Shown here piece after piece: positions 1-39,240 of a stretch of 39,240 nt of DNA; the first letter of the stretch is position 1, and every line of letters begins with the position of its first letter. Made by a program: the position numbers and the translations under genes. The stretch lies in NCBI GenBank assembly GCA_022071945.1, contig JAJVIN010000015.1, positions 105,001-144,240 on the forward strand, written 5' to 3'. Source of the stretch: Thermoanaerobaculia bacterium. Its GTDB lineage: Bacteria > Acidobacteriota > Thermoanaerobaculia > UBA5066. The notes under the pieces are model-generated. The model saw nothing but the letters and a program-made list of their open reading frames with translations, was not told the origin of the DNA and made no database searches.

Positions 1-423
1 CAGAGCCTGCCGCTGCGCGTGAAGGCCCGGAAACGACGGCAGAAGCGACGGATGGATGTTCAGAATCCGGAGGGGGAACTCTCCGACGAACTCCGGCGAG
101 AGCACCCTCATGAATCCGGCCAGACAGATCAGGTCCGGGCCCAGCTGCCGGACCGCATCCACGAGCCGCTCCTCGTGGCTCGCCCTTCCTTCTCCCGCCT
201 TCCTCGCCACCGCCACCGGCTCGATTCCACGCCGCCGCGCTTTCTCGAGTCCGGCGGCGGATTCCTTGTCCGAGACGACACCCACGATCGCCGCTGGGAC
301 CCGCCCTTCCTGGCAGGCATCAGCCAGGGCGTCGAAATTCGACCCCCGGCCGGAGAGCATCACCACAATCCGGGCCGGAAGCTTCACCAGGGGCGATGGC
401 GCCCTGTAGCTCGTCTCCCTCAT
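1..423 (-). CDS. purN: Phosphoribosylglycinamide formyltransferase PurN (3' end cut by window)
   Basis: Transfers a formyl group from 10-formyltetrahydrofolate to GAR to give FGAR, the third step of de novo purine synthesis, in the cytoplasm. I translated this strand directly. After a short N-terminal tail it shows the family's first strand and loop (IVVMLSGRGSNFDAL, about residues 18-32). Near the edge it shows the active-site stretch NIHPSLLPSFPGLHA, with the Asn and His that bind and activate the formyl donor. Only about 141 codons are inside the window; the family is usually about 190-215 aa, so the C-terminal third is missing. The ATG overlaps the purM stop in an ATGA, so the two are translationally coupled. 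It is the last visible gene of purF-purM-purN. Identification is firm; the missing end cannot be judged. Confidence 0.93.
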   Translation of the reverse strand, partial: MRETSYRAPSPLVKLPARIVVMLSGRGSNFDALADACQEGRVPAAIVGVVSDKESAAGLEKARRRGIEPVAVARKAGEGRASHEERLVDAVRQLGPDLICLAGFMRVLSPEFVGEFPLRILNIHPSLLPSFPGLHAQRQAL

Positions 424-1517
424 CCCCTTTTCTTCAGCCTCACCGTCCGGGTTCCTTGCGTGATCCGGCCGATCTCCACTGCCTTTTCCCCCGTCCGCGC
501 CAGAGCAGCCACGACTCCAGCCGCTGACTCCTGCCCCACGACCAGGACGAGCCCGATCCCGCAGTTGAAGACCCGGAGCATTTCCTCGTCATCGATCTGG
601 CCAGCCTCCTGGATCACCCGGAACAGAGGCGGCCGGTCCCACGAGTCCATCCACACCTCGGCATCGACATCCGCCGGGAGAACCCTCGGGATGTTGTCCC
701 TGAATCCCCCTCCCGTGATGTGGGCCATCGCCTTCAGCGACCGCGATTCGACCAGGGGCAGGACGGGCGCAAGGTAGCTTCGGTGAACGGCGAGGAGGGC
801 CCCGGCCACCGTCTGCCCGAGCTCGGGAACGAGGGAGTCCGGCCGCAGTCGCAGCCTCTCGAAGAAGACCTTTCTCGCCAGCGAGTACCCATTCGTGTGG
901 AGCCCAGAGGAGGCAAGGCCGAGGAGAACGTCCCCGGGCGTCACGCCCGCCCCGTCCAGAAGGAGCGGCCGGTCCACGACACCGACGATAGTTCCCGCGA
1001 GATCGAAGTCGCCCGCGGCGTAGATGCCGGGCATCTCGGCCGTCTCCCCGCCCAGAAGCGCGCAGCCGTTCTCGCGGCAGGCCGTCGCAAGGCCCGAGAT
1101 CAGCCCCTCGACGGCCTCGGAGACAAGGCGCCCCATCGCGATGTAATCCAGGAAAAAGAGGGGCCGCGCGCCCTGGACCAGGATGTCGTTCACGCAGTGA
1201 TTGACCAAGTCCTGACCGACCGTGTCGTAGATTCCCGCTTCGGCCGCGACCTTGATCTTCGTCCCCACGCCATCTGTCGAGCCGACGAGGACGGGGTCCG
1301 TCATCCCGGAGAAATCCGGACGAAAGAGGCCGCCGAACCCCCCGACATCCCCCAGAACGGCCGGGGTGAACGTCTCTCGGATCCTCTCCCGGGACCGCCC
1401 AATCGCCGACATCTTCGTGTCGATGTCGACCCCGGCAGCCCTGTACGTCAGTGGTTTCTGTTCCACGATGACCGATCCTTTCGTGGCCGCCATTCCGGCC
1501 GCCCGCCAGGGCCTCAT
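420..1517 (-). CDS. purM: Phosphoribosylformylglycinamidine cyclo-ligase PurM (AIR synthetase)
   Basis: ATP-dependent closure of the imidazole ring of FGAM to give AIR, purine pathway step five. The product is 365 aa against a usual length of about 345. It shows the family's N-terminal YRAAGVDID, the glycine-rich STDGVGTK nucleotide/substrate loop, NHCVNDILVQGA with the DYIAMGRL that follows, GGETAEMPG, and HITGGGF with NIPRVLP. The start is uncertain: the ATG at 1517 has no clear Shine-Dalgarno at normal spacing, and the in-frame ATG at 1493 would remove eight residues that precede the conserved part. It lies 45 nt after purF and its stop overlaps the purN start, so the three genes are almost certainly one transcript. 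Confidence 0.95.
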   Translation of the reverse strand: MRPWRAAGMAATKGSVIVEQKPLTYRAAGVDIDTKMSAIGRSRERIRETFTPAVLGDVGGFGGLFRPDFSGMTDPVLVGSTDGVGTKIKVAAEAGIYDTVGQDLVNHCVNDILVQGARPLFFLDYIAMGRLVSEAVEGLISGLATACRENGCALLGGETAEMPGIYAAGDFDLAGTIVGVVDRPLLLDGAGVTPGDVLLGLASSGLHTNGYSLARKVFFERLRLRPDSLVPELGQTVAGALLAVHRSYLAPVLPLVESRSLKAMAHITGGGFRDNIPRVLPADVDAEVWMDSWDRPPLFRVIQEAGQIDDEEMLRVFNCGIGLVLVVGQESAAGVVAALARTGEKAVEIGRITQGTRTVRLKKRG

Positions 1518-1562
1518 CCTACAGCGGACGTCCCTTCTCTTATCGCCGGCCCGCGGGGGGAC

Positions 1563-2984
1563 TCAGAATCTCGAAAAGAGGCTTCGCTGCTCGTCCACGC
1601 CGCCAAACGGCAGGGGGTACCGGCCCGAGAAACAAGCCGCGCACATGTGGTTCTCGTTTCTCCCTGCAGCGGTCAGCATCCCTTCGAGCGACAGGTACCC
1701 GAGGGAGTCCGCCTCGATGAACTCGCGGATCTCCTCCGTCGTCTTCTGCGCGGCCAAGAGCTCCTTTCGCTGAGGGGTATCGATGCCGTAGTAGCACGGA
1801 TTCGTCGTCGGCGGAGACGAGATCCTCAGGTGCACTTCCTGAGCTCCGGCGTTCTTCAGGAGTCTCACGAGCTTCCTCGAGGTCGTCCCCCGAACGAGCG
1901 AGTCGTCGACGAGAACGACTTTCCTGCCGCTGACGACCGTCCGGACGGCGTTGAGCTTCACCTTGACCCCGAAGTGGCGAATCGACTGCTTCGGCTCGAT
2001 GAAGGTCCTCCCGACGTAGTGGTTCCTCACGAGGCCCATCCCGTACGGGATTCCACTCGCCTCGGCGAACCCCAGCGAGGCAAAGACGCCCGAGTCCGGC
2101 ACGGGAACGACGACGTCCCCCGGGGCCGGGTGCTCCTCGGCCAGCCTCCGTCCGAAGGCCCGGCGGGCGTCGGCGACGCCACGCCCGAAGACGACCGAGT
2201 CCGGACGCGCGAAGTAGACGTGTTCGAAGACACAGAAGGCCGTGCGGTGGCCCATCGCGAAGGCGGCAGAGGCGACCCCGCCCGCGTCGAAGGTCACGAT
2301 TTCCCCCGGCTCCACGTCCCTGAGGGGCTCGGCGTCGAGGAGATCGAAGGCGCAGGTCTCCGACGCCACGACGAAGGCATCCCCGAGCTTGCCGAGGGTC
2401 AGGGGCCGAAACCCCTGCGGATCTCGCGCGGCGATGACTTTCTCGCCCGCCAAGAGGACGACCGAGTAGGCCCCCCGGACCCGTGCCAGGGCATCGCGCA
2501 GGGCGCCGACGATCGAATCCCGACGGGACCTCGCCATCAGATGGAGAAAGACCTCCGTGTCCGACGAGGTCGTGAAGATCGCTCCCTCGGCCTCGAGCTC
2601 TTGCCGGATCTCCTGGGCGTTCACCAGGTTCCCGTTGTGGGCGAGGGCGAGCGGCCCCTTGTTGGTGTTGTAGACGATCGGCTGTGCGTTCTCCAGCCGC
2701 GACTCTCCGGCCGTCGAGTACCGAACGTGCCCGATCGCCGACTTCCCCGGCAGCCGGCTCAGCCGGGCCTCGGTGAAGATGTCGGCGACGTAGCCCATGT
2801 CCTTTTCGACGGCGATCCGTCTCCCCTCCCAGGAGGCGATCCCGGCCGACTCCTGCCCCCGGTGCTGCAAGGCGTACAAACCCAGGTAGGTCAGGTTCGC
2901 GGCGTCCGGATGCCCGAAGATCCCGAAGACGCCACACTCCTCACGAAAACCATCGAAGAGCCCGTCAGACTGGCTGTCGTCCAC
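1563..2984 (-). CDS. purF: Amidophosphoribosyltransferase PurF, Fe-S cluster type
   Basis: First committed step of purine synthesis: PRPP plus glutamine to phosphoribosylamine. The 473-aa product has a 17-residue N-terminal extension before CGVFG. Cys18 is the expected N-terminal nucleophile of the glutaminase domain after propeptide removal, as in the Bacillus-type enzyme. HRGQESAGIAS and GHVRYST follow. The synthase half carries the PRPP loop VVLVDDSLVRGTTS (about residues 340-355). Cysteines in FCVFEH, NPCYYGID and MCAACFSGRYP match the four ligands of the structural [4Fe-4S] cluster known in B. subtilis PurF, so this should be an oxygen-sensitive, cluster-bearing form. The start codon is GTG, chosen because it is the only start giving a short propeptide; no Shine-Dalgarno precedes it. 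First gene of the purFMN run and divergent from the DUF1800 gene. Confidence 0.96.
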   Translation of the reverse strand: MDDSQSDGLFDGFREECGVFGIFGHPDAANLTYLGLYALQHRGQESAGIASWEGRRIAVEKDMGYVADIFTEARLSRLPGKSAIGHVRYSTAGESRLENAQPIVYNTNKGPLALAHNGNLVNAQEIRQELEAEGAIFTTSSDTEVFLHLMARSRRDSIVGALRDALARVRGAYSVVLLAGEKVIAARDPQGFRPLTLGKLGDAFVVASETCAFDLLDAEPLRDVEPGEIVTFDAGGVASAAFAMGHRTAFCVFEHVYFARPDSVVFGRGVADARRAFGRRLAEEHPAPGDVVVPVPDSGVFASLGFAEASGIPYGMGLVRNHYVGRTFIEPKQSIRHFGVKVKLNAVRTVVSGRKVVLVDDSLVRGTTSRKLVRLLKNAGAQEVHLRISSPPTTNPCYYGIDTPQRKELLAAQKTTEEIREFIEADSLGYLSLEGMLTAAGRNENHMCAACFSGRYPLPFGGVDEQRSLFSRF

Positions 2985-2990
2985 CCGCAG

Positions 2991-2996
2991 AGTCTA
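2991..2996 (-). promoter_or_regulatory. Candidate -10 box of purF, leaderless spacing
   Basis: TAGACT on the minus strand ends 6 nt before the purF GTG, and no ribosome-binding site is present. Transcription starting at the usual distance would begin at or next to the start codon. No convincing -35 hexamer was found. Confidence 0.3.
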
Positions 2997-3078
2997 TCGG
3001 AGGCCGGGTTCCTTTCGCTTTCCGGTAAACCGGGCATCTCGCACCCTCGTCTGACCCGGCAAGAGGAACCAGAAGGCC

Positions 3079-4839
3079 ATGCGCCGACGCCCGAACACCG
3101 CCCGAGCCCCTTTCGCCCCGCTCGTCTTTCTGATCGCCTTGATATCAGGGTGGAGCGTCGCGTCCTCTCCGGAGACGTCCCCTTCCCCGGCCCCCGGGCC
3201 GCTCACTCTCCCGAAATCGACATGGACCCGGGAACGGCAGGCGCTGCACCTTCTGAACAGGGCCGCGTTCGGACCCCGGAAGGAAGATCTCGCCGAGGTT
3301 CTCGGCATCGGTCCGTCCGAGTGGCTCGCCCGCCAGCTCGAACCATCCCGGGTGCCGGATTCCGCGCTGGAGAAGCGCCTCCGCGAGTTCCCGGTCCTCT
3401 CGTACCCGGCCTCGCGGATGTACGAGGAGTTTCCCCGGCCCGAACAGCTCGCCGCCGCGCGAGGAATCAAGAGAGACGATCCGGACGCCCGCGAAAGGCT
3501 CCGCGAGCTCATCCCGCCCGAGAAACGCCCCAGGGAGATCGACCGCCAGATGACGGCCCAGAAGCTCCTGAGGGCAGCGGAGAGCAAGCGGCAGCTCCAG
3601 GAGGTTCTGACGGACTTCTGGTTCAACCACTTCAACGTCTCCATGGAGAAGAGCCACACCCGCTGGCTCGCCCCATCCTATGAGCGGGACGCGATCCGTC
3701 CCCACGTCTTCGGCCGCTTCCGGGATCTTCTCGGCGCCACGGCCCGGCATCCGGCCATGCTCTTCTACCTCGACAACTGGATGAGCACGCGAGACGGATT
3801 GAGCCGAGGGGACCTTCTCTTGGCCGCCGCGGGTGAGGGATACCCACGCCTTCTGCGGCGGCTGGAGGCCCGAAAGGCCCTCGAAACGACGGAGGAGGCC
3901 GCGCGGAGCCGTCTGGGGCTCAACGAGAACTACGCCCGGGAGCTCCTGGAGCTTCACACCCTCGGGGCCGACTCCGGGTACAGCCAGCAGGACGTCCGGG
4001 AGGTGGCCCGGTGTTTCACCGGATGGTCCATGGGGCGTCCGCGCGGCGGCCCCTCACGACTCCGTGACGCCGAACCGGGGACCTTCGTCTTCCGCGCGGC
4101 CGCTCACGACGACGGACCCAAGGCGGTGATGGGCCTCGCGATCCCGGCGGGCGGAGGAATCCAGGACGGCGAGCGGATTCTCGACTTTCTGGCCCGGCAC
4201 CCCTCGACCGCGCGCCATCTCGCCTTCAAGCTCGCCCAGAAGTTCATCTCGGACGCTCCCCCCGCCCCGCTCGTCGAACACCTCGCGTCGGTCTACCTCG
4301 AGACGGACGGGGATCTCTCTCGTGTCTACCGCGCGCTCTTCTCGTCCCCGGAGTTCTGGGCGGAAGAGGCGTGGCTCGCCAAGACCAAGACCCCCCTGGA
4401 GTTCACCGTATCCGCGATCCGCGCGACCGGCGCGGCCACGGACGGCGGCCCCCTTCTCACCAAGGAGCTCGTCCAGATGGGACAACCCCTCTATCGGTGT
4501 CAGCCCCCGACCGGCTACAAGGAAACCGCGGACGCCTGGATCACCCCCGGAGCTCTCGTGAGCCGGATGAACTTCGCCGTCTCTCTGGCATCGGGCCGAC
4601 TCTACGGGACCGAGCTGCCCGCCCGGAGCCGAAATGAGGAACCTCCGGGCTCCCTCGAGTCCGAGGTGGACCGCCTTGCCCTCCAGATCCTCGGCCGTCC
4701 TCTTGCCCCCGCGACCAGGGCGATCGCGATCGAGAAGCTCGCCCGGAATCGAGCGCCGTCCCCTGGCGCTCCGGATGGTTCTTCAACCGAGACCATCATC
4801 GCCCTCATCCTCGGCTCGCCGGACTTCCAGAAGCAGTGA
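3079..4839 (+). CDS. DUF1800 domain protein, exported
   Basis: 586 aa. An N-terminal hydrophobic stretch after Arg-rich residues (about 12-29, FAPLVFLIALISGWSVASS) looks like a signal peptide or anchor. Then comes the DUF1800 family: the opening LLNRAAFGP, a central WFNHFNV, and the hallmark GLNENYARELLELHTLG (about residues 280-296) followed by DVREVARCFTGW. The biochemical role of DUF1800 is unsettled; it is usually paired with a DUF1501 protein, as here, and the pair is thought to act at the cell surface or periplasm. Its TGA lies 11 nt before the preferred ATG of the DUF1501 gene, so the two are co-transcribed. The start at 3079 has purine-rich sequence (GAGGAA, GAAGG) upstream but not an ideal spacing. 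Family assignment is strong; function is unknown. Confidence 0.9.
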   Translation: MRRRPNTARAPFAPLVFLIALISGWSVASSPETSPSPAPGPLTLPKSTWTRERQALHLLNRAAFGPRKEDLAEVLGIGPSEWLARQLEPSRVPDSALEKRLREFPVLSYPASRMYEEFPRPEQLAAARGIKRDDPDARERLRELIPPEKRPREIDRQMTAQKLLRAAESKRQLQEVLTDFWFNHFNVSMEKSHTRWLAPSYERDAIRPHVFGRFRDLLGATARHPAMLFYLDNWMSTRDGLSRGDLLLAAAGEGYPRLLRRLEARKALETTEEAARSRLGLNENYARELLELHTLGADSGYSQQDVREVARCFTGWSMGRPRGGPSRLRDAEPGTFVFRAAAHDDGPKAVMGLAIPAGGGIQDGERILDFLARHPSTARHLAFKLAQKFISDAPPAPLVEHLASVYLETDGDLSRVYRALFSSPEFWAEEAWLAKTKTPLEFTVSAIRATGAATDGGPLLTKELVQMGQPLYRCQPPTGYKETADAWITPGALVSRMNFAVSLASGRLYGTELPARSRNEEPPGSLESEVDRLALQILGRPLAPATRAIAIEKLARNRAPSPGAPDGSSTETIIALILGSPDFQKQ

Positions 4840-4850
4840 AAGGGCACGCC

Positions 4851-6080
4851 ATGAATCGACGCGAACTCCTGCGTTCCTCAGGGATCGTGCTCGGAGGCTT
4901 CGGCCTCGTGCCCGCCATCGCCCGCGCCGCGCTGAGCTCCCCCGCTTCCTCGAGGAGGAAGACCCTCGTCATCGTCTTTCAGAGGGGTGCGGCGGATCCC
5001 CTCTCCATCCTGCCGCCTCACGGCGAGCCTCTCTACTACTCCTCGCGGCCCGCGATCGCGATCCCGGCCCCCGGAAAGGGAGACGGGGCCGCCCTCTCTC
5101 TCGATTCGACCTTCGGGCTGCACCCCGCCCTGTCCGCCCTGAAGCCCCTGTGGGACCGAAAGGCTCTGGGTGCCGTCATCTCGACGGGTTCGGCCGACCC
5201 CACGCGGTCTCACTTCGATGCGCAGGACTACATGGAAACGGGCACGCCAGGCCGCAAGTCCACCGAGGATGGATGGCTCAACCGGACGTTGAGAGCCCTG
5301 CCGCGAGAGGGCCGGTCGCCGTGGCGCGCCGTGAGCTTGTCGGATTCCACCCCTCGCTCCCTCACAGGCCGTGAGCCGAGCGTGTCTCTGCCCCGGATCT
5401 CGACCTTCCGGCTCTCCGGGGCGCAGGGGACGGACGGGACCTTCGAGTCGATGTATCTGTCGGCTGCCGGGACCGCCCTCGGGCCCGCCGCAAGCGAGAC
5501 TGTCGACGCCCTGGCGCTCCTTCGAAAAGAGAACGTGCTCGCAATCGGTCCGGAGAACGGCGCGGCCTACCCGTCCTCCGAGCTCGGCCAGCGGATGAGG
5601 CAGATCGCCCAGCTCGTGAAGTCCGGCATCGGGGTCACGGTCGCGGCCACGGACTGTGGCGGCTGGGACACCCACCTGGGACAGGGCTCTTCCCGGGGAC
5701 AGCTTGCAAACCGGCTCGAGGACCTGGGCAACTCGCTTGCGGCTTTCGCCACTGATCTCGGCGAACGGCTCGCCGACGTCGCGACCGTCGTGATGACGGA
5801 GTTCGGCCGCACGGTCCGGGAGAACGGCACGCGAGGCACCGACCACGGCCACGGCAGCGTGATGCTCGTCCTCGGAGGTCCCGTCAAGGGAAGAGAGGTC
5901 CGCGGGACCTTCCGTGGCTTGCACCCGGCGAACCTCTACGAGGGCCGCGACCTCCCCGTCACGACCGACTTCCGTCAGGTGCTCTCCGAGATCCTCGAGG
6001 CCCACCTCGGAATCCGCGACACGACGGAGATCTTCCCGGGCTACATCCGCTCCGGGACCTCCCGCACGGGAATCGTCTGA
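4851..6080 (+). CDS. DUF1501 domain protein with twin-arginine signal
   Basis: About 409 aa from the ATG at 4851, preferred over a GTG at 4836 because AGGG sits 6 nt upstream and the protein then opens with MNRRELLRSSGIVLGG, a good twin-arginine export signal ending near AIARAA. DUF1501 proteins belong to the alkaline-phosphatase/sulfatase-like superfamily. Visible family signatures are RSHFDAQDYMETG, DCGGWDTHLGQ and MTEFGRTVRENGTRGTDHGHG, whose Asp/His residues are the likely metal ligands. Partner of the DUF1800 gene directly upstream. Twin-arginine export means folding before transport, consistent with metal loading in the cytoplasm. Substrate unknown. Confidence 0.9.
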   Translation: MNRRELLRSSGIVLGGFGLVPAIARAALSSPASSRRKTLVIVFQRGAADPLSILPPHGEPLYYSSRPAIAIPAPGKGDGAALSLDSTFGLHPALSALKPLWDRKALGAVISTGSADPTRSHFDAQDYMETGTPGRKSTEDGWLNRTLRALPREGRSPWRAVSLSDSTPRSLTGREPSVSLPRISTFRLSGAQGTDGTFESMYLSAAGTALGPAASETVDALALLRKENVLAIGPENGAAYPSSELGQRMRQIAQLVKSGIGVTVAATDCGGWDTHLGQGSSRGQLANRLEDLGNSLAAFATDLGERLADVATVVMTEFGRTVRENGTRGTDHGHGSVMLVLGGPVKGREVRGTFRGLHPANLYEGRDLPVTTDFRQVLSEILEAHLGIRDTTEIFPGYIRSGTSRTGIV

Positions 6081-6184
6081 TCGCCGTCGCGCCGCCCGGG
6101 GCGCCGGGGGCGAACTCGAAGGGAGCGAACGACGAACCAGCCGCCCCCAAAGCCGCCAGGGAGCCCGTCCGGGGGCACGGACTA

Positions 6185-6212
6185 GCCGCCTGGGCCCGGA
6201 GACCCGGGCGGC
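6185..6212. terminator. GC-rich hairpin between convergent genes
   Basis: GCCGCCTGGG pairs with CCCGGGCGGC (10 bp, one T-G wobble) around an 8-nt loop. It lies between the DUF1501 stop and the stop of the minus-strand oxidoreductase. There is no clear T-run, so termination is inferred from position and stem strength. Confidence 0.45.
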
Positions 6213-6215
6213 CCG

Positions 6216-7301
6216 TCACTTCTTCTTCGGTCTCTGGACGCGTCCGATCGTGAGCGAGGACCCGGGAATGGACTCGATGAAGCCCGAACCGAAGGCCAGG
6301 GACGGTGTCCAGACTCCCGGTCCGATCTCGTCAGCAAGCACACGCCGGGCACAGGCCACGGCGGTCTCCGCCGTGAGGGTGTAGCCCTCCAGGGTTTCGA
6401 GTGAGCCCTCGACGCTGGTCCCGTCCGGGGCCGTGACCCTGCCCCAGAGGAGCGAGCGGTGCTTTTCGCGCTCCGTCTCGGCCGGTCCGTCCACGAACCT
6501 CCCGATCTGGCTCTTGATGAGGTTCTGAACGAGATCGACCTTCAAGACCGGGGAAAGCCACCCGGCTGCCTTGGTGCCGAGGACCCAGGACTGGGGGACC
6601 GCCATGAAAATGGTGATGTTCGGGATGCCGGTCGACCGGTAGGCGGTCGACAGGTCGCCCCAGGCGATGGACATGACGGTCCGTTTCTTGTCGGGGAACT
6701 GGACCTCCTTCACCTCGTGGGCATGGGGCACCTCGACGAGGGTCCCGTTCCTGCGGACGTAGCCAGCACCCTTTGCGGCCCCCTCGAGCATGGTCTTCAG
6801 CGTCCCGCCCGAGGCAGAGAAGCCCTTGAGGGCGAGCTCGAGGGTATCGGCCGCGGGCAGGGCCTCTTTCAGCGATTTCGCCAGGCAGTCCGAGGGAACG
6901 ACGTCGAACCCGACGCCCGGCAGAACCGTGACTCCCAAGGCGAGGGCCTCGGGTTCGCGGGCGAAGAGCGCCTCGTAGACGGCGACCTCACCGGTGATGT
7001 CGAGGTAGTGGGTCTTGCTCCTCAGGCAGGCTTCCATCGCCGGCTGGCTCGTCTTCGAGAAGGGGCCGGCGGCCAGGAGGAGGACCTTGAACGGCTCGAG
7101 GTTCTCCGCGATTTCCTTCGGATCGTCGAGGTTGAAGACGCGCCAGAGAAGTCCCGTCTCCTCGGCGAGAGGCCGAATCGCATCGACACGCCGTCCCGCA
7201 AGGACGAGGGGCACCTTCTCACGCCGGGCCACTGCCGTGATCAAGCGCCCCGTGTAGCCGTTTGCCCCGTAGAGGAGAACTCCCTTTTTCTGGAAGGCCA
7301 T
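6216..7301 (-). CDS. Saccharopine dehydrogenase-like NAD(P)-binding oxidoreductase
   Basis: 361 aa, cytoplasmic. The N-terminus has a Rossmann dinucleotide loop written GANGYTGRL (about residues 12-20), then AGRR and a GPFSKTSQPAMEACL segment. This is the layout of the saccharopine-dehydrogenase-like family, which includes trans-acting enoyl reductases and many enzymes of unknown substrate. HYLDITGE and VLPGVGFDVVPSDCLA are also characteristic. No second lysine-biosynthesis gene is nearby, so a role in lysine metabolism is not supported. GGAGGTGATC lies just before the ATG, a near-perfect ribosome-binding site. Divergent from the cyclophilin gene and convergent with the DUF1501 gene. Superfamily is sure; substrate is unknown. 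Confidence 0.85.
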   Translation of the reverse strand: MAFQKKGVLLYGANGYTGRLITAVARREKVPLVLAGRRVDAIRPLAEETGLLWRVFNLDDPKEIAENLEPFKVLLLAAGPFSKTSQPAMEACLRSKTHYLDITGEVAVYEALFAREPEALALGVTVLPGVGFDVVPSDCLAKSLKEALPAADTLELALKGFSASGGTLKTMLEGAAKGAGYVRRNGTLVEVPHAHEVKEVQFPDKKRTVMSIAWGDLSTAYRSTGIPNITIFMAVPQSWVLGTKAAGWLSPVLKVDLVQNLIKSQIGRFVDGPAETEREKHRSLLWGRVTAPDGTSVEGSLETLEGYTLTAETAVACARRVLADEIGPGVWTPSLAFGSGFIESIPGSSLTIGRVQRPKKK

Positions 7302-7341
7302 TGGATCACCTCCGCCCGCAGAACTTCCGCGCTGCCGGTTC

Positions 7342-7372
7342 TTGCGAAAGTGTGCGGAACATGTGCTATATC
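7342..7372 (+). promoter_or_regulatory. Candidate extended -10 promoter of the cyclophilin gene, leaderless
   Basis: TTGCGA at 7342-7347 and the extended -10 TGCTATATC at 7364-7372 are separated by a 19-nt spacer. The -10 ends 7 nt before the ATG at 7380, so the transcript should start at the start codon. There is no Shine-Dalgarno. Confidence 0.45.
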
Positions 7373-7379
7373 ACGCAAC

Positions 7380-7955
7380 ATGAATTCTAAGATTCTCGGA
7401 GCCCTGATCGGATTTGGTGTCCTGTTCGCCCCGAGGGCGGCGGCCGAGTCCAAGCCCCCCATCGTGGAGTTCAAGACGAGCCACGGGACCTTCCGCGCCG
7501 AGCTCTACCCGGACAAGGCCCCCATCACCGTCAAGAACTTCCTGAAGTACGTCGAGGACAAATTCTTCGACGGAGTCATCTTCCACCGGGTCATCCCCAA
7601 CTTCATGATCCAGGGTGGCGGATACGACAAGGCGATGCAGAAGAAGCCGACCCGCGACCCGATCAAGAACGAGGCCGCGAACGGGCTGAAGAACCTCGAT
7701 GGGACCCTCGCCATGGCCCGCACCCGCGACCCAAATAGCGCGGCGGCCCAGTTCTTCATCAACGTCAAGGACAACACGGCTCTCGACTACCGCGACGATT
7801 CCGTGATGGGAATCGGCTACTGCGTCTTCGGAAAGGTCACGACCGGGCTCGAGGTCGTCAAGAAGATCTCGACCGTCCCGACGGGAATGACCGCGGGGAT
7901 GAATGACGTGCCCGTCGAGCCCGTCATCATCGAGTCCGCCCGCCTCGTGAAGTAA
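7380..7955 (+). CDS. Peptidyl-prolyl cis-trans isomerase, cyclophilin type, exported
   Basis: 191 aa. An N-terminal hydrophobic segment (residues 4-20, ending FAPRAAAES) looks like a signal peptide, so the protein probably works in the periplasm on newly exported proteins. The cyclophilin core is complete: FHRVIPNFMIQGGGYD holds the catalytic Arg, and MARTRDPNSAAAQFFINVKDN and GYCVFGKV follow. The enzyme catalyses isomerisation of Xaa-Pro bonds. The start was set at the ATG at 7380 because it gives the signal peptide; the open frame continues far upstream but only as a shadow over the divergent gene. No ribosome-binding site precedes it, which fits a leaderless message. Confidence 0.93.
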   Translation: MNSKILGALIGFGVLFAPRAAAESKPPIVEFKTSHGTFRAELYPDKAPITVKNFLKYVEDKFFDGVIFHRVIPNFMIQGGGYDKAMQKKPTRDPIKNEAANGLKNLDGTLAMARTRDPNSAAAQFFINVKDNTALDYRDDSVMGIGYCVFGKVTTGLEVVKKISTVPTGMTAGMNDVPVEPVIIESARLVK

Positions 7956-7991
7956 GCCCGGGTCGGCGCCGGCGCCCTCGGGCCACCCTGA

Positions 7992-8024
7992 CGAGTCCCT
8001 GCCCGCGGACCGGGCAGGGACTCG
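7992..8024 (+). terminator. Strong hairpin after the cyclophilin gene
   Basis: A perfect 14-bp stem (CGAGTCCCTGCCCG and its complement) encloses a 5-nt loop, 36 nt after the stop codon. No T-run follows, so it may work with Rho or as an mRNA 3' end stabiliser. Apart from this, 7956-8157 shows only the ribosome-binding site of the next gene. Confidence 0.55.
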
Positions 8025-8157
8025 GGAGCCCCGAAAGTGCCGCCCGGCCACGGGATCAAGGCAGGATCCGGAGCGAAGAGTCCGGCCTGAGGGGTTCTCT
8101 TCCCTGAAAGGCCCATGGCATGTGCCGCGGAGTAAACTCTCTCGCTCCGGAGGCTCC

Positions 8158-9594
8158 ATGCGTCACGTCCTGTCCATCCTTCTCGCCTTTCCGCTCGCCT
8201 TCACCTCGCCGGCAGGAGCCAGCGACGAGCCCATCCGGGAGGACGATTACCTGATCCCGGCGATCGTTCAGGGGAGCGGGCAGAACTCGGCCCAATACAC
8301 CTCCGACGTCACGATCGCCAACCCCGGCCCCTCAGAAATGACGCTGGAGTTCTACCTGAATGGGCCCGTCTTCGAGATCAAGGTCCCGGCCCGGTCCTCG
8401 AGGAGCCTCGGCTCCGCCGAGATCCTGACGCTCGCGGGCGTGCCCGACGGGACCTACCCCACGCGCGTGAGGGTCAAGTCCCCGGCCGGCGCTGTCGCGG
8501 CCATGACGCTCTTCGTCCAGAACACCCTCGCGGCAGGCGGGACGTACGGTCTCAGCTTCCCTGTCGAGAGACTCTCGGATTCCGTCCTGGAGGAGGGAGA
8601 CACGGGGATGTACTTCTCCGGGTCGATCGATGACTCCGAGAGGCTCAACATCGGCCTTTTCGCCCCATTCGGTCCGGCCGCGGCGACCGTGGAGACCTAC
8701 GACGCCTTCGGACTCTGGCTCGGAGCCAGGAGCGTGACCCTCGCCCCGCGCGAGCGCGTTCAGCTCACCGATGTCCTCAAGGGCCGGCCCACGGGTTGCC
8801 GGGTCTTCGTCAAGCCCGTCGAAGGGAGCATCTTCACGTACGGCACGAGCGTCTCCAACTCGCAGACGAACGACCCGTACCGCGTGCCCGCTCTCCTCAC
8901 CTCCTGGGTCAGCGACACGTGGACGATTCCGGCCGTCGCCGCGGCTCCGGGCAGGGCCGGAGCGTATTTCACGAGCGATGTCTTTCTCGCGACTCTTCCC
9001 GGTACCCACGACTACGAGCCCCCGGTCACCCTGACCTATCGTCCCCGGGACGGCTCCGCCCCCCTGACCCGGACGACACAGATGCTGATGGGCTCGACGC
9101 GCATCCTCTTCGACGTGGTGACGGAATTCTTCCCGAACCAGGTGCCAGGAGCCGGGGTCCTCGAGATCTCCTCCCCGTGGAAGTTCCTCGCCTTCAGCGT
9201 CACGCGGTCGACGCCGGCAACAGGGCCCTCTTCTCAGGACCAGCCCGCCGTGAGACCGGGCGGAGAGTTGACGGGGCCCGCGGTCCTCCCCGGACTCTCG
9301 GAAAACGAGGGCTTCCGGTCCAACGTCCTCGTCTCCAACACCGGCGACGAGGTTCGCCTCTCCCTGACTCTTCTGACCCCCGAGGGTCCGATGCGTCCGG
9401 TCGAGGTGACGCTGGCGAAGGGAGAGATCCGTCAGTTCGACTCGGTCATCCGGCTCTTTTCCCCGAACGACATTCCGGCGGCCTCTCTTCTCATCGAGCC
9501 GGGAGCCGGGGCCAAGCTCACGGTGTCCTCGGCCCGGATCGACAACCAAACGAACGACCCGGCCGGGATCCAGGCGGTCAAGCTGCCTCGCTGA
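8158..9594 (+). CDS. Secreted protein of four related beta-type modules, function unknown
   Basis: 478 aa from the ATG at 8158, chosen because GGAGG precedes it at good spacing and it opens with a clear signal peptide (MRHVLSILLAFPLAF, cleavage near PAGAS). Four stretches of about 110-120 residues start near residues 31, 135, 255 and 375. At least three share a pattern: a hydrophobic-Pro opening (YLIPAIV, WTIPAVA, AVLPGL), then TSDV or RSNV, an N/NP turn and alternating beta-strand sequence. The same pattern recurs in the C-terminal part of the 1598-aa secreted protein at 24418-29214. No catalytic motif or membrane anchor was seen. It resembles a surface or extracellular adhesion/scaffold protein, but that is only inference. 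Its stop is 8 nt from that of the convergent lipoprotein gene. Confidence 0.8.
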   Translation: MRHVLSILLAFPLAFTSPAGASDEPIREDDYLIPAIVQGSGQNSAQYTSDVTIANPGPSEMTLEFYLNGPVFEIKVPARSSRSLGSAEILTLAGVPDGTYPTRVRVKSPAGAVAAMTLFVQNTLAAGGTYGLSFPVERLSDSVLEEGDTGMYFSGSIDDSERLNIGLFAPFGPAAATVETYDAFGLWLGARSVTLAPRERVQLTDVLKGRPTGCRVFVKPVEGSIFTYGTSVSNSQTNDPYRVPALLTSWVSDTWTIPAVAAAPGRAGAYFTSDVFLATLPGTHDYEPPVTLTYRPRDGSAPLTRTTQMLMGSTRILFDVVTEFFPNQVPGAGVLEISSPWKFLAFSVTRSTPATGPSSQDQPAVRPGGELTGPAVLPGLSENEGFRSNVLVSNTGDEVRLSLTLLTPEGPMRPVEVTLAKGEIRQFDSVIRLFSPNDIPAASLLIEPGAGAKLTVSSARIDNQTNDPAGIQAVKLPR

Positions 9595-9602
9595 AAGCGC
9601 CC

Positions 9603-9911
9603 TTACTGGGTCGCTTTCTTCACTCCCTCCTTGACCTCGCGGTGGATTCCTTTCGCGGTCTCTTTCGCCGCCTCGCCGACCTTCTTGGCCCGGTCCTCGA
9701 TTTCCCCCGTCTTCTGCGCCGCGCTCTCCTGCGCCTCGCGGAGCTTCTTCTTGGCTCCCTCCGCGGCGTCATCGATCTCGCGGGCCACGTCGGAGACTTT
9801 GTCATCGGCCGCCCGGCCAGCCCGCTCCAGCGGTCCGGCGCCCTTTCTCGAACAGCCAGCCAGTACGAGGCCCAGGCCCGTCACGAACACGAGAACGCGT
9901 GGCGATTTCAT
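9603..9911 (-). CDS. Small lipoprotein with a long charged helix
   Basis: 102 aa from the ATG at 9911, with AAGGAGGG upstream. The signal ends in a lipobox LAGC (Cys at about residue 22), so the mature protein should be lipid-anchored. The rest is one Lys/Glu/Ala-rich helix with heptad-like repeats (KVSDVAREIDDAAEGAKKKL and EAAKETAKGIHREVKEG), resembling YtxH/LEA-like helical proteins. The ATG overlaps the stop of the upstream glycosyltransferase in an ATGA, so it is translationally coupled to an LPS gene. It may be an envelope stress or spacer lipoprotein; there is no direct evidence of function. Confidence 0.75.
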   Translation of the reverse strand: MKSPRVLVFVTGLGLVLAGCSRKGAGPLERAGRAADDKVSDVAREIDDAAEGAKKKLREAQESAAQKTGEIEDRAKKVGEAAKETAKGIHREVKEGVKKATQ

Positions 9912-10702
9912 GCCGGCAACCCTCCTTTTGCTTCGACGGGCGCTCCCCGTCCCTTCCTTTCCAGGTCGAGTTCGAGAAGGTACGCGGCCCTGAGGAAATA
10001 GCTGAAGCTGTGCAGGGCAGCCACCTCGACACCCACGGTCCCGTCGAGAAACCCGAGCCGCAAAAGATAGCATTTGAGGAACTCCAGAGCCGGGCGGACC
10101 ATCAACCGGCCGAAGCCGGCCCTTTCTCCCCTCTCGTACCGGTCGAGAGCCGCCAGGCGGGCGTAGATGGCGGCCTTTCTGACGACATCCGAGACGTTCC
10201 TGTAGGGGTGATGGACGAGCGGGTGTGAAAGCCGCCCCACGGCTCCCTCGACGGTCAGGACTTCATGGACTCGCCCCCCCTCGCACCGAAACCCGGCCGA
10301 GCGCCGGGCCAGCCGGAGCTTGTAATCGGGAACCCAGACTCCGTGGCGAACGGGGCGCCCATTCAGGTAGGAGAGGCGCGGAAGAAGGAAGCCGGACTCC
10401 GCGGCTCCGGAATGCAGAATCCGCTCGATCTCTGCGGCGAGCTCGGGAGACACCCTCTCATCGGCATCGAGAAAGAGAACCCAGTCGTTGGCGGCGAGGG
10501 AGAGAGCCGCGTTCCGCGTCTCGGCGTAGCCCTGCCACGAGACCTGCTCGACGCGGGCCCCCCTCTCCCGGGCGAGCTCCCGGGTTCCGTCGGAGGAGCC
10601 GGTGTCGACGACGACCGTCTCGCTCGCGAACGCGACCGACCTGAGGGCACCAACCAGCCGGTCCTCCTCGTCCTTCACCATGAGAAGCGCCGTCAGCTTC
10701 AT
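9908..10702 (-). CDS. Family 2 glycosyltransferase, LPS core type (WaaE/KdtX-like)
   Basis: 264 aa, cytoplasmic face of the inner membrane. A GT-A fold is visible: MKLTALLMVKDEEDRL at the start, VVVDTGSSDGT for nucleotide-sugar binding, WVLFLDADERV with the DxD metal motif (about residues 76-86), and later HEVLTVEGAVGRLSHPLVHH. This is the arrangement of LPS-core beta-glucosyltransferases of the WaaE/KdtX group. GAGGG precedes the ATG. It is divergent from the family 4 glycosyltransferase with only 28 nt between the two start codons, and its stop overlaps the lipoprotein start. Donor and acceptor sugars cannot be read from sequence. Confidence 0.88.
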   Translation of the reverse strand: MKLTALLMVKDEEDRLVGALRSVAFASETVVVDTGSSDGTRELARERGARVEQVSWQGYAETRNAALSLAANDWVLFLDADERVSPELAAEIERILHSGAAESGFLLPRLSYLNGRPVRHGVWVPDYKLRLARRSAGFRCEGGRVHEVLTVEGAVGRLSHPLVHHPYRNVSDVVRKAAIYARLAALDRYERGERAGFGRLMVRPALEFLKCYLLRLGFLDGTVGVEVAALHSFSYFLRAAYLLELDLERKGRGAPVEAKGGLPA

Positions 10703-10716
10703 CGACCGCCCTCGAT

Positions 10717-10722
10717 TATCCT
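10717..10722 (+). promoter_or_regulatory. Candidate -10 box of the family 4 glycosyltransferase, leaderless spacing
   Basis: TATCCT ends 8 nt before the ATG at 10731, and no Shine-Dalgarno is present. It lies in the 28-nt gap between divergent genes, so any -35 region would sit over the start of the opposite gene. Confidence 0.3.
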
Positions 10723-10730
10723 CATCTGCG

Positions 10731-11804
10731 ATGAAAATCCTGGCTCTCGATTTCGGGGAGGACTGGCGGGGAGGCCAGAGACAGACTTTCCTGGTGTCGA
10801 AGGAGCTTCACGACAGACGCGTCGACATCTGTCTCGGGGCCTTTCGGGACTCGGCACTTCTGGAACGGGCCTGTTCCGTGCCTGGCTTGAGGGTCTTTCC
10901 CATCCGGTCCGGATCGGAGACGGCCCCCGGCGTCATCCTGGACACGGCCGCCCTGGTGAGGAAGATCAGGCCGGATGTCGTGTGGTCCAATGACTCCACG
11001 AGCCACGGCGCCTGTGTGTGGGGACGCTCGCACCAGCACGCGGCTCTCACCGTCCACCGTCGCGTGATCTTCCCGCCACGGCAGAACCTCCTCTCGAGGT
11101 TGAAGTACAACGCCGTGCGCCGGTTCCTGGCCGTCTCCCACAACGCCGCCGCCGTTCTGATCGAGAGCGGAATCCCGGAAGGGAAGATCCGCGTGGTCCC
11201 GGACGGGCTCCCTCCCGAGTCCTACGTTGACGTCCCCCCGGCGCTCTCCCCGCCTTACCGTCTCGTTCACGTGGGAGCGTTCGATGGCCGCAAGGGCCAG
11301 GCTCTCGCCGTCGAGATCCTCGCGGCACTGGCGGGACGGGGAAAGGACGTGGTTCTGACGCTCCTCGGCGAGGGGGCGGAGCGTCCGGCGATCGAAGACC
11401 TCGCCCGGAGACTGGGCGTCGCCTCTCGCTGCACATTCCGGGGCCTCGTTCCCGACGTTCCGAGAGAGCTGTCACAGGCCCACCTTCTCCTCCTCCCCTC
11501 CGATAGCGAGGGGGCCGCCACGATTCTGACCGAGGCGATGGCAGCGGGATGTCCCGTCATCGCGCACGATGTCGGAGGTGTCCGGGAAACCGTGTGCGAC
11601 GGGCGCTCGGGCCGTCTCGTCGCGGGTCTGCGGCTGCCGGACTGGGAAGAGGCCGTCGGTTCGCTCCTCGACTCTTCGGGGGAGAGAGAGAGCCTGATCG
11701 AGGCCGGGCGCCAGACCGCCTCCTCCCGGACGATCGCCAACACCGCGGACATCCTGCTCCACGAGTTCCGGCAGCTCTCGGGCAGCCACACGGAGCCGCT
11801 ATGA
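10731..11804 (+). CDS. Family 4 glycosyltransferase (GT-B fold)
   Basis: 357 aa. The ATG at 10731 gives the typical opening MKILALDFGEDWRGGQRQTFL, with the Gly-Gly donor-side loop. The C-terminal Rossmann half shows HVGAFDGRKGQ, LLGEGAERPAIEDLARRLG, FRGLVPDVPREL and the EX7E-type nucleotide-sugar site in SDSEGAATILTEAMAAGCPVIAHDVGG. It transfers a sugar from an activated donor, most likely to LPS core or O-antigen given the neighbours. The stop overlaps the ATG of the heptosyltransferase (ATGA), so the two are coupled. No ribosome-binding site; see the -10 box just upstream. The exact sugar is unknown. Confidence 0.9.
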   Translation: MKILALDFGEDWRGGQRQTFLVSKELHDRRVDICLGAFRDSALLERACSVPGLRVFPIRSGSETAPGVILDTAALVRKIRPDVVWSNDSTSHGACVWGRSHQHAALTVHRRVIFPPRQNLLSRLKYNAVRRFLAVSHNAAAVLIESGIPEGKIRVVPDGLPPESYVDVPPALSPPYRLVHVGAFDGRKGQALAVEILAALAGRGKDVVLTLLGEGAERPAIEDLARRLGVASRCTFRGLVPDVPRELSQAHLLLLPSDSEGAATILTEAMAAGCPVIAHDVGGVRETVCDGRSGRLVAGLRLPDWEEAVGSLLDSSGERESLIEAGRQTASSRTIANTADILLHEFRQLSGSHTEPL

Positions 11805-12868
11805 AGATCCTCCTCAGAGCCACGAACTGGGTCGGGGACGTGGTGATGTCGGTCCCCGCCCTGGCGAGCCTGCGCGCATCCTTCCCCGAGGCGCACATCT
11901 CTGTCCTGTGCAGGCCGTGGGTGGCGGATCTCTACCGGCTTCGACCCGAGGCCGACGAGGTGATCGTCGAGAAGCCGGCAGCCGAGCACGCGGGGATCTC
12001 TGGCAAGAACGCCCTGGCAGCCGAGCTTCGCTCCCACGGGTTCGACCGGGCCGTCATCCTGCCCGTCAGCTTCAACGCCGCCTATACCATCTTCAAGGCT
12101 GGCGTTCCCGAGCGGATTGGCTACCGGTCCGAGTTCCGGAGCCCCCTTCTGACCCTCGCCCTCCGAAAGCCGGGTCCCTCTTCGGGGCACGAGATCTTCC
12201 GGCATTTGAGACTCGCGGCGGCCGCCGGGGCGGCCCCTCTGGACCCGCCAGATATCAGCTGGGAGGTCGGAAGGCCCCTGCGAGAGGCCGCCAGCAAGAT
12301 CCTGCGGCAGGCTGGCTGGGACGGCGCCCCGTTCCTGGCCGCCCACGCTGCTTCCTTCGCTCACGAAGCGAAACGGTGGCCGGCAGCCTCGTTCCGCGAG
12401 GTCTTCGAACGGGCCGGAAGCGAGCTCGGCCTCACCACCGTGGTCCTTCTGGGAAGCGCCAAGGAAACGCCTCTCAATTCCGAGCTCCAGGGCGCGGCGA
12501 CGGCGGTTCGCGTGCTCGATGTCTCGGGAAAGACGTCCCTGCCGGAGGTTCTCGGAATCCTGGCCCTGGCTCGCGGATTCGTCGGCAACGACTCGGGTCT
12601 CGCTCACCTGGCGGCGGCCGCCGGCACGCCCACGGTCGTGATCTTCGGACCGACGAACCCCGATGCGACGCGCCCCTTTGACGGTCCACGAAAAGACGGC
12701 CGTCCCGCCCGTGTATCGATCGTCAGAAAACGCGTTCTCTGCGCCCCGTGCCGCTTCAAGCGCTGCCCCATCGACCACGCCTGCATGACGCGGATCCTGC
12801 CGGATGACGTCCTCTTTTCTCTCCGCGATCTCCTGGCTCGAGAGGAGCCGGCCGAAGGCACAGCGTAG
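11801..12868 (+). CDS. waaF: Family 9 glycosyltransferase, ADP-heptose:LPS heptosyltransferase
   Basis: 355 aa. Opens MKILLRATNWVGDVVMSVPAL, the signature of WaaF-type heptosyltransferase II. Further marks are ILPVSFNAAYTIFKAGVPERIGY, AHAASFAHEAKRWP (donor phosphate loop), FVGNDSGLAHLAAAAGTPTVVIFGPTNP and a Cys cluster CAPCRFKRCPIDHACM. It adds L-glycero-D-manno-heptose from ADP-heptose to the inner core of LPS on the cytoplasmic side of the inner membrane. It ends 7 nt from the stop of convergent gmhA, whose operon makes the donor. WaaF is favoured over WaaC/WaaQ by the RATNWVGD opening; a related heptosyltransferase of other position remains possible. Confidence 0.88.
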   Translation: MKILLRATNWVGDVVMSVPALASLRASFPEAHISVLCRPWVADLYRLRPEADEVIVEKPAAEHAGISGKNALAAELRSHGFDRAVILPVSFNAAYTIFKAGVPERIGYRSEFRSPLLTLALRKPGPSSGHEIFRHLRLAAAAGAAPLDPPDISWEVGRPLREAASKILRQAGWDGAPFLAAHAASFAHEAKRWPAASFREVFERAGSELGLTTVVLLGSAKETPLNSELQGAATAVRVLDVSGKTSLPEVLGILALARGFVGNDSGLAHLAAAAGTPTVVIFGPTNPDATRPFDGPRKDGRPARVSIVRKRVLCAPCRFKRCPIDHACMTRILPDDVLFSLRDLLAREEPAEGTA

Positions 12869-12875
12869 GCCGAAT

Positions 12876-13463
12876 CTACGAGGTTTCCGCCGCAAAGACC
12901 GCCGCGTCGAGCAGGCGGCAGAGCATGTGGATGACCACGAGGTGGACTTCCTGGATGTGAGCGGTCTCGGTGGAGGGGACGACGATTGAAGAGTCCCACC
13001 CGGCGCCGAATTCAGCGCCGCTCTCTCCCGTGAGAAAGATTGTCTTCATCCCCTTCTCCCGCGCCGCCGCGAGACCCTTCCTCACATTGGGGCTCTTCCC
13101 CGAGGTCGAGAGCCCGATGGCCACGTCCCCCGGCCGTCCCAGCCCCTCGATCTGGCGCGAGAAGATGACGGAGAAGTCGTAGTCGTTGGCGCAGGCCGTG
13201 ATCGTCGCCGGATCGGCCGTGAGGGCCACGGCCGGCAGCGAGCGCCGGTCGTCCTTGTAGCGCACCAGGAGCTCGGCCGCCAGGTGCTGGGCCTGCATCG
13301 AGCTCCCGCCGTTGCCGAACGTCAGGACCTTGTGCCCCGAGAGAATTGCCTCGTTCAAAAGCCGCGAGGCCTCCTCGACCGCTTCACCGAGCGCGGTCTT
13401 CGATCGTGTCAGGACCGCGATCAACTCCCCGGCATGCTCGATCAGGAGCTCGTTCGGAGTCAC
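12876..13463 (-). CDS. gmhA: Sedoheptulose-7-phosphate isomerase GmhA
   Basis: 195 aa (E. coli about 192). First step of heptose donor synthesis: sedoheptulose 7-phosphate to D-glycero-D-manno-heptose 7-phosphate. It has a SIS-domain fold with FGNGGSSMQAQHLAAELL, ALTADPATITACANDYDF, GLSTSGKSPNVRKGL and the catalytic Glu/His segment ETAHIQEVHLVVIHMLC. The start is GTG at 13463: AAGGAGGT lies 6 nt upstream and the codon overlaps the hldE stop (GTGA). The open frame continues upstream as a Pro/Arg/Gly-rich shadow of hldE, which I reject. Last gene of the purL-to-gmhA operon. Confidence 0.94.
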   Translation of the reverse strand: MTPNELLIEHAGELIAVLTRSKTALGEAVEEASRLLNEAILSGHKVLTFGNGGSSMQAQHLAAELLVRYKDDRRSLPAVALTADPATITACANDYDFSVIFSRQIEGLGRPGDVAIGLSTSGKSPNVRKGLAAAREKGMKTIFLTGESGAEFGAGWDSSIVVPSTETAHIQEVHLVVIHMLCRLLDAAVFAAETS

Positions 13464-14917
13464 GTCTCGACCTCCTTCATCCGGCCGACCATGGACGTCG
13501 TCGACCGGCCCTCGACCAGCGGAACGAGGGCGACGCGCCCTCCGTAGGACTTCACGAAGGTGCTCCCGACCACCGTGTCTTCCGTGTAGTCGCCGCCCTT
13601 CACCAGAACATCCGGCCGGACGGCCTCGATCAGCCTCTCGGGTGTGTCTTCCTCGAAGATCGTGACGAAGTCGACGGCGTCGAGCCCTCCGAGGACCTGA
13701 GCGCGGTCGCCCTCGGCCAGGATGGGGCGGGAGTCTCCCTTCAGTCTCTTGACCGAGGCGTCGCTGTTGAGCCCGACGATCAGGATGTCGCCGAGCTTCC
13801 GGGCCTCGGTCAGGAGCTTCACGTGTCCCGGGTGCAGAAGGTCGAAGCACCCATTCGTGAAGACGACCCGTTTGTGGGCCTTCTTCAGCGTCGCCACGAC
13901 GGCCCCGAGGTGGGACCAGTCGAGGCGCTTGTCGTCGGGCGAGTTCCCGGTCGTCTCGAGAAGGTCGGCCCAGTGAACCGCGGCCGTTCCGACCTTCGCC
14001 ACGGCCGCCCCCGCGGCGCGGTTGGCCACGGCTGCCGCCTCTGTCAGGGGCAACCCCGCCCCCAGGGCGAGGCCGAGCATCGCCAGAACCGTGTCTCCCG
14101 CGCCCGTCACGTCGAAGACCTCCCGAGCCCGTGCCGCGACGTGGACGGGGTCCCGGTCCGCCTCGAGAAGGAGCATCCCCTCCTCGGACAGCTTGACGAG
14201 GAGGGCATCGAGCGCGAGCTCTCGCCGCAGACGCTCTCCGAGGCGGTGGACGGAGCCCCGGTCCCGGATGGTCTCTCCCGTCACCGTCTCGAGCTCCTTG
14301 CGGTTCGGAGTCACGACGGAGGCTGTCCGGTACCGGCCATAGTCCGTCCCCTTCGGGTCGACGAGGGACCGGACCCCGCGCCGCCGGGTCTCGGCGAGCA
14401 GGATCGACATGAGCCTGGGGCTGAGGGTTCCCTTGGCGTAGTCCGAGAAGAGGAAGACGTCCGCTCGCTCGCATGCCGCCATGGCGGCGTCGAGGAGCTC
14501 GGCCTCGGCCGAGGGGGAAAGGCCGGCCGGGAGCTCCTGGTCGACCCTGAGGAGCTGGCGCCCGTCGGACACCATCCGCCGCTTGACGGGCGTCGTCCGT
14601 GACGCGTCCACGGCCACATGACCCGTGCTTGCCGGAAGCGACAGGAGCCTGCGCCCCAGCCACTCCCCTTCCTCCTCCGGGCCGACAGCCCCGAGCGGGA
14701 TGACGCGGGCTCCGAGCGCGGCGAGGTTCTCGACGACGTTCCCGGCGCCTCCCGCCCTCCGGGACATCGACGAGAGAGAGAGGAGCGGAATCGGGGCCTC
14801 GGGCGCGATGCGCGAGACGGCCCCGATCCAGGTCTCGTCGAGCATGAAGTCACCCAGGACCGCGACCGTGACCTGAGGCGCGGCAGCCGCCAGGGCCGCC
14901 AGCTCCCGCGGGGTCAT
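13460..14917 (-). CDS. hldE: Bifunctional heptose-7-phosphate kinase / heptose-1-phosphate adenylyltransferase HldE
   Basis: 485 aa (E. coli 477). The N-terminal ribokinase-like domain phosphorylates heptose 7-phosphate at C1. It shows VLGDFMLDETW, the GGAGNVVENLAALGA substrate loop and DVTGAGDTVLAMLGLAL with the catalytic Asp. The C-terminal domain (about residue 340 on) is a nucleotidyltransferase: VVFTNGCFDLLHPGHVKLL with the HxGH motif, then VKGGDYTEDTVVGS. It makes ADP-D-glycero-beta-D-manno-heptose after GmhB action. Domain order and length are those of the fused enzyme, so both activities are expected. The ATG overlaps the preceding gene's stop and the TGA overlaps the gmhA start. The epimerase HldD is not in the window. 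Confidence 0.95.
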   Translation of the reverse strand: MTPRELAALAAAAPQVTVAVLGDFMLDETWIGAVSRIAPEAPIPLLSLSSMSRRAGGAGNVVENLAALGARVIPLGAVGPEEEGEWLGRRLLSLPASTGHVAVDASRTTPVKRRMVSDGRQLLRVDQELPAGLSPSAEAELLDAAMAACERADVFLFSDYAKGTLSPRLMSILLAETRRRGVRSLVDPKGTDYGRYRTASVVTPNRKELETVTGETIRDRGSVHRLGERLRRELALDALLVKLSEEGMLLLEADRDPVHVAARAREVFDVTGAGDTVLAMLGLALGAGLPLTEAAAVANRAAGAAVAKVGTAAVHWADLLETTGNSPDDKRLDWSHLGAVVATLKKAHKRVVFTNGCFDLLHPGHVKLLTEARKLGDILIVGLNSDASVKRLKGDSRPILAEGDRAQVLGGLDAVDFVTIFEEDTPERLIEAVRPDVLVKGGDYTEDTVVGSTFVKSYGGRVALVPLVEGRSTTSMVGRMKEVET

Positions 14918-15885
14918 TCGTCAGACTCCAGGCCGAGCACGAGGGCCTGCGCGACGAGGGGAATCATCAGCTCGTGATGTCCCGTGATGGCAAACGACTC
15001 TCCCCCCGCCATCACGGGCCTCTTCAAGACGTTCTCCTGCGGCCGGTAATGCCGGATCATGTCGAAGTCGGCCGTGACGAAGTTCCGGACGTCGTGCCCG
15101 AGATTCCGCGCCATCGAGAGGGCCTTCAGGAAGACCTCGGGCATCAGGACGCTGGATCCGGCGTTGATGAAGACCCCGCCGTCCCCCAGACGGGCGACCT
15201 GATCGCGAAGCGTGAGGAAGTCGCGGTGGGAGAGCTCTCCGACGAGGGCGCCATCCATGCCCGGATGCTGGACGAGCGTGTCCGTCCCGATTGCGGCATG
15301 GACGGTGATGGGAATGCCCGCCTCCACCGCCGCGGCAAACAGCGAGAGATGCCGGTTGGGAAACGAGCTCCGGGCGATGTAGGCCCCGAGTGAGCGGCCA
15401 TATCCCCAGCCCTCGTCGCGCCCCATGCGGAGAGCCTCGAAGATCCCGATTCCGGTCTCGCGGCTCATGCCGAACTCGCCATCCAGGAGGACCGAGCCGA
15501 CATCCTCGGACGTCTGACCGTGAAACGCCGTCTCGAAATCGTGGATGCCGCTCGCGCCATTCGTGGCCAGGGCGGTCAGGAAGCCGCGCCGGATCAGGTC
15601 GATCAAGATGGGGGAAAGACCCGTTTTCACCACGTGCGCGCCGAAGGCGAAGATGACGGGGCGCCCCTTCCGTCTCGCGATCTGGATCGCCCGCACGACC
15701 TTCTTGAGCGAGGCCGCCGCCAGGATCCGGGGCAACCCTTCCCAGAAGGCACGGAACTCGCCCGACTCCGAGGCGGGACTTCCGAAGTCCGCGGCCTTCA
15801 CCTTGAAGGTCCTGGTGGCGATGGGATACGTCGTGACGTCCCTGTGGGGAAGGAGGGACGCCGGCTCTTCGGGATCTTCGTTCAT
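14914..15885 (-). CDS. Conserved-looking cytoplasmic protein in the heptose operon, unknown function
   Basis: 323 aa from the ATG at 15885, 7 nt after the gmhB stop (an in-frame ATG at 15933 would overlap gmhB by 41 nt). No signal peptide. Well-defined blocks are visible: VIFAFGAHVVKTGLSPILIDLI, TNGASGIHDFETAFHGQTSEDVG, IGTDTLVQHPGMDG, GGVFINAGSSVLMPEVFLKAL and ITGHHELMIPLVAQAL. The Gly-rich Rossmann-like turns and the final segment faintly recall the deoxyhypusine synthase fold, but none of that enzyme's known catalytic sequence is obvious. Its place between gmhB and hldE, with a 4-nt overlap into hldE, argues for a role in heptose/LPS metabolism or its control. I do not assign a function. 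Confidence 0.75.
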   Translation of the reverse strand: MNEDPEEPASLLPHRDVTTYPIATRTFKVKAADFGSPASESGEFRAFWEGLPRILAAASLKKVVRAIQIARRKGRPVIFAFGAHVVKTGLSPILIDLIRRGFLTALATNGASGIHDFETAFHGQTSEDVGSVLLDGEFGMSRETGIGIFEALRMGRDEGWGYGRSLGAYIARSSFPNRHLSLFAAAVEAGIPITVHAAIGTDTLVQHPGMDGALVGELSHRDFLTLRDQVARLGDGGVFINAGSSVLMPEVFLKALSMARNLGHDVRNFVTADFDMIRHYRPQENVLKRPVMAGGESFAITGHHELMIPLVAQALVLGLESDE

Positions 15886-15892
15886 AGGGCTC

Positions 15893-16480
15893 TCAGCGCG
15901 GGCTCTTTTCGACCTCTCGGGCAAGGACTGCAAGTCCTTCCGCCAGGGTCGAGGCGAGTATGCACTCAGGGGCCCGTTCGCGCACGGTCCGGCGGTGCTC
16001 CCGGCCGTGACCCGTCAAGACATGGATCTGCGCCATGCCGAGAGCCGCGCCCGCCCCGATGTCGTCCCACTTGTCGCCGGCGACGGCGCAGCGGGAGGGA
16101 GTGAATCCATGGCGGGCGAGCACGTCCTCGTGGAGGGCCGTCCCCGGTTTTCGGCACCGGCACTCGATTGCGTATTCGGGGACGATCCCGCCCGGGTAGT
16201 GCGGGCAGATCAGGAACTCGGCGATCGGGATCCCCGATCGAAGAAGGCGCCTTGCGACCTCGGCGTTCACGGCCCTCACCTCGGGCCACCCGAGCTTGCC
16301 GCGCGCGATTCCGGACTGGTTGGTGACGACGAAGAGCCGGGTCCCCGAGAGAACGAAGGGCCGAAGGGCCCGAGCCGCGCCTCGGGTGAGGCGGACCCCG
16401 CGAGGGTCTCGAAGAAAGTCCTTCTCGACGATCAGCGTGCCGTCTCGATCCAGGAAGAGCGCGTCGAGAAGCGGCTTCAC
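15893..16480 (-). CDS. gmhB: D-glycero-beta-D-manno-heptose-1,7-bisphosphate 7-phosphatase GmhB
   Basis: 195 aa. Removes the C7 phosphate of heptose 1,7-bisphosphate between the two HldE reactions. HAD-superfamily motif I is LFLDRDGTL (nucleophile Asp), motif II VVTNQSGIARG, and motifs III/IV are RKPGTALHEDVL and VAGDKWDDIGAG. The zinc-binding loop typical of GmhB is present as CPHYPGG followed by CRCRKP. Cytoplasmic. The ATG overlaps the stop of the thioredoxin-like gene upstream (ATGA). Assignment is firm from the motif set and the hldE/gmhA context; histidinol phosphatase is a related alternative but no his genes are near. Confidence 0.93.
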   Translation of the reverse strand: MKPLLDALFLDRDGTLIVEKDFLRDPRGVRLTRGAARALRPFVLSGTRLFVVTNQSGIARGKLGWPEVRAVNAEVARRLLRSGIPIAEFLICPHYPGGIVPEYAIECRCRKPGTALHEDVLARHGFTPSRCAVAGDKWDDIGAGAALGMAQIHVLTGHGREHRRTVRERAPECILASTLAEGLAVLAREVEKSPR

Positions 16481-17043
16481 TTCCGGGGGGACAAGTTGAG
16501 GACCTTCTGGATGGAGTCCGTCAAGCTCTTTTCCGAGTGCTTTCCCTCGAGGCGCAGGGCGAGCACCCCATTCCTGTCATAGAGAAGGGTGTAGGGCAGG
16601 GAGCCATCCCACTTCTTGTCGACGGCGTCTATGAAGAGCTGCGGATCGTGTGTCTTGGCCAGATACGAGACGAACGGGACCTTGAGGTCCTTGAGGAACT
16701 TCGGCACATCCGAGGAGGCGGTCCGTTTCGTGTCGACGGAGATCAGGATGACGGCGAGATCCCGGCTTCTGAACTTGCGAGCGGCCGCGATGAGGTCTGG
16801 CATCTCCTCCCGGCACGGAAGGCACCAGGTCGCCCAGAAGTTCGCGAGGACCACTCTCCCTTTTCGGGGGGCGACGATCCGGGCCTGGTAGTGATCCGGG
16901 GTCAGGAGCTTGACGGGCTCGGCAGAAGCCTGCCGGGCTGGCGGTAGGAGCGTACCTTCCGCCAGCACCCCTGCAAGCGCGAGGGCCGTGGCCCATCGTC
17001 CCCGGCCGGGTCCCTTGCGAATCGGCAGGTCAGGGCTGGACAC
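16477..17043 (-). CDS. TlpA-like thioredoxin-fold protein, exported
   Basis: About 188 aa from a GTG at 17043; an ATG at 17109 in the same frame would overlap the upstream gene by 80 nt and add an Arg/Pro/Ser-rich tail that looks like a shadow. From the GTG there is a basic start, a hydrophobic run (ATALALAGVLAEGTLL) and an ASA cleavage site, so the protein is probably periplasmic. The thioredoxin core is VVLANFWATWCLPCREEMPDL with a CxxC redox pair (WCLPC), then VILISVDTK and SLPYTLLYDRNG with the cis-Pro. It would reduce or exchange disulfides outside the cytoplasm. It overlaps the redoxin gene upstream and gmhB downstream. The start is the main uncertainty. Confidence 0.8.
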   Translation of the reverse strand: MSSPDLPIRKGPGRGRWATALALAGVLAEGTLLPPARQASAEPVKLLTPDHYQARIVAPRKGRVVLANFWATWCLPCREEMPDLIAAARKFRSRDLAVILISVDTKRTASSDVPKFLKDLKVPFVSYLAKTHDPQLFIDAVDKKWDGSLPYTLLYDRNGVLALRLEGKHSEKSLTDSIQKVLNLSPRK

Positions 17044-17623
17044 GCTTGATCGTGCACCCGAAGGCCTTCGTTTCGGCCTTCGGCACGGATTTGCCGGCGA
17101 GGATGGCATCGAGGGTCCGCTTGAGGTCCGGCTGCGTCACTTGCTCGGGCTCATCGTAGGACTCATCGATGCGGCCGTGATAGATGACGTTCCCTCTCGG
17201 CTCGACCACGAAGACCTCGGGGGTTCTCTTCGCCCCGTAGGCGTCGGCAACCTTGTTGCCCTCGTCCTTCACGACGGGGAACGGCCACTCGTTTTTCTTG
17301 GCATGCTCGGCGACTTCCGAGGCGGGCTCCGTCTTGTTGCTGTTGATCCCGACGAAGGCAACGCCCTTGGCCGCGTAGTCCTTCGCCATGTCCTTCAGGC
17401 GGGTGTTGTAACCGTTCGAGTAGGGACAGCGGGTTGCCACGAAGACGACGACGACCGCCTTGTTGGCGGAGACGAGGTCCTTCAGCTTGACCGTCGACGA
17501 GCTCCCGGCGACCGGCAGGTCGAAATCGGGCGCACCGGTCCCCGGCTTCTGCGCCTGAAGCGGCGAAGCGGCCAGGAGACCGAGGACCGTGAGGACCGCG
17601 AACGAACGAAGAAACGTTTTCAT
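17030..17623 (-). CDS. Exported redoxin with a CPYS (single-Cys) active site
   Basis: 197 aa. Signal peptide [25 protein letters not shown]. The AhpC/Redoxin-type core starts [13 protein letters not shown] and has [20 protein letters not shown], where the usual second Cys of CxxC is Ser, then [13 protein letters not shown] and [23 protein letters not shown] lone active-site Cys suggests a thiol peroxidase-like or mixed-disulfide role needing a partner reductant; the CxxC protein encoded next is an obvious candidate. A late Cys near the C-terminus (FGCTIKR) could be a resolving residue. The GGAGGT ribosome-binding site lies inside the end of purL, and the ATG overlaps the purL TGA. Confidence 0.85.
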
Positions 17624-19836
17624 CGAGTGACCTCCATCAGGCGCGGGAATCGAGCTTCCTCCATGCCGTACGCCTCTTTCACATCCATTTCGAGAACGAC
17701 GGCACCGCGGATTGCGACGCGGAGCCGCCCGGGGACGGTCTTTCCGGCCACCTCCAGAGGCACCGCGTGCCGGCTCGCCGCGGCCTGGATCGCGTCGCGA
17801 TTCGACCCGGGATAGCTGATCACGACGCGGCCAGAAGACTCCGAGAAGAGAAAGGAAGTAGGGGAAAGAGCCGTTAAGAACTCGAGGTCCGCCCCGAGCC
17901 GCGCAGGTCCGAAACCGCACTCCGAAAGAGCGATCGCAAGACCGCCCTCCGCGGCGTCGTGCGCCGAGGAGAGGAGACTCTTGTCCGCGAGCTCCACGAG
18001 AAGGTCGACCACGTTTCTGATTCGCTCGAGATCGAGGCGAGGGCACGGGCCAGCCTCGACTCCCGCGACGGTCGCCAGATACTCGCTTGCGCCGAGCTCG
18101 TCCGCCGTCTCGCCCAGAACGGCGATCTCGTCTCCGGCATGCTGGAAGGCGGACGGCACGGCCTTCGTCACGTCCTCGAGGAGTCCGACCATCCCGATCG
18201 TCGGGGTCGGCAGGATGGAACGCCCGTCGGTCTCGTTGTAGAGCGACACGTTCCCGGAGATCACGGGTGTCTCCAGGGCACGGCAGGCTCGGCTGATGCC
18301 GGCGATGGCGGCGGCGAACTGCCCCATGATCTCAGGCCTCTCGGGGTTGCCGAAGTTCAGGCAGTCGGTGATCGCCAGGGGCCGGGCCCCGGTGCACGCG
18401 ATGTTCAACGCCGCCTCGGCGACCGCGAGAGCAGCTCCACGCTCTGGGTGGGCGGCCACGAACCGCGGGTTCACATCGGCCGTCATCGCGAGGCCGCGGT
18501 TCGTTCCCTTCACCCGGATCACCGCGGCATCGTGGCCCGGTCCGAGCACCGTGTTCGTCTGCACGCTCCAGTCGTACTGGCGAAAGATCCAGCGCTTGCC
18601 ACAGAGATTCGGCGATTGCAGGAGGGTCCGGAGGGCCTCGTCGACGGAAACCGAGGGCACCAGGACGACCGGAGTCTCCTGGGGTTCGGGGAAGACCACG
18701 GGGCGCCGGTAAACCGGAGCGTCCTCGACGAGCGGGGCGATGGGCAGGTTGGCCACCGTCTCCCCGTGGAAGTGGAGCTCCATCCGGGGCTCGCCGATCA
18801 CTTCTCCGATGGTGGCGACGTCGACCCCCCACTTCTCGAAGACCGCGATCACTTCCGCCTCGCGGCCCTTGTGGACGACGAGGACCATCCGTTCCTGGGA
18901 CTCCGAGAGCATGAACTCGTAGGGCGTCATCCCCTCTTCACGGGCCGGGACCTTCGTCAGGTCGAGTTTCATCCCGACCCCGCCGCGCGAGCACATCTCG
19001 AACGTCGACGACGTGAGGCCGGCCGCGCCCATGTCTTGGATGGCAACGACGGCGTCTCCTTCCAGGACCTCGAGAACCGCCTCGAGGAGGAGCTTCTCGG
19101 CGAAGGGGTCGCCCACCTGGACGGTCGGACGCCGCTTCGACTTCTCGTCATCGAAGACGTCGGAGGCCATCGACGCGCCGTGGATGCCGTCCCGCCCAGT
19201 CTTGGACCCCGCGTAGAGAACGGGATTCCCCACCCCCGACGCCTTGGCGCGGAAGATCCTGTCGTGGCGGACGAGGCCGACCGCCATCACGTTGACAAGG
19301 ATGTTCTTGTTGTAGGCGGGGTGAAAGAGCGTCATCCCGCCGACAGTCGGGATCCCGACGCAGTTCCCGTAGCCCCCCACTCCACGGACGACACCGTCGA
19401 TGAGGGAGTGCATGCGCGGCGCATCGGGGTCGCCGAAAAAGAGCGGGTCGAGAAGCGCGACCGGACGCGCTCCCATCGTGAAGACGTCACGCAGGATCCC
19501 ACCAACCCCGGTCGCCGCTCCTTGATAGGGCTCGATGAACGAGGGGTGGTTGTGCGACTCCATCTTGAAGACGACGGCCCAGCCGTCCCCGATGTCCACC
19601 GCCCCGGCGTTCTCTCCGGGGCCCTGGAGCACCCGCGGCCCCTTCGTGGGGAACTCCTTGAGGTAGACGCGCGACGACTTGTACGAGCAGTGCTCGCTCC
19701 ACAGGGCCGAGAAAATCCCGAGCTCCACCAGGTTCGGCTCCCGGCCCAGGACGCTCTTGATCCGCTCGAACTCCTCGGGAGTGATCTTGTGTTCGCGGAG
19801 AAGGGCGGGAGTGATCGGGACGTCCACCTTTGTCAT
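17620..19836 (-). CDS. purL: Phosphoribosylformylglycinamidine synthase subunit PurL (small type)
   Basis: 738 aa. Amidation of FGAR to FGAM with ATP, step four of purine synthesis. The N-terminal [14 protein letters not shown], then [24 protein letters not shown] (catalytic His and substrate loop), [33 protein letters not shown] and the late [16 protein letters not shown] are all present. The length is that of the small PurL, which works as a complex with PurS and the glutaminase PurQ; neither is in the window. First gene of a seven-gene leftward operon running into the heptose genes. No Shine-Dalgarno; a TACACT box lies 9 nt upstream of the ATG. Confidence 0.96.
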
Positions 19837-19845
19837 GGCGGCAGA

Positions 19846-19851
19846 AGTGTA
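19846..19851 (-). promoter_or_regulatory. Candidate -10 box of purL, near-leaderless
   Basis: TACACT on the minus strand ends 9 nt before the purL ATG, which has no ribosome-binding site. No good -35 hexamer was found upstream. The whole gap to the next gene is only 55 nt. Confidence 0.28.
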
Positions 19852-19891
19852 ATTCGATTCCCTCTCCCGCCCGCGCGCGGCCGGGCTGGAC

Positions 19892-20299
19892 CTAGTTCAG
19901 GGAAAAGAAATCGAAGAAAAAGAGGACGGCCGCCCGCTCCTTGGAGATCCCTCTCGCGGAGCCGACGATCGAACCCTCCTTTCGGATGTCACCGGAGGAC
20001 TCGATGCGGCCGACGATGGATCCGTTCTTGCGAACGTCGCCGTTCTTTTCGACCCGTCCGACGATCGACCCGCCCTTGCGGATGTCGCCATTCGACTCGA
20101 TCTGGCCCTCGATCGACCCGCCGACTCGAATGTCGCCGCCCTTCTCGAAACGGCCAACGATCGAGCCGTTGATCCTCACGTCTCCGTTCGATTCGACCTT
20201 GCCGACGATGGAACCGCCGAGCCGGATGTCCTGGCTGACGGCGGGAAGGGCCAGGACTGTGAAGAGAAAAAGCAGCGGAATGAACCGGGAGAATTTCAT
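19892..20299 (-). CDS. Small exported repeat protein (beta-flower/beta-solenoid like)
   Basis: 135 aa. GGAGGAACC precedes the ATG. Signal peptide to about residue 23 ([23 protein letters not shown]). Then five exact 16-residue repeats (residues 29-108) of the form [16 protein letters not shown], each with a hydrophobic-Gly strand and an Asn-Gly-Asp turn, a sixth partial repeat, and a hydrophobic tail [13 protein letters not shown]. Repeat plus AAVxFFF tail resembles proteins annotated as 5-fold beta-flower, a small closed beta structure; this is from memory of the family and not verified. The ATG overlaps the threonine aldolase stop. Function unknown. Confidence 0.75.
19976..20215 (-). repeat. 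Five in-frame 48-bp tandem repeats
   Basis: Inside the small exported repeat protein. Each unit encodes 16 residues beginning Gly-Ser-Ile and ending in an Asn/Gly-Asp-(Val/Ile)-Arg turn. Units differ by substitutions but not by length, so the repeat length appears fixed by protein structure. Confidence 0.85.
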
Positions 20300-21336
20300 G
20301 GTTCCTCCTTGCCCGAGGCGAGGGACTCGCGGATGGCCTCCGCGAACGCCTCGATGTCGTCTCTCGTGTGGTCCCAGGTCACCATCCAGCGAACGACCCA
20401 CTCGAACTCGTCCCAGACGTAGAAGAAGAACTTCTCGCGCAGCGGCCTGATGAGGCGCTTGGGGACCTTCGCGAAGACGGCGTTGGACTGGATGGGGGCG
20501 ATGATCTCGACCTCCGTCAGACCGCGGAGGAGTTCCGCGAGATGGAGAGCGAGGCCGTGCGTGTGGCGGGCGATCTCGAGCCAGAGTCCCGACTCGAGGT
20601 AGGTCGAGAACTGCGCGGCGAGGAAACGGTGCTTGCTGGCGAGCTGCAGTCCCTGCTTTCGGTGGAACTTGAAGTCCCGGGCGAGCTCGGGACGGAAGAA
20701 GACGACGGCCTCGGCTCCCAGCATCCCGTTCTTCGTCCCGCCCAGGGACAGGACGTCGCATCCGGCGCCAGAGGTCGTGTCCGCAAGGGAGCACTCGAGG
20801 AAGGCGGCGGCATTGGCGAGCCGCGCGCCGTCGATGTGGAAAAAGAGCCGGTTCTCGCGGCAGAACGCCGCGAGCTCGCGGAGCTCGGAGAGCGAGTAGA
20901 CGGTTCCGAGCTCGGTGGGCTGGGTGACGGAGAGCGCCCGGGGCTGACTGTGGTGCTGGTCGCCCAGACGGGTCATGTGCCGGCGAATGCCGGCGAGATC
21001 GAGCTTCCCGTCCTTGGCGGGCGTCACGAAGAGCTTTGCGCCGAGCCACCGTTCGGGCGCGCCGCATTCGTCGACGTTGAGGTGCGAGGAGTCGGCGCAG
21101 ATGACGCCCTCGTGGCTCTTGACGGCGGTGGCGAGGCCGAGAACGTTGGCGGCGGTGCCGTTGAAGACGAGGAAGGCCTCGGCGCCGGCTCCGAAGGCCC
21201 GCCGGATGGCGGCGTCGAACCGTTCGGTGAAGGGATCCTGCCCGTAGGAAGGGTAATGGCCCTCGTTGGCGTCCGCGATGGCCGCGAGGAAACGAGGATG
21301 GATGCCGGAGGAGTTGTCGCTGGCGAAAAACCTCAC
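20296..21336 (-). CDS. Low-specificity threonine aldolase (PLP, fold type I)
   Basis: 346 aa, cytoplasmic. Splits L-threonine or allo-threonine to glycine and acetaldehyde. Family marks are FASDNSSGIHPRFLAAI at the start, GTAANVLGLA, SSHLNVDECGAPE, FHIDGARLANAAA (the Asp that holds the PLP ring nitrogen) and DVLSLGGTKNGMLGAEA with the PLP Lys. The start is GTG at 21336; no ribosome-binding site, but a TAACCT box ends 6 nt upstream. The stop overlaps the start of the small repeat protein (ATGA). A related beta-eliminating or SHMT-like activity cannot be excluded. Confidence 0.9.
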   Translation of the reverse strand: MRFFASDNSSGIHPRFLAAIADANEGHYPSYGQDPFTERFDAAIRRAFGAGAEAFLVFNGTAANVLGLATAVKSHEGVICADSSHLNVDECGAPERWLGAKLFVTPAKDGKLDLAGIRRHMTRLGDQHHSQPRALSVTQPTELGTVYSLSELRELAAFCRENRLFFHIDGARLANAAAFLECSLADTTSGAGCDVLSLGGTKNGMLGAEAVVFFRPELARDFKFHRKQGLQLASKHRFLAAQFSTYLESGLWLEIARHTHGLALHLAELLRGLTEVEIIAPIQSNAVFAKVPKRLIRPLREKFFFYVWDEFEWVVRWMVTWDHTRDDIEAFAEAIRESLASGKEEP

Positions 21337-21342
21337 CGGGCT

Positions 21343-21348
21343 AGGTTA
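21343..21348 (-). promoter_or_regulatory. Candidate -10 box of the threonine aldolase gene, leaderless spacing
   Basis: TAACCT on the minus strand ends 6 nt before the GTG start, which lacks a Shine-Dalgarno. It lies between this gene and the small membrane ORF upstream. Confidence 0.33.
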
Positions 21349-21390
21349 GCAGCCGCCGAGGCGTCCGGAAGGCGGAACGGGAACGGATTC

Positions 21391-21519
21391 TCAGCCCAGG
21401 GCGATGGCCGGGACGACGACCGCCCCGAGGATCAAGAGTCCGGTCAGCCCGAGAAGGAAGAGGGTTCCCGCGAGGTTCCAGGGGAAGTGATTGTCTGACG
21501 TCGTCGTGAGTTCGTTCAT
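21391..21519 (-). CDS. Possible 42-residue single-pass membrane protein
   Basis: Read directly from the minus strand: MNELTTTSDNHFPWNLAG followed by one long hydrophobic helix (about residues 17-41, TLFLLGLTGLLILGAVVVP) and a stop. A weak AGGG lies about 7 nt before the ATG. A polar N-terminus with Trp just before the helix and no charged residue inside is the layout of a real small membrane protein. The gap to threonine aldolase is 54 nt, with a separate -10-like box for that gene. No family was recognised. It could still be a chance frame, since the GC-rich sequence keeps many frames open. Confidence 0.42.
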   Translation of the reverse strand: MNELTTTSDNHFPWNLAGTLFLLGLTGLLILGAVVVPAIALG

Positions 21520-21698
21520 GGCCATCCCTGCGGAGCGAAGTTTCCCGGATCCGCGGCGTGCATTTCAATGGATCAAATGCATCAGGGCATGTGCGGGCGA
21601 GCCAGGGACTAGAATGGAGATGTCCTCCCGCGTTCGCCTGTTCGCCGATTCGATCCGGCCCTCTACCAACCCATCCGAACCCTCGCTGGAGGCCCACG

Positions 21699-23018
21699 AT
21701 GCTGTTGACGGCGAAAGCTCCGGTTGGAACCCATCACAGACATCCCATCGACATCCTGCTTCTCCTCGGAATCCTGGTGCTGGCCGTTCTCTGCATCGTC
21801 ATGGCCATGCCCCTCGCCGGAGACTCCCCGAGGCTGGCACCGGGAACCCTCTCCCTGTCAGGCGATCCGCGGACACCCGCGGAAGCATCGCGGGGAGGTT
21901 TGAGTCTCGAGGCGCTTCCCGGGCTCCTGGCGGCCTGCGGGGAGTTCGGGGAACCCTTCGTCGCGTCGATGTCCCCGGCCTCGGTTCCCGCCGGCGGGAC
22001 ATTCCGGGTCTCGTGGTGCGACCCCTCCTGGGTGTACCTCGACGGCGCCTATGCGGTCGACTCGTACCGCGTCTACTGGAACACGGCACCGACTGGAACG
22101 TTCCAGCTGTTTGGCGAGCTCGGCAAGACCTATGGCGCGGCGGATATCACCACAGACGCCTCGGACGCCGGCAAGACCTACTACTTCTTCGTCCGCTCGG
22201 TTGGCCGCACATTCAGCTTCGGAAACTGGATCCCTCAAAACAAGGACACGAACATCGTCTCGGTCCAGGTGACCTCCGGAGGGGGCGGGGGTGGCGGAAC
22301 TGGCTCTTGCGGACAATTCGGGACGCCGTTCTGGTCAGCGATCTCACCCGACACGATCACGACCGCCGAGAAGGCCACGCTCACCTGGTGCAACCCCGCT
22401 TGGGCGTATCTCGACGGAGCCTTCGAAGTGAGCTACTACCAGCTGTACGCGGGCACGAGCCAGGCGGGACCGTTCAGTGCGTTCGGGAACCAGATCGGCG
22501 CTCAGTACACGGGGACGTACGTCAACTCGGCGGAACCCGGGACCTACTACATCCTGGTGCGGGCCGTGGGGCGCGAGTTCAGCCTGGGGACATGGACGAA
22601 CACGAGCAAGGACTCATCGATCAGCATGCTGCGGGTCAATGCCGCCGGTGGCGGCGGCGGCGGCGGCGCGACCTGCACACCTGACACGTACTCCCTGTGC
22701 CTCTTCAACGGCCGCTTCAAGGTCCAGGCGGACTACAAGGACTACTCGAACACGCGCGGGCAGGCGAAAGCGGTCGCCTTCACATCGGACACGGGCTACT
22801 TCTGGATCTTCAGCGACAAGAACGTCGAGATCGTGGCGAAGATCGTCAGCTTCTGTGACCTCCCGAGCAAGAACTACGGCTTTTATGCCGGCGGGCTCAC
22901 GGACATCGAGGTCACGCTCAAGGTCACGGACACGAAGAACAACATCTACAGGGAGTACAAGAACGAGCTCAATCAGCCCTTCACCCTGAAGCGGGACGGA
23001 CCGTTCCCGTGTCCGTAG
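21699..23018 (+). CDS. Secreted/anchored protein: duplicated Cys-containing beta domain, Gly linkers, C-terminal domain
   Basis: 439 aa from the ATG at 21699, where GGAGG sits 7 nt upstream; the longer frame lacks this. A transmembrane or signal segment (about residues 18-38, DILLLLGILVLAVLCIVMAM) is followed by two similar domains of about 110 aa. They share CG(E/Q)FG(E/T)PF, W C (D/N)P, a W-Y-L-D-G-A block and FVRSVGR/LVRAVGR; each ends in a run of seven or more Gly. The last domain begins CTPDTYSLCLFNGRFKV, contains DTGYFWIF and FYAGGLTDIEVTLKVTDT, and ends CP; I believe this unit is common at the ends of secreted proteins of Acidobacteriota-like genomes. The duplicated parts are fibronectin-III-like. 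Function unknown. Confidence 0.8.
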   Translation: MLLTAKAPVGTHHRHPIDILLLLGILVLAVLCIVMAMPLAGDSPRLAPGTLSLSGDPRTPAEASRGGLSLEALPGLLAACGEFGEPFVASMSPASVPAGGTFRVSWCDPSWVYLDGAYAVDSYRVYWNTAPTGTFQLFGELGKTYGAADITTDASDAGKTYYFFVRSVGRTFSFGNWIPQNKDTNIVSVQVTSGGGGGGGTGSCGQFGTPFWSAISPDTITTAEKATLTWCNPAWAYLDGAFEVSYYQLYAGTSQAGPFSAFGNQIGAQYTGTYVNSAEPGTYYILVRAVGREFSLGTWTNTSKDSSISMLRVNAAGGGGGGGATCTPDTYSLCLFNGRFKVQADYKDYSNTRGQAKAVAFTSDTGYFWIFSDKNVEIVAKIVSFCDLPSKNYGFYAGGLTDIEVTLKVTDTKNNIYREYKNELNQPFTLKRDGPFPCP

Positions 23019-23087
23019 GAGGGTGACGGCGGAGCCGGCCAGCCTCGGCTCACACCCATCTGGGCTGAATGGCGACTCGCGCCGGTG

Positions 23088-23131
23088 CATCCTTGCAAAT
23101 ACGGGAGGCAGACTCCAATATTGCAAGGATG
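23088..23131 (+). promoter_or_regulatory. Palindromic promoter/operator of the AAA/DUF4143 gene
   Basis: A perfect 11-bp inverted repeat (CATCCTTGCAA at 23088-23098 and its complement at 23121-23131) is separated by 22 nt; the right arm includes the ATG. The left arm holds TTGCAA as a possible -35 and CAATAT (23116-23121) sits 17 nt later as a -10, placing transcription start at the start codon. Confidence 0.5.
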
Positions 23132-24304
23132 ATCCAGCGGAGGATCCGTCCGGTTCTGGAGCAGAGGCTCGGGGAAGTCCCGGCGGTCGTGCTGACGGGA
23201 CCGCGGCAGTCAGGAAAGACAACCCTGGCCCTCGGTCTGGCGGCGGAGAGAGAGGCCGTCTATCTCGACCTCGAGTCACCGAAGGACCGCGCGAAGCTGA
23301 CAGACCCGGAACTCTACCTCTCCGGGCATCTCGGGAAGCTGGTGATCCTCGATGAGATTCACCGGAGTCCGGGCCTGTTTCCCGTTCTCAGAGGTCTGAT
23401 CGACCGGGCCCGTCGAGAAGGATTGCGGAACGGTCTCTACCTTCTCCTGGGATCGGCCTCTCTCGAACTCCTCCGTCAGTCCGGCGAGACTCTGGCGGGG
23501 AGAGTCACCTATCTCGAGCTCGACCCGTTCGACGCGATCGAGGTTGGAGAGTCTCCCGATCATCTGGACCGCCTGTGGCTGCGAGGCGGGTTTCCGGAGA
23601 GCTACCTGGCATCGAGTGAACCGATGAGTTTTCGCTGGCGCCAGGATTTCATCCGGTCCTACCTGGAGAGGGACATTCTTCAGTTCGCTCCGCGGATCGC
23701 GGCGGAGACGCTTCGGCGCTTCTGGGTCCTCGTCGCCCACAATCAGGGAGGGCTTCTCAACGTCGCGCATTTCTCGCGAAACCTGGGTATCGATGTCAAG
23801 ACGGCGGGATCGTATCTGGGCCTTCTCTCGGACCTCTTTCTCGTGCGGCGTCTCGTTCCGTGGCACGGGAGCATCCAGAAACGGCTCGTGAAGTCTCCGA
23901 AGACCTACGTACGCGATACCGGGATCGTGCACGCGCTCCTGGGGCTCGGTGGCAGGGAAGAACTCCTGGCGCATCCGGTGGCCGGGCCGAGCTGGGAGGG
24001 ACTCGTCATCGAGTCGCTCCTGGCGGTCTCTCCGCCTGGTGTCGAAGGGTTCTTCTACCGCACGAGCGGTGGGGCGGAGATCGACTTGTTGCTCTCACTC
24101 CCCGGCGGGAGGCTCTGGGCGGTGGAGGTCAAGCGCAGCCTGTCGCCGCACCCGGCGAAGGGGTTCCACTCGGCGTGCGAAGACCTCCGGCCCGAGCGGC
24201 AATTCGTCGTCTATCCGGGCGATGACCGCTACCCTCTGGGCAGCGGCACGGAGGCGATCGCGCTGCCGCATCTTGCCCGCCTTCTCCAGGGCGCGCCCTC
24301 GTAG
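23129..24304 (+). CDS. AAA ATPase with C-terminal DUF4143 domain
   Basis: 391 aa from the ATG at 23129; an in-frame ATG at 23069 adds 20 residues that would read through the palindromic promoter element. Walker A is LTGPRQSGKTTL (about residues 22-33), Walker B is LVILDEIHRSP, and a sensor-like LYLLLGSAS follows. The middle is the linker with WLRGGFPESYLA. The C-terminal part is DUF4143, ending in GAEIDLLLSLPGGRLWAVEVKRS, a PD-(D/E)xK nuclease-like signature (D, then E-V-K). Such proteins are widespread in bacteria and archaea, of unsettled function, and often horizontally transferred. It stands alone between two secreted-protein genes with its own promoter and terminator. Confidence 0.9.
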   Translation: MIQRRIRPVLEQRLGEVPAVVLTGPRQSGKTTLALGLAAEREAVYLDLESPKDRAKLTDPELYLSGHLGKLVILDEIHRSPGLFPVLRGLIDRARREGLRNGLYLLLGSASLELLRQSGETLAGRVTYLELDPFDAIEVGESPDHLDRLWLRGGFPESYLASSEPMSFRWRQDFIRSYLERDILQFAPRIAAETLRRFWVLVAHNQGGLLNVAHFSRNLGIDVKTAGSYLGLLSDLFLVRRLVPWHGSIQKRLVKSPKTYVRDTGIVHALLGLGGREELLAHPVAGPSWEGLVIESLLAVSPPGVEGFFYRTSGGAEIDLLLSLPGGRLWAVEVKRSLSPHPAKGFHSACEDLRPERQFVVYPGDDRYPLGSGTEAIALPHLARLLQGAPS

Positions 24305-24352
24305 CCGCCCTGAGCTTCCATGGTCCCACCGATCCATCCGGTCACAGAAGCA

Positions 24353-24387
24353 GAAGACCGGGGCCTCTTTCGAGCGCCCCGGTCTTC
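24353..24387. terminator. Bidirectional hairpin terminator
   Basis: GAAGACCGGGGC and its complement form a 12-bp stem around an 11-nt loop, between the convergent AAA gene and the 1598-aa gene. T/A-rich flanks are short; position and stem strength support termination on both strands. Confidence 0.65.
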
Positions 24388-24417
24388 AAACCAGACTGAG
24401 TGGGTTCGCGGCCCGGT

Positions 24418-27400
24418 CTAGGGCATCGGTTCCGCCTTGTCGAGGGTCGCGTCACCGGTCTTGTTGTCGATGACGGTCGAGTAGGCGGCGATGACGTCCG
24501 TGCCGCTGATCGAGTCGATGACGACCGAAAGGGAGCTCATGTCGCCTGGTTTGTCCTTGACGAGAGAGTCGATCGAAAGCTGGGCGAAGGGGCGCCCGGG
24601 GCGAAGCCCCAGCCCCTGGACCGCGACCTCGCGGCCCGAGGCGTCAAAGACGCGCACCGTCGCGCCGACCTCGCTGAGGTCGGCAAGCTGCTTTCTCGAA
24701 TCCGCATAGAAGACCGCGACGTTCGACCGGTACTCGGCGCTCGAGCGGAGGCCAGGCAGGACGAGGGCCTTGGCGGATCCAGACGCGCCACTCGCGCCGT
24801 CCTGAACCCGGAAGCCCTGAACACTCAAACCGACCTTGCCGCTTTCCGACAGGTTGTACGTCTTGGCAAGGACCGCCAGGGGATGACCGTTCGGGTGATT
24901 CGAGTCCGCCGTCGCTCTGACATCGAGGAAGGCGTTGGAGAAGCTCCTGCGGTCCGTCTCGGACAGTCCGAGGAACTCCTTGACGAAGTCCTTCCAGACG
25001 AACATCTGCTGCGAGCGAAGGGTCCTGATCTCCTCGGCCTTCTTGCGGACGCCATCGGTCTCGTACGAGTACGTCAGAACCACATCCACTTCTTCGGACT
25101 CCGGGTTGAAGACGACGACATCACTGCGCCAGACGGTGTCGTTGGCGCCAGGAGCCCGGAGAACGCCCGGGAGACGGTACGTGGAAACGAGTTCTCCCGA
25201 TGGCGGAGTGATCAGGACAGGATCGCGCGAAGACCGGTCGATGACGGTCGCATACGGGAGGACCGCCGCTTCCGCCGATGTGTCATTCGGCACCCGGACC
25301 TCCACCCTCGCCCGGTACGACGAGATCGGTCCATTCACGGCAGGATCGTGCCCCGCCCTCGTCAGGGTATTGACCAGGTTGACGGTTCCCCACGGATTGA
25401 AACGGGCCAGGATGGCCTCGTTGTACCCGATCTTGGTTCCATCCTCGCGATAGAAATCGATGAGGGCCTCGGGGTAGTTCCCCCTGAGGTTCGCGAGCGC
25501 GAGGTTCGAGTAGTTCTGCGTGTCGTCGGACATGCCGACGACGTGATAGACGACGGAGGTCGTACCGTCGGGGTTCGGAATCGAGAGACTCGCCGGGCCG
25601 GGCGTCCACTTGTTGCCGCCGCCCGGGCCGCCGCCGCCGGGACCGCCACCCGATCCCCCGCTGCCACCCGAACCGCCCGTGTCCCCGCCACCGGTCCCTC
25701 CCGAGCCGCCCGTCCCGCCGGACCCTCCAGTTCCGCCCGAACCGCCCGTGCCACCCGAGCCGCCCGTCCCACCCGAGCTTCCGGTGCTCCCGGAAGCGGT
25801 CTGTACGGGCATGATCGAGAGCGAGAGGCCGACGGTCCCCAGATTGCCGCGAGAGGCGTCGTAGGTTCGACCCGTGATCACGGGAACCTGCTTGGCGCCG
25901 GATTCGCCCTTGACGAGGATCGCCCCGGACTTCCGGTCATCCAGCTTGAAGTTGAAGGGAGACGAGCCGAGGATGTTGGCGAACCTTGCCGAGAACCTCG
26001 GGTTGACAGTGATCGCCTTCCAGTTGAACTTCGAGTCCTCGAGATCTGGAATCGCCTGGTTGTTGTCCGTGAACGCCAGCCAGAGATTCAGCGGCTCCGT
26101 TCCCGGGTTGAAGATCGCGACGTCCGACATCCAGAGCGCGTCGTTCTGCCCCGCCGCGAAAACGACACCCGGGATCATCCACGCTCCGGGAAGCGGAGGA
26201 GCCGTGACGGCAAAGGCGTTCGTGTAGAGCGTCTGGCTCTGCGGCGAGATCGTGTCGCTATCCGTCACGACACACTTGATCGTGTACGTGCCTTCCTTCC
26301 GGATCTTGAAGGTCGCCGCCGGGTTCTGAATCCCGTCGATCGCCACATTGCCCGCGAGCGCTGCCGGCTCGACCGACCATGCGTACCGGTAGGGGGCCGT
26401 GCCTCCCGCGACGACGGCGCTGAAGGGAACGTCCGCCGTCTTGTTCGCCCCGGGGATCTGCACCCCCGCGAAGTAAGACGGCGAGATCGAGGCCGTCAGG
26501 GCCGGCGGCCCGGACACGTAGCCCGACATCGTCGCCGAGCCGCTGCCCGAGGCGGTCGAATAGCTGACGGTGATCGTCTTGTAGCCCGCGGCCGAATAGC
26601 TGAACGAGACGCCCTGGCCGCTGCCGGTGGCCGGCGTGGCCCCGGAGAACGTCCAGTTGATCGTTCCCTGGACTTCCACGCCATCCCGGAAGATCCGGGC
26701 CACGAGGTTGTCGTTACGCGCAGCCTGGAAGGTCGTGCCCGCGCACGCCATCGGTTCCGCCGTGCCCGGGTTGCGGATTCCGCCACCCGGCCCGCCACCG
26801 GACCCGCCGCTGCCCCCAGATCCTCCGCTCCCGCCAGAACCACCACTGCCGCCAGAACCACCGCTCCCGCCAGAGCCGGACGTCGCCGAGCAGTACTCGA
26901 CCGTGCCTGCCGAGCCCTGAACAAGGACGTGAATCTCCGACACGACCTGTGGAGCCGCGACTGTGACGCTTGCCTGAGACGACTTGCTCTGGGATCCGTC
27001 GGAAACCACGACCGTGCCCGTGAGGGTGCCGGCACTGGCCGGAGTTTTGGTCACGGAAGCCGACGAGCTGCTGGAGCCATCGGAGAACGACCAGCTGTAG
27101 CTATAGGAGCCGCTCCCTCCCGATGCGATCGCCTGGAACGTCGTGCTGTCCCCGAGCGTGATGCTCGAGGGGCTCGCATAGGCCGTGAGGTTGAGGGCCG
27201 GCGGCGCCACGTTCTGAACACAGATCTCCGCCGTCTTCTCGAGAGCGGAGGTTGCGCCAGGCGGCGTGTAGCTGAGGGTGATCGTCCTCGTGCCCACCGT
27301 CGTGTACTTGAACTGCGGGGCCGCCACTGTCGAAGAAGCCGGATCCGCTCCGCTCAGGTTCCACGAGAACGTACCGGTGCTCAGTGTCTCGCTCGTGCCG

Positions 27401-29214
27401 CTATCAACGGCCGTTGCCTCGAGCGTGTCATTCGGAATCGCGGTGATCGCGCAGGCGTTGAGCTCGGGATCACCGGGATTGCGGATTCCGCCACCCGGCC
27501 CGCCGCCGGAGCCACCCCCGCCGCCCGTGCCCCCGCCGCCCGTCCCGCCGCCGGAGCTGACCTTGCGCAGAGAGATCCCAAGGACGATCTGGCGTTCTTG
27601 CGCGCTGACCTTCGTGGGGGTTGCGTTCCAGATCTGGGGCACCACCCCCGTGCAGCTCCCGTTGAGCGTGTAGGCGTACTTGAGCCGGACCCAGTAGTCC
27701 CGGACCTGACTGCCCGGAAGGGGGATGTCGAAGCCCGATCCGCTTCTCGCCGGATCGAGGCCGAACGTCCCGGTGCTCAGAGGCGTTCCGGTACACGCCG
27801 AGTCCCCGCAGAGTTCCCAGGATCCGCCCTGATCGGAAGTCGGGCAGGCGACGACGTTCGATCCAAAGATCGAGTTGTTCGTCACCCTGATCTTGCCCGA
27901 GGTGTTGAGGACCGACGAGGGGATATTGAAGGCGAGGTCGGCCCGATTCGGATCCGGAGGATTGTTGGAACAAGGAACGGAAACCGCCCAGACCTTCGTG
28001 CTGGCGGCCGCGTAGAGGTAGGCGTCGGAACCGTTGCTGAACCCCACCATTTGACGGGGGCTCGAGAAGCGGTTGGCCTCCGCCGTTGCGACTCCAACCG
28101 TGAGGCTGCTTCCGGCCGTGGCGTTGACGAATCCCCAGCTCGCGGCCGTGGAGCGAACGAAGAAGGCCTGAGGCGACGTCCCGTTGTGGAAGGCGGCGGC
28201 GGCGTTCGATTCGACGCCGGAGCCCTGTCCGCTGAACGGTGCCGGCACGGCCGCCGGACTGCCGGGAACCTTCGTGACGACCCCGTCCGGCGTGAGGACA
28301 ACGGCTCCTATGGGTCCTGGGCGGAAGCCGTCAACGAGGTCCGCGAAGATGTACAGGCGGTCAGGGGCCGTCGGAGAGACCGCGATCGCATAGTTGTTGA
28401 TGTACGTGTTCGCACTGGCTCCGAAGTCAGAGGGACTCACCGAGTAGAAGCGCAGGGCCCGGGCGATGCCGCCGCTCGAATAGGCTCCGGAGGCATCGAT
28501 GACGACGATGGACTCCCCATCCCTGCGATAGGCGAAATAGTTCCCGGCCGAGCGGGCATTGGAGTTCTGGCCGCTCGAGGGAGAGCTGACGACCTCCGAG
28601 GGAGTACTTCCCGGCTCCGGGTAGCCGCCGTTGCCCGTGGGGTTCGTGATGTCGGCCACGAGGAGGAACTCGCCGTACAGGGCGAAGCCGAGGTACTTAC
28701 CATCCGTGCGCCCGACGACTCCAACTCCGGTGGGCCGGTAGCCTCCGAACTGGCCGGCCACCCGGAAAACGGGGGCGGAGGGAGTGAGGATGAAGACGCC
28801 CTCGGGGGAGTCCGACCAGCCGACCAGGGCTCGCTGGCCGTCACTGGAAACCGCCAGTTCCTGGACCGTGCTCTGACCGTCGCCCACCTTGACGACCGGC
28901 CCGCCGCCTCCCGCCGTGATCATGTTGTGGTGACCGGAGGCGAACGGGGAAGACGGCGACGAGAGCGAGGCCGTCGAATACCCGAAGCACTGACCGGCCA
29001 TCAGATTCTTGTCCGTGGTCCCATAGACTGAGACGTAGTTGATGTAGCCAGAAGCAAAGATCTGGGGCCGCCCAGAACTGAGGTCCACCACGTTGGGGAC
29101 GATCCCGGTGGCGTTGCATTGAGCCCGAGCCGTTCTGGATCCGAGGAATCCGAAAGCGAGGAGCAGGAACAGCGGGATCGCCAGGACGGGAGTTCTCACG
29201 GGGGACTTTTTCAT
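24418..29214 (-). CDS. Very large secreted modular protein (propeller-like start, PKD-like domains, Gly-rich linkers)
   Basis: 1598 aa. Signal peptide to about residue 32 (VLAIPLFLLLAFGFLGSRTARAQ). Residues about 35-540 look like a beta-propeller or WD-like region (repeated strand pairs such as ELAVSSDGQRALVGW and YAIAVSPTAPDRLYIF). Then come Gly/Ser/Thr-rich linkers at about 552-579, 778-815 and 1140-1202. Between them are Ig/PKD-like domains (for example SYSYSWSFSDG, PYRYAWSVEP). From about residue 1010 on are four modules like those in the 8158-9594 protein (WMIPGVVFAAGQNDALW, YRLPGVLRAPGANDTVW, LVLPGLRSSAEYRSNV). No enzyme motif seen. Likely an extracellular or surface structural/adhesion protein. 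Strongly GC-biased, with long antisense open frames that are not genes. Confidence 0.85.
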   Translation of the reverse strand: MKKSPVRTPVLAIPLFLLLAFGFLGSRTARAQCNATGIVPNVVDLSSGRPQIFASGYINYVSVYGTTDKNLMAGQCFGYSTASLSSPSSPFASGHHNMITAGGGGPVVKVGDGQSTVQELAVSSDGQRALVGWSDSPEGVFILTPSAPVFRVAGQFGGYRPTGVGVVGRTDGKYLGFALYGEFLLVADITNPTGNGGYPEPGSTPSEVVSSPSSGQNSNARSAGNYFAYRRDGESIVVIDASGAYSSGGIARALRFYSVSPSDFGASANTYINNYAIAVSPTAPDRLYIFADLVDGFRPGPIGAVVLTPDGVVTKVPGSPAAVPAPFSGQGSGVESNAAAAFHNGTSPQAFFVRSTAASWGFVNATAGSSLTVGVATAEANRFSSPRQMVGFSNGSDAYLYAAASTKVWAVSVPCSNNPPDPNRADLAFNIPSSVLNTSGKIRVTNNSIFGSNVVACPTSDQGGSWELCGDSACTGTPLSTGTFGLDPARSGSGFDIPLPGSQVRDYWVRLKYAYTLNGSCTGVVPQIWNATPTKVSAQERQIVLGISLRKVSSGGGTGGGGTGGGGGSGGGPGGGIRNPGDPELNACAITAIPNDTLEATAVDSGTSETLSTGTFSWNLSGADPASSTVAAPQFKYTTVGTRTITLSYTPPGATSALEKTAEICVQNVAPPALNLTAYASPSSITLGDSTTFQAIASGGSGSYSYSWSFSDGSSSSSASVTKTPASAGTLTGTVVVSDGSQSKSSQASVTVAAPQVVSEIHVLVQGSAGTVEYCSATSGSGGSGGSGGSGGSGGSGGSGGSGGSGGGPGGGIRNPGTAEPMACAGTTFQAARNDNLVARIFRDGVEVQGTINWTFSGATPATGSGQGVSFSYSAAGYKTITVSYSTASGSGSATMSGYVSGPPALTASISPSYFAGVQIPGANKTADVPFSAVVAGGTAPYRYAWSVEPAALAGNVAIDGIQNPAATFKIRKEGTYTIKCVVTDSDTISPQSQTLYTNAFAVTAPPLPGAWMIPGVVFAAGQNDALWMSDVAIFNPGTEPLNLWLAFTDNNQAIPDLEDSKFNWKAITVNPRFSARFANILGSSPFNFKLDDRKSGAILVKGESGAKQVPVITGRTYDASRGNLGTVGLSLSIMPVQTASGSTGSSGGTGGSGGTGGSGGTGGSGGTGGSGGTGGGDTGGSGGSGGSGGGPGGGGPGGGNKWTPGPASLSIPNPDGTTSVVYHVVGMSDDTQNYSNLALANLRGNYPEALIDFYREDGTKIGYNEAILARFNPWGTVNLVNTLTRAGHDPAVNGPISSYRARVEVRVPNDTSAEAAVLPYATVIDRSSRDPVLITPPSGELVSTYRLPGVLRAPGANDTVWRSDVVVFNPESEEVDVVLTYSYETDGVRKKAEEIRTLRSQQMFVWKDFVKEFLGLSETDRRSFSNAFLDVRATADSNHPNGHPLAVLAKTYNLSESGKVGLSVQGFRVQDGASGASGSAKALVLPGLRSSAEYRSNVAVFYADSRKQLADLSEVGATVRVFDASGREVAVQGLGLRPGRPFAQLSIDSLVKDKPGDMSSLSVVIDSISGTDVIAAYSTVIDNKTGDATLDKAEPMP
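25610..25796 (-). repeat. Gly-Gly-(Ser/Thr) linker repeat, third linker of the large secreted protein
   Basis: Encodes about 62 residues of GGTGGSGGT-type sequence ending in GGGPGGGGPGGG. A near-perfect 9-bp codon-triplet repeat, so slippage-prone. Read in antisense it gives a Pro-rich open frame that I reject. Confidence 0.85.
26770..26882 (-). repeat. Gly-Gly-Ser linker repeat, second linker of the large secreted protein
   Basis: Encodes (GGS) repeats followed by the hinge GGGPGGGIRNPG, which is also found at the first linker. Confidence 0.85.
27478..27560 (-). repeat. Gly-rich linker, first linker of the large secreted protein
   Basis: Encodes GGTGGGG-type sequence ending in the same hinge GGGPGGGIRNPG as the second linker, with nearly the same nucleotide sequence. 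Confidence 0.8.
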
Positions 29215-29367
29215 AGATTCACCAGCGGGGAGGGGGGTTCGTGGCGGTTGAGGAGAGACACTGAAGTCAACGTGGGCCCCTAACGCAGTTTTTCCGGACA
29301 GGGCCCAGACGTGGCCCGCCGGAGACGATCTTACACGAAGTGCTCTGACGAGCCCCCTGCTAACAAG

Positions 29368-29391
29368 AAAAGGGGGCTTGCGCCCCCTTTT
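29368..29391. terminator. Rho-independent terminator, usable on both strands
   Basis: AAAAGGGGGC and its complement form a perfect 10-bp stem with a 4-nt loop (TTGC on the plus strand). The T-rich ends serve as U-tracts in either direction. It lies after the 642-aa gene on the minus strand. The rest of 29215-29429 upstream of the 1598-aa gene holds a TTGACT at 29265-29270 on the minus strand but no -10 at proper spacing. Confidence 0.85.
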
Positions 29392-29429
29392 TACCCCATT
29401 GGATGGAGTGATTTCGGCCTAGGCCTGGA

Positions 29430-31358
29430 TCACTTGTAGCTGTAGGTGCCCTGCGGGGCGTTGGTGTTGGCGTTGCGGTTGAACTGCAGCGACTGGATTC
29501 CGGGGTACCAGCGGGTCTCGGCATCCGCGCCGTCCCAGGGCTGGTTGGGGATACCGGCCGGATTGAAGATCCGGGCCGGGGTCAGCGTGCCCACGCCGAG
29601 TCCGATCGGACGGCAGAGGAACTCGCCATCAAGCAGGTGGGCCGGGTGGCCAACGCTGAGGGCGAAGCCGGGGCCGGAGTGCTGGATGCTGAGGTAAGCC
29701 TGGTTGGACATGTACGGATAGCGGCCAGCGGGCGGCGGGAGGGTCTTCATGCGGACGTCGATCCAGCCGAACTCGAAGGGCTTCGGGTTGATCCCGCGGG
29801 CGCCAACGATGTTGATGCGCTGGGACTCGAGGAAGATGTACGGGATGGTCGAGGTGCCCTGGCACTCGGGGTCGCCCGACGGGCAGCCCTGTCCGGAGGA
29901 GAGGTTGACTTCCTCGTCCTCGTTGAAGGTCTGGACGGTCAGAGCGTGGTAGGCATCATAGAAGCCAGCGTCAGAGGCGCCGTTCGCACGGAGCCAGGAG
30001 CAAAGGTCGACCTGGGTGTACGGGCGGCCCGTGACGGTGGGGTCCTTGTAGACGCTCGCGCGCCACACGGTGAGCTTGGACTCGAGGCTGCCAGCGGCCG
30101 CCATGAAGCGGAAGCCGAAGCGCTCGCCGAGGGGCTCACGACCGTCGCCAGAGAACCGGAAGTGGAACGGAACGGCAGCCACGCCACGGCCGAAGGGGCC
30201 GTAGAACTCGGCATTGGTCGCGCCGATCTTGAAGTTGATGTAACGCTCGTAGAAGGTCTTCGGGTTGCTCGGACGGGTCGAGAGCTGGTTCGGCTCGCGG
30301 TCGAGGCGCTCGTCGAACTCGAGGGCAACCATCGGGTCGCCGGAGATGTTGCCGGCCGGGCCAGCAGCGGCGTCGACGAAGAAGTAGTCGCCAATGAGAG
30401 CGTTCGGGGTGTAGTTCGTGTTCACCCAGATGCCGGTGCAAGCAGAGTTCGCACCCTCACCGCTGTAGCTGGTGCACTGCTGCCTCCAGCCCATCGTGGC
30501 GATCGCGTCGAAGTCGTAGTACTCGGCCTGATCGGGGAACCAGTTGGTGCAGTAGTTGACGACGTCGATCGTCACGTAGCCCGTGAAGACCGCCGGGCCA
30601 GCCGGGAGGTCGTCGGAGGCGCGGGTCGAGGTGCTCTTGGAGCAAACCCAGTTCGCCGGATCGAGGATGCCAGCGCCCGTGGGGGCCTCGAGGGTGTTAT
30701 AGTCGGCGGACTCGTCGAGGGAGGCGAGAACGCGCTTCTGGAAGGTCGAGGGGACCGTGCCATAGGCGTTCCGGCTCGCGGTGCGCGCCGTGTAGATCGA
30801 GATCGCGCGGTAGTGGTCGGAATTCGAGTTCGAATTCGCGACCGCGTCCGCGGAGAGCGGGTGGGGGAACCGGATGTAGGTGGTCTTGCCGAAGCCCGTG
30901 TCGGGCAGGTAGGTCGGGGCGCCCTGCGACGGCCAGTACACGCCGCACGGATCGAACTCGTCCTCACGCAGGCCGCGCTCGAACTCGATGTTCTGAACGG
31001 CGAGGCGCTGGTGGGTGCTGTAGTTCGGGGTGAGCTCGCCGCCGAGGACGTCCGACATCCGCCACGTGGCAACGTCGTAACCCGTCAGGGCAATGTTGTA
31101 GTCAACGACCGGCTTGGAGTACTTGTTCCAAACCGTGACGTGCGCGATCAAGCCCGTCGAGGAGACGTTCGTGATCGCAAGGTTCGTGTCGACGGTGGCG
31201 GCATCGAGGGTGAAGTCGGCCTTCACCGGAGCGGCGACCTTGAAGTAGGGCACCAGCAGCGTGGCGGCCGGAACGTTGTCGACTGAGCAGGTAACGCCCA
31301 GCATCGTCCCGGCGCTCGCGAGCAGGCCGGCGCAAACCAGCGCTTTCATCTTCTTCAT
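29430..31358 (-). CDS. Secreted protein of unknown function, 642 aa
   Basis: Signal peptide in the first 20 or so residues (MKKMKALVCAGLLASAGTMLG). The mature part is beta-rich with many Tyr/Trp/Asn and several Cys (VTCSVDN, DPCGVYWP, WVCSKS, NYCTNWF, QQCTSYSG, NSACTGIW, VDLCSWL, QGCPSGDPEC), suggesting disulfides. Repeated themes such as LIAHVTVWNKYSKPVVDYNIALTGYDV near the N-terminus look like a beta-sandwich. No enzyme motif, anchor or sorting signal found. AGGAG lies 8 nt before the ATG. Preceded by a strong promoter and a long leader, and followed by a strong terminator, so it is a single-gene unit likely made in quantity. No function assigned. Confidence 0.8.
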   Translation of the reverse strand: MKKMKALVCAGLLASAGTMLGVTCSVDNVPAATLLVPYFKVAAPVKADFTLDAATVDTNLAITNVSSTGLIAHVTVWNKYSKPVVDYNIALTGYDVATWRMSDVLGGELTPNYSTHQRLAVQNIEFERGLREDEFDPCGVYWPSQGAPTYLPDTGFGKTTYIRFPHPLSADAVANSNSNSDHYRAISIYTARTASRNAYGTVPSTFQKRVLASLDESADYNTLEAPTGAGILDPANWVCSKSTSTRASDDLPAGPAVFTGYVTIDVVNYCTNWFPDQAEYYDFDAIATMGWRQQCTSYSGEGANSACTGIWVNTNYTPNALIGDYFFVDAAAGPAGNISGDPMVALEFDERLDREPNQLSTRPSNPKTFYERYINFKIGATNAEFYGPFGRGVAAVPFHFRFSGDGREPLGERFGFRFMAAAGSLESKLTVWRASVYKDPTVTGRPYTQVDLCSWLRANGASDAGFYDAYHALTVQTFNEDEEVNLSSGQGCPSGDPECQGTSTIPYIFLESQRINIVGARGINPKPFEFGWIDVRMKTLPPPAGRYPYMSNQAYLSIQHSGPGFALSVGHPAHLLDGEFLCRPIGLGVGTLTPARIFNPAGIPNQPWDGADAETRWYPGIQSLQFNRNANTNAPQGTYSYK

Positions 31359-31575
31359 CTAGCTAACTCCTAAAGGAATTCGAATTGAAAAACTTGTGAT
31401 CGGTGGACCAGATCGAAAAACCGAAATAGGACGCTCTGTTACGGACGTTCCCCGATGTAACCGTCACCTCCCGGCACTCAAGATCCTCAGAAATAGCCCC
31501 GTGACCCGGCACCGCCGCCCTCTGGGCGGGAGTCGGACCGAAGGTCCAAGGGCTGGAGCAACTCGGCAACATGTG
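31359..31575 (-). other. Long structured 5' leader of the 642-aa secreted protein gene
   Basis: About 217 nt from the predicted transcription start to the ATG. Two compact hairpins follow each other near the 5' side: GGACC-UUC-GGUCC (31535-31547) and CCGCCC-AGA-GGGCGG (31515-31529). A further GTCAC/GTGAC pairing lies in the middle. It matches no riboswitch class I know; the GEMM (cyclic di-GMP) consensus was checked by eye and is absent. Confidence 0.45.
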
Positions 31576-31581
31576 GAGGGA

Positions 31582-31610
31582 ACGTTAGAGGCGATATTCG
31601 AAAAAGTCAA
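31582..31610 (-). promoter_or_regulatory. Sigma70-type promoter of the 642-aa secreted protein gene
   Basis: On the minus strand TTGACT (31605-31610) and TAACGT (31582-31587) are separated by exactly 17 nt. The -35 is near-consensus, the -10 weaker. Start is predicted near 31575. Confidence 0.6.
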
Positions 31611-31649
31611 CCCCTGGGAGCAAGAAATATGTTGCTACCGCATAGACCT

Positions 31650-33335
31650 CTAACGGAGCGTCCGGAAGTACTTGAAGCCACCCTCTCGCGTCTTGTGCGA
31701 CGTCAGGGTGTGGTACATGAGTACTACGTCGGCCACGCCGTCGCCGTCTACGTCCCGGATCCGCAGGGAGCCCGCGCTGTTGGCGAAGGAGGGACTCAGC
31801 TTGGGGTCCATCTCCTCGAACTCCCCTTCCGGGGTCTGAAAGAAGATGTGGATCTTCCCGTCCGACTCGTCGGCGTAGGCGACGTCATCGAGCCCGTCGC
31901 CGTCCAGGTCCCCCACGTCGAGCCCGGTGGAGCCGAGCCCCTTGCCCCACTGCGAGACCCTCTTCTGGATCCGCTTCTTCTCCCAGGCGCCGAACTCGGT
32001 CTGGTAGTAGATGGTGATGCCGTCGCCGCTGATCATGACGTTCGCGGGCCAGCTCCCGCTCTTCAGGTACGAGACGAAGGCCGCCGGACGGCCCTTGTAG
32101 ATCCCCCAGCGTCCGGCCTGGTGCGTCGCGAAGTTCTCGATCAGCTCCTTCGCCGAGCCGCCGACCCGGAACGTCTTCTGGGCGCGGTCGTAATAATAGA
32201 GGACCATCTTGAACCCGACCGTGCGGCACGCCGAGACGTAGAGCGGGTTTTCGGCCGGGGGGGTGGCGGGCCTGACGGCGATCGAGTACCCCCAGCAGGC
32301 CGACCAGAGTCCCTTCGAGTCCTCCACGAAGTTTCCGTCCTTCCAGAAGAAGGCCCGGGCGTCGAAGCCCTTCACGTAGCCGGTTTCATCCGCCGCGCCT
32401 CCGGTCATGAGGGCGTTGAGCTGGTCATCGGACATGTCGAGCTTCTCGGGCGTCTCGGACTGCGCGACCAAATCGAGGTCCCCGTCACCATCGAGGTCGA
32501 CGAGGGCGAGGCCCTGGGCCGCCATCTTGGTCGGGAGCCCCCGGCGCTCCAGGCGGAACTTGCCGCCCCCCTGGTTCATCGCCACCGTCAGGGCACCGTC
32601 ATGGGTTCCGAGGACGAGATCGGGCTTGCCATCCTTGTCGAGATCGCCGGCGACCACGCCTCCGAAACCGAAGCGGAATCCCTCCGGGATCTCGAACTCG
32701 AGCTTCTGCGCCTCCCACTTCGTGGCATCCGCCGAGAGCTTGAACACCTGGGGAGACATCGTGCTGAGCCTGGGGGGAGGAGAGAGGATCTCGAGCCTCC
32801 CGTCGGCATCCATGTCGTAGAGGTCGAAATTCGTGCGCCACTGGCCTGTCACCGGAAGGCCCGCCGAGAACTCGGCGAACTTCCAGGTCTTTCTCGAACG
32901 GGCCGGGGTCACGACCTGACCCTCCTCCACGGGGTATTCAGGCTTCTGCTCGGCTTCGGCCTGGGCCGCGGCACGCTTGGAGGTCGGCTTGGCTGCCTCC
33001 GGCACCTCGACGTAGGCGTAGTTTTCGTCTTCCCGGATGATGGGGATGCCCTCGGGGTCGTTGACGACCACGTTGTAGAGGCGGCCGTCCTTGACGAAGT
33101 TCATCTTCTGGAGCTTGCGGTAGCCGACGAGGGTCTTTCCCGTCTCCTTGTCCTTGAAGGGTTGAGTCACTTCGGGGAGGGCGGGGGTCGCCGTCGCGGC
33201 CGGGGAGCTGGCCGTGGTCCCGGAAGGCCGCGCCGCGGACGCCGGCTCGGGCTTCTTGACCTGGCTCTGGCAACCCGCCAGCGAGGCTAGAACGGCGGCA
33301 AGGCCGAGAAGGAGTGGAAGAGGCTCGTTTCTCAT
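31650..33335 (-). CDS. FG-GAP/VCBS-repeat lipoprotein
   Basis: 561 aa. Lipobox LASLAGC gives a lipidated Cys at about residue 22. A Pro/Ala/Thr-rich linker follows, then a short charged region (RAAAQAEAEQKPEY), then FG-GAP-type beta-propeller repeats with calcium-binding Asp loops: DMDADGRLEI, DLDKDGKPDLVLG, DLDGDGDLDLVA, DLDGDGLDDVAYA and DVDGDGVADVVL. Such repeats usually form an integrin-like propeller at the cell surface. AGGAG stands at good spacing before the ATG. It is 59 nt after the ABC permease gene on the same strand and may share its transcript. Possible roles are adhesion or polysaccharide binding; no direct evidence. Confidence 0.88.
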   Translation of the reverse strand: MRNEPLPLLLGLAAVLASLAGCQSQVKKPEPASAARPSGTTASSPAATATPALPEVTQPFKDKETGKTLVGYRKLQKMNFVKDGRLYNVVVNDPEGIPIIREDENYAYVEVPEAAKPTSKRAAAQAEAEQKPEYPVEEGQVVTPARSRKTWKFAEFSAGLPVTGQWRTNFDLYDMDADGRLEILSPPPRLSTMSPQVFKLSADATKWEAQKLEFEIPEGFRFGFGGVVAGDLDKDGKPDLVLGTHDGALTVAMNQGGGKFRLERRGLPTKMAAQGLALVDLDGDGDLDLVAQSETPEKLDMSDDQLNALMTGGAADETGYVKGFDARAFFWKDGNFVEDSKGLWSACWGYSIAVRPATPPAENPLYVSACRTVGFKMVLYYYDRAQKTFRVGGSAKELIENFATHQAGRWGIYKGRPAAFVSYLKSGSWPANVMISGDGITIYYQTEFGAWEKKRIQKRVSQWGKGLGSTGLDVGDLDGDGLDDVAYADESDGKIHIFFQTPEGEFEEMDPKLSPSFANSAGSLRIRDVDGDGVADVVLMYHTLTSHKTREGGFKYFRTLR

Positions 33336-33394
33336 TGAGGTTCTCCTAAGTCAGGGCATCGGTTGGGATGAAACCGGAGAAGGCGTGGAAAGAC

Positions 33395-34162
33395 CTAGAT
33401 CAGGTCTGCGAAATCGGGCCGGCTCCTGCGGAAAAACCAGAGCCCCGCCACCGCCACCAGAAGAAAGAGGGCGGCCTGCAGGGCGAGCCGGCCGGCCGGC
33501 GGCGGCACCCCTCCGGCGAACGCGGCCCGGAAGAGGGCGAGCAGGTCTCGGAACGGGCTGAAGGCAAGGATGGGCTGAAGACGGGCTGGAACCTGATTTT
33601 CCGGATACAGGACCGGGGTCAGGTACAGGACCGCCATCAGAAGGGACGGCAGGACCTGAGTCACGTCGCGGAAGAAGACCGCGATGGCCGCCAGGGCCAG
33701 AACCGGACCGGTCAGCAGGAGGAACTGCAGGAGAAATGCCACAACGGCATAGGACGGGCGGGGGCGGATTCCGTACCCCAACCCGGCAATCAGGGTCAAC
33801 GAGAGGAGGGCGGCCCCTTCCAGGGCAAGCGTGGCCAGGATGCGGGAGATGACGAGCGTCTCGGCCGGGAACTGCATCTTCTTGACGAGGTGAGAGTTCT
33901 GAACGACCGAGGCCGACCCCGAGAGGATGCTCTCGGAGATCGCCATCCACGGTAACCACCCGGAAAGCAGGAACATAGGGTAGCCTCCGGGAAGATCCGG
34001 AGGGGGCGGCACGCGAAGAATCAGGCCAAAGACGACGCCGAAAATGGCACACTGGAAGAGCGGGGTGAGCAACCCCCAGGCCAGCCCGCCGATGCTGCCC
34101 GAGAACCGCACGGACATCTCCCGGGCCGTGAGTTCGATCACGAGGTAAGACCAGCGCCTCAA
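33395..34162 (-). CDS. ABC-2 type transporter permease, polysaccharide export (Wzm-like)
   Basis: 255 aa from a TTG at 34162, with GAGGG 9 nt upstream; this gives RRWSYLVIELTAREMSVRFSGSIGGLAWGLLTPLF, the usual N-terminus of Wzm/KpsM-type permeases, and the usual length of about 260. A longer in-frame shadow should be ignored. About six hydrophobic helices, with WLPWMAISESILSG, SHLVKKMQFPAE and LYLTPVLYPENQVPARLQ, all typical. It would export an O-antigen or other glycan with a Wzt-type ATPase, but no ATPase gene is in the window beside it. Divergent from the XRE gene; the FG-GAP lipoprotein follows. Confidence 0.85.
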   Translation of the reverse strand: MRRWSYLVIELTAREMSVRFSGSIGGLAWGLLTPLFQCAIFGVVFGLILRVPPPPDLPGGYPMFLLSGWLPWMAISESILSGSASVVQNSHLVKKMQFPAETLVISRILATLALEGAALLSLTLIAGLGYGIRPRPSYAVVAFLLQFLLLTGPVLALAAIAVFFRDVTQVLPSLLMAVLYLTPVLYPENQVPARLQPILAFSPFRDLLALFRAAFAGGVPPPAGRLALQAALFLLVAVAGLWFFRRSRPDFADLI

Positions 34163-34192
34163 GATTCGGTGCCCTCGGACGGGCCTCGGAGC

Positions 34193-34230
34193 TTGACTTT
34201 TTCCCGGGAGCCCCTCATCTTCTAATGAGG
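34193..34230 (+). promoter_or_regulatory. Candidate promoter and palindromic operator of the XRE gene
   Basis: TTGACT at 34193-34198, with a weak -10 (CATCTT at 34216-34221) 17 nt later. A perfect 6-bp inverted repeat CCTCAT-6 nt-ATGAGG spans 34213-34230; it overlaps the -10 and contains the GAGG ribosome-binding site, so it could be an operator for the encoded HTH protein or an mRNA hairpin masking the site. Confidence 0.4.
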
Positions 34231-34237
34231 TTATAGC

Positions 34238-34666
34238 ATGGCTACCGTGCCCCAGCCCTCCCAGATCCTCCTCGTCGGCCAGAAGATCCGGCTGATCAGG
34301 AAGAGCCGTCGGCTGACTCAGGCGAGTCTGGCGGCGCAGATCGGGGTGACTCAATCCGACCTCTCCAGGATGGAGAACGGGGAGTACAAGGTCGGGCTCG
34401 ACGTGCTGTTCCGCATCCTTCAGGTTTTCGAGCTTCCGCTGAGCCGGTTCTTCGACGAGATCCCGGCGGAGGAGGCGGTTCCCAGCCCCAGCCCGCACAC
34501 GGACGACGAAGAGCAGATCGTGGAAGACCTGCGGCAGCTCTCCGACGAGTCCCGCCGAGAGGTCCGGGAGTTCATCGCCTTCAAGAAGATGCAAGCCTCC
34601 CACCGCGAACGGCGCCTGGACAGGGTAGAATCCAGCGAATTGTCCCGGGAGCAAGAGGATGACTGA
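34238..34666 (+). CDS. XRE-family transcriptional regulator
   Basis: 142 aa. Helix-turn-helix in residues about 13-70: GQKIRLIRKSRRLTQASLAAQIGVTQSDLSRMENGEYKVG, with the recognition helix in TQSDLSRMENG, then VLFRILQVFELPLSRFF typical of the XRE/Cro fold. The C-terminal half is acidic and then Lys/Arg/Glu-rich, without a recognised ligand domain. GAGG lies 7 nt before the ATG. The last 8 nt overlap the TPR gene, so the two are translationally coupled. Likely a local regulator, possibly of itself and of the divergent permease; inferred from the palindrome in the promoter. Confidence 0.88.
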   Translation: MATVPQPSQILLVGQKIRLIRKSRRLTQASLAAQIGVTQSDLSRMENGEYKVGLDVLFRILQVFELPLSRFFDEIPAEEAVPSPSPHTDDEEQIVEDLRQLSDESRREVREFIAFKKMQASHRERRLDRVESSELSREQEDD

Positions 34667-35576
34667 AGAACAAATTCTGGATCCGAGGAACGCTGCCGAG
34701 GGCGCGCGGTCGCGCGCGTTGCTGTTCCTCGAGAAGGGCTCCTTCTCCGAGGCCCTCGCCGAGTACGACGTCGCGCTCGGCCTGGCCCGCGAGACGAAGG
34801 ACCCCTCCTTCGCCGACTGGATCTACGCGTGCCGGGCGACGGCCGCGGCCGAGTGCACCGACGCCGATGCCGAACTCCTCGAGCTGAAACGAATCCTGCT
34901 CCGGTCGCGCGACCCCCAGACGTCGTTCCGCGCGGCCTACACGAGCTCCCGCATTTACGAGATGCGGCGGGACTTCAAGAAGGCTCTCTTCTACAACCGG
35001 CTCGCCCGCGACCACGCGAAGAACCTCGAGGACATCGCGCTCGCCGGGCACGCCGAGAACCAGCACGGCAACCTCCTGACGTCGGACAGCTCCTTCACGG
35101 AAGCTGCCTCCGCCTATCAGAAGGCCCTCCAGATCGTCAGCTCGATCCCCGACTTCCCCGAAACCTGGCGGGTGATCTGGCGGGAGAACCTCGGCTACTG
35201 CTACCTCGCCCTCGACAGGATCGAGGAGGGGCTCGCGACCGTCCACGGCTGCTTGCAGTTCCTGGAAACCGAGGGGGCTCTCTCGTACACCGTCGTTCCT
35301 CTCATGGACCTCTGCTACGGCTACCTCAGGTGCGACCGCTTCGGCGACGCCATCGCTCATGGCGAGCGCGGGTTCGCGAGACTGCACCTCGTGGGAGATC
35401 CTTCGGTCGAGAAGAACCTGTTGTACCTGCTCGGCGAGGCCTGCCATCTCGGGGGGCACACGCAGGCGGCCGAGATCTACTTCGACAGACTGGCCAGTCT
35501 CTATCCCGACTTCCGGAACCTGAGGGCGTACCTGGACGTCTTCGACTTCCGCAACGTCATCAACCTTAGGGCCTGA
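34659..35576 (+). CDS. Tetratricopeptide-repeat (TPR) protein
   Basis: 305 aa, no signal peptide, so cytoplasmic. Helix pairs of the TPR type run through it: ARSRALLFLEKGSFSEALAEYDVALGLA, YTSSRIYEMRRDFKKALFYNRLA, QHGNLLTSDSSFTEAASAYQKALQI, LGYCYLALDRIEEGLATVHGCL, LCYGYLRCDRFGDAIAHGERGF and LLYLLGEACHLGGHTQAAEIYFDRL. Starts with an 8-nt overlap of the XRE gene. In known RNPP-type regulators an HTH and a TPR sensor are fused; here they are separate but coupled, so the TPR protein may bind the regulator or a peptide. That is inference. Followed 9 nt later by a secreted-protein gene. Confidence 0.85.
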   Translation: MTEEQILDPRNAAEGARSRALLFLEKGSFSEALAEYDVALGLARETKDPSFADWIYACRATAAAECTDADAELLELKRILLRSRDPQTSFRAAYTSSRIYEMRRDFKKALFYNRLARDHAKNLEDIALAGHAENQHGNLLTSDSSFTEAASAYQKALQIVSSIPDFPETWRVIWRENLGYCYLALDRIEEGLATVHGCLQFLETEGALSYTVVPLMDLCYGYLRCDRFGDAIAHGERGFARLHLVGDPSVEKNLLYLLGEACHLGGHTQAAEIYFDRLASLYPDFRNLRAYLDVFDFRNVINLRA

Positions 35577-35585
35577 GGTCTTACC

Positions 35586-36644
35586 ATGATGAAAAGACTC
35601 CTCCATCGTCTCCTTTCCGGGATCGGAGTCTTCGCCGTCCTAGCGAGTGGCCCAGCCTTCGCCGACGGGGTCTCGGTCCTCTCCCGTGGCGGGACTCTGT
35701 ACGAGCTTCGCGACAGCACCCCCGAAGGCGCAGTGTCCACGGGTCTTTTCCTTCGGACCGTTCAGGACGGCCGCAGTGAGGCCTGGATCCCCGTGCCGGG
35801 CACGGCCGATTCCGCTTCCGAGGTTCCGGGCGACATCCAGTTCGAGGAAACGACCAACTCCGTCTTCATCGCCTACACGAAGAACGATTACCTGCAGTCG
35901 AGGGTCGACTTCGCCGTCTACCGCAACGGCTCCTGGATCTCCGGCCCCCTGGCGGCCAACATGGGGTTCTACGTCTCCATGAACCCCAAGATCGTGGTGA
36001 CGCGGCAGCGCTACCTCGACTACAACCTCGCGCACGAGGTCGTCTCCAAGACCCGGTCGATTCTTTCCATCGTCTGGTGGGAAGAGGCCTACACCCGGCA
36101 GGCCCGGTACGCGCCGATCTTCGTCGAGGACGGTGACCTCAGGCTCGAGGACACGGTCGCCTACAACATGCCCGACCTGGCCGGCGAACGCCCGAGCTCC
36201 GAGGGAGGGACGTACCCGTCCGCCATCTACTCGTACCCCTCCGTCGAGCCCGATCCGGGTTCGAACGGAGGCGTTCGCGTGGCTTTCGCGAGCCTCTCGA
36301 CCGGCAGCTTGAGCGTCGTGAGGATCAGCTTCCCAGAGGATCTGACGAAGATCAATCCAGACCTCTCGGACGGCGACAAGATCACGAAGGCTCGCGGGCA
36401 TACGCCGGTCGGACGGACCGTCAGCCGGACACCTCTGAACCGCGAGATCGACACGGCCTCGGCCGTCTACACGGCGCTCTCCGCCAGCAGCATCCCGACC
36501 CTGTTCTGGAGGGAAGGCAACGAGATGTTCTATCGCCGGGCGGACGCCCCGGCCGGGAGCCGCCCCGTCAAGCTTCCGCTCGACGGCAAGCTCTCGGCGG
36601 ACCGGGCCGAGCGTCTGATCCGGGAAATGGCCTCGCGGGACTAG
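35586..36644 (+). CDS. Secreted protein in the XRE/TPR operon, unknown function
   Basis: 352 aa. Signal peptide MMKRLLHRLLSGIGVFAVLASGPAFA, cleavage at about residue 26. The mature part is beta-rich with Ser/Tyr/Asp-rich strands (EETTNSVFIAYTKND, VVSKTRSILSIVWWEEA, GGTYPSAIYSYPSVEPDPG); the alternation resembles a beta-propeller, but no clear repeat motif was found. GAGGTC stands before the first ATG; a second ATG directly follows. 9 nt after the TPR gene and followed by a strong terminator, so it is the last gene of the three-gene operon. Confidence 0.78.
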   Translation: MMKRLLHRLLSGIGVFAVLASGPAFADGVSVLSRGGTLYELRDSTPEGAVSTGLFLRTVQDGRSEAWIPVPGTADSASEVPGDIQFEETTNSVFIAYTKNDYLQSRVDFAVYRNGSWISGPLAANMGFYVSMNPKIVVTRQRYLDYNLAHEVVSKTRSILSIVWWEEAYTRQARYAPIFVEDGDLRLEDTVAYNMPDLAGERPSSEGGTYPSAIYSYPSVEPDPGSNGGVRVAFASLSTGSLSVVRISFPEDLTKINPDLSDGDKITKARGHTPVGRTVSRTPLNREIDTASAVYTALSASSIPTLFWREGNEMFYRRADAPAGSRPVKLPLDGKLSADRAERLIREMASRD

Positions 36645-36681
36645 AAGCAAACGAAACGAGGCCGGACCGGCCGAATGGAGC

Positions 36682-36703
36682 GAGGGGGCGGCAACGCCCC
36701 CTC
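36682..36703. terminator. Bidirectional hairpin terminator
   Basis: GAGGGGGCG and its complement, 9 bp with a GCAA tetraloop, in the gap between the convergent secreted-protein gene and dnaJ. TTCGCTTTCC follows on the plus strand. Confidence 0.7.
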
Positions 36704-36721
36704 TTCGCTTTCCAGGAACGA

Positions 36722-37726
36722 TCAGAGGGACCAGGGGAGGTCGCGGCGCGGATCGAACTGATAGAGGCGGCCGAAGGCCTCGGCCAGCCGCTTGCCTTCC
36801 TCGGTCGTGCCCGCCGGCATCACGATGAGGACCCTGTAGTAATGGTCCCCGGCGGTCCCTGTCCGGGTGTTTTCGATTCCCTTCCCCTTGAGCCTGAACC
36901 GCTGGTTCCCCTGCGTTGCCGGTGGAATCCGGGCCCTCACCGGTCCATGAATCGTCGGGACGTCGATCTCGGCCCCGGCGTAGGCTTCCTCGACCGTGAG
37001 GGGGACCTCGGCGAGGATGTCGTCTCCGTCGCGGCGGAAGTACGGGTGGGGCTCGACGGAAAGCGACAGGTAGAGGTCCCCGCTTTCGGAGCGGCCCTTT
37101 CCGGCCACCCGGATCTTCGAACCCGTGTCGACCCCAGCCGGAATGCGGACGCTGAGCTTCTCGCTCTCCACCACGGATCCGGCTCCGTGGCAGGCGGGGC
37201 AAACGTGTCTCCCGGCTCGCCCGGAGCCGTCACAACGCTTGCAGCGGCGCGGGATCTTGGCGCGGAACGTGACCGTGCCGCCCAGGACCGCATCCCGAAA
37301 CGAGATCGTCAAGGGCGCCGCCGAATCCTCGTCGTCACCGAAGGGGGAAACGTGGCGCTCGGGAGAGGCGCCCGACATGTTGGAGAAGAGGTCGGAGAAA
37401 AGGTCCGAGAGATCGCCCGTGTAGCGGAATCCTCCCGCGCGGCCCTGGCCGAAAGGGGACGCGGTTCCGAAGGGGCTGGCCGCCCCGTGCGGGAAACCGC
37501 CTTCCGCGGGGAACTCGGTCTGGCCCGTCTGGTCGAAGAGACGCCGGCGCTGGGGGTCCTTCAGGATCTCGTAGGCCGAGGCGATCTCCTGGAAGCGCTT
37601 CTGGGCCGTCGTGTCCCCCGGGTTCACGTCGGGGTGGTACTTGCGGGCCAGCCGCCTGTAGGCCTTCTTGATGTCGGCCTCCGCCGCATTCCGGTCGACC
37701 CCCAGGACTTCGTACGGATCCTTCAT
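36722..37726 (-). CDS. DnaJ-family co-chaperone with a half-size zinc finger
   Basis: 334 aa from the ATG at 37726 (a TTG at 37750 adds eight residues out of the tandem repeats). J domain: DPYEVLGVDRNAAEADIKKAYRRLARKYHPDVNPGD, including the HPD that stimulates DnaK, then a Gly/Phe-rich stretch (residues about 75-110). Instead of the four CxxCxGxG motifs of DnaJ it has only two, CKRCDGSG and CPACHGAG, about 14 residues apart, enough for one zinc at most. The C-terminal substrate domains are complete (SVRIPAGVDTGSKIRVAGKG, GDLYLSLSVEPHPYFRRDGDD). Intermediate between type I DnaJ and type II CbpA. No ribosome-binding site. No dnaK or grpE nearby. Confidence 0.9.
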   Translation of the reverse strand: MKDPYEVLGVDRNAAEADIKKAYRRLARKYHPDVNPGDTTAQKRFQEIASAYEILKDPQRRRLFDQTGQTEFPAEGGFPHGAASPFGTASPFGQGRAGGFRYTGDLSDLFSDLFSNMSGASPERHVSPFGDDEDSAAPLTISFRDAVLGGTVTFRAKIPRRCKRCDGSGRAGRHVCPACHGAGSVVESEKLSVRIPAGVDTGSKIRVAGKGRSESGDLYLSLSVEPHPYFRRDGDDILAEVPLTVEEAYAGAEIDVPTIHGPVRARIPPATQGNQRFRLKGKGIENTRTGTAGDHYYRVLIVMPAGTTEEGKRLAEAFGRLYQFDPRRDLPWSL

Positions 37727-37774
37727 GCGCGCAATCTTACTTGCGCGCAATTTTGCTTGCGCGCAATCTTACTT
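37727..37774. repeat. Three 16-bp tandem repeats between dnaJ and glgC
   Basis: GCGCGCAATCTTACTT, GCGCGCAATTTTGCTT, GCGCGCAATCTTACTT, directly abutting the dnaJ start codon. Each junction makes the 10-bp palindrome TTGCGCGCAA. On the minus strand TAAGAT (37734-37739) ends 7 nt before the dnaJ ATG and may be its -10 box. Likely a regulatory element. Confidence 0.75.
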
Positions 37775-37844
37775 TTGCCAGCTTGCCCGCGACCAGAACT
37801 CCGCGCACCTGTAAGATGGCTCGAGCAACGCCCGGAGGCAGCGC

Positions 37845-39116
37845 TTGAGAATCCTCGAGCATCGCGACGTCCTTTCGCTCGTCCTGGCAGGCGGGATGGG
37901 CGAACGCCTGTTCCCCTTGACGCGAGATCGCGCGAAGCCGGCCGTACCCTTCGGCGGCCGGTATCGCATCGTCGACTTCGTCCTCAACAACCTCATCAAC
38001 TCCGGGCTGACCAAGATCAAGGTCCTCACCCAGTTCAAATCGAACTCGCTCATCGAACACATCATCCGGACGTGGCGGCTGACCTTCGACATCGGCCAGT
38101 TCGTCGATCCCGTGCCCGCGCAGATGCGCCGGGGCCCGCACTGGTTCCGGGGAACGGCGGACGCCGTTTACCAGAACCTCGATCTCATCTTCGACGAGGA
38201 ACCGGCCCGCGTCTGCGTCTTTGGCGGGGACCACATCTACATGATGGACGTCAACCCGATGCTGGCCCTGCACGAGGACCGCGACTTCGACCTCACGATC
38301 GCCGCGATTCCCGTTCCCCTCTCGGAGGCCAGCCGGTTCGGGATCCTCGAGGTCGACTCGGAGAATCGCGTCATCGGCTTCTCGGAAAAACCGAGGGAGC
38401 CCAAGGAAATGCCGGGCCTGCCAGGCTTCGCCTTCGCCTCGATGGGCAACTATGTCTTCCAGCCGAAGGTCCTCATCGAGGCCCTCGAACGAGACGCCCT
38501 GCAGGACACCTCGCACGATTTCGGCAAGACGATCATCCCCACCCTCCTGGCCGGGGGCGCCCGCATCGGCGCCTACGACTTTTCGGAGAACCCCATCGTC
38601 GGGTCGGAAGAAGAAGTGACCTACTGGCGTGACGTGGGCACGATCGACTCGTACTGGGAAGCCTCGATGGATCTGATCGCCGTGACTCCTCCGCTAAATC
38701 TCTACAACGCGAAGTGGCCCATCAAGAGCGTCGCCCCCCAGCTCCCTCCCGCGAAGTTCGTCTTCGCCGACTCGGCGTCGAACCGGATCGGTGTCGCCAC
38801 CGACTCGATGGTCTCCTCGGGCTGCATCATCTCCGGAGGCACCATCCACCGGTCGATCCTCTCCTCGCGCGTGAGGGTCAATTCCTTCGCTCACATCGAG
38901 GAGTGCGTCCTGATGGACGGGGTCGAGGTGGGACGCTACGCCCGCCTCAAGCGCGTCATCGTGGACAAGGGTGTGAAGATCCCGGCCCGCGTCGAGATCG
39001 GCTTCGAGCCCGATGAGGACCGCCGCCGGTTCCACGTTTCCGAGGGCGGCGTCACGGTCATCCCCAAGGGCACCGTCCTCGAGGAACCCTCCCCGGTGAA
39101 GTCACCGTCCCGGTGA
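37845..39116 (+). CDS. glgC: Glucose-1-phosphate adenylyltransferase GlgC
   Basis: 423 aa. Makes ADP-glucose from glucose 1-phosphate and ATP, the committed step of bacterial glycogen synthesis. The start is TTG at 37845 with GGAGG 6 nt upstream. Sequence marks: VLAGGMGERLFPLTRDRAKPAVPFGGRYRIVDFVLNNLINSG (nucleotide loop and activator-binding region), IRTWRLTFDIGQFVDPVPAQMR, GTADAVYQNL, FGGDHIYMMD, FSEKPREPKEMPG and SSGCIISGGTIHRSILSSRVRV of the C-terminal left-handed beta-helix. Divergent from dnaJ. The last few residues (SPVKSPSR) and the stop codon are encoded by the tandem repeat that follows, so the C-terminus is unusual. Confidence 0.95.
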   Translation: MRILEHRDVLSLVLAGGMGERLFPLTRDRAKPAVPFGGRYRIVDFVLNNLINSGLTKIKVLTQFKSNSLIEHIIRTWRLTFDIGQFVDPVPAQMRRGPHWFRGTADAVYQNLDLIFDEEPARVCVFGGDHIYMMDVNPMLALHEDRDFDLTIAAIPVPLSEASRFGILEVDSENRVIGFSEKPREPKEMPGLPGFAFASMGNYVFQPKVLIEALERDALQDTSHDFGKTIIPTLLAGGARIGAYDFSENPIVGSEEEVTYWRDVGTIDSYWEASMDLIAVTPPLNLYNAKWPIKSVAPQLPPAKFVFADSASNRIGVATDSMVSSGCIISGGTIHRSILSSRVRVNSFAHIEECVLMDGVEVGRYARLKRVIVDKGVKIPARVEIGFEPDEDRRRFHVSEGGVTVIPKGTVLEEPSPVKSPSR

Positions 39117-39240
39117 AGTCACCGTCCCGGTGAAGTCACCGTCCCGGTGAAGTCACCGTCCCGGTGAAGTCACCGTCCCGGTGAAGTCACCGTCCCGGTG
39201 AAGTCACCGTCCCGGTGAAGTCACCGTCCCGGTGAAGTCA
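39095..39240 (+). repeat. 17-bp tandem repeat (eight full units and a partial ninth) at the glgC 3' end
   Basis: Units of GGTGAAGTCACCGTCCC begin at 39095 and repeat exactly to the window edge. Each contains the imperfect palindrome GGTGA-AG-TCACC. The first unit codes for the last residues of GlgC and the second supplies its TGA. The window ends inside the array, so its true length is unknown; it may also be where an assembly broke. Confidence 0.9.

Follow-up and report, generated by a model that had tools for sequence, protein, structure and literature searches.

Three adjacent, co-oriented genes, which encode an XRE-family helix-turn-helix protein (XRE), a tetratricopeptide repeat protein (TPR) and an exported protein (SEC), form a real and old unit that has been kept together across much of the Acidobacteriota and is, for that reason, very probably one circuit. 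In the window, by which we mean the whole stretch of 39,240 nucleotides analyzed here from a 6.2 Mb Thermoanaerobaculia genome, the XRE gene (34238-34666, plus strand, 142 aa) combines an HTH with a short SinR-like C-terminal segment. The TPR gene (34659-35576, plus strand) follows and encodes a seven-repeat protein of 305 aa with the conserved C-terminal tail FDFRNVINLRA, and the SEC gene (35586-36644, plus strand) encodes 352 aa made up of a signal peptide and a domain of a beta-propeller family. The XRE and TPR reading frames overlap by 8 nt (ATGACTGA) and a gap of 9 nt separates TPR from SEC, so that the three open reading frames and their spacing are as the initial annotation of this DNA had them. 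The flanks of SEC, 9 nt on its upstream side and 77 nt downstream, leave little room for another gene. Upstream, XRE has a 75-nt intergenic region in common with a divergent ABC-2 (Wzm-like) permease gene (33395-34162, minus strand; ABC2_membrane, Pfam E 6e-16), downstream of which lies an FG-GAP repeat lipoprotein-like gene (31650-33335, minus strand; FG-GAP_3, E 1.4e-29).

We investigated the distribution of the three genes in 101 relatives of the class Thermoanaerobaculia and found TPR in 94, SEC in 93 and XRE in 91 of them, with TPR in single copy in most of its 94 genomes. It is mostly the same genomes that miss XRE, TPR and SEC together: all three genes are absent from G001, G006, G013, G053, G082 and G084, G042 is without TPR and XRE and has SEC reduced to a 53-codon remnant, and G019 and G097 are without XRE and SEC and give weak TPR matches. 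The remnant (G042:C22:86955-87116) corresponds to the C-terminal part of SEC and looks like the trace of a loss of the whole unit. At 41 class loci picked by TPR, a SEC open reading frame was present in all 41, XRE and the permease in 35 each and the FG-GAP gene in 32, and most intergenic gaps lay between -23 and +20 nt, the exceptions reaching 150 nt. The coupling of the trio genes is thus far beyond chance. Searches that started from XRE gave the same picture. Among 82 XRE matches (80 loci of largely named genome records and the window), TPR was the next gene in 70 and both TPR and SEC followed in 69; the matches without this order lie at contig ends or are relocated copies or paralogues. 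Almost all of the best 80 loci of the GTDB scan for XRE are titled Acidobacteria or Thermoanaerobaculia, a scan by two peptide patterns that does not in itself prove absence outside the Acidobacteriota, and two carry Deltaproteobacteria titles, one of which (L085) is apparently the class genome G083. A fusion of the HTH and TPR parts, which would be Rosetta-stone evidence, was not seen in the loci examined.

The unit extends beyond the class. In a sample of 149 genomes of the phylum, SEC matches outside the class were weak and partial; once five such loci were opened, the XRE-TPR-SEC order proved to be kept, with XRE at E 2e-40 or better and TPR at E about 1e-72 to 1e-77, among unrelated neighbours and with no permease. 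A second sample of the phylum yielded XRE in 21 out-of-class genomes from nine families. TPR adjoins XRE in all 21 and SEC comes after it in 17; at the remaining loci SEC is cut by a contig end in one and is not detectable in three (L202-L204). Where measured, the out-of-class gaps were mostly -4 to +58 nt, and the SEC starts resemble signal peptides. The initial annotation had suggested a genome search for the same gene order, and that order is borne out by the class loci, by the XRE loci and by other classes of the phylum. Since the trio occurs without the permease outside the class, it is therefore the trio and not the permease cluster that constitutes the ancestral unit; the permease and the FG-GAP gene are class-level companions, and the permease lies outside the ancestral core.

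Departures from the standard arrangement are also informative. In L046 and L052, TPR-SEC modules stand side by side in duplicate, each with its own XRE gene, and in family f13 (L157, L158) XRE has been relocated together with the permease while TPR-SEC is found elsewhere in the same genome. Genus g18 has TPR-SEC with no linked full-length XRE, and what matches XRE best there is a short protein (about 83 aa) encoded elsewhere. TPR is the common member of these arrangements, accompanied by XRE, by SEC or by the two together.

The identities that the initial annotation had assigned to the first two proteins are supported by Pfam. XRE matches HTH_3 with E 3.7e-12 and 46.5 bits against a gathering score of 23, which places it in the XRE family (HTH_3). 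Against the PDB, its profile found HipB, PlcR (residues 9-105) and SinR (13-117), and the similarity to PlcR and SinR extends beyond the HTH, with an alignment to SinR residues 2-110; by profile, these two matches fit a repressor-type XRE protein. HipB-like profiles are the closest NCBIfam entries, and XRE scores below the cut-offs of both HipB (43.5 bits vs 79) and Y4mF (44.8 vs 71.65).

The putative trio promoter is sigma-70-like (34193-34221, plus strand), with TTGACT at 34193-34198, a 17-nt spacer and CATCTT at 34216-34221. A CTTGAC(A)-N17-TATCTT-like block is conserved in 10 close relatives and is the sole conserved promoter feature within the window's family, and TTGACN-N16..18-TANNNW occurs in 66 of 89 XRE upstream regions, compared with 0.5 in mononucleotide shuffles. 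A palindrome over this promoter, CCTCAT-N6-ATGAGG, had been put forward as a binding site. The sequence is literally present at 34213-34230, but it is missing in all 10 close relatives, it overlaps the -10 region and its right arm is, by eye, the likely Shine-Dalgarno sequence; on this comparison it is a chance feature and not an operator. A different dyad, CTATG-N9-CATAG (at most one mismatch), was found at 14 of the 89 XRE promoters, compared with 0.1 in dinucleotide shuffles. It sits at the -10 region or just downstream in L038, L039, L042, L095, L118, L122, L123, L134, L138 and others; the window promoter has no such dyad (5 mismatches). In whole-genome searches, five of the eight f11 genomes had a single site for the dyad-bearing promoter pattern of family f11, and three of the nine f8 genomes had a single site for the f8 promoter pattern ending AGCATARAAGTCAACG; in each case the site was the trio promoter. 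The other three f11 and six f8 genomes gave no exact match to these exact patterns, by which diverged sites are missed. These solitary sites suggest that control is by local autoregulation and does not extend to a regulon, and the candidate dyad operator of these other families points the same way.

The TPR protein matches TPR_12 (Pfam, E 9e-10) and shows no signal peptide by eye. An AlphaFold2 model built with 59 homologues (pLDDT 96) predicts a seven-TPR superhelix, for which the best structural matches by VIA-align (Z 22-26) were APPBP2 with its degron, a phage Rap with its pheromone, RapF, LGN and NprR; AimR is also among the matches, and Rap, RapF, NprR and AimR cover nearly the whole chain. 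Because these are mostly peptide-binding superhelices, binding of a peptide or a protein tail by the modelled TPR is plausible. However, the eukaryotic peptide-binding proteins APPBP2 (Z 25) and LGN (Z 23, and ranked first by Foldseek) are no poorer matches than Rap and NprR (Z 22-24), so that an RRNPP role cannot be read from the fold. Pfam finds generic TPR families only among the homologues, and RNPP_C was neither matched by the window protein up to E 1 nor present among the 25 Pfam families found most often in the 59 homologues. In TPR proteins the A helices line the groove. Here most A helices are more conserved than the B helices, Asn is dominant at positions 58, 134, 177 and 253 of these groove-lining helices (the window has Cys at 58), and conservation is highest in the C-terminal tail.

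The third product had been called exported, and by eye it does start with a plain Sec signal peptide (MMKRLLHRLLSGIGVFAVLASGPAFA). Neither a Pfam family above threshold nor a sequence match to a solved structure was found for SEC. In the AlphaFold2 model of the long-form homologue L123 (pLDDT 90), a helical bundle is inserted into a beta-propeller, and the closest structures are PLL lectins, Elp2 and sialidases (Z about 14 for PLL lectins and Elp2). The SEC family is thus predicted to have a beta-propeller fold, modelled on L123, and the window SEC, a short form without the helical insert, was placed in it by alignment. Other examples of the long form are L046:7951-9315, L098:5275-6699 and L041:6309-7706, in addition to L123:3608-5014 itself. 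In 27 SEC proteins we observed a nonamer in two to three copies (ARSHIIEIG, IRGNIIDIG, TRHQLIDVG, ARVHIVLVG and others), with about 98% identity inside one protein, 18-82% per position between proteins and ~10% in the flanks; these proteins were chosen for having repeats, and the identity is partly selected for. At about 31% of the identical nonamer residues the codons differ, which argues against gene conversion as the simple cause of the copies. The model puts the nonamers in helices of the insert, and we accordingly dropped a short motif of the short SEC forms (ARGHTPVGR in the window) as their counterpart. The RGHT of the window SEC (around KARGHTPVGR) also occurs in RRGHTAS, the pheromone of the phage Phi3T Rap, itself a structural match of TPR, and is most likely a coincidence.

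How the trio compares with known systems bears on the claim in the initial annotation that it might be a new type of circuit, a wording that is too strong. In the pLS20 switch, the TPR anti-repressor RappLS20 binds a separate XRE repressor, Rco, and takes it off DNA, and is itself inactivated by the small secreted Phr peptide (PMC8014075, PMC7430634). The trio shares with Rco/Rap/Phr a separate XRE-type protein, for which we infer a repressor role, encoded near a separate TPR protein without a DNA-binding domain, together with an exported third component and a divergent promoter region at the repressor. It differs in that pLS20 is plasmid-borne in Firmicutes (Bacillus), has rap-phr convergent to rco and not in one operon, and has a small Phr propeptide as its third gene, whereas here all genes are co-oriented, the unit is class-wide in genomes, and the adjacent exported product is no small peptide but a 352-aa beta-propeller-family protein. 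The trio plausibly works like the pLS20 switch. RRNPP receptors (Rap, Rgg, NprR, PlcR, PrgX) are similar in the modelled TPR superhelix, which APPBP2 and LGN match equally, in the XRE-type HTH and in the reach of the XRE profile to PlcR; the trio differs from them in having HTH and TPR on separate chains and in belonging to Acidobacteriota. RRNPP detection looks for a TPR receptor of 250-500 aa beside a secreted propeptide of 10-100 aa, in a survey that comprised Firmicutes and viruses only, and the systems known so far come from Gram-positive Firmicutes and from mobile elements of these bacteria (PMC10075063). Because it has no such propeptide and no RNPP_C match, the trio is not an RRNPP system by definition. 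XRE resembles SinR of Bacillus in being a small XRE protein with an HTH and a short C-terminal segment. SinI, the partner of SinR, is a small helical antagonist and not a TPR protein, and the SinR/SinI pair is not known to have an exported partner. In its predicted fold, the SEC family is like PLL-type lectins and sialidase-like beta-propellers. No paper combining XRE family, tetratricopeptide repeat, operon and Acidobacteri was found in the literature searched, where the trio is apparently undescribed.

We tentatively propose a self-regulated operon, in which XRE represses its own promoter and TPR acts as a hub that adjusts XRE according to SEC. XRE would bind its own promoter region and repress the operon, perhaps together with the divergent permease. 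The cytoplasmic TPR would bind XRE and make the grip of XRE looser or tighter depending on the occupant of the TPR groove, and this occupant would be set by the third gene product, be it unexported SEC, a piece of SEC or a partner of SEC. SEC itself would be the exported output, an envelope propeller protein, and the circuit would keep SEC production in step with SEC export or with the condition of the envelope. Repression, the binding of XRE by TPR and what TPR reads are what we infer here; joint presence and absence, the kept order, the duplicated modules, the movement of XRE in trans with the permease, the dyad, the single-site promoter patterns, the TPR fold, the distances and the pLS20 precedent count in favour of the model, and the window promoter without the dyad, the TPR-SEC of g18 without a linked full-length XRE and the Rap-equal matches of APPBP2 and LGN count against it.

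It is rather unlikely, though a serious alternative, that TPR is devoted to SEC, as its cytoplasmic chaperone or export adaptor, and that XRE only autoregulates the operon, untouched by TPR. TPR-SEC is the tightest link, given the SEC frame at every TPR locus of the class, and it persists in g18 and at other loci without an adjacent XRE; the absence of a linked full-length XRE in g18 means that TPR may serve SEC independently of XRE. Partial correlations of pairwise distances over 28 complete loci, with the permease and FG-GAP genes controlled, were also highest for TPR-SEC (0.44), compared with 0.21 for XRE-SEC and 0.20 for XRE-TPR, and each of the three exceeds the 95% permutation level (about 0.13). 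The distances favour a direct TPR-SEC relation, which is only suggestive and which keeps the chaperone explanation alive. However, XRE-TPR coupling is equally tight where the two are linked and is kept even in the out-of-class loci L202-L204, where SEC is not detectable, and a Sec signal peptide normally needs no private cytoplasmic chaperone. There is only a small chance that XRE is functionally tied to the divergent permease/FG-GAP cluster with TPR-SEC as a mere passenger: XRE and the permease do occur together without TPR-SEC at five class loci (L083, L084, L086, L088, L090), and their partial correlation, with the other three genes controlled, is 0.32 over the 28 complete loci, but this explanation sits poorly with the permease-free trio outside the class.

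The initial annotation had gone further, towards a cell-cell or envelope-sensing circuit, with a split sensor in which TPR controls XRE and the exported protein is an output or a signal precursor. What has held of the sensor is the conserved unit, the nearness of the TPR structure to RRNPP receptors and that of the XRE profile to PlcR and SinR; the palindrome as operator has not. SEC as a signal precursor is possible, and weak in view of a 352-residue protein of a propeller family, where a small propeptide would be expected, and of a TPR protein without RNPP_C. It is improbable that the trio is an RRNPP-like cell-cell circuit, in which exported SEC would be cleaved to give a peptide that re-enters the cell and binds TPR, and TPR would then control XRE. 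The nearly full-chain matches to Rap, RapF, NprR and AimR, the conserved groove-lining helices with their four Asn positions and the near-identical, lineage-differing nonamers of the long SEC forms would suit such a circuit, but these nonamers lie in folded insert helices that the window SEC is without, known RRNPP systems come from Gram-positive Firmicutes (PMC10075063) and a peptide importer was not seen at the locus. A toxin-antitoxin pair with XRE as antitoxin is extremely improbable, since beyond the nearness of HipB-like profiles in NCBIfam and the PDB, all NCBIfam scores fall below the family cut-offs, neither partner is toxin-like and inheritance is mostly single-copy and class-wide, not patchy. 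It appears quite unlikely that the trio is a split sensor of a new class, belonging to a Gram-negative phylum, in which the cytoplasmic TPR hub would read the pre-secretory or cleaved propeller protein and directly control the XRE repressor, with the exported protein as the signal. If true, logic of the RRNPP kind would exist beyond the Firmicutes, with a folded protein replacing the short peptide precursor, and if TPR reads SEC, the trio would be an export-coupled or cell-cell switch that does without a gene for a short peptide. Under the chaperone explanation, too, a conserved protein of the envelope and a helper private to it would have been named. The Acidobacteriota are an abundant phylum that is difficult to culture, and to our knowledge only a small number of their regulatory circuits have been described; three genes that stay together across a class and in several further families of the same phylum must be of value to these cells.

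The cluster beside the trio in the window (24418-34162, minus strand) occupies the same place in many class loci. It contains the FG-GAP protein, a secreted protein marked by the motif VPAATLLVPYF, and the Wzm-like ABC-2 permease, beside which no ATPase gene was called; a large secreted protein is often also part of the class-wide permease/FG-GAP cluster. Close XRE paralogues occur away from TPR-SEC in L107, L125 and L129, and those of L107 and L129 adjoin genes that, named by eye, are enoyl-ACP reductase-like and ketosynthase-like.
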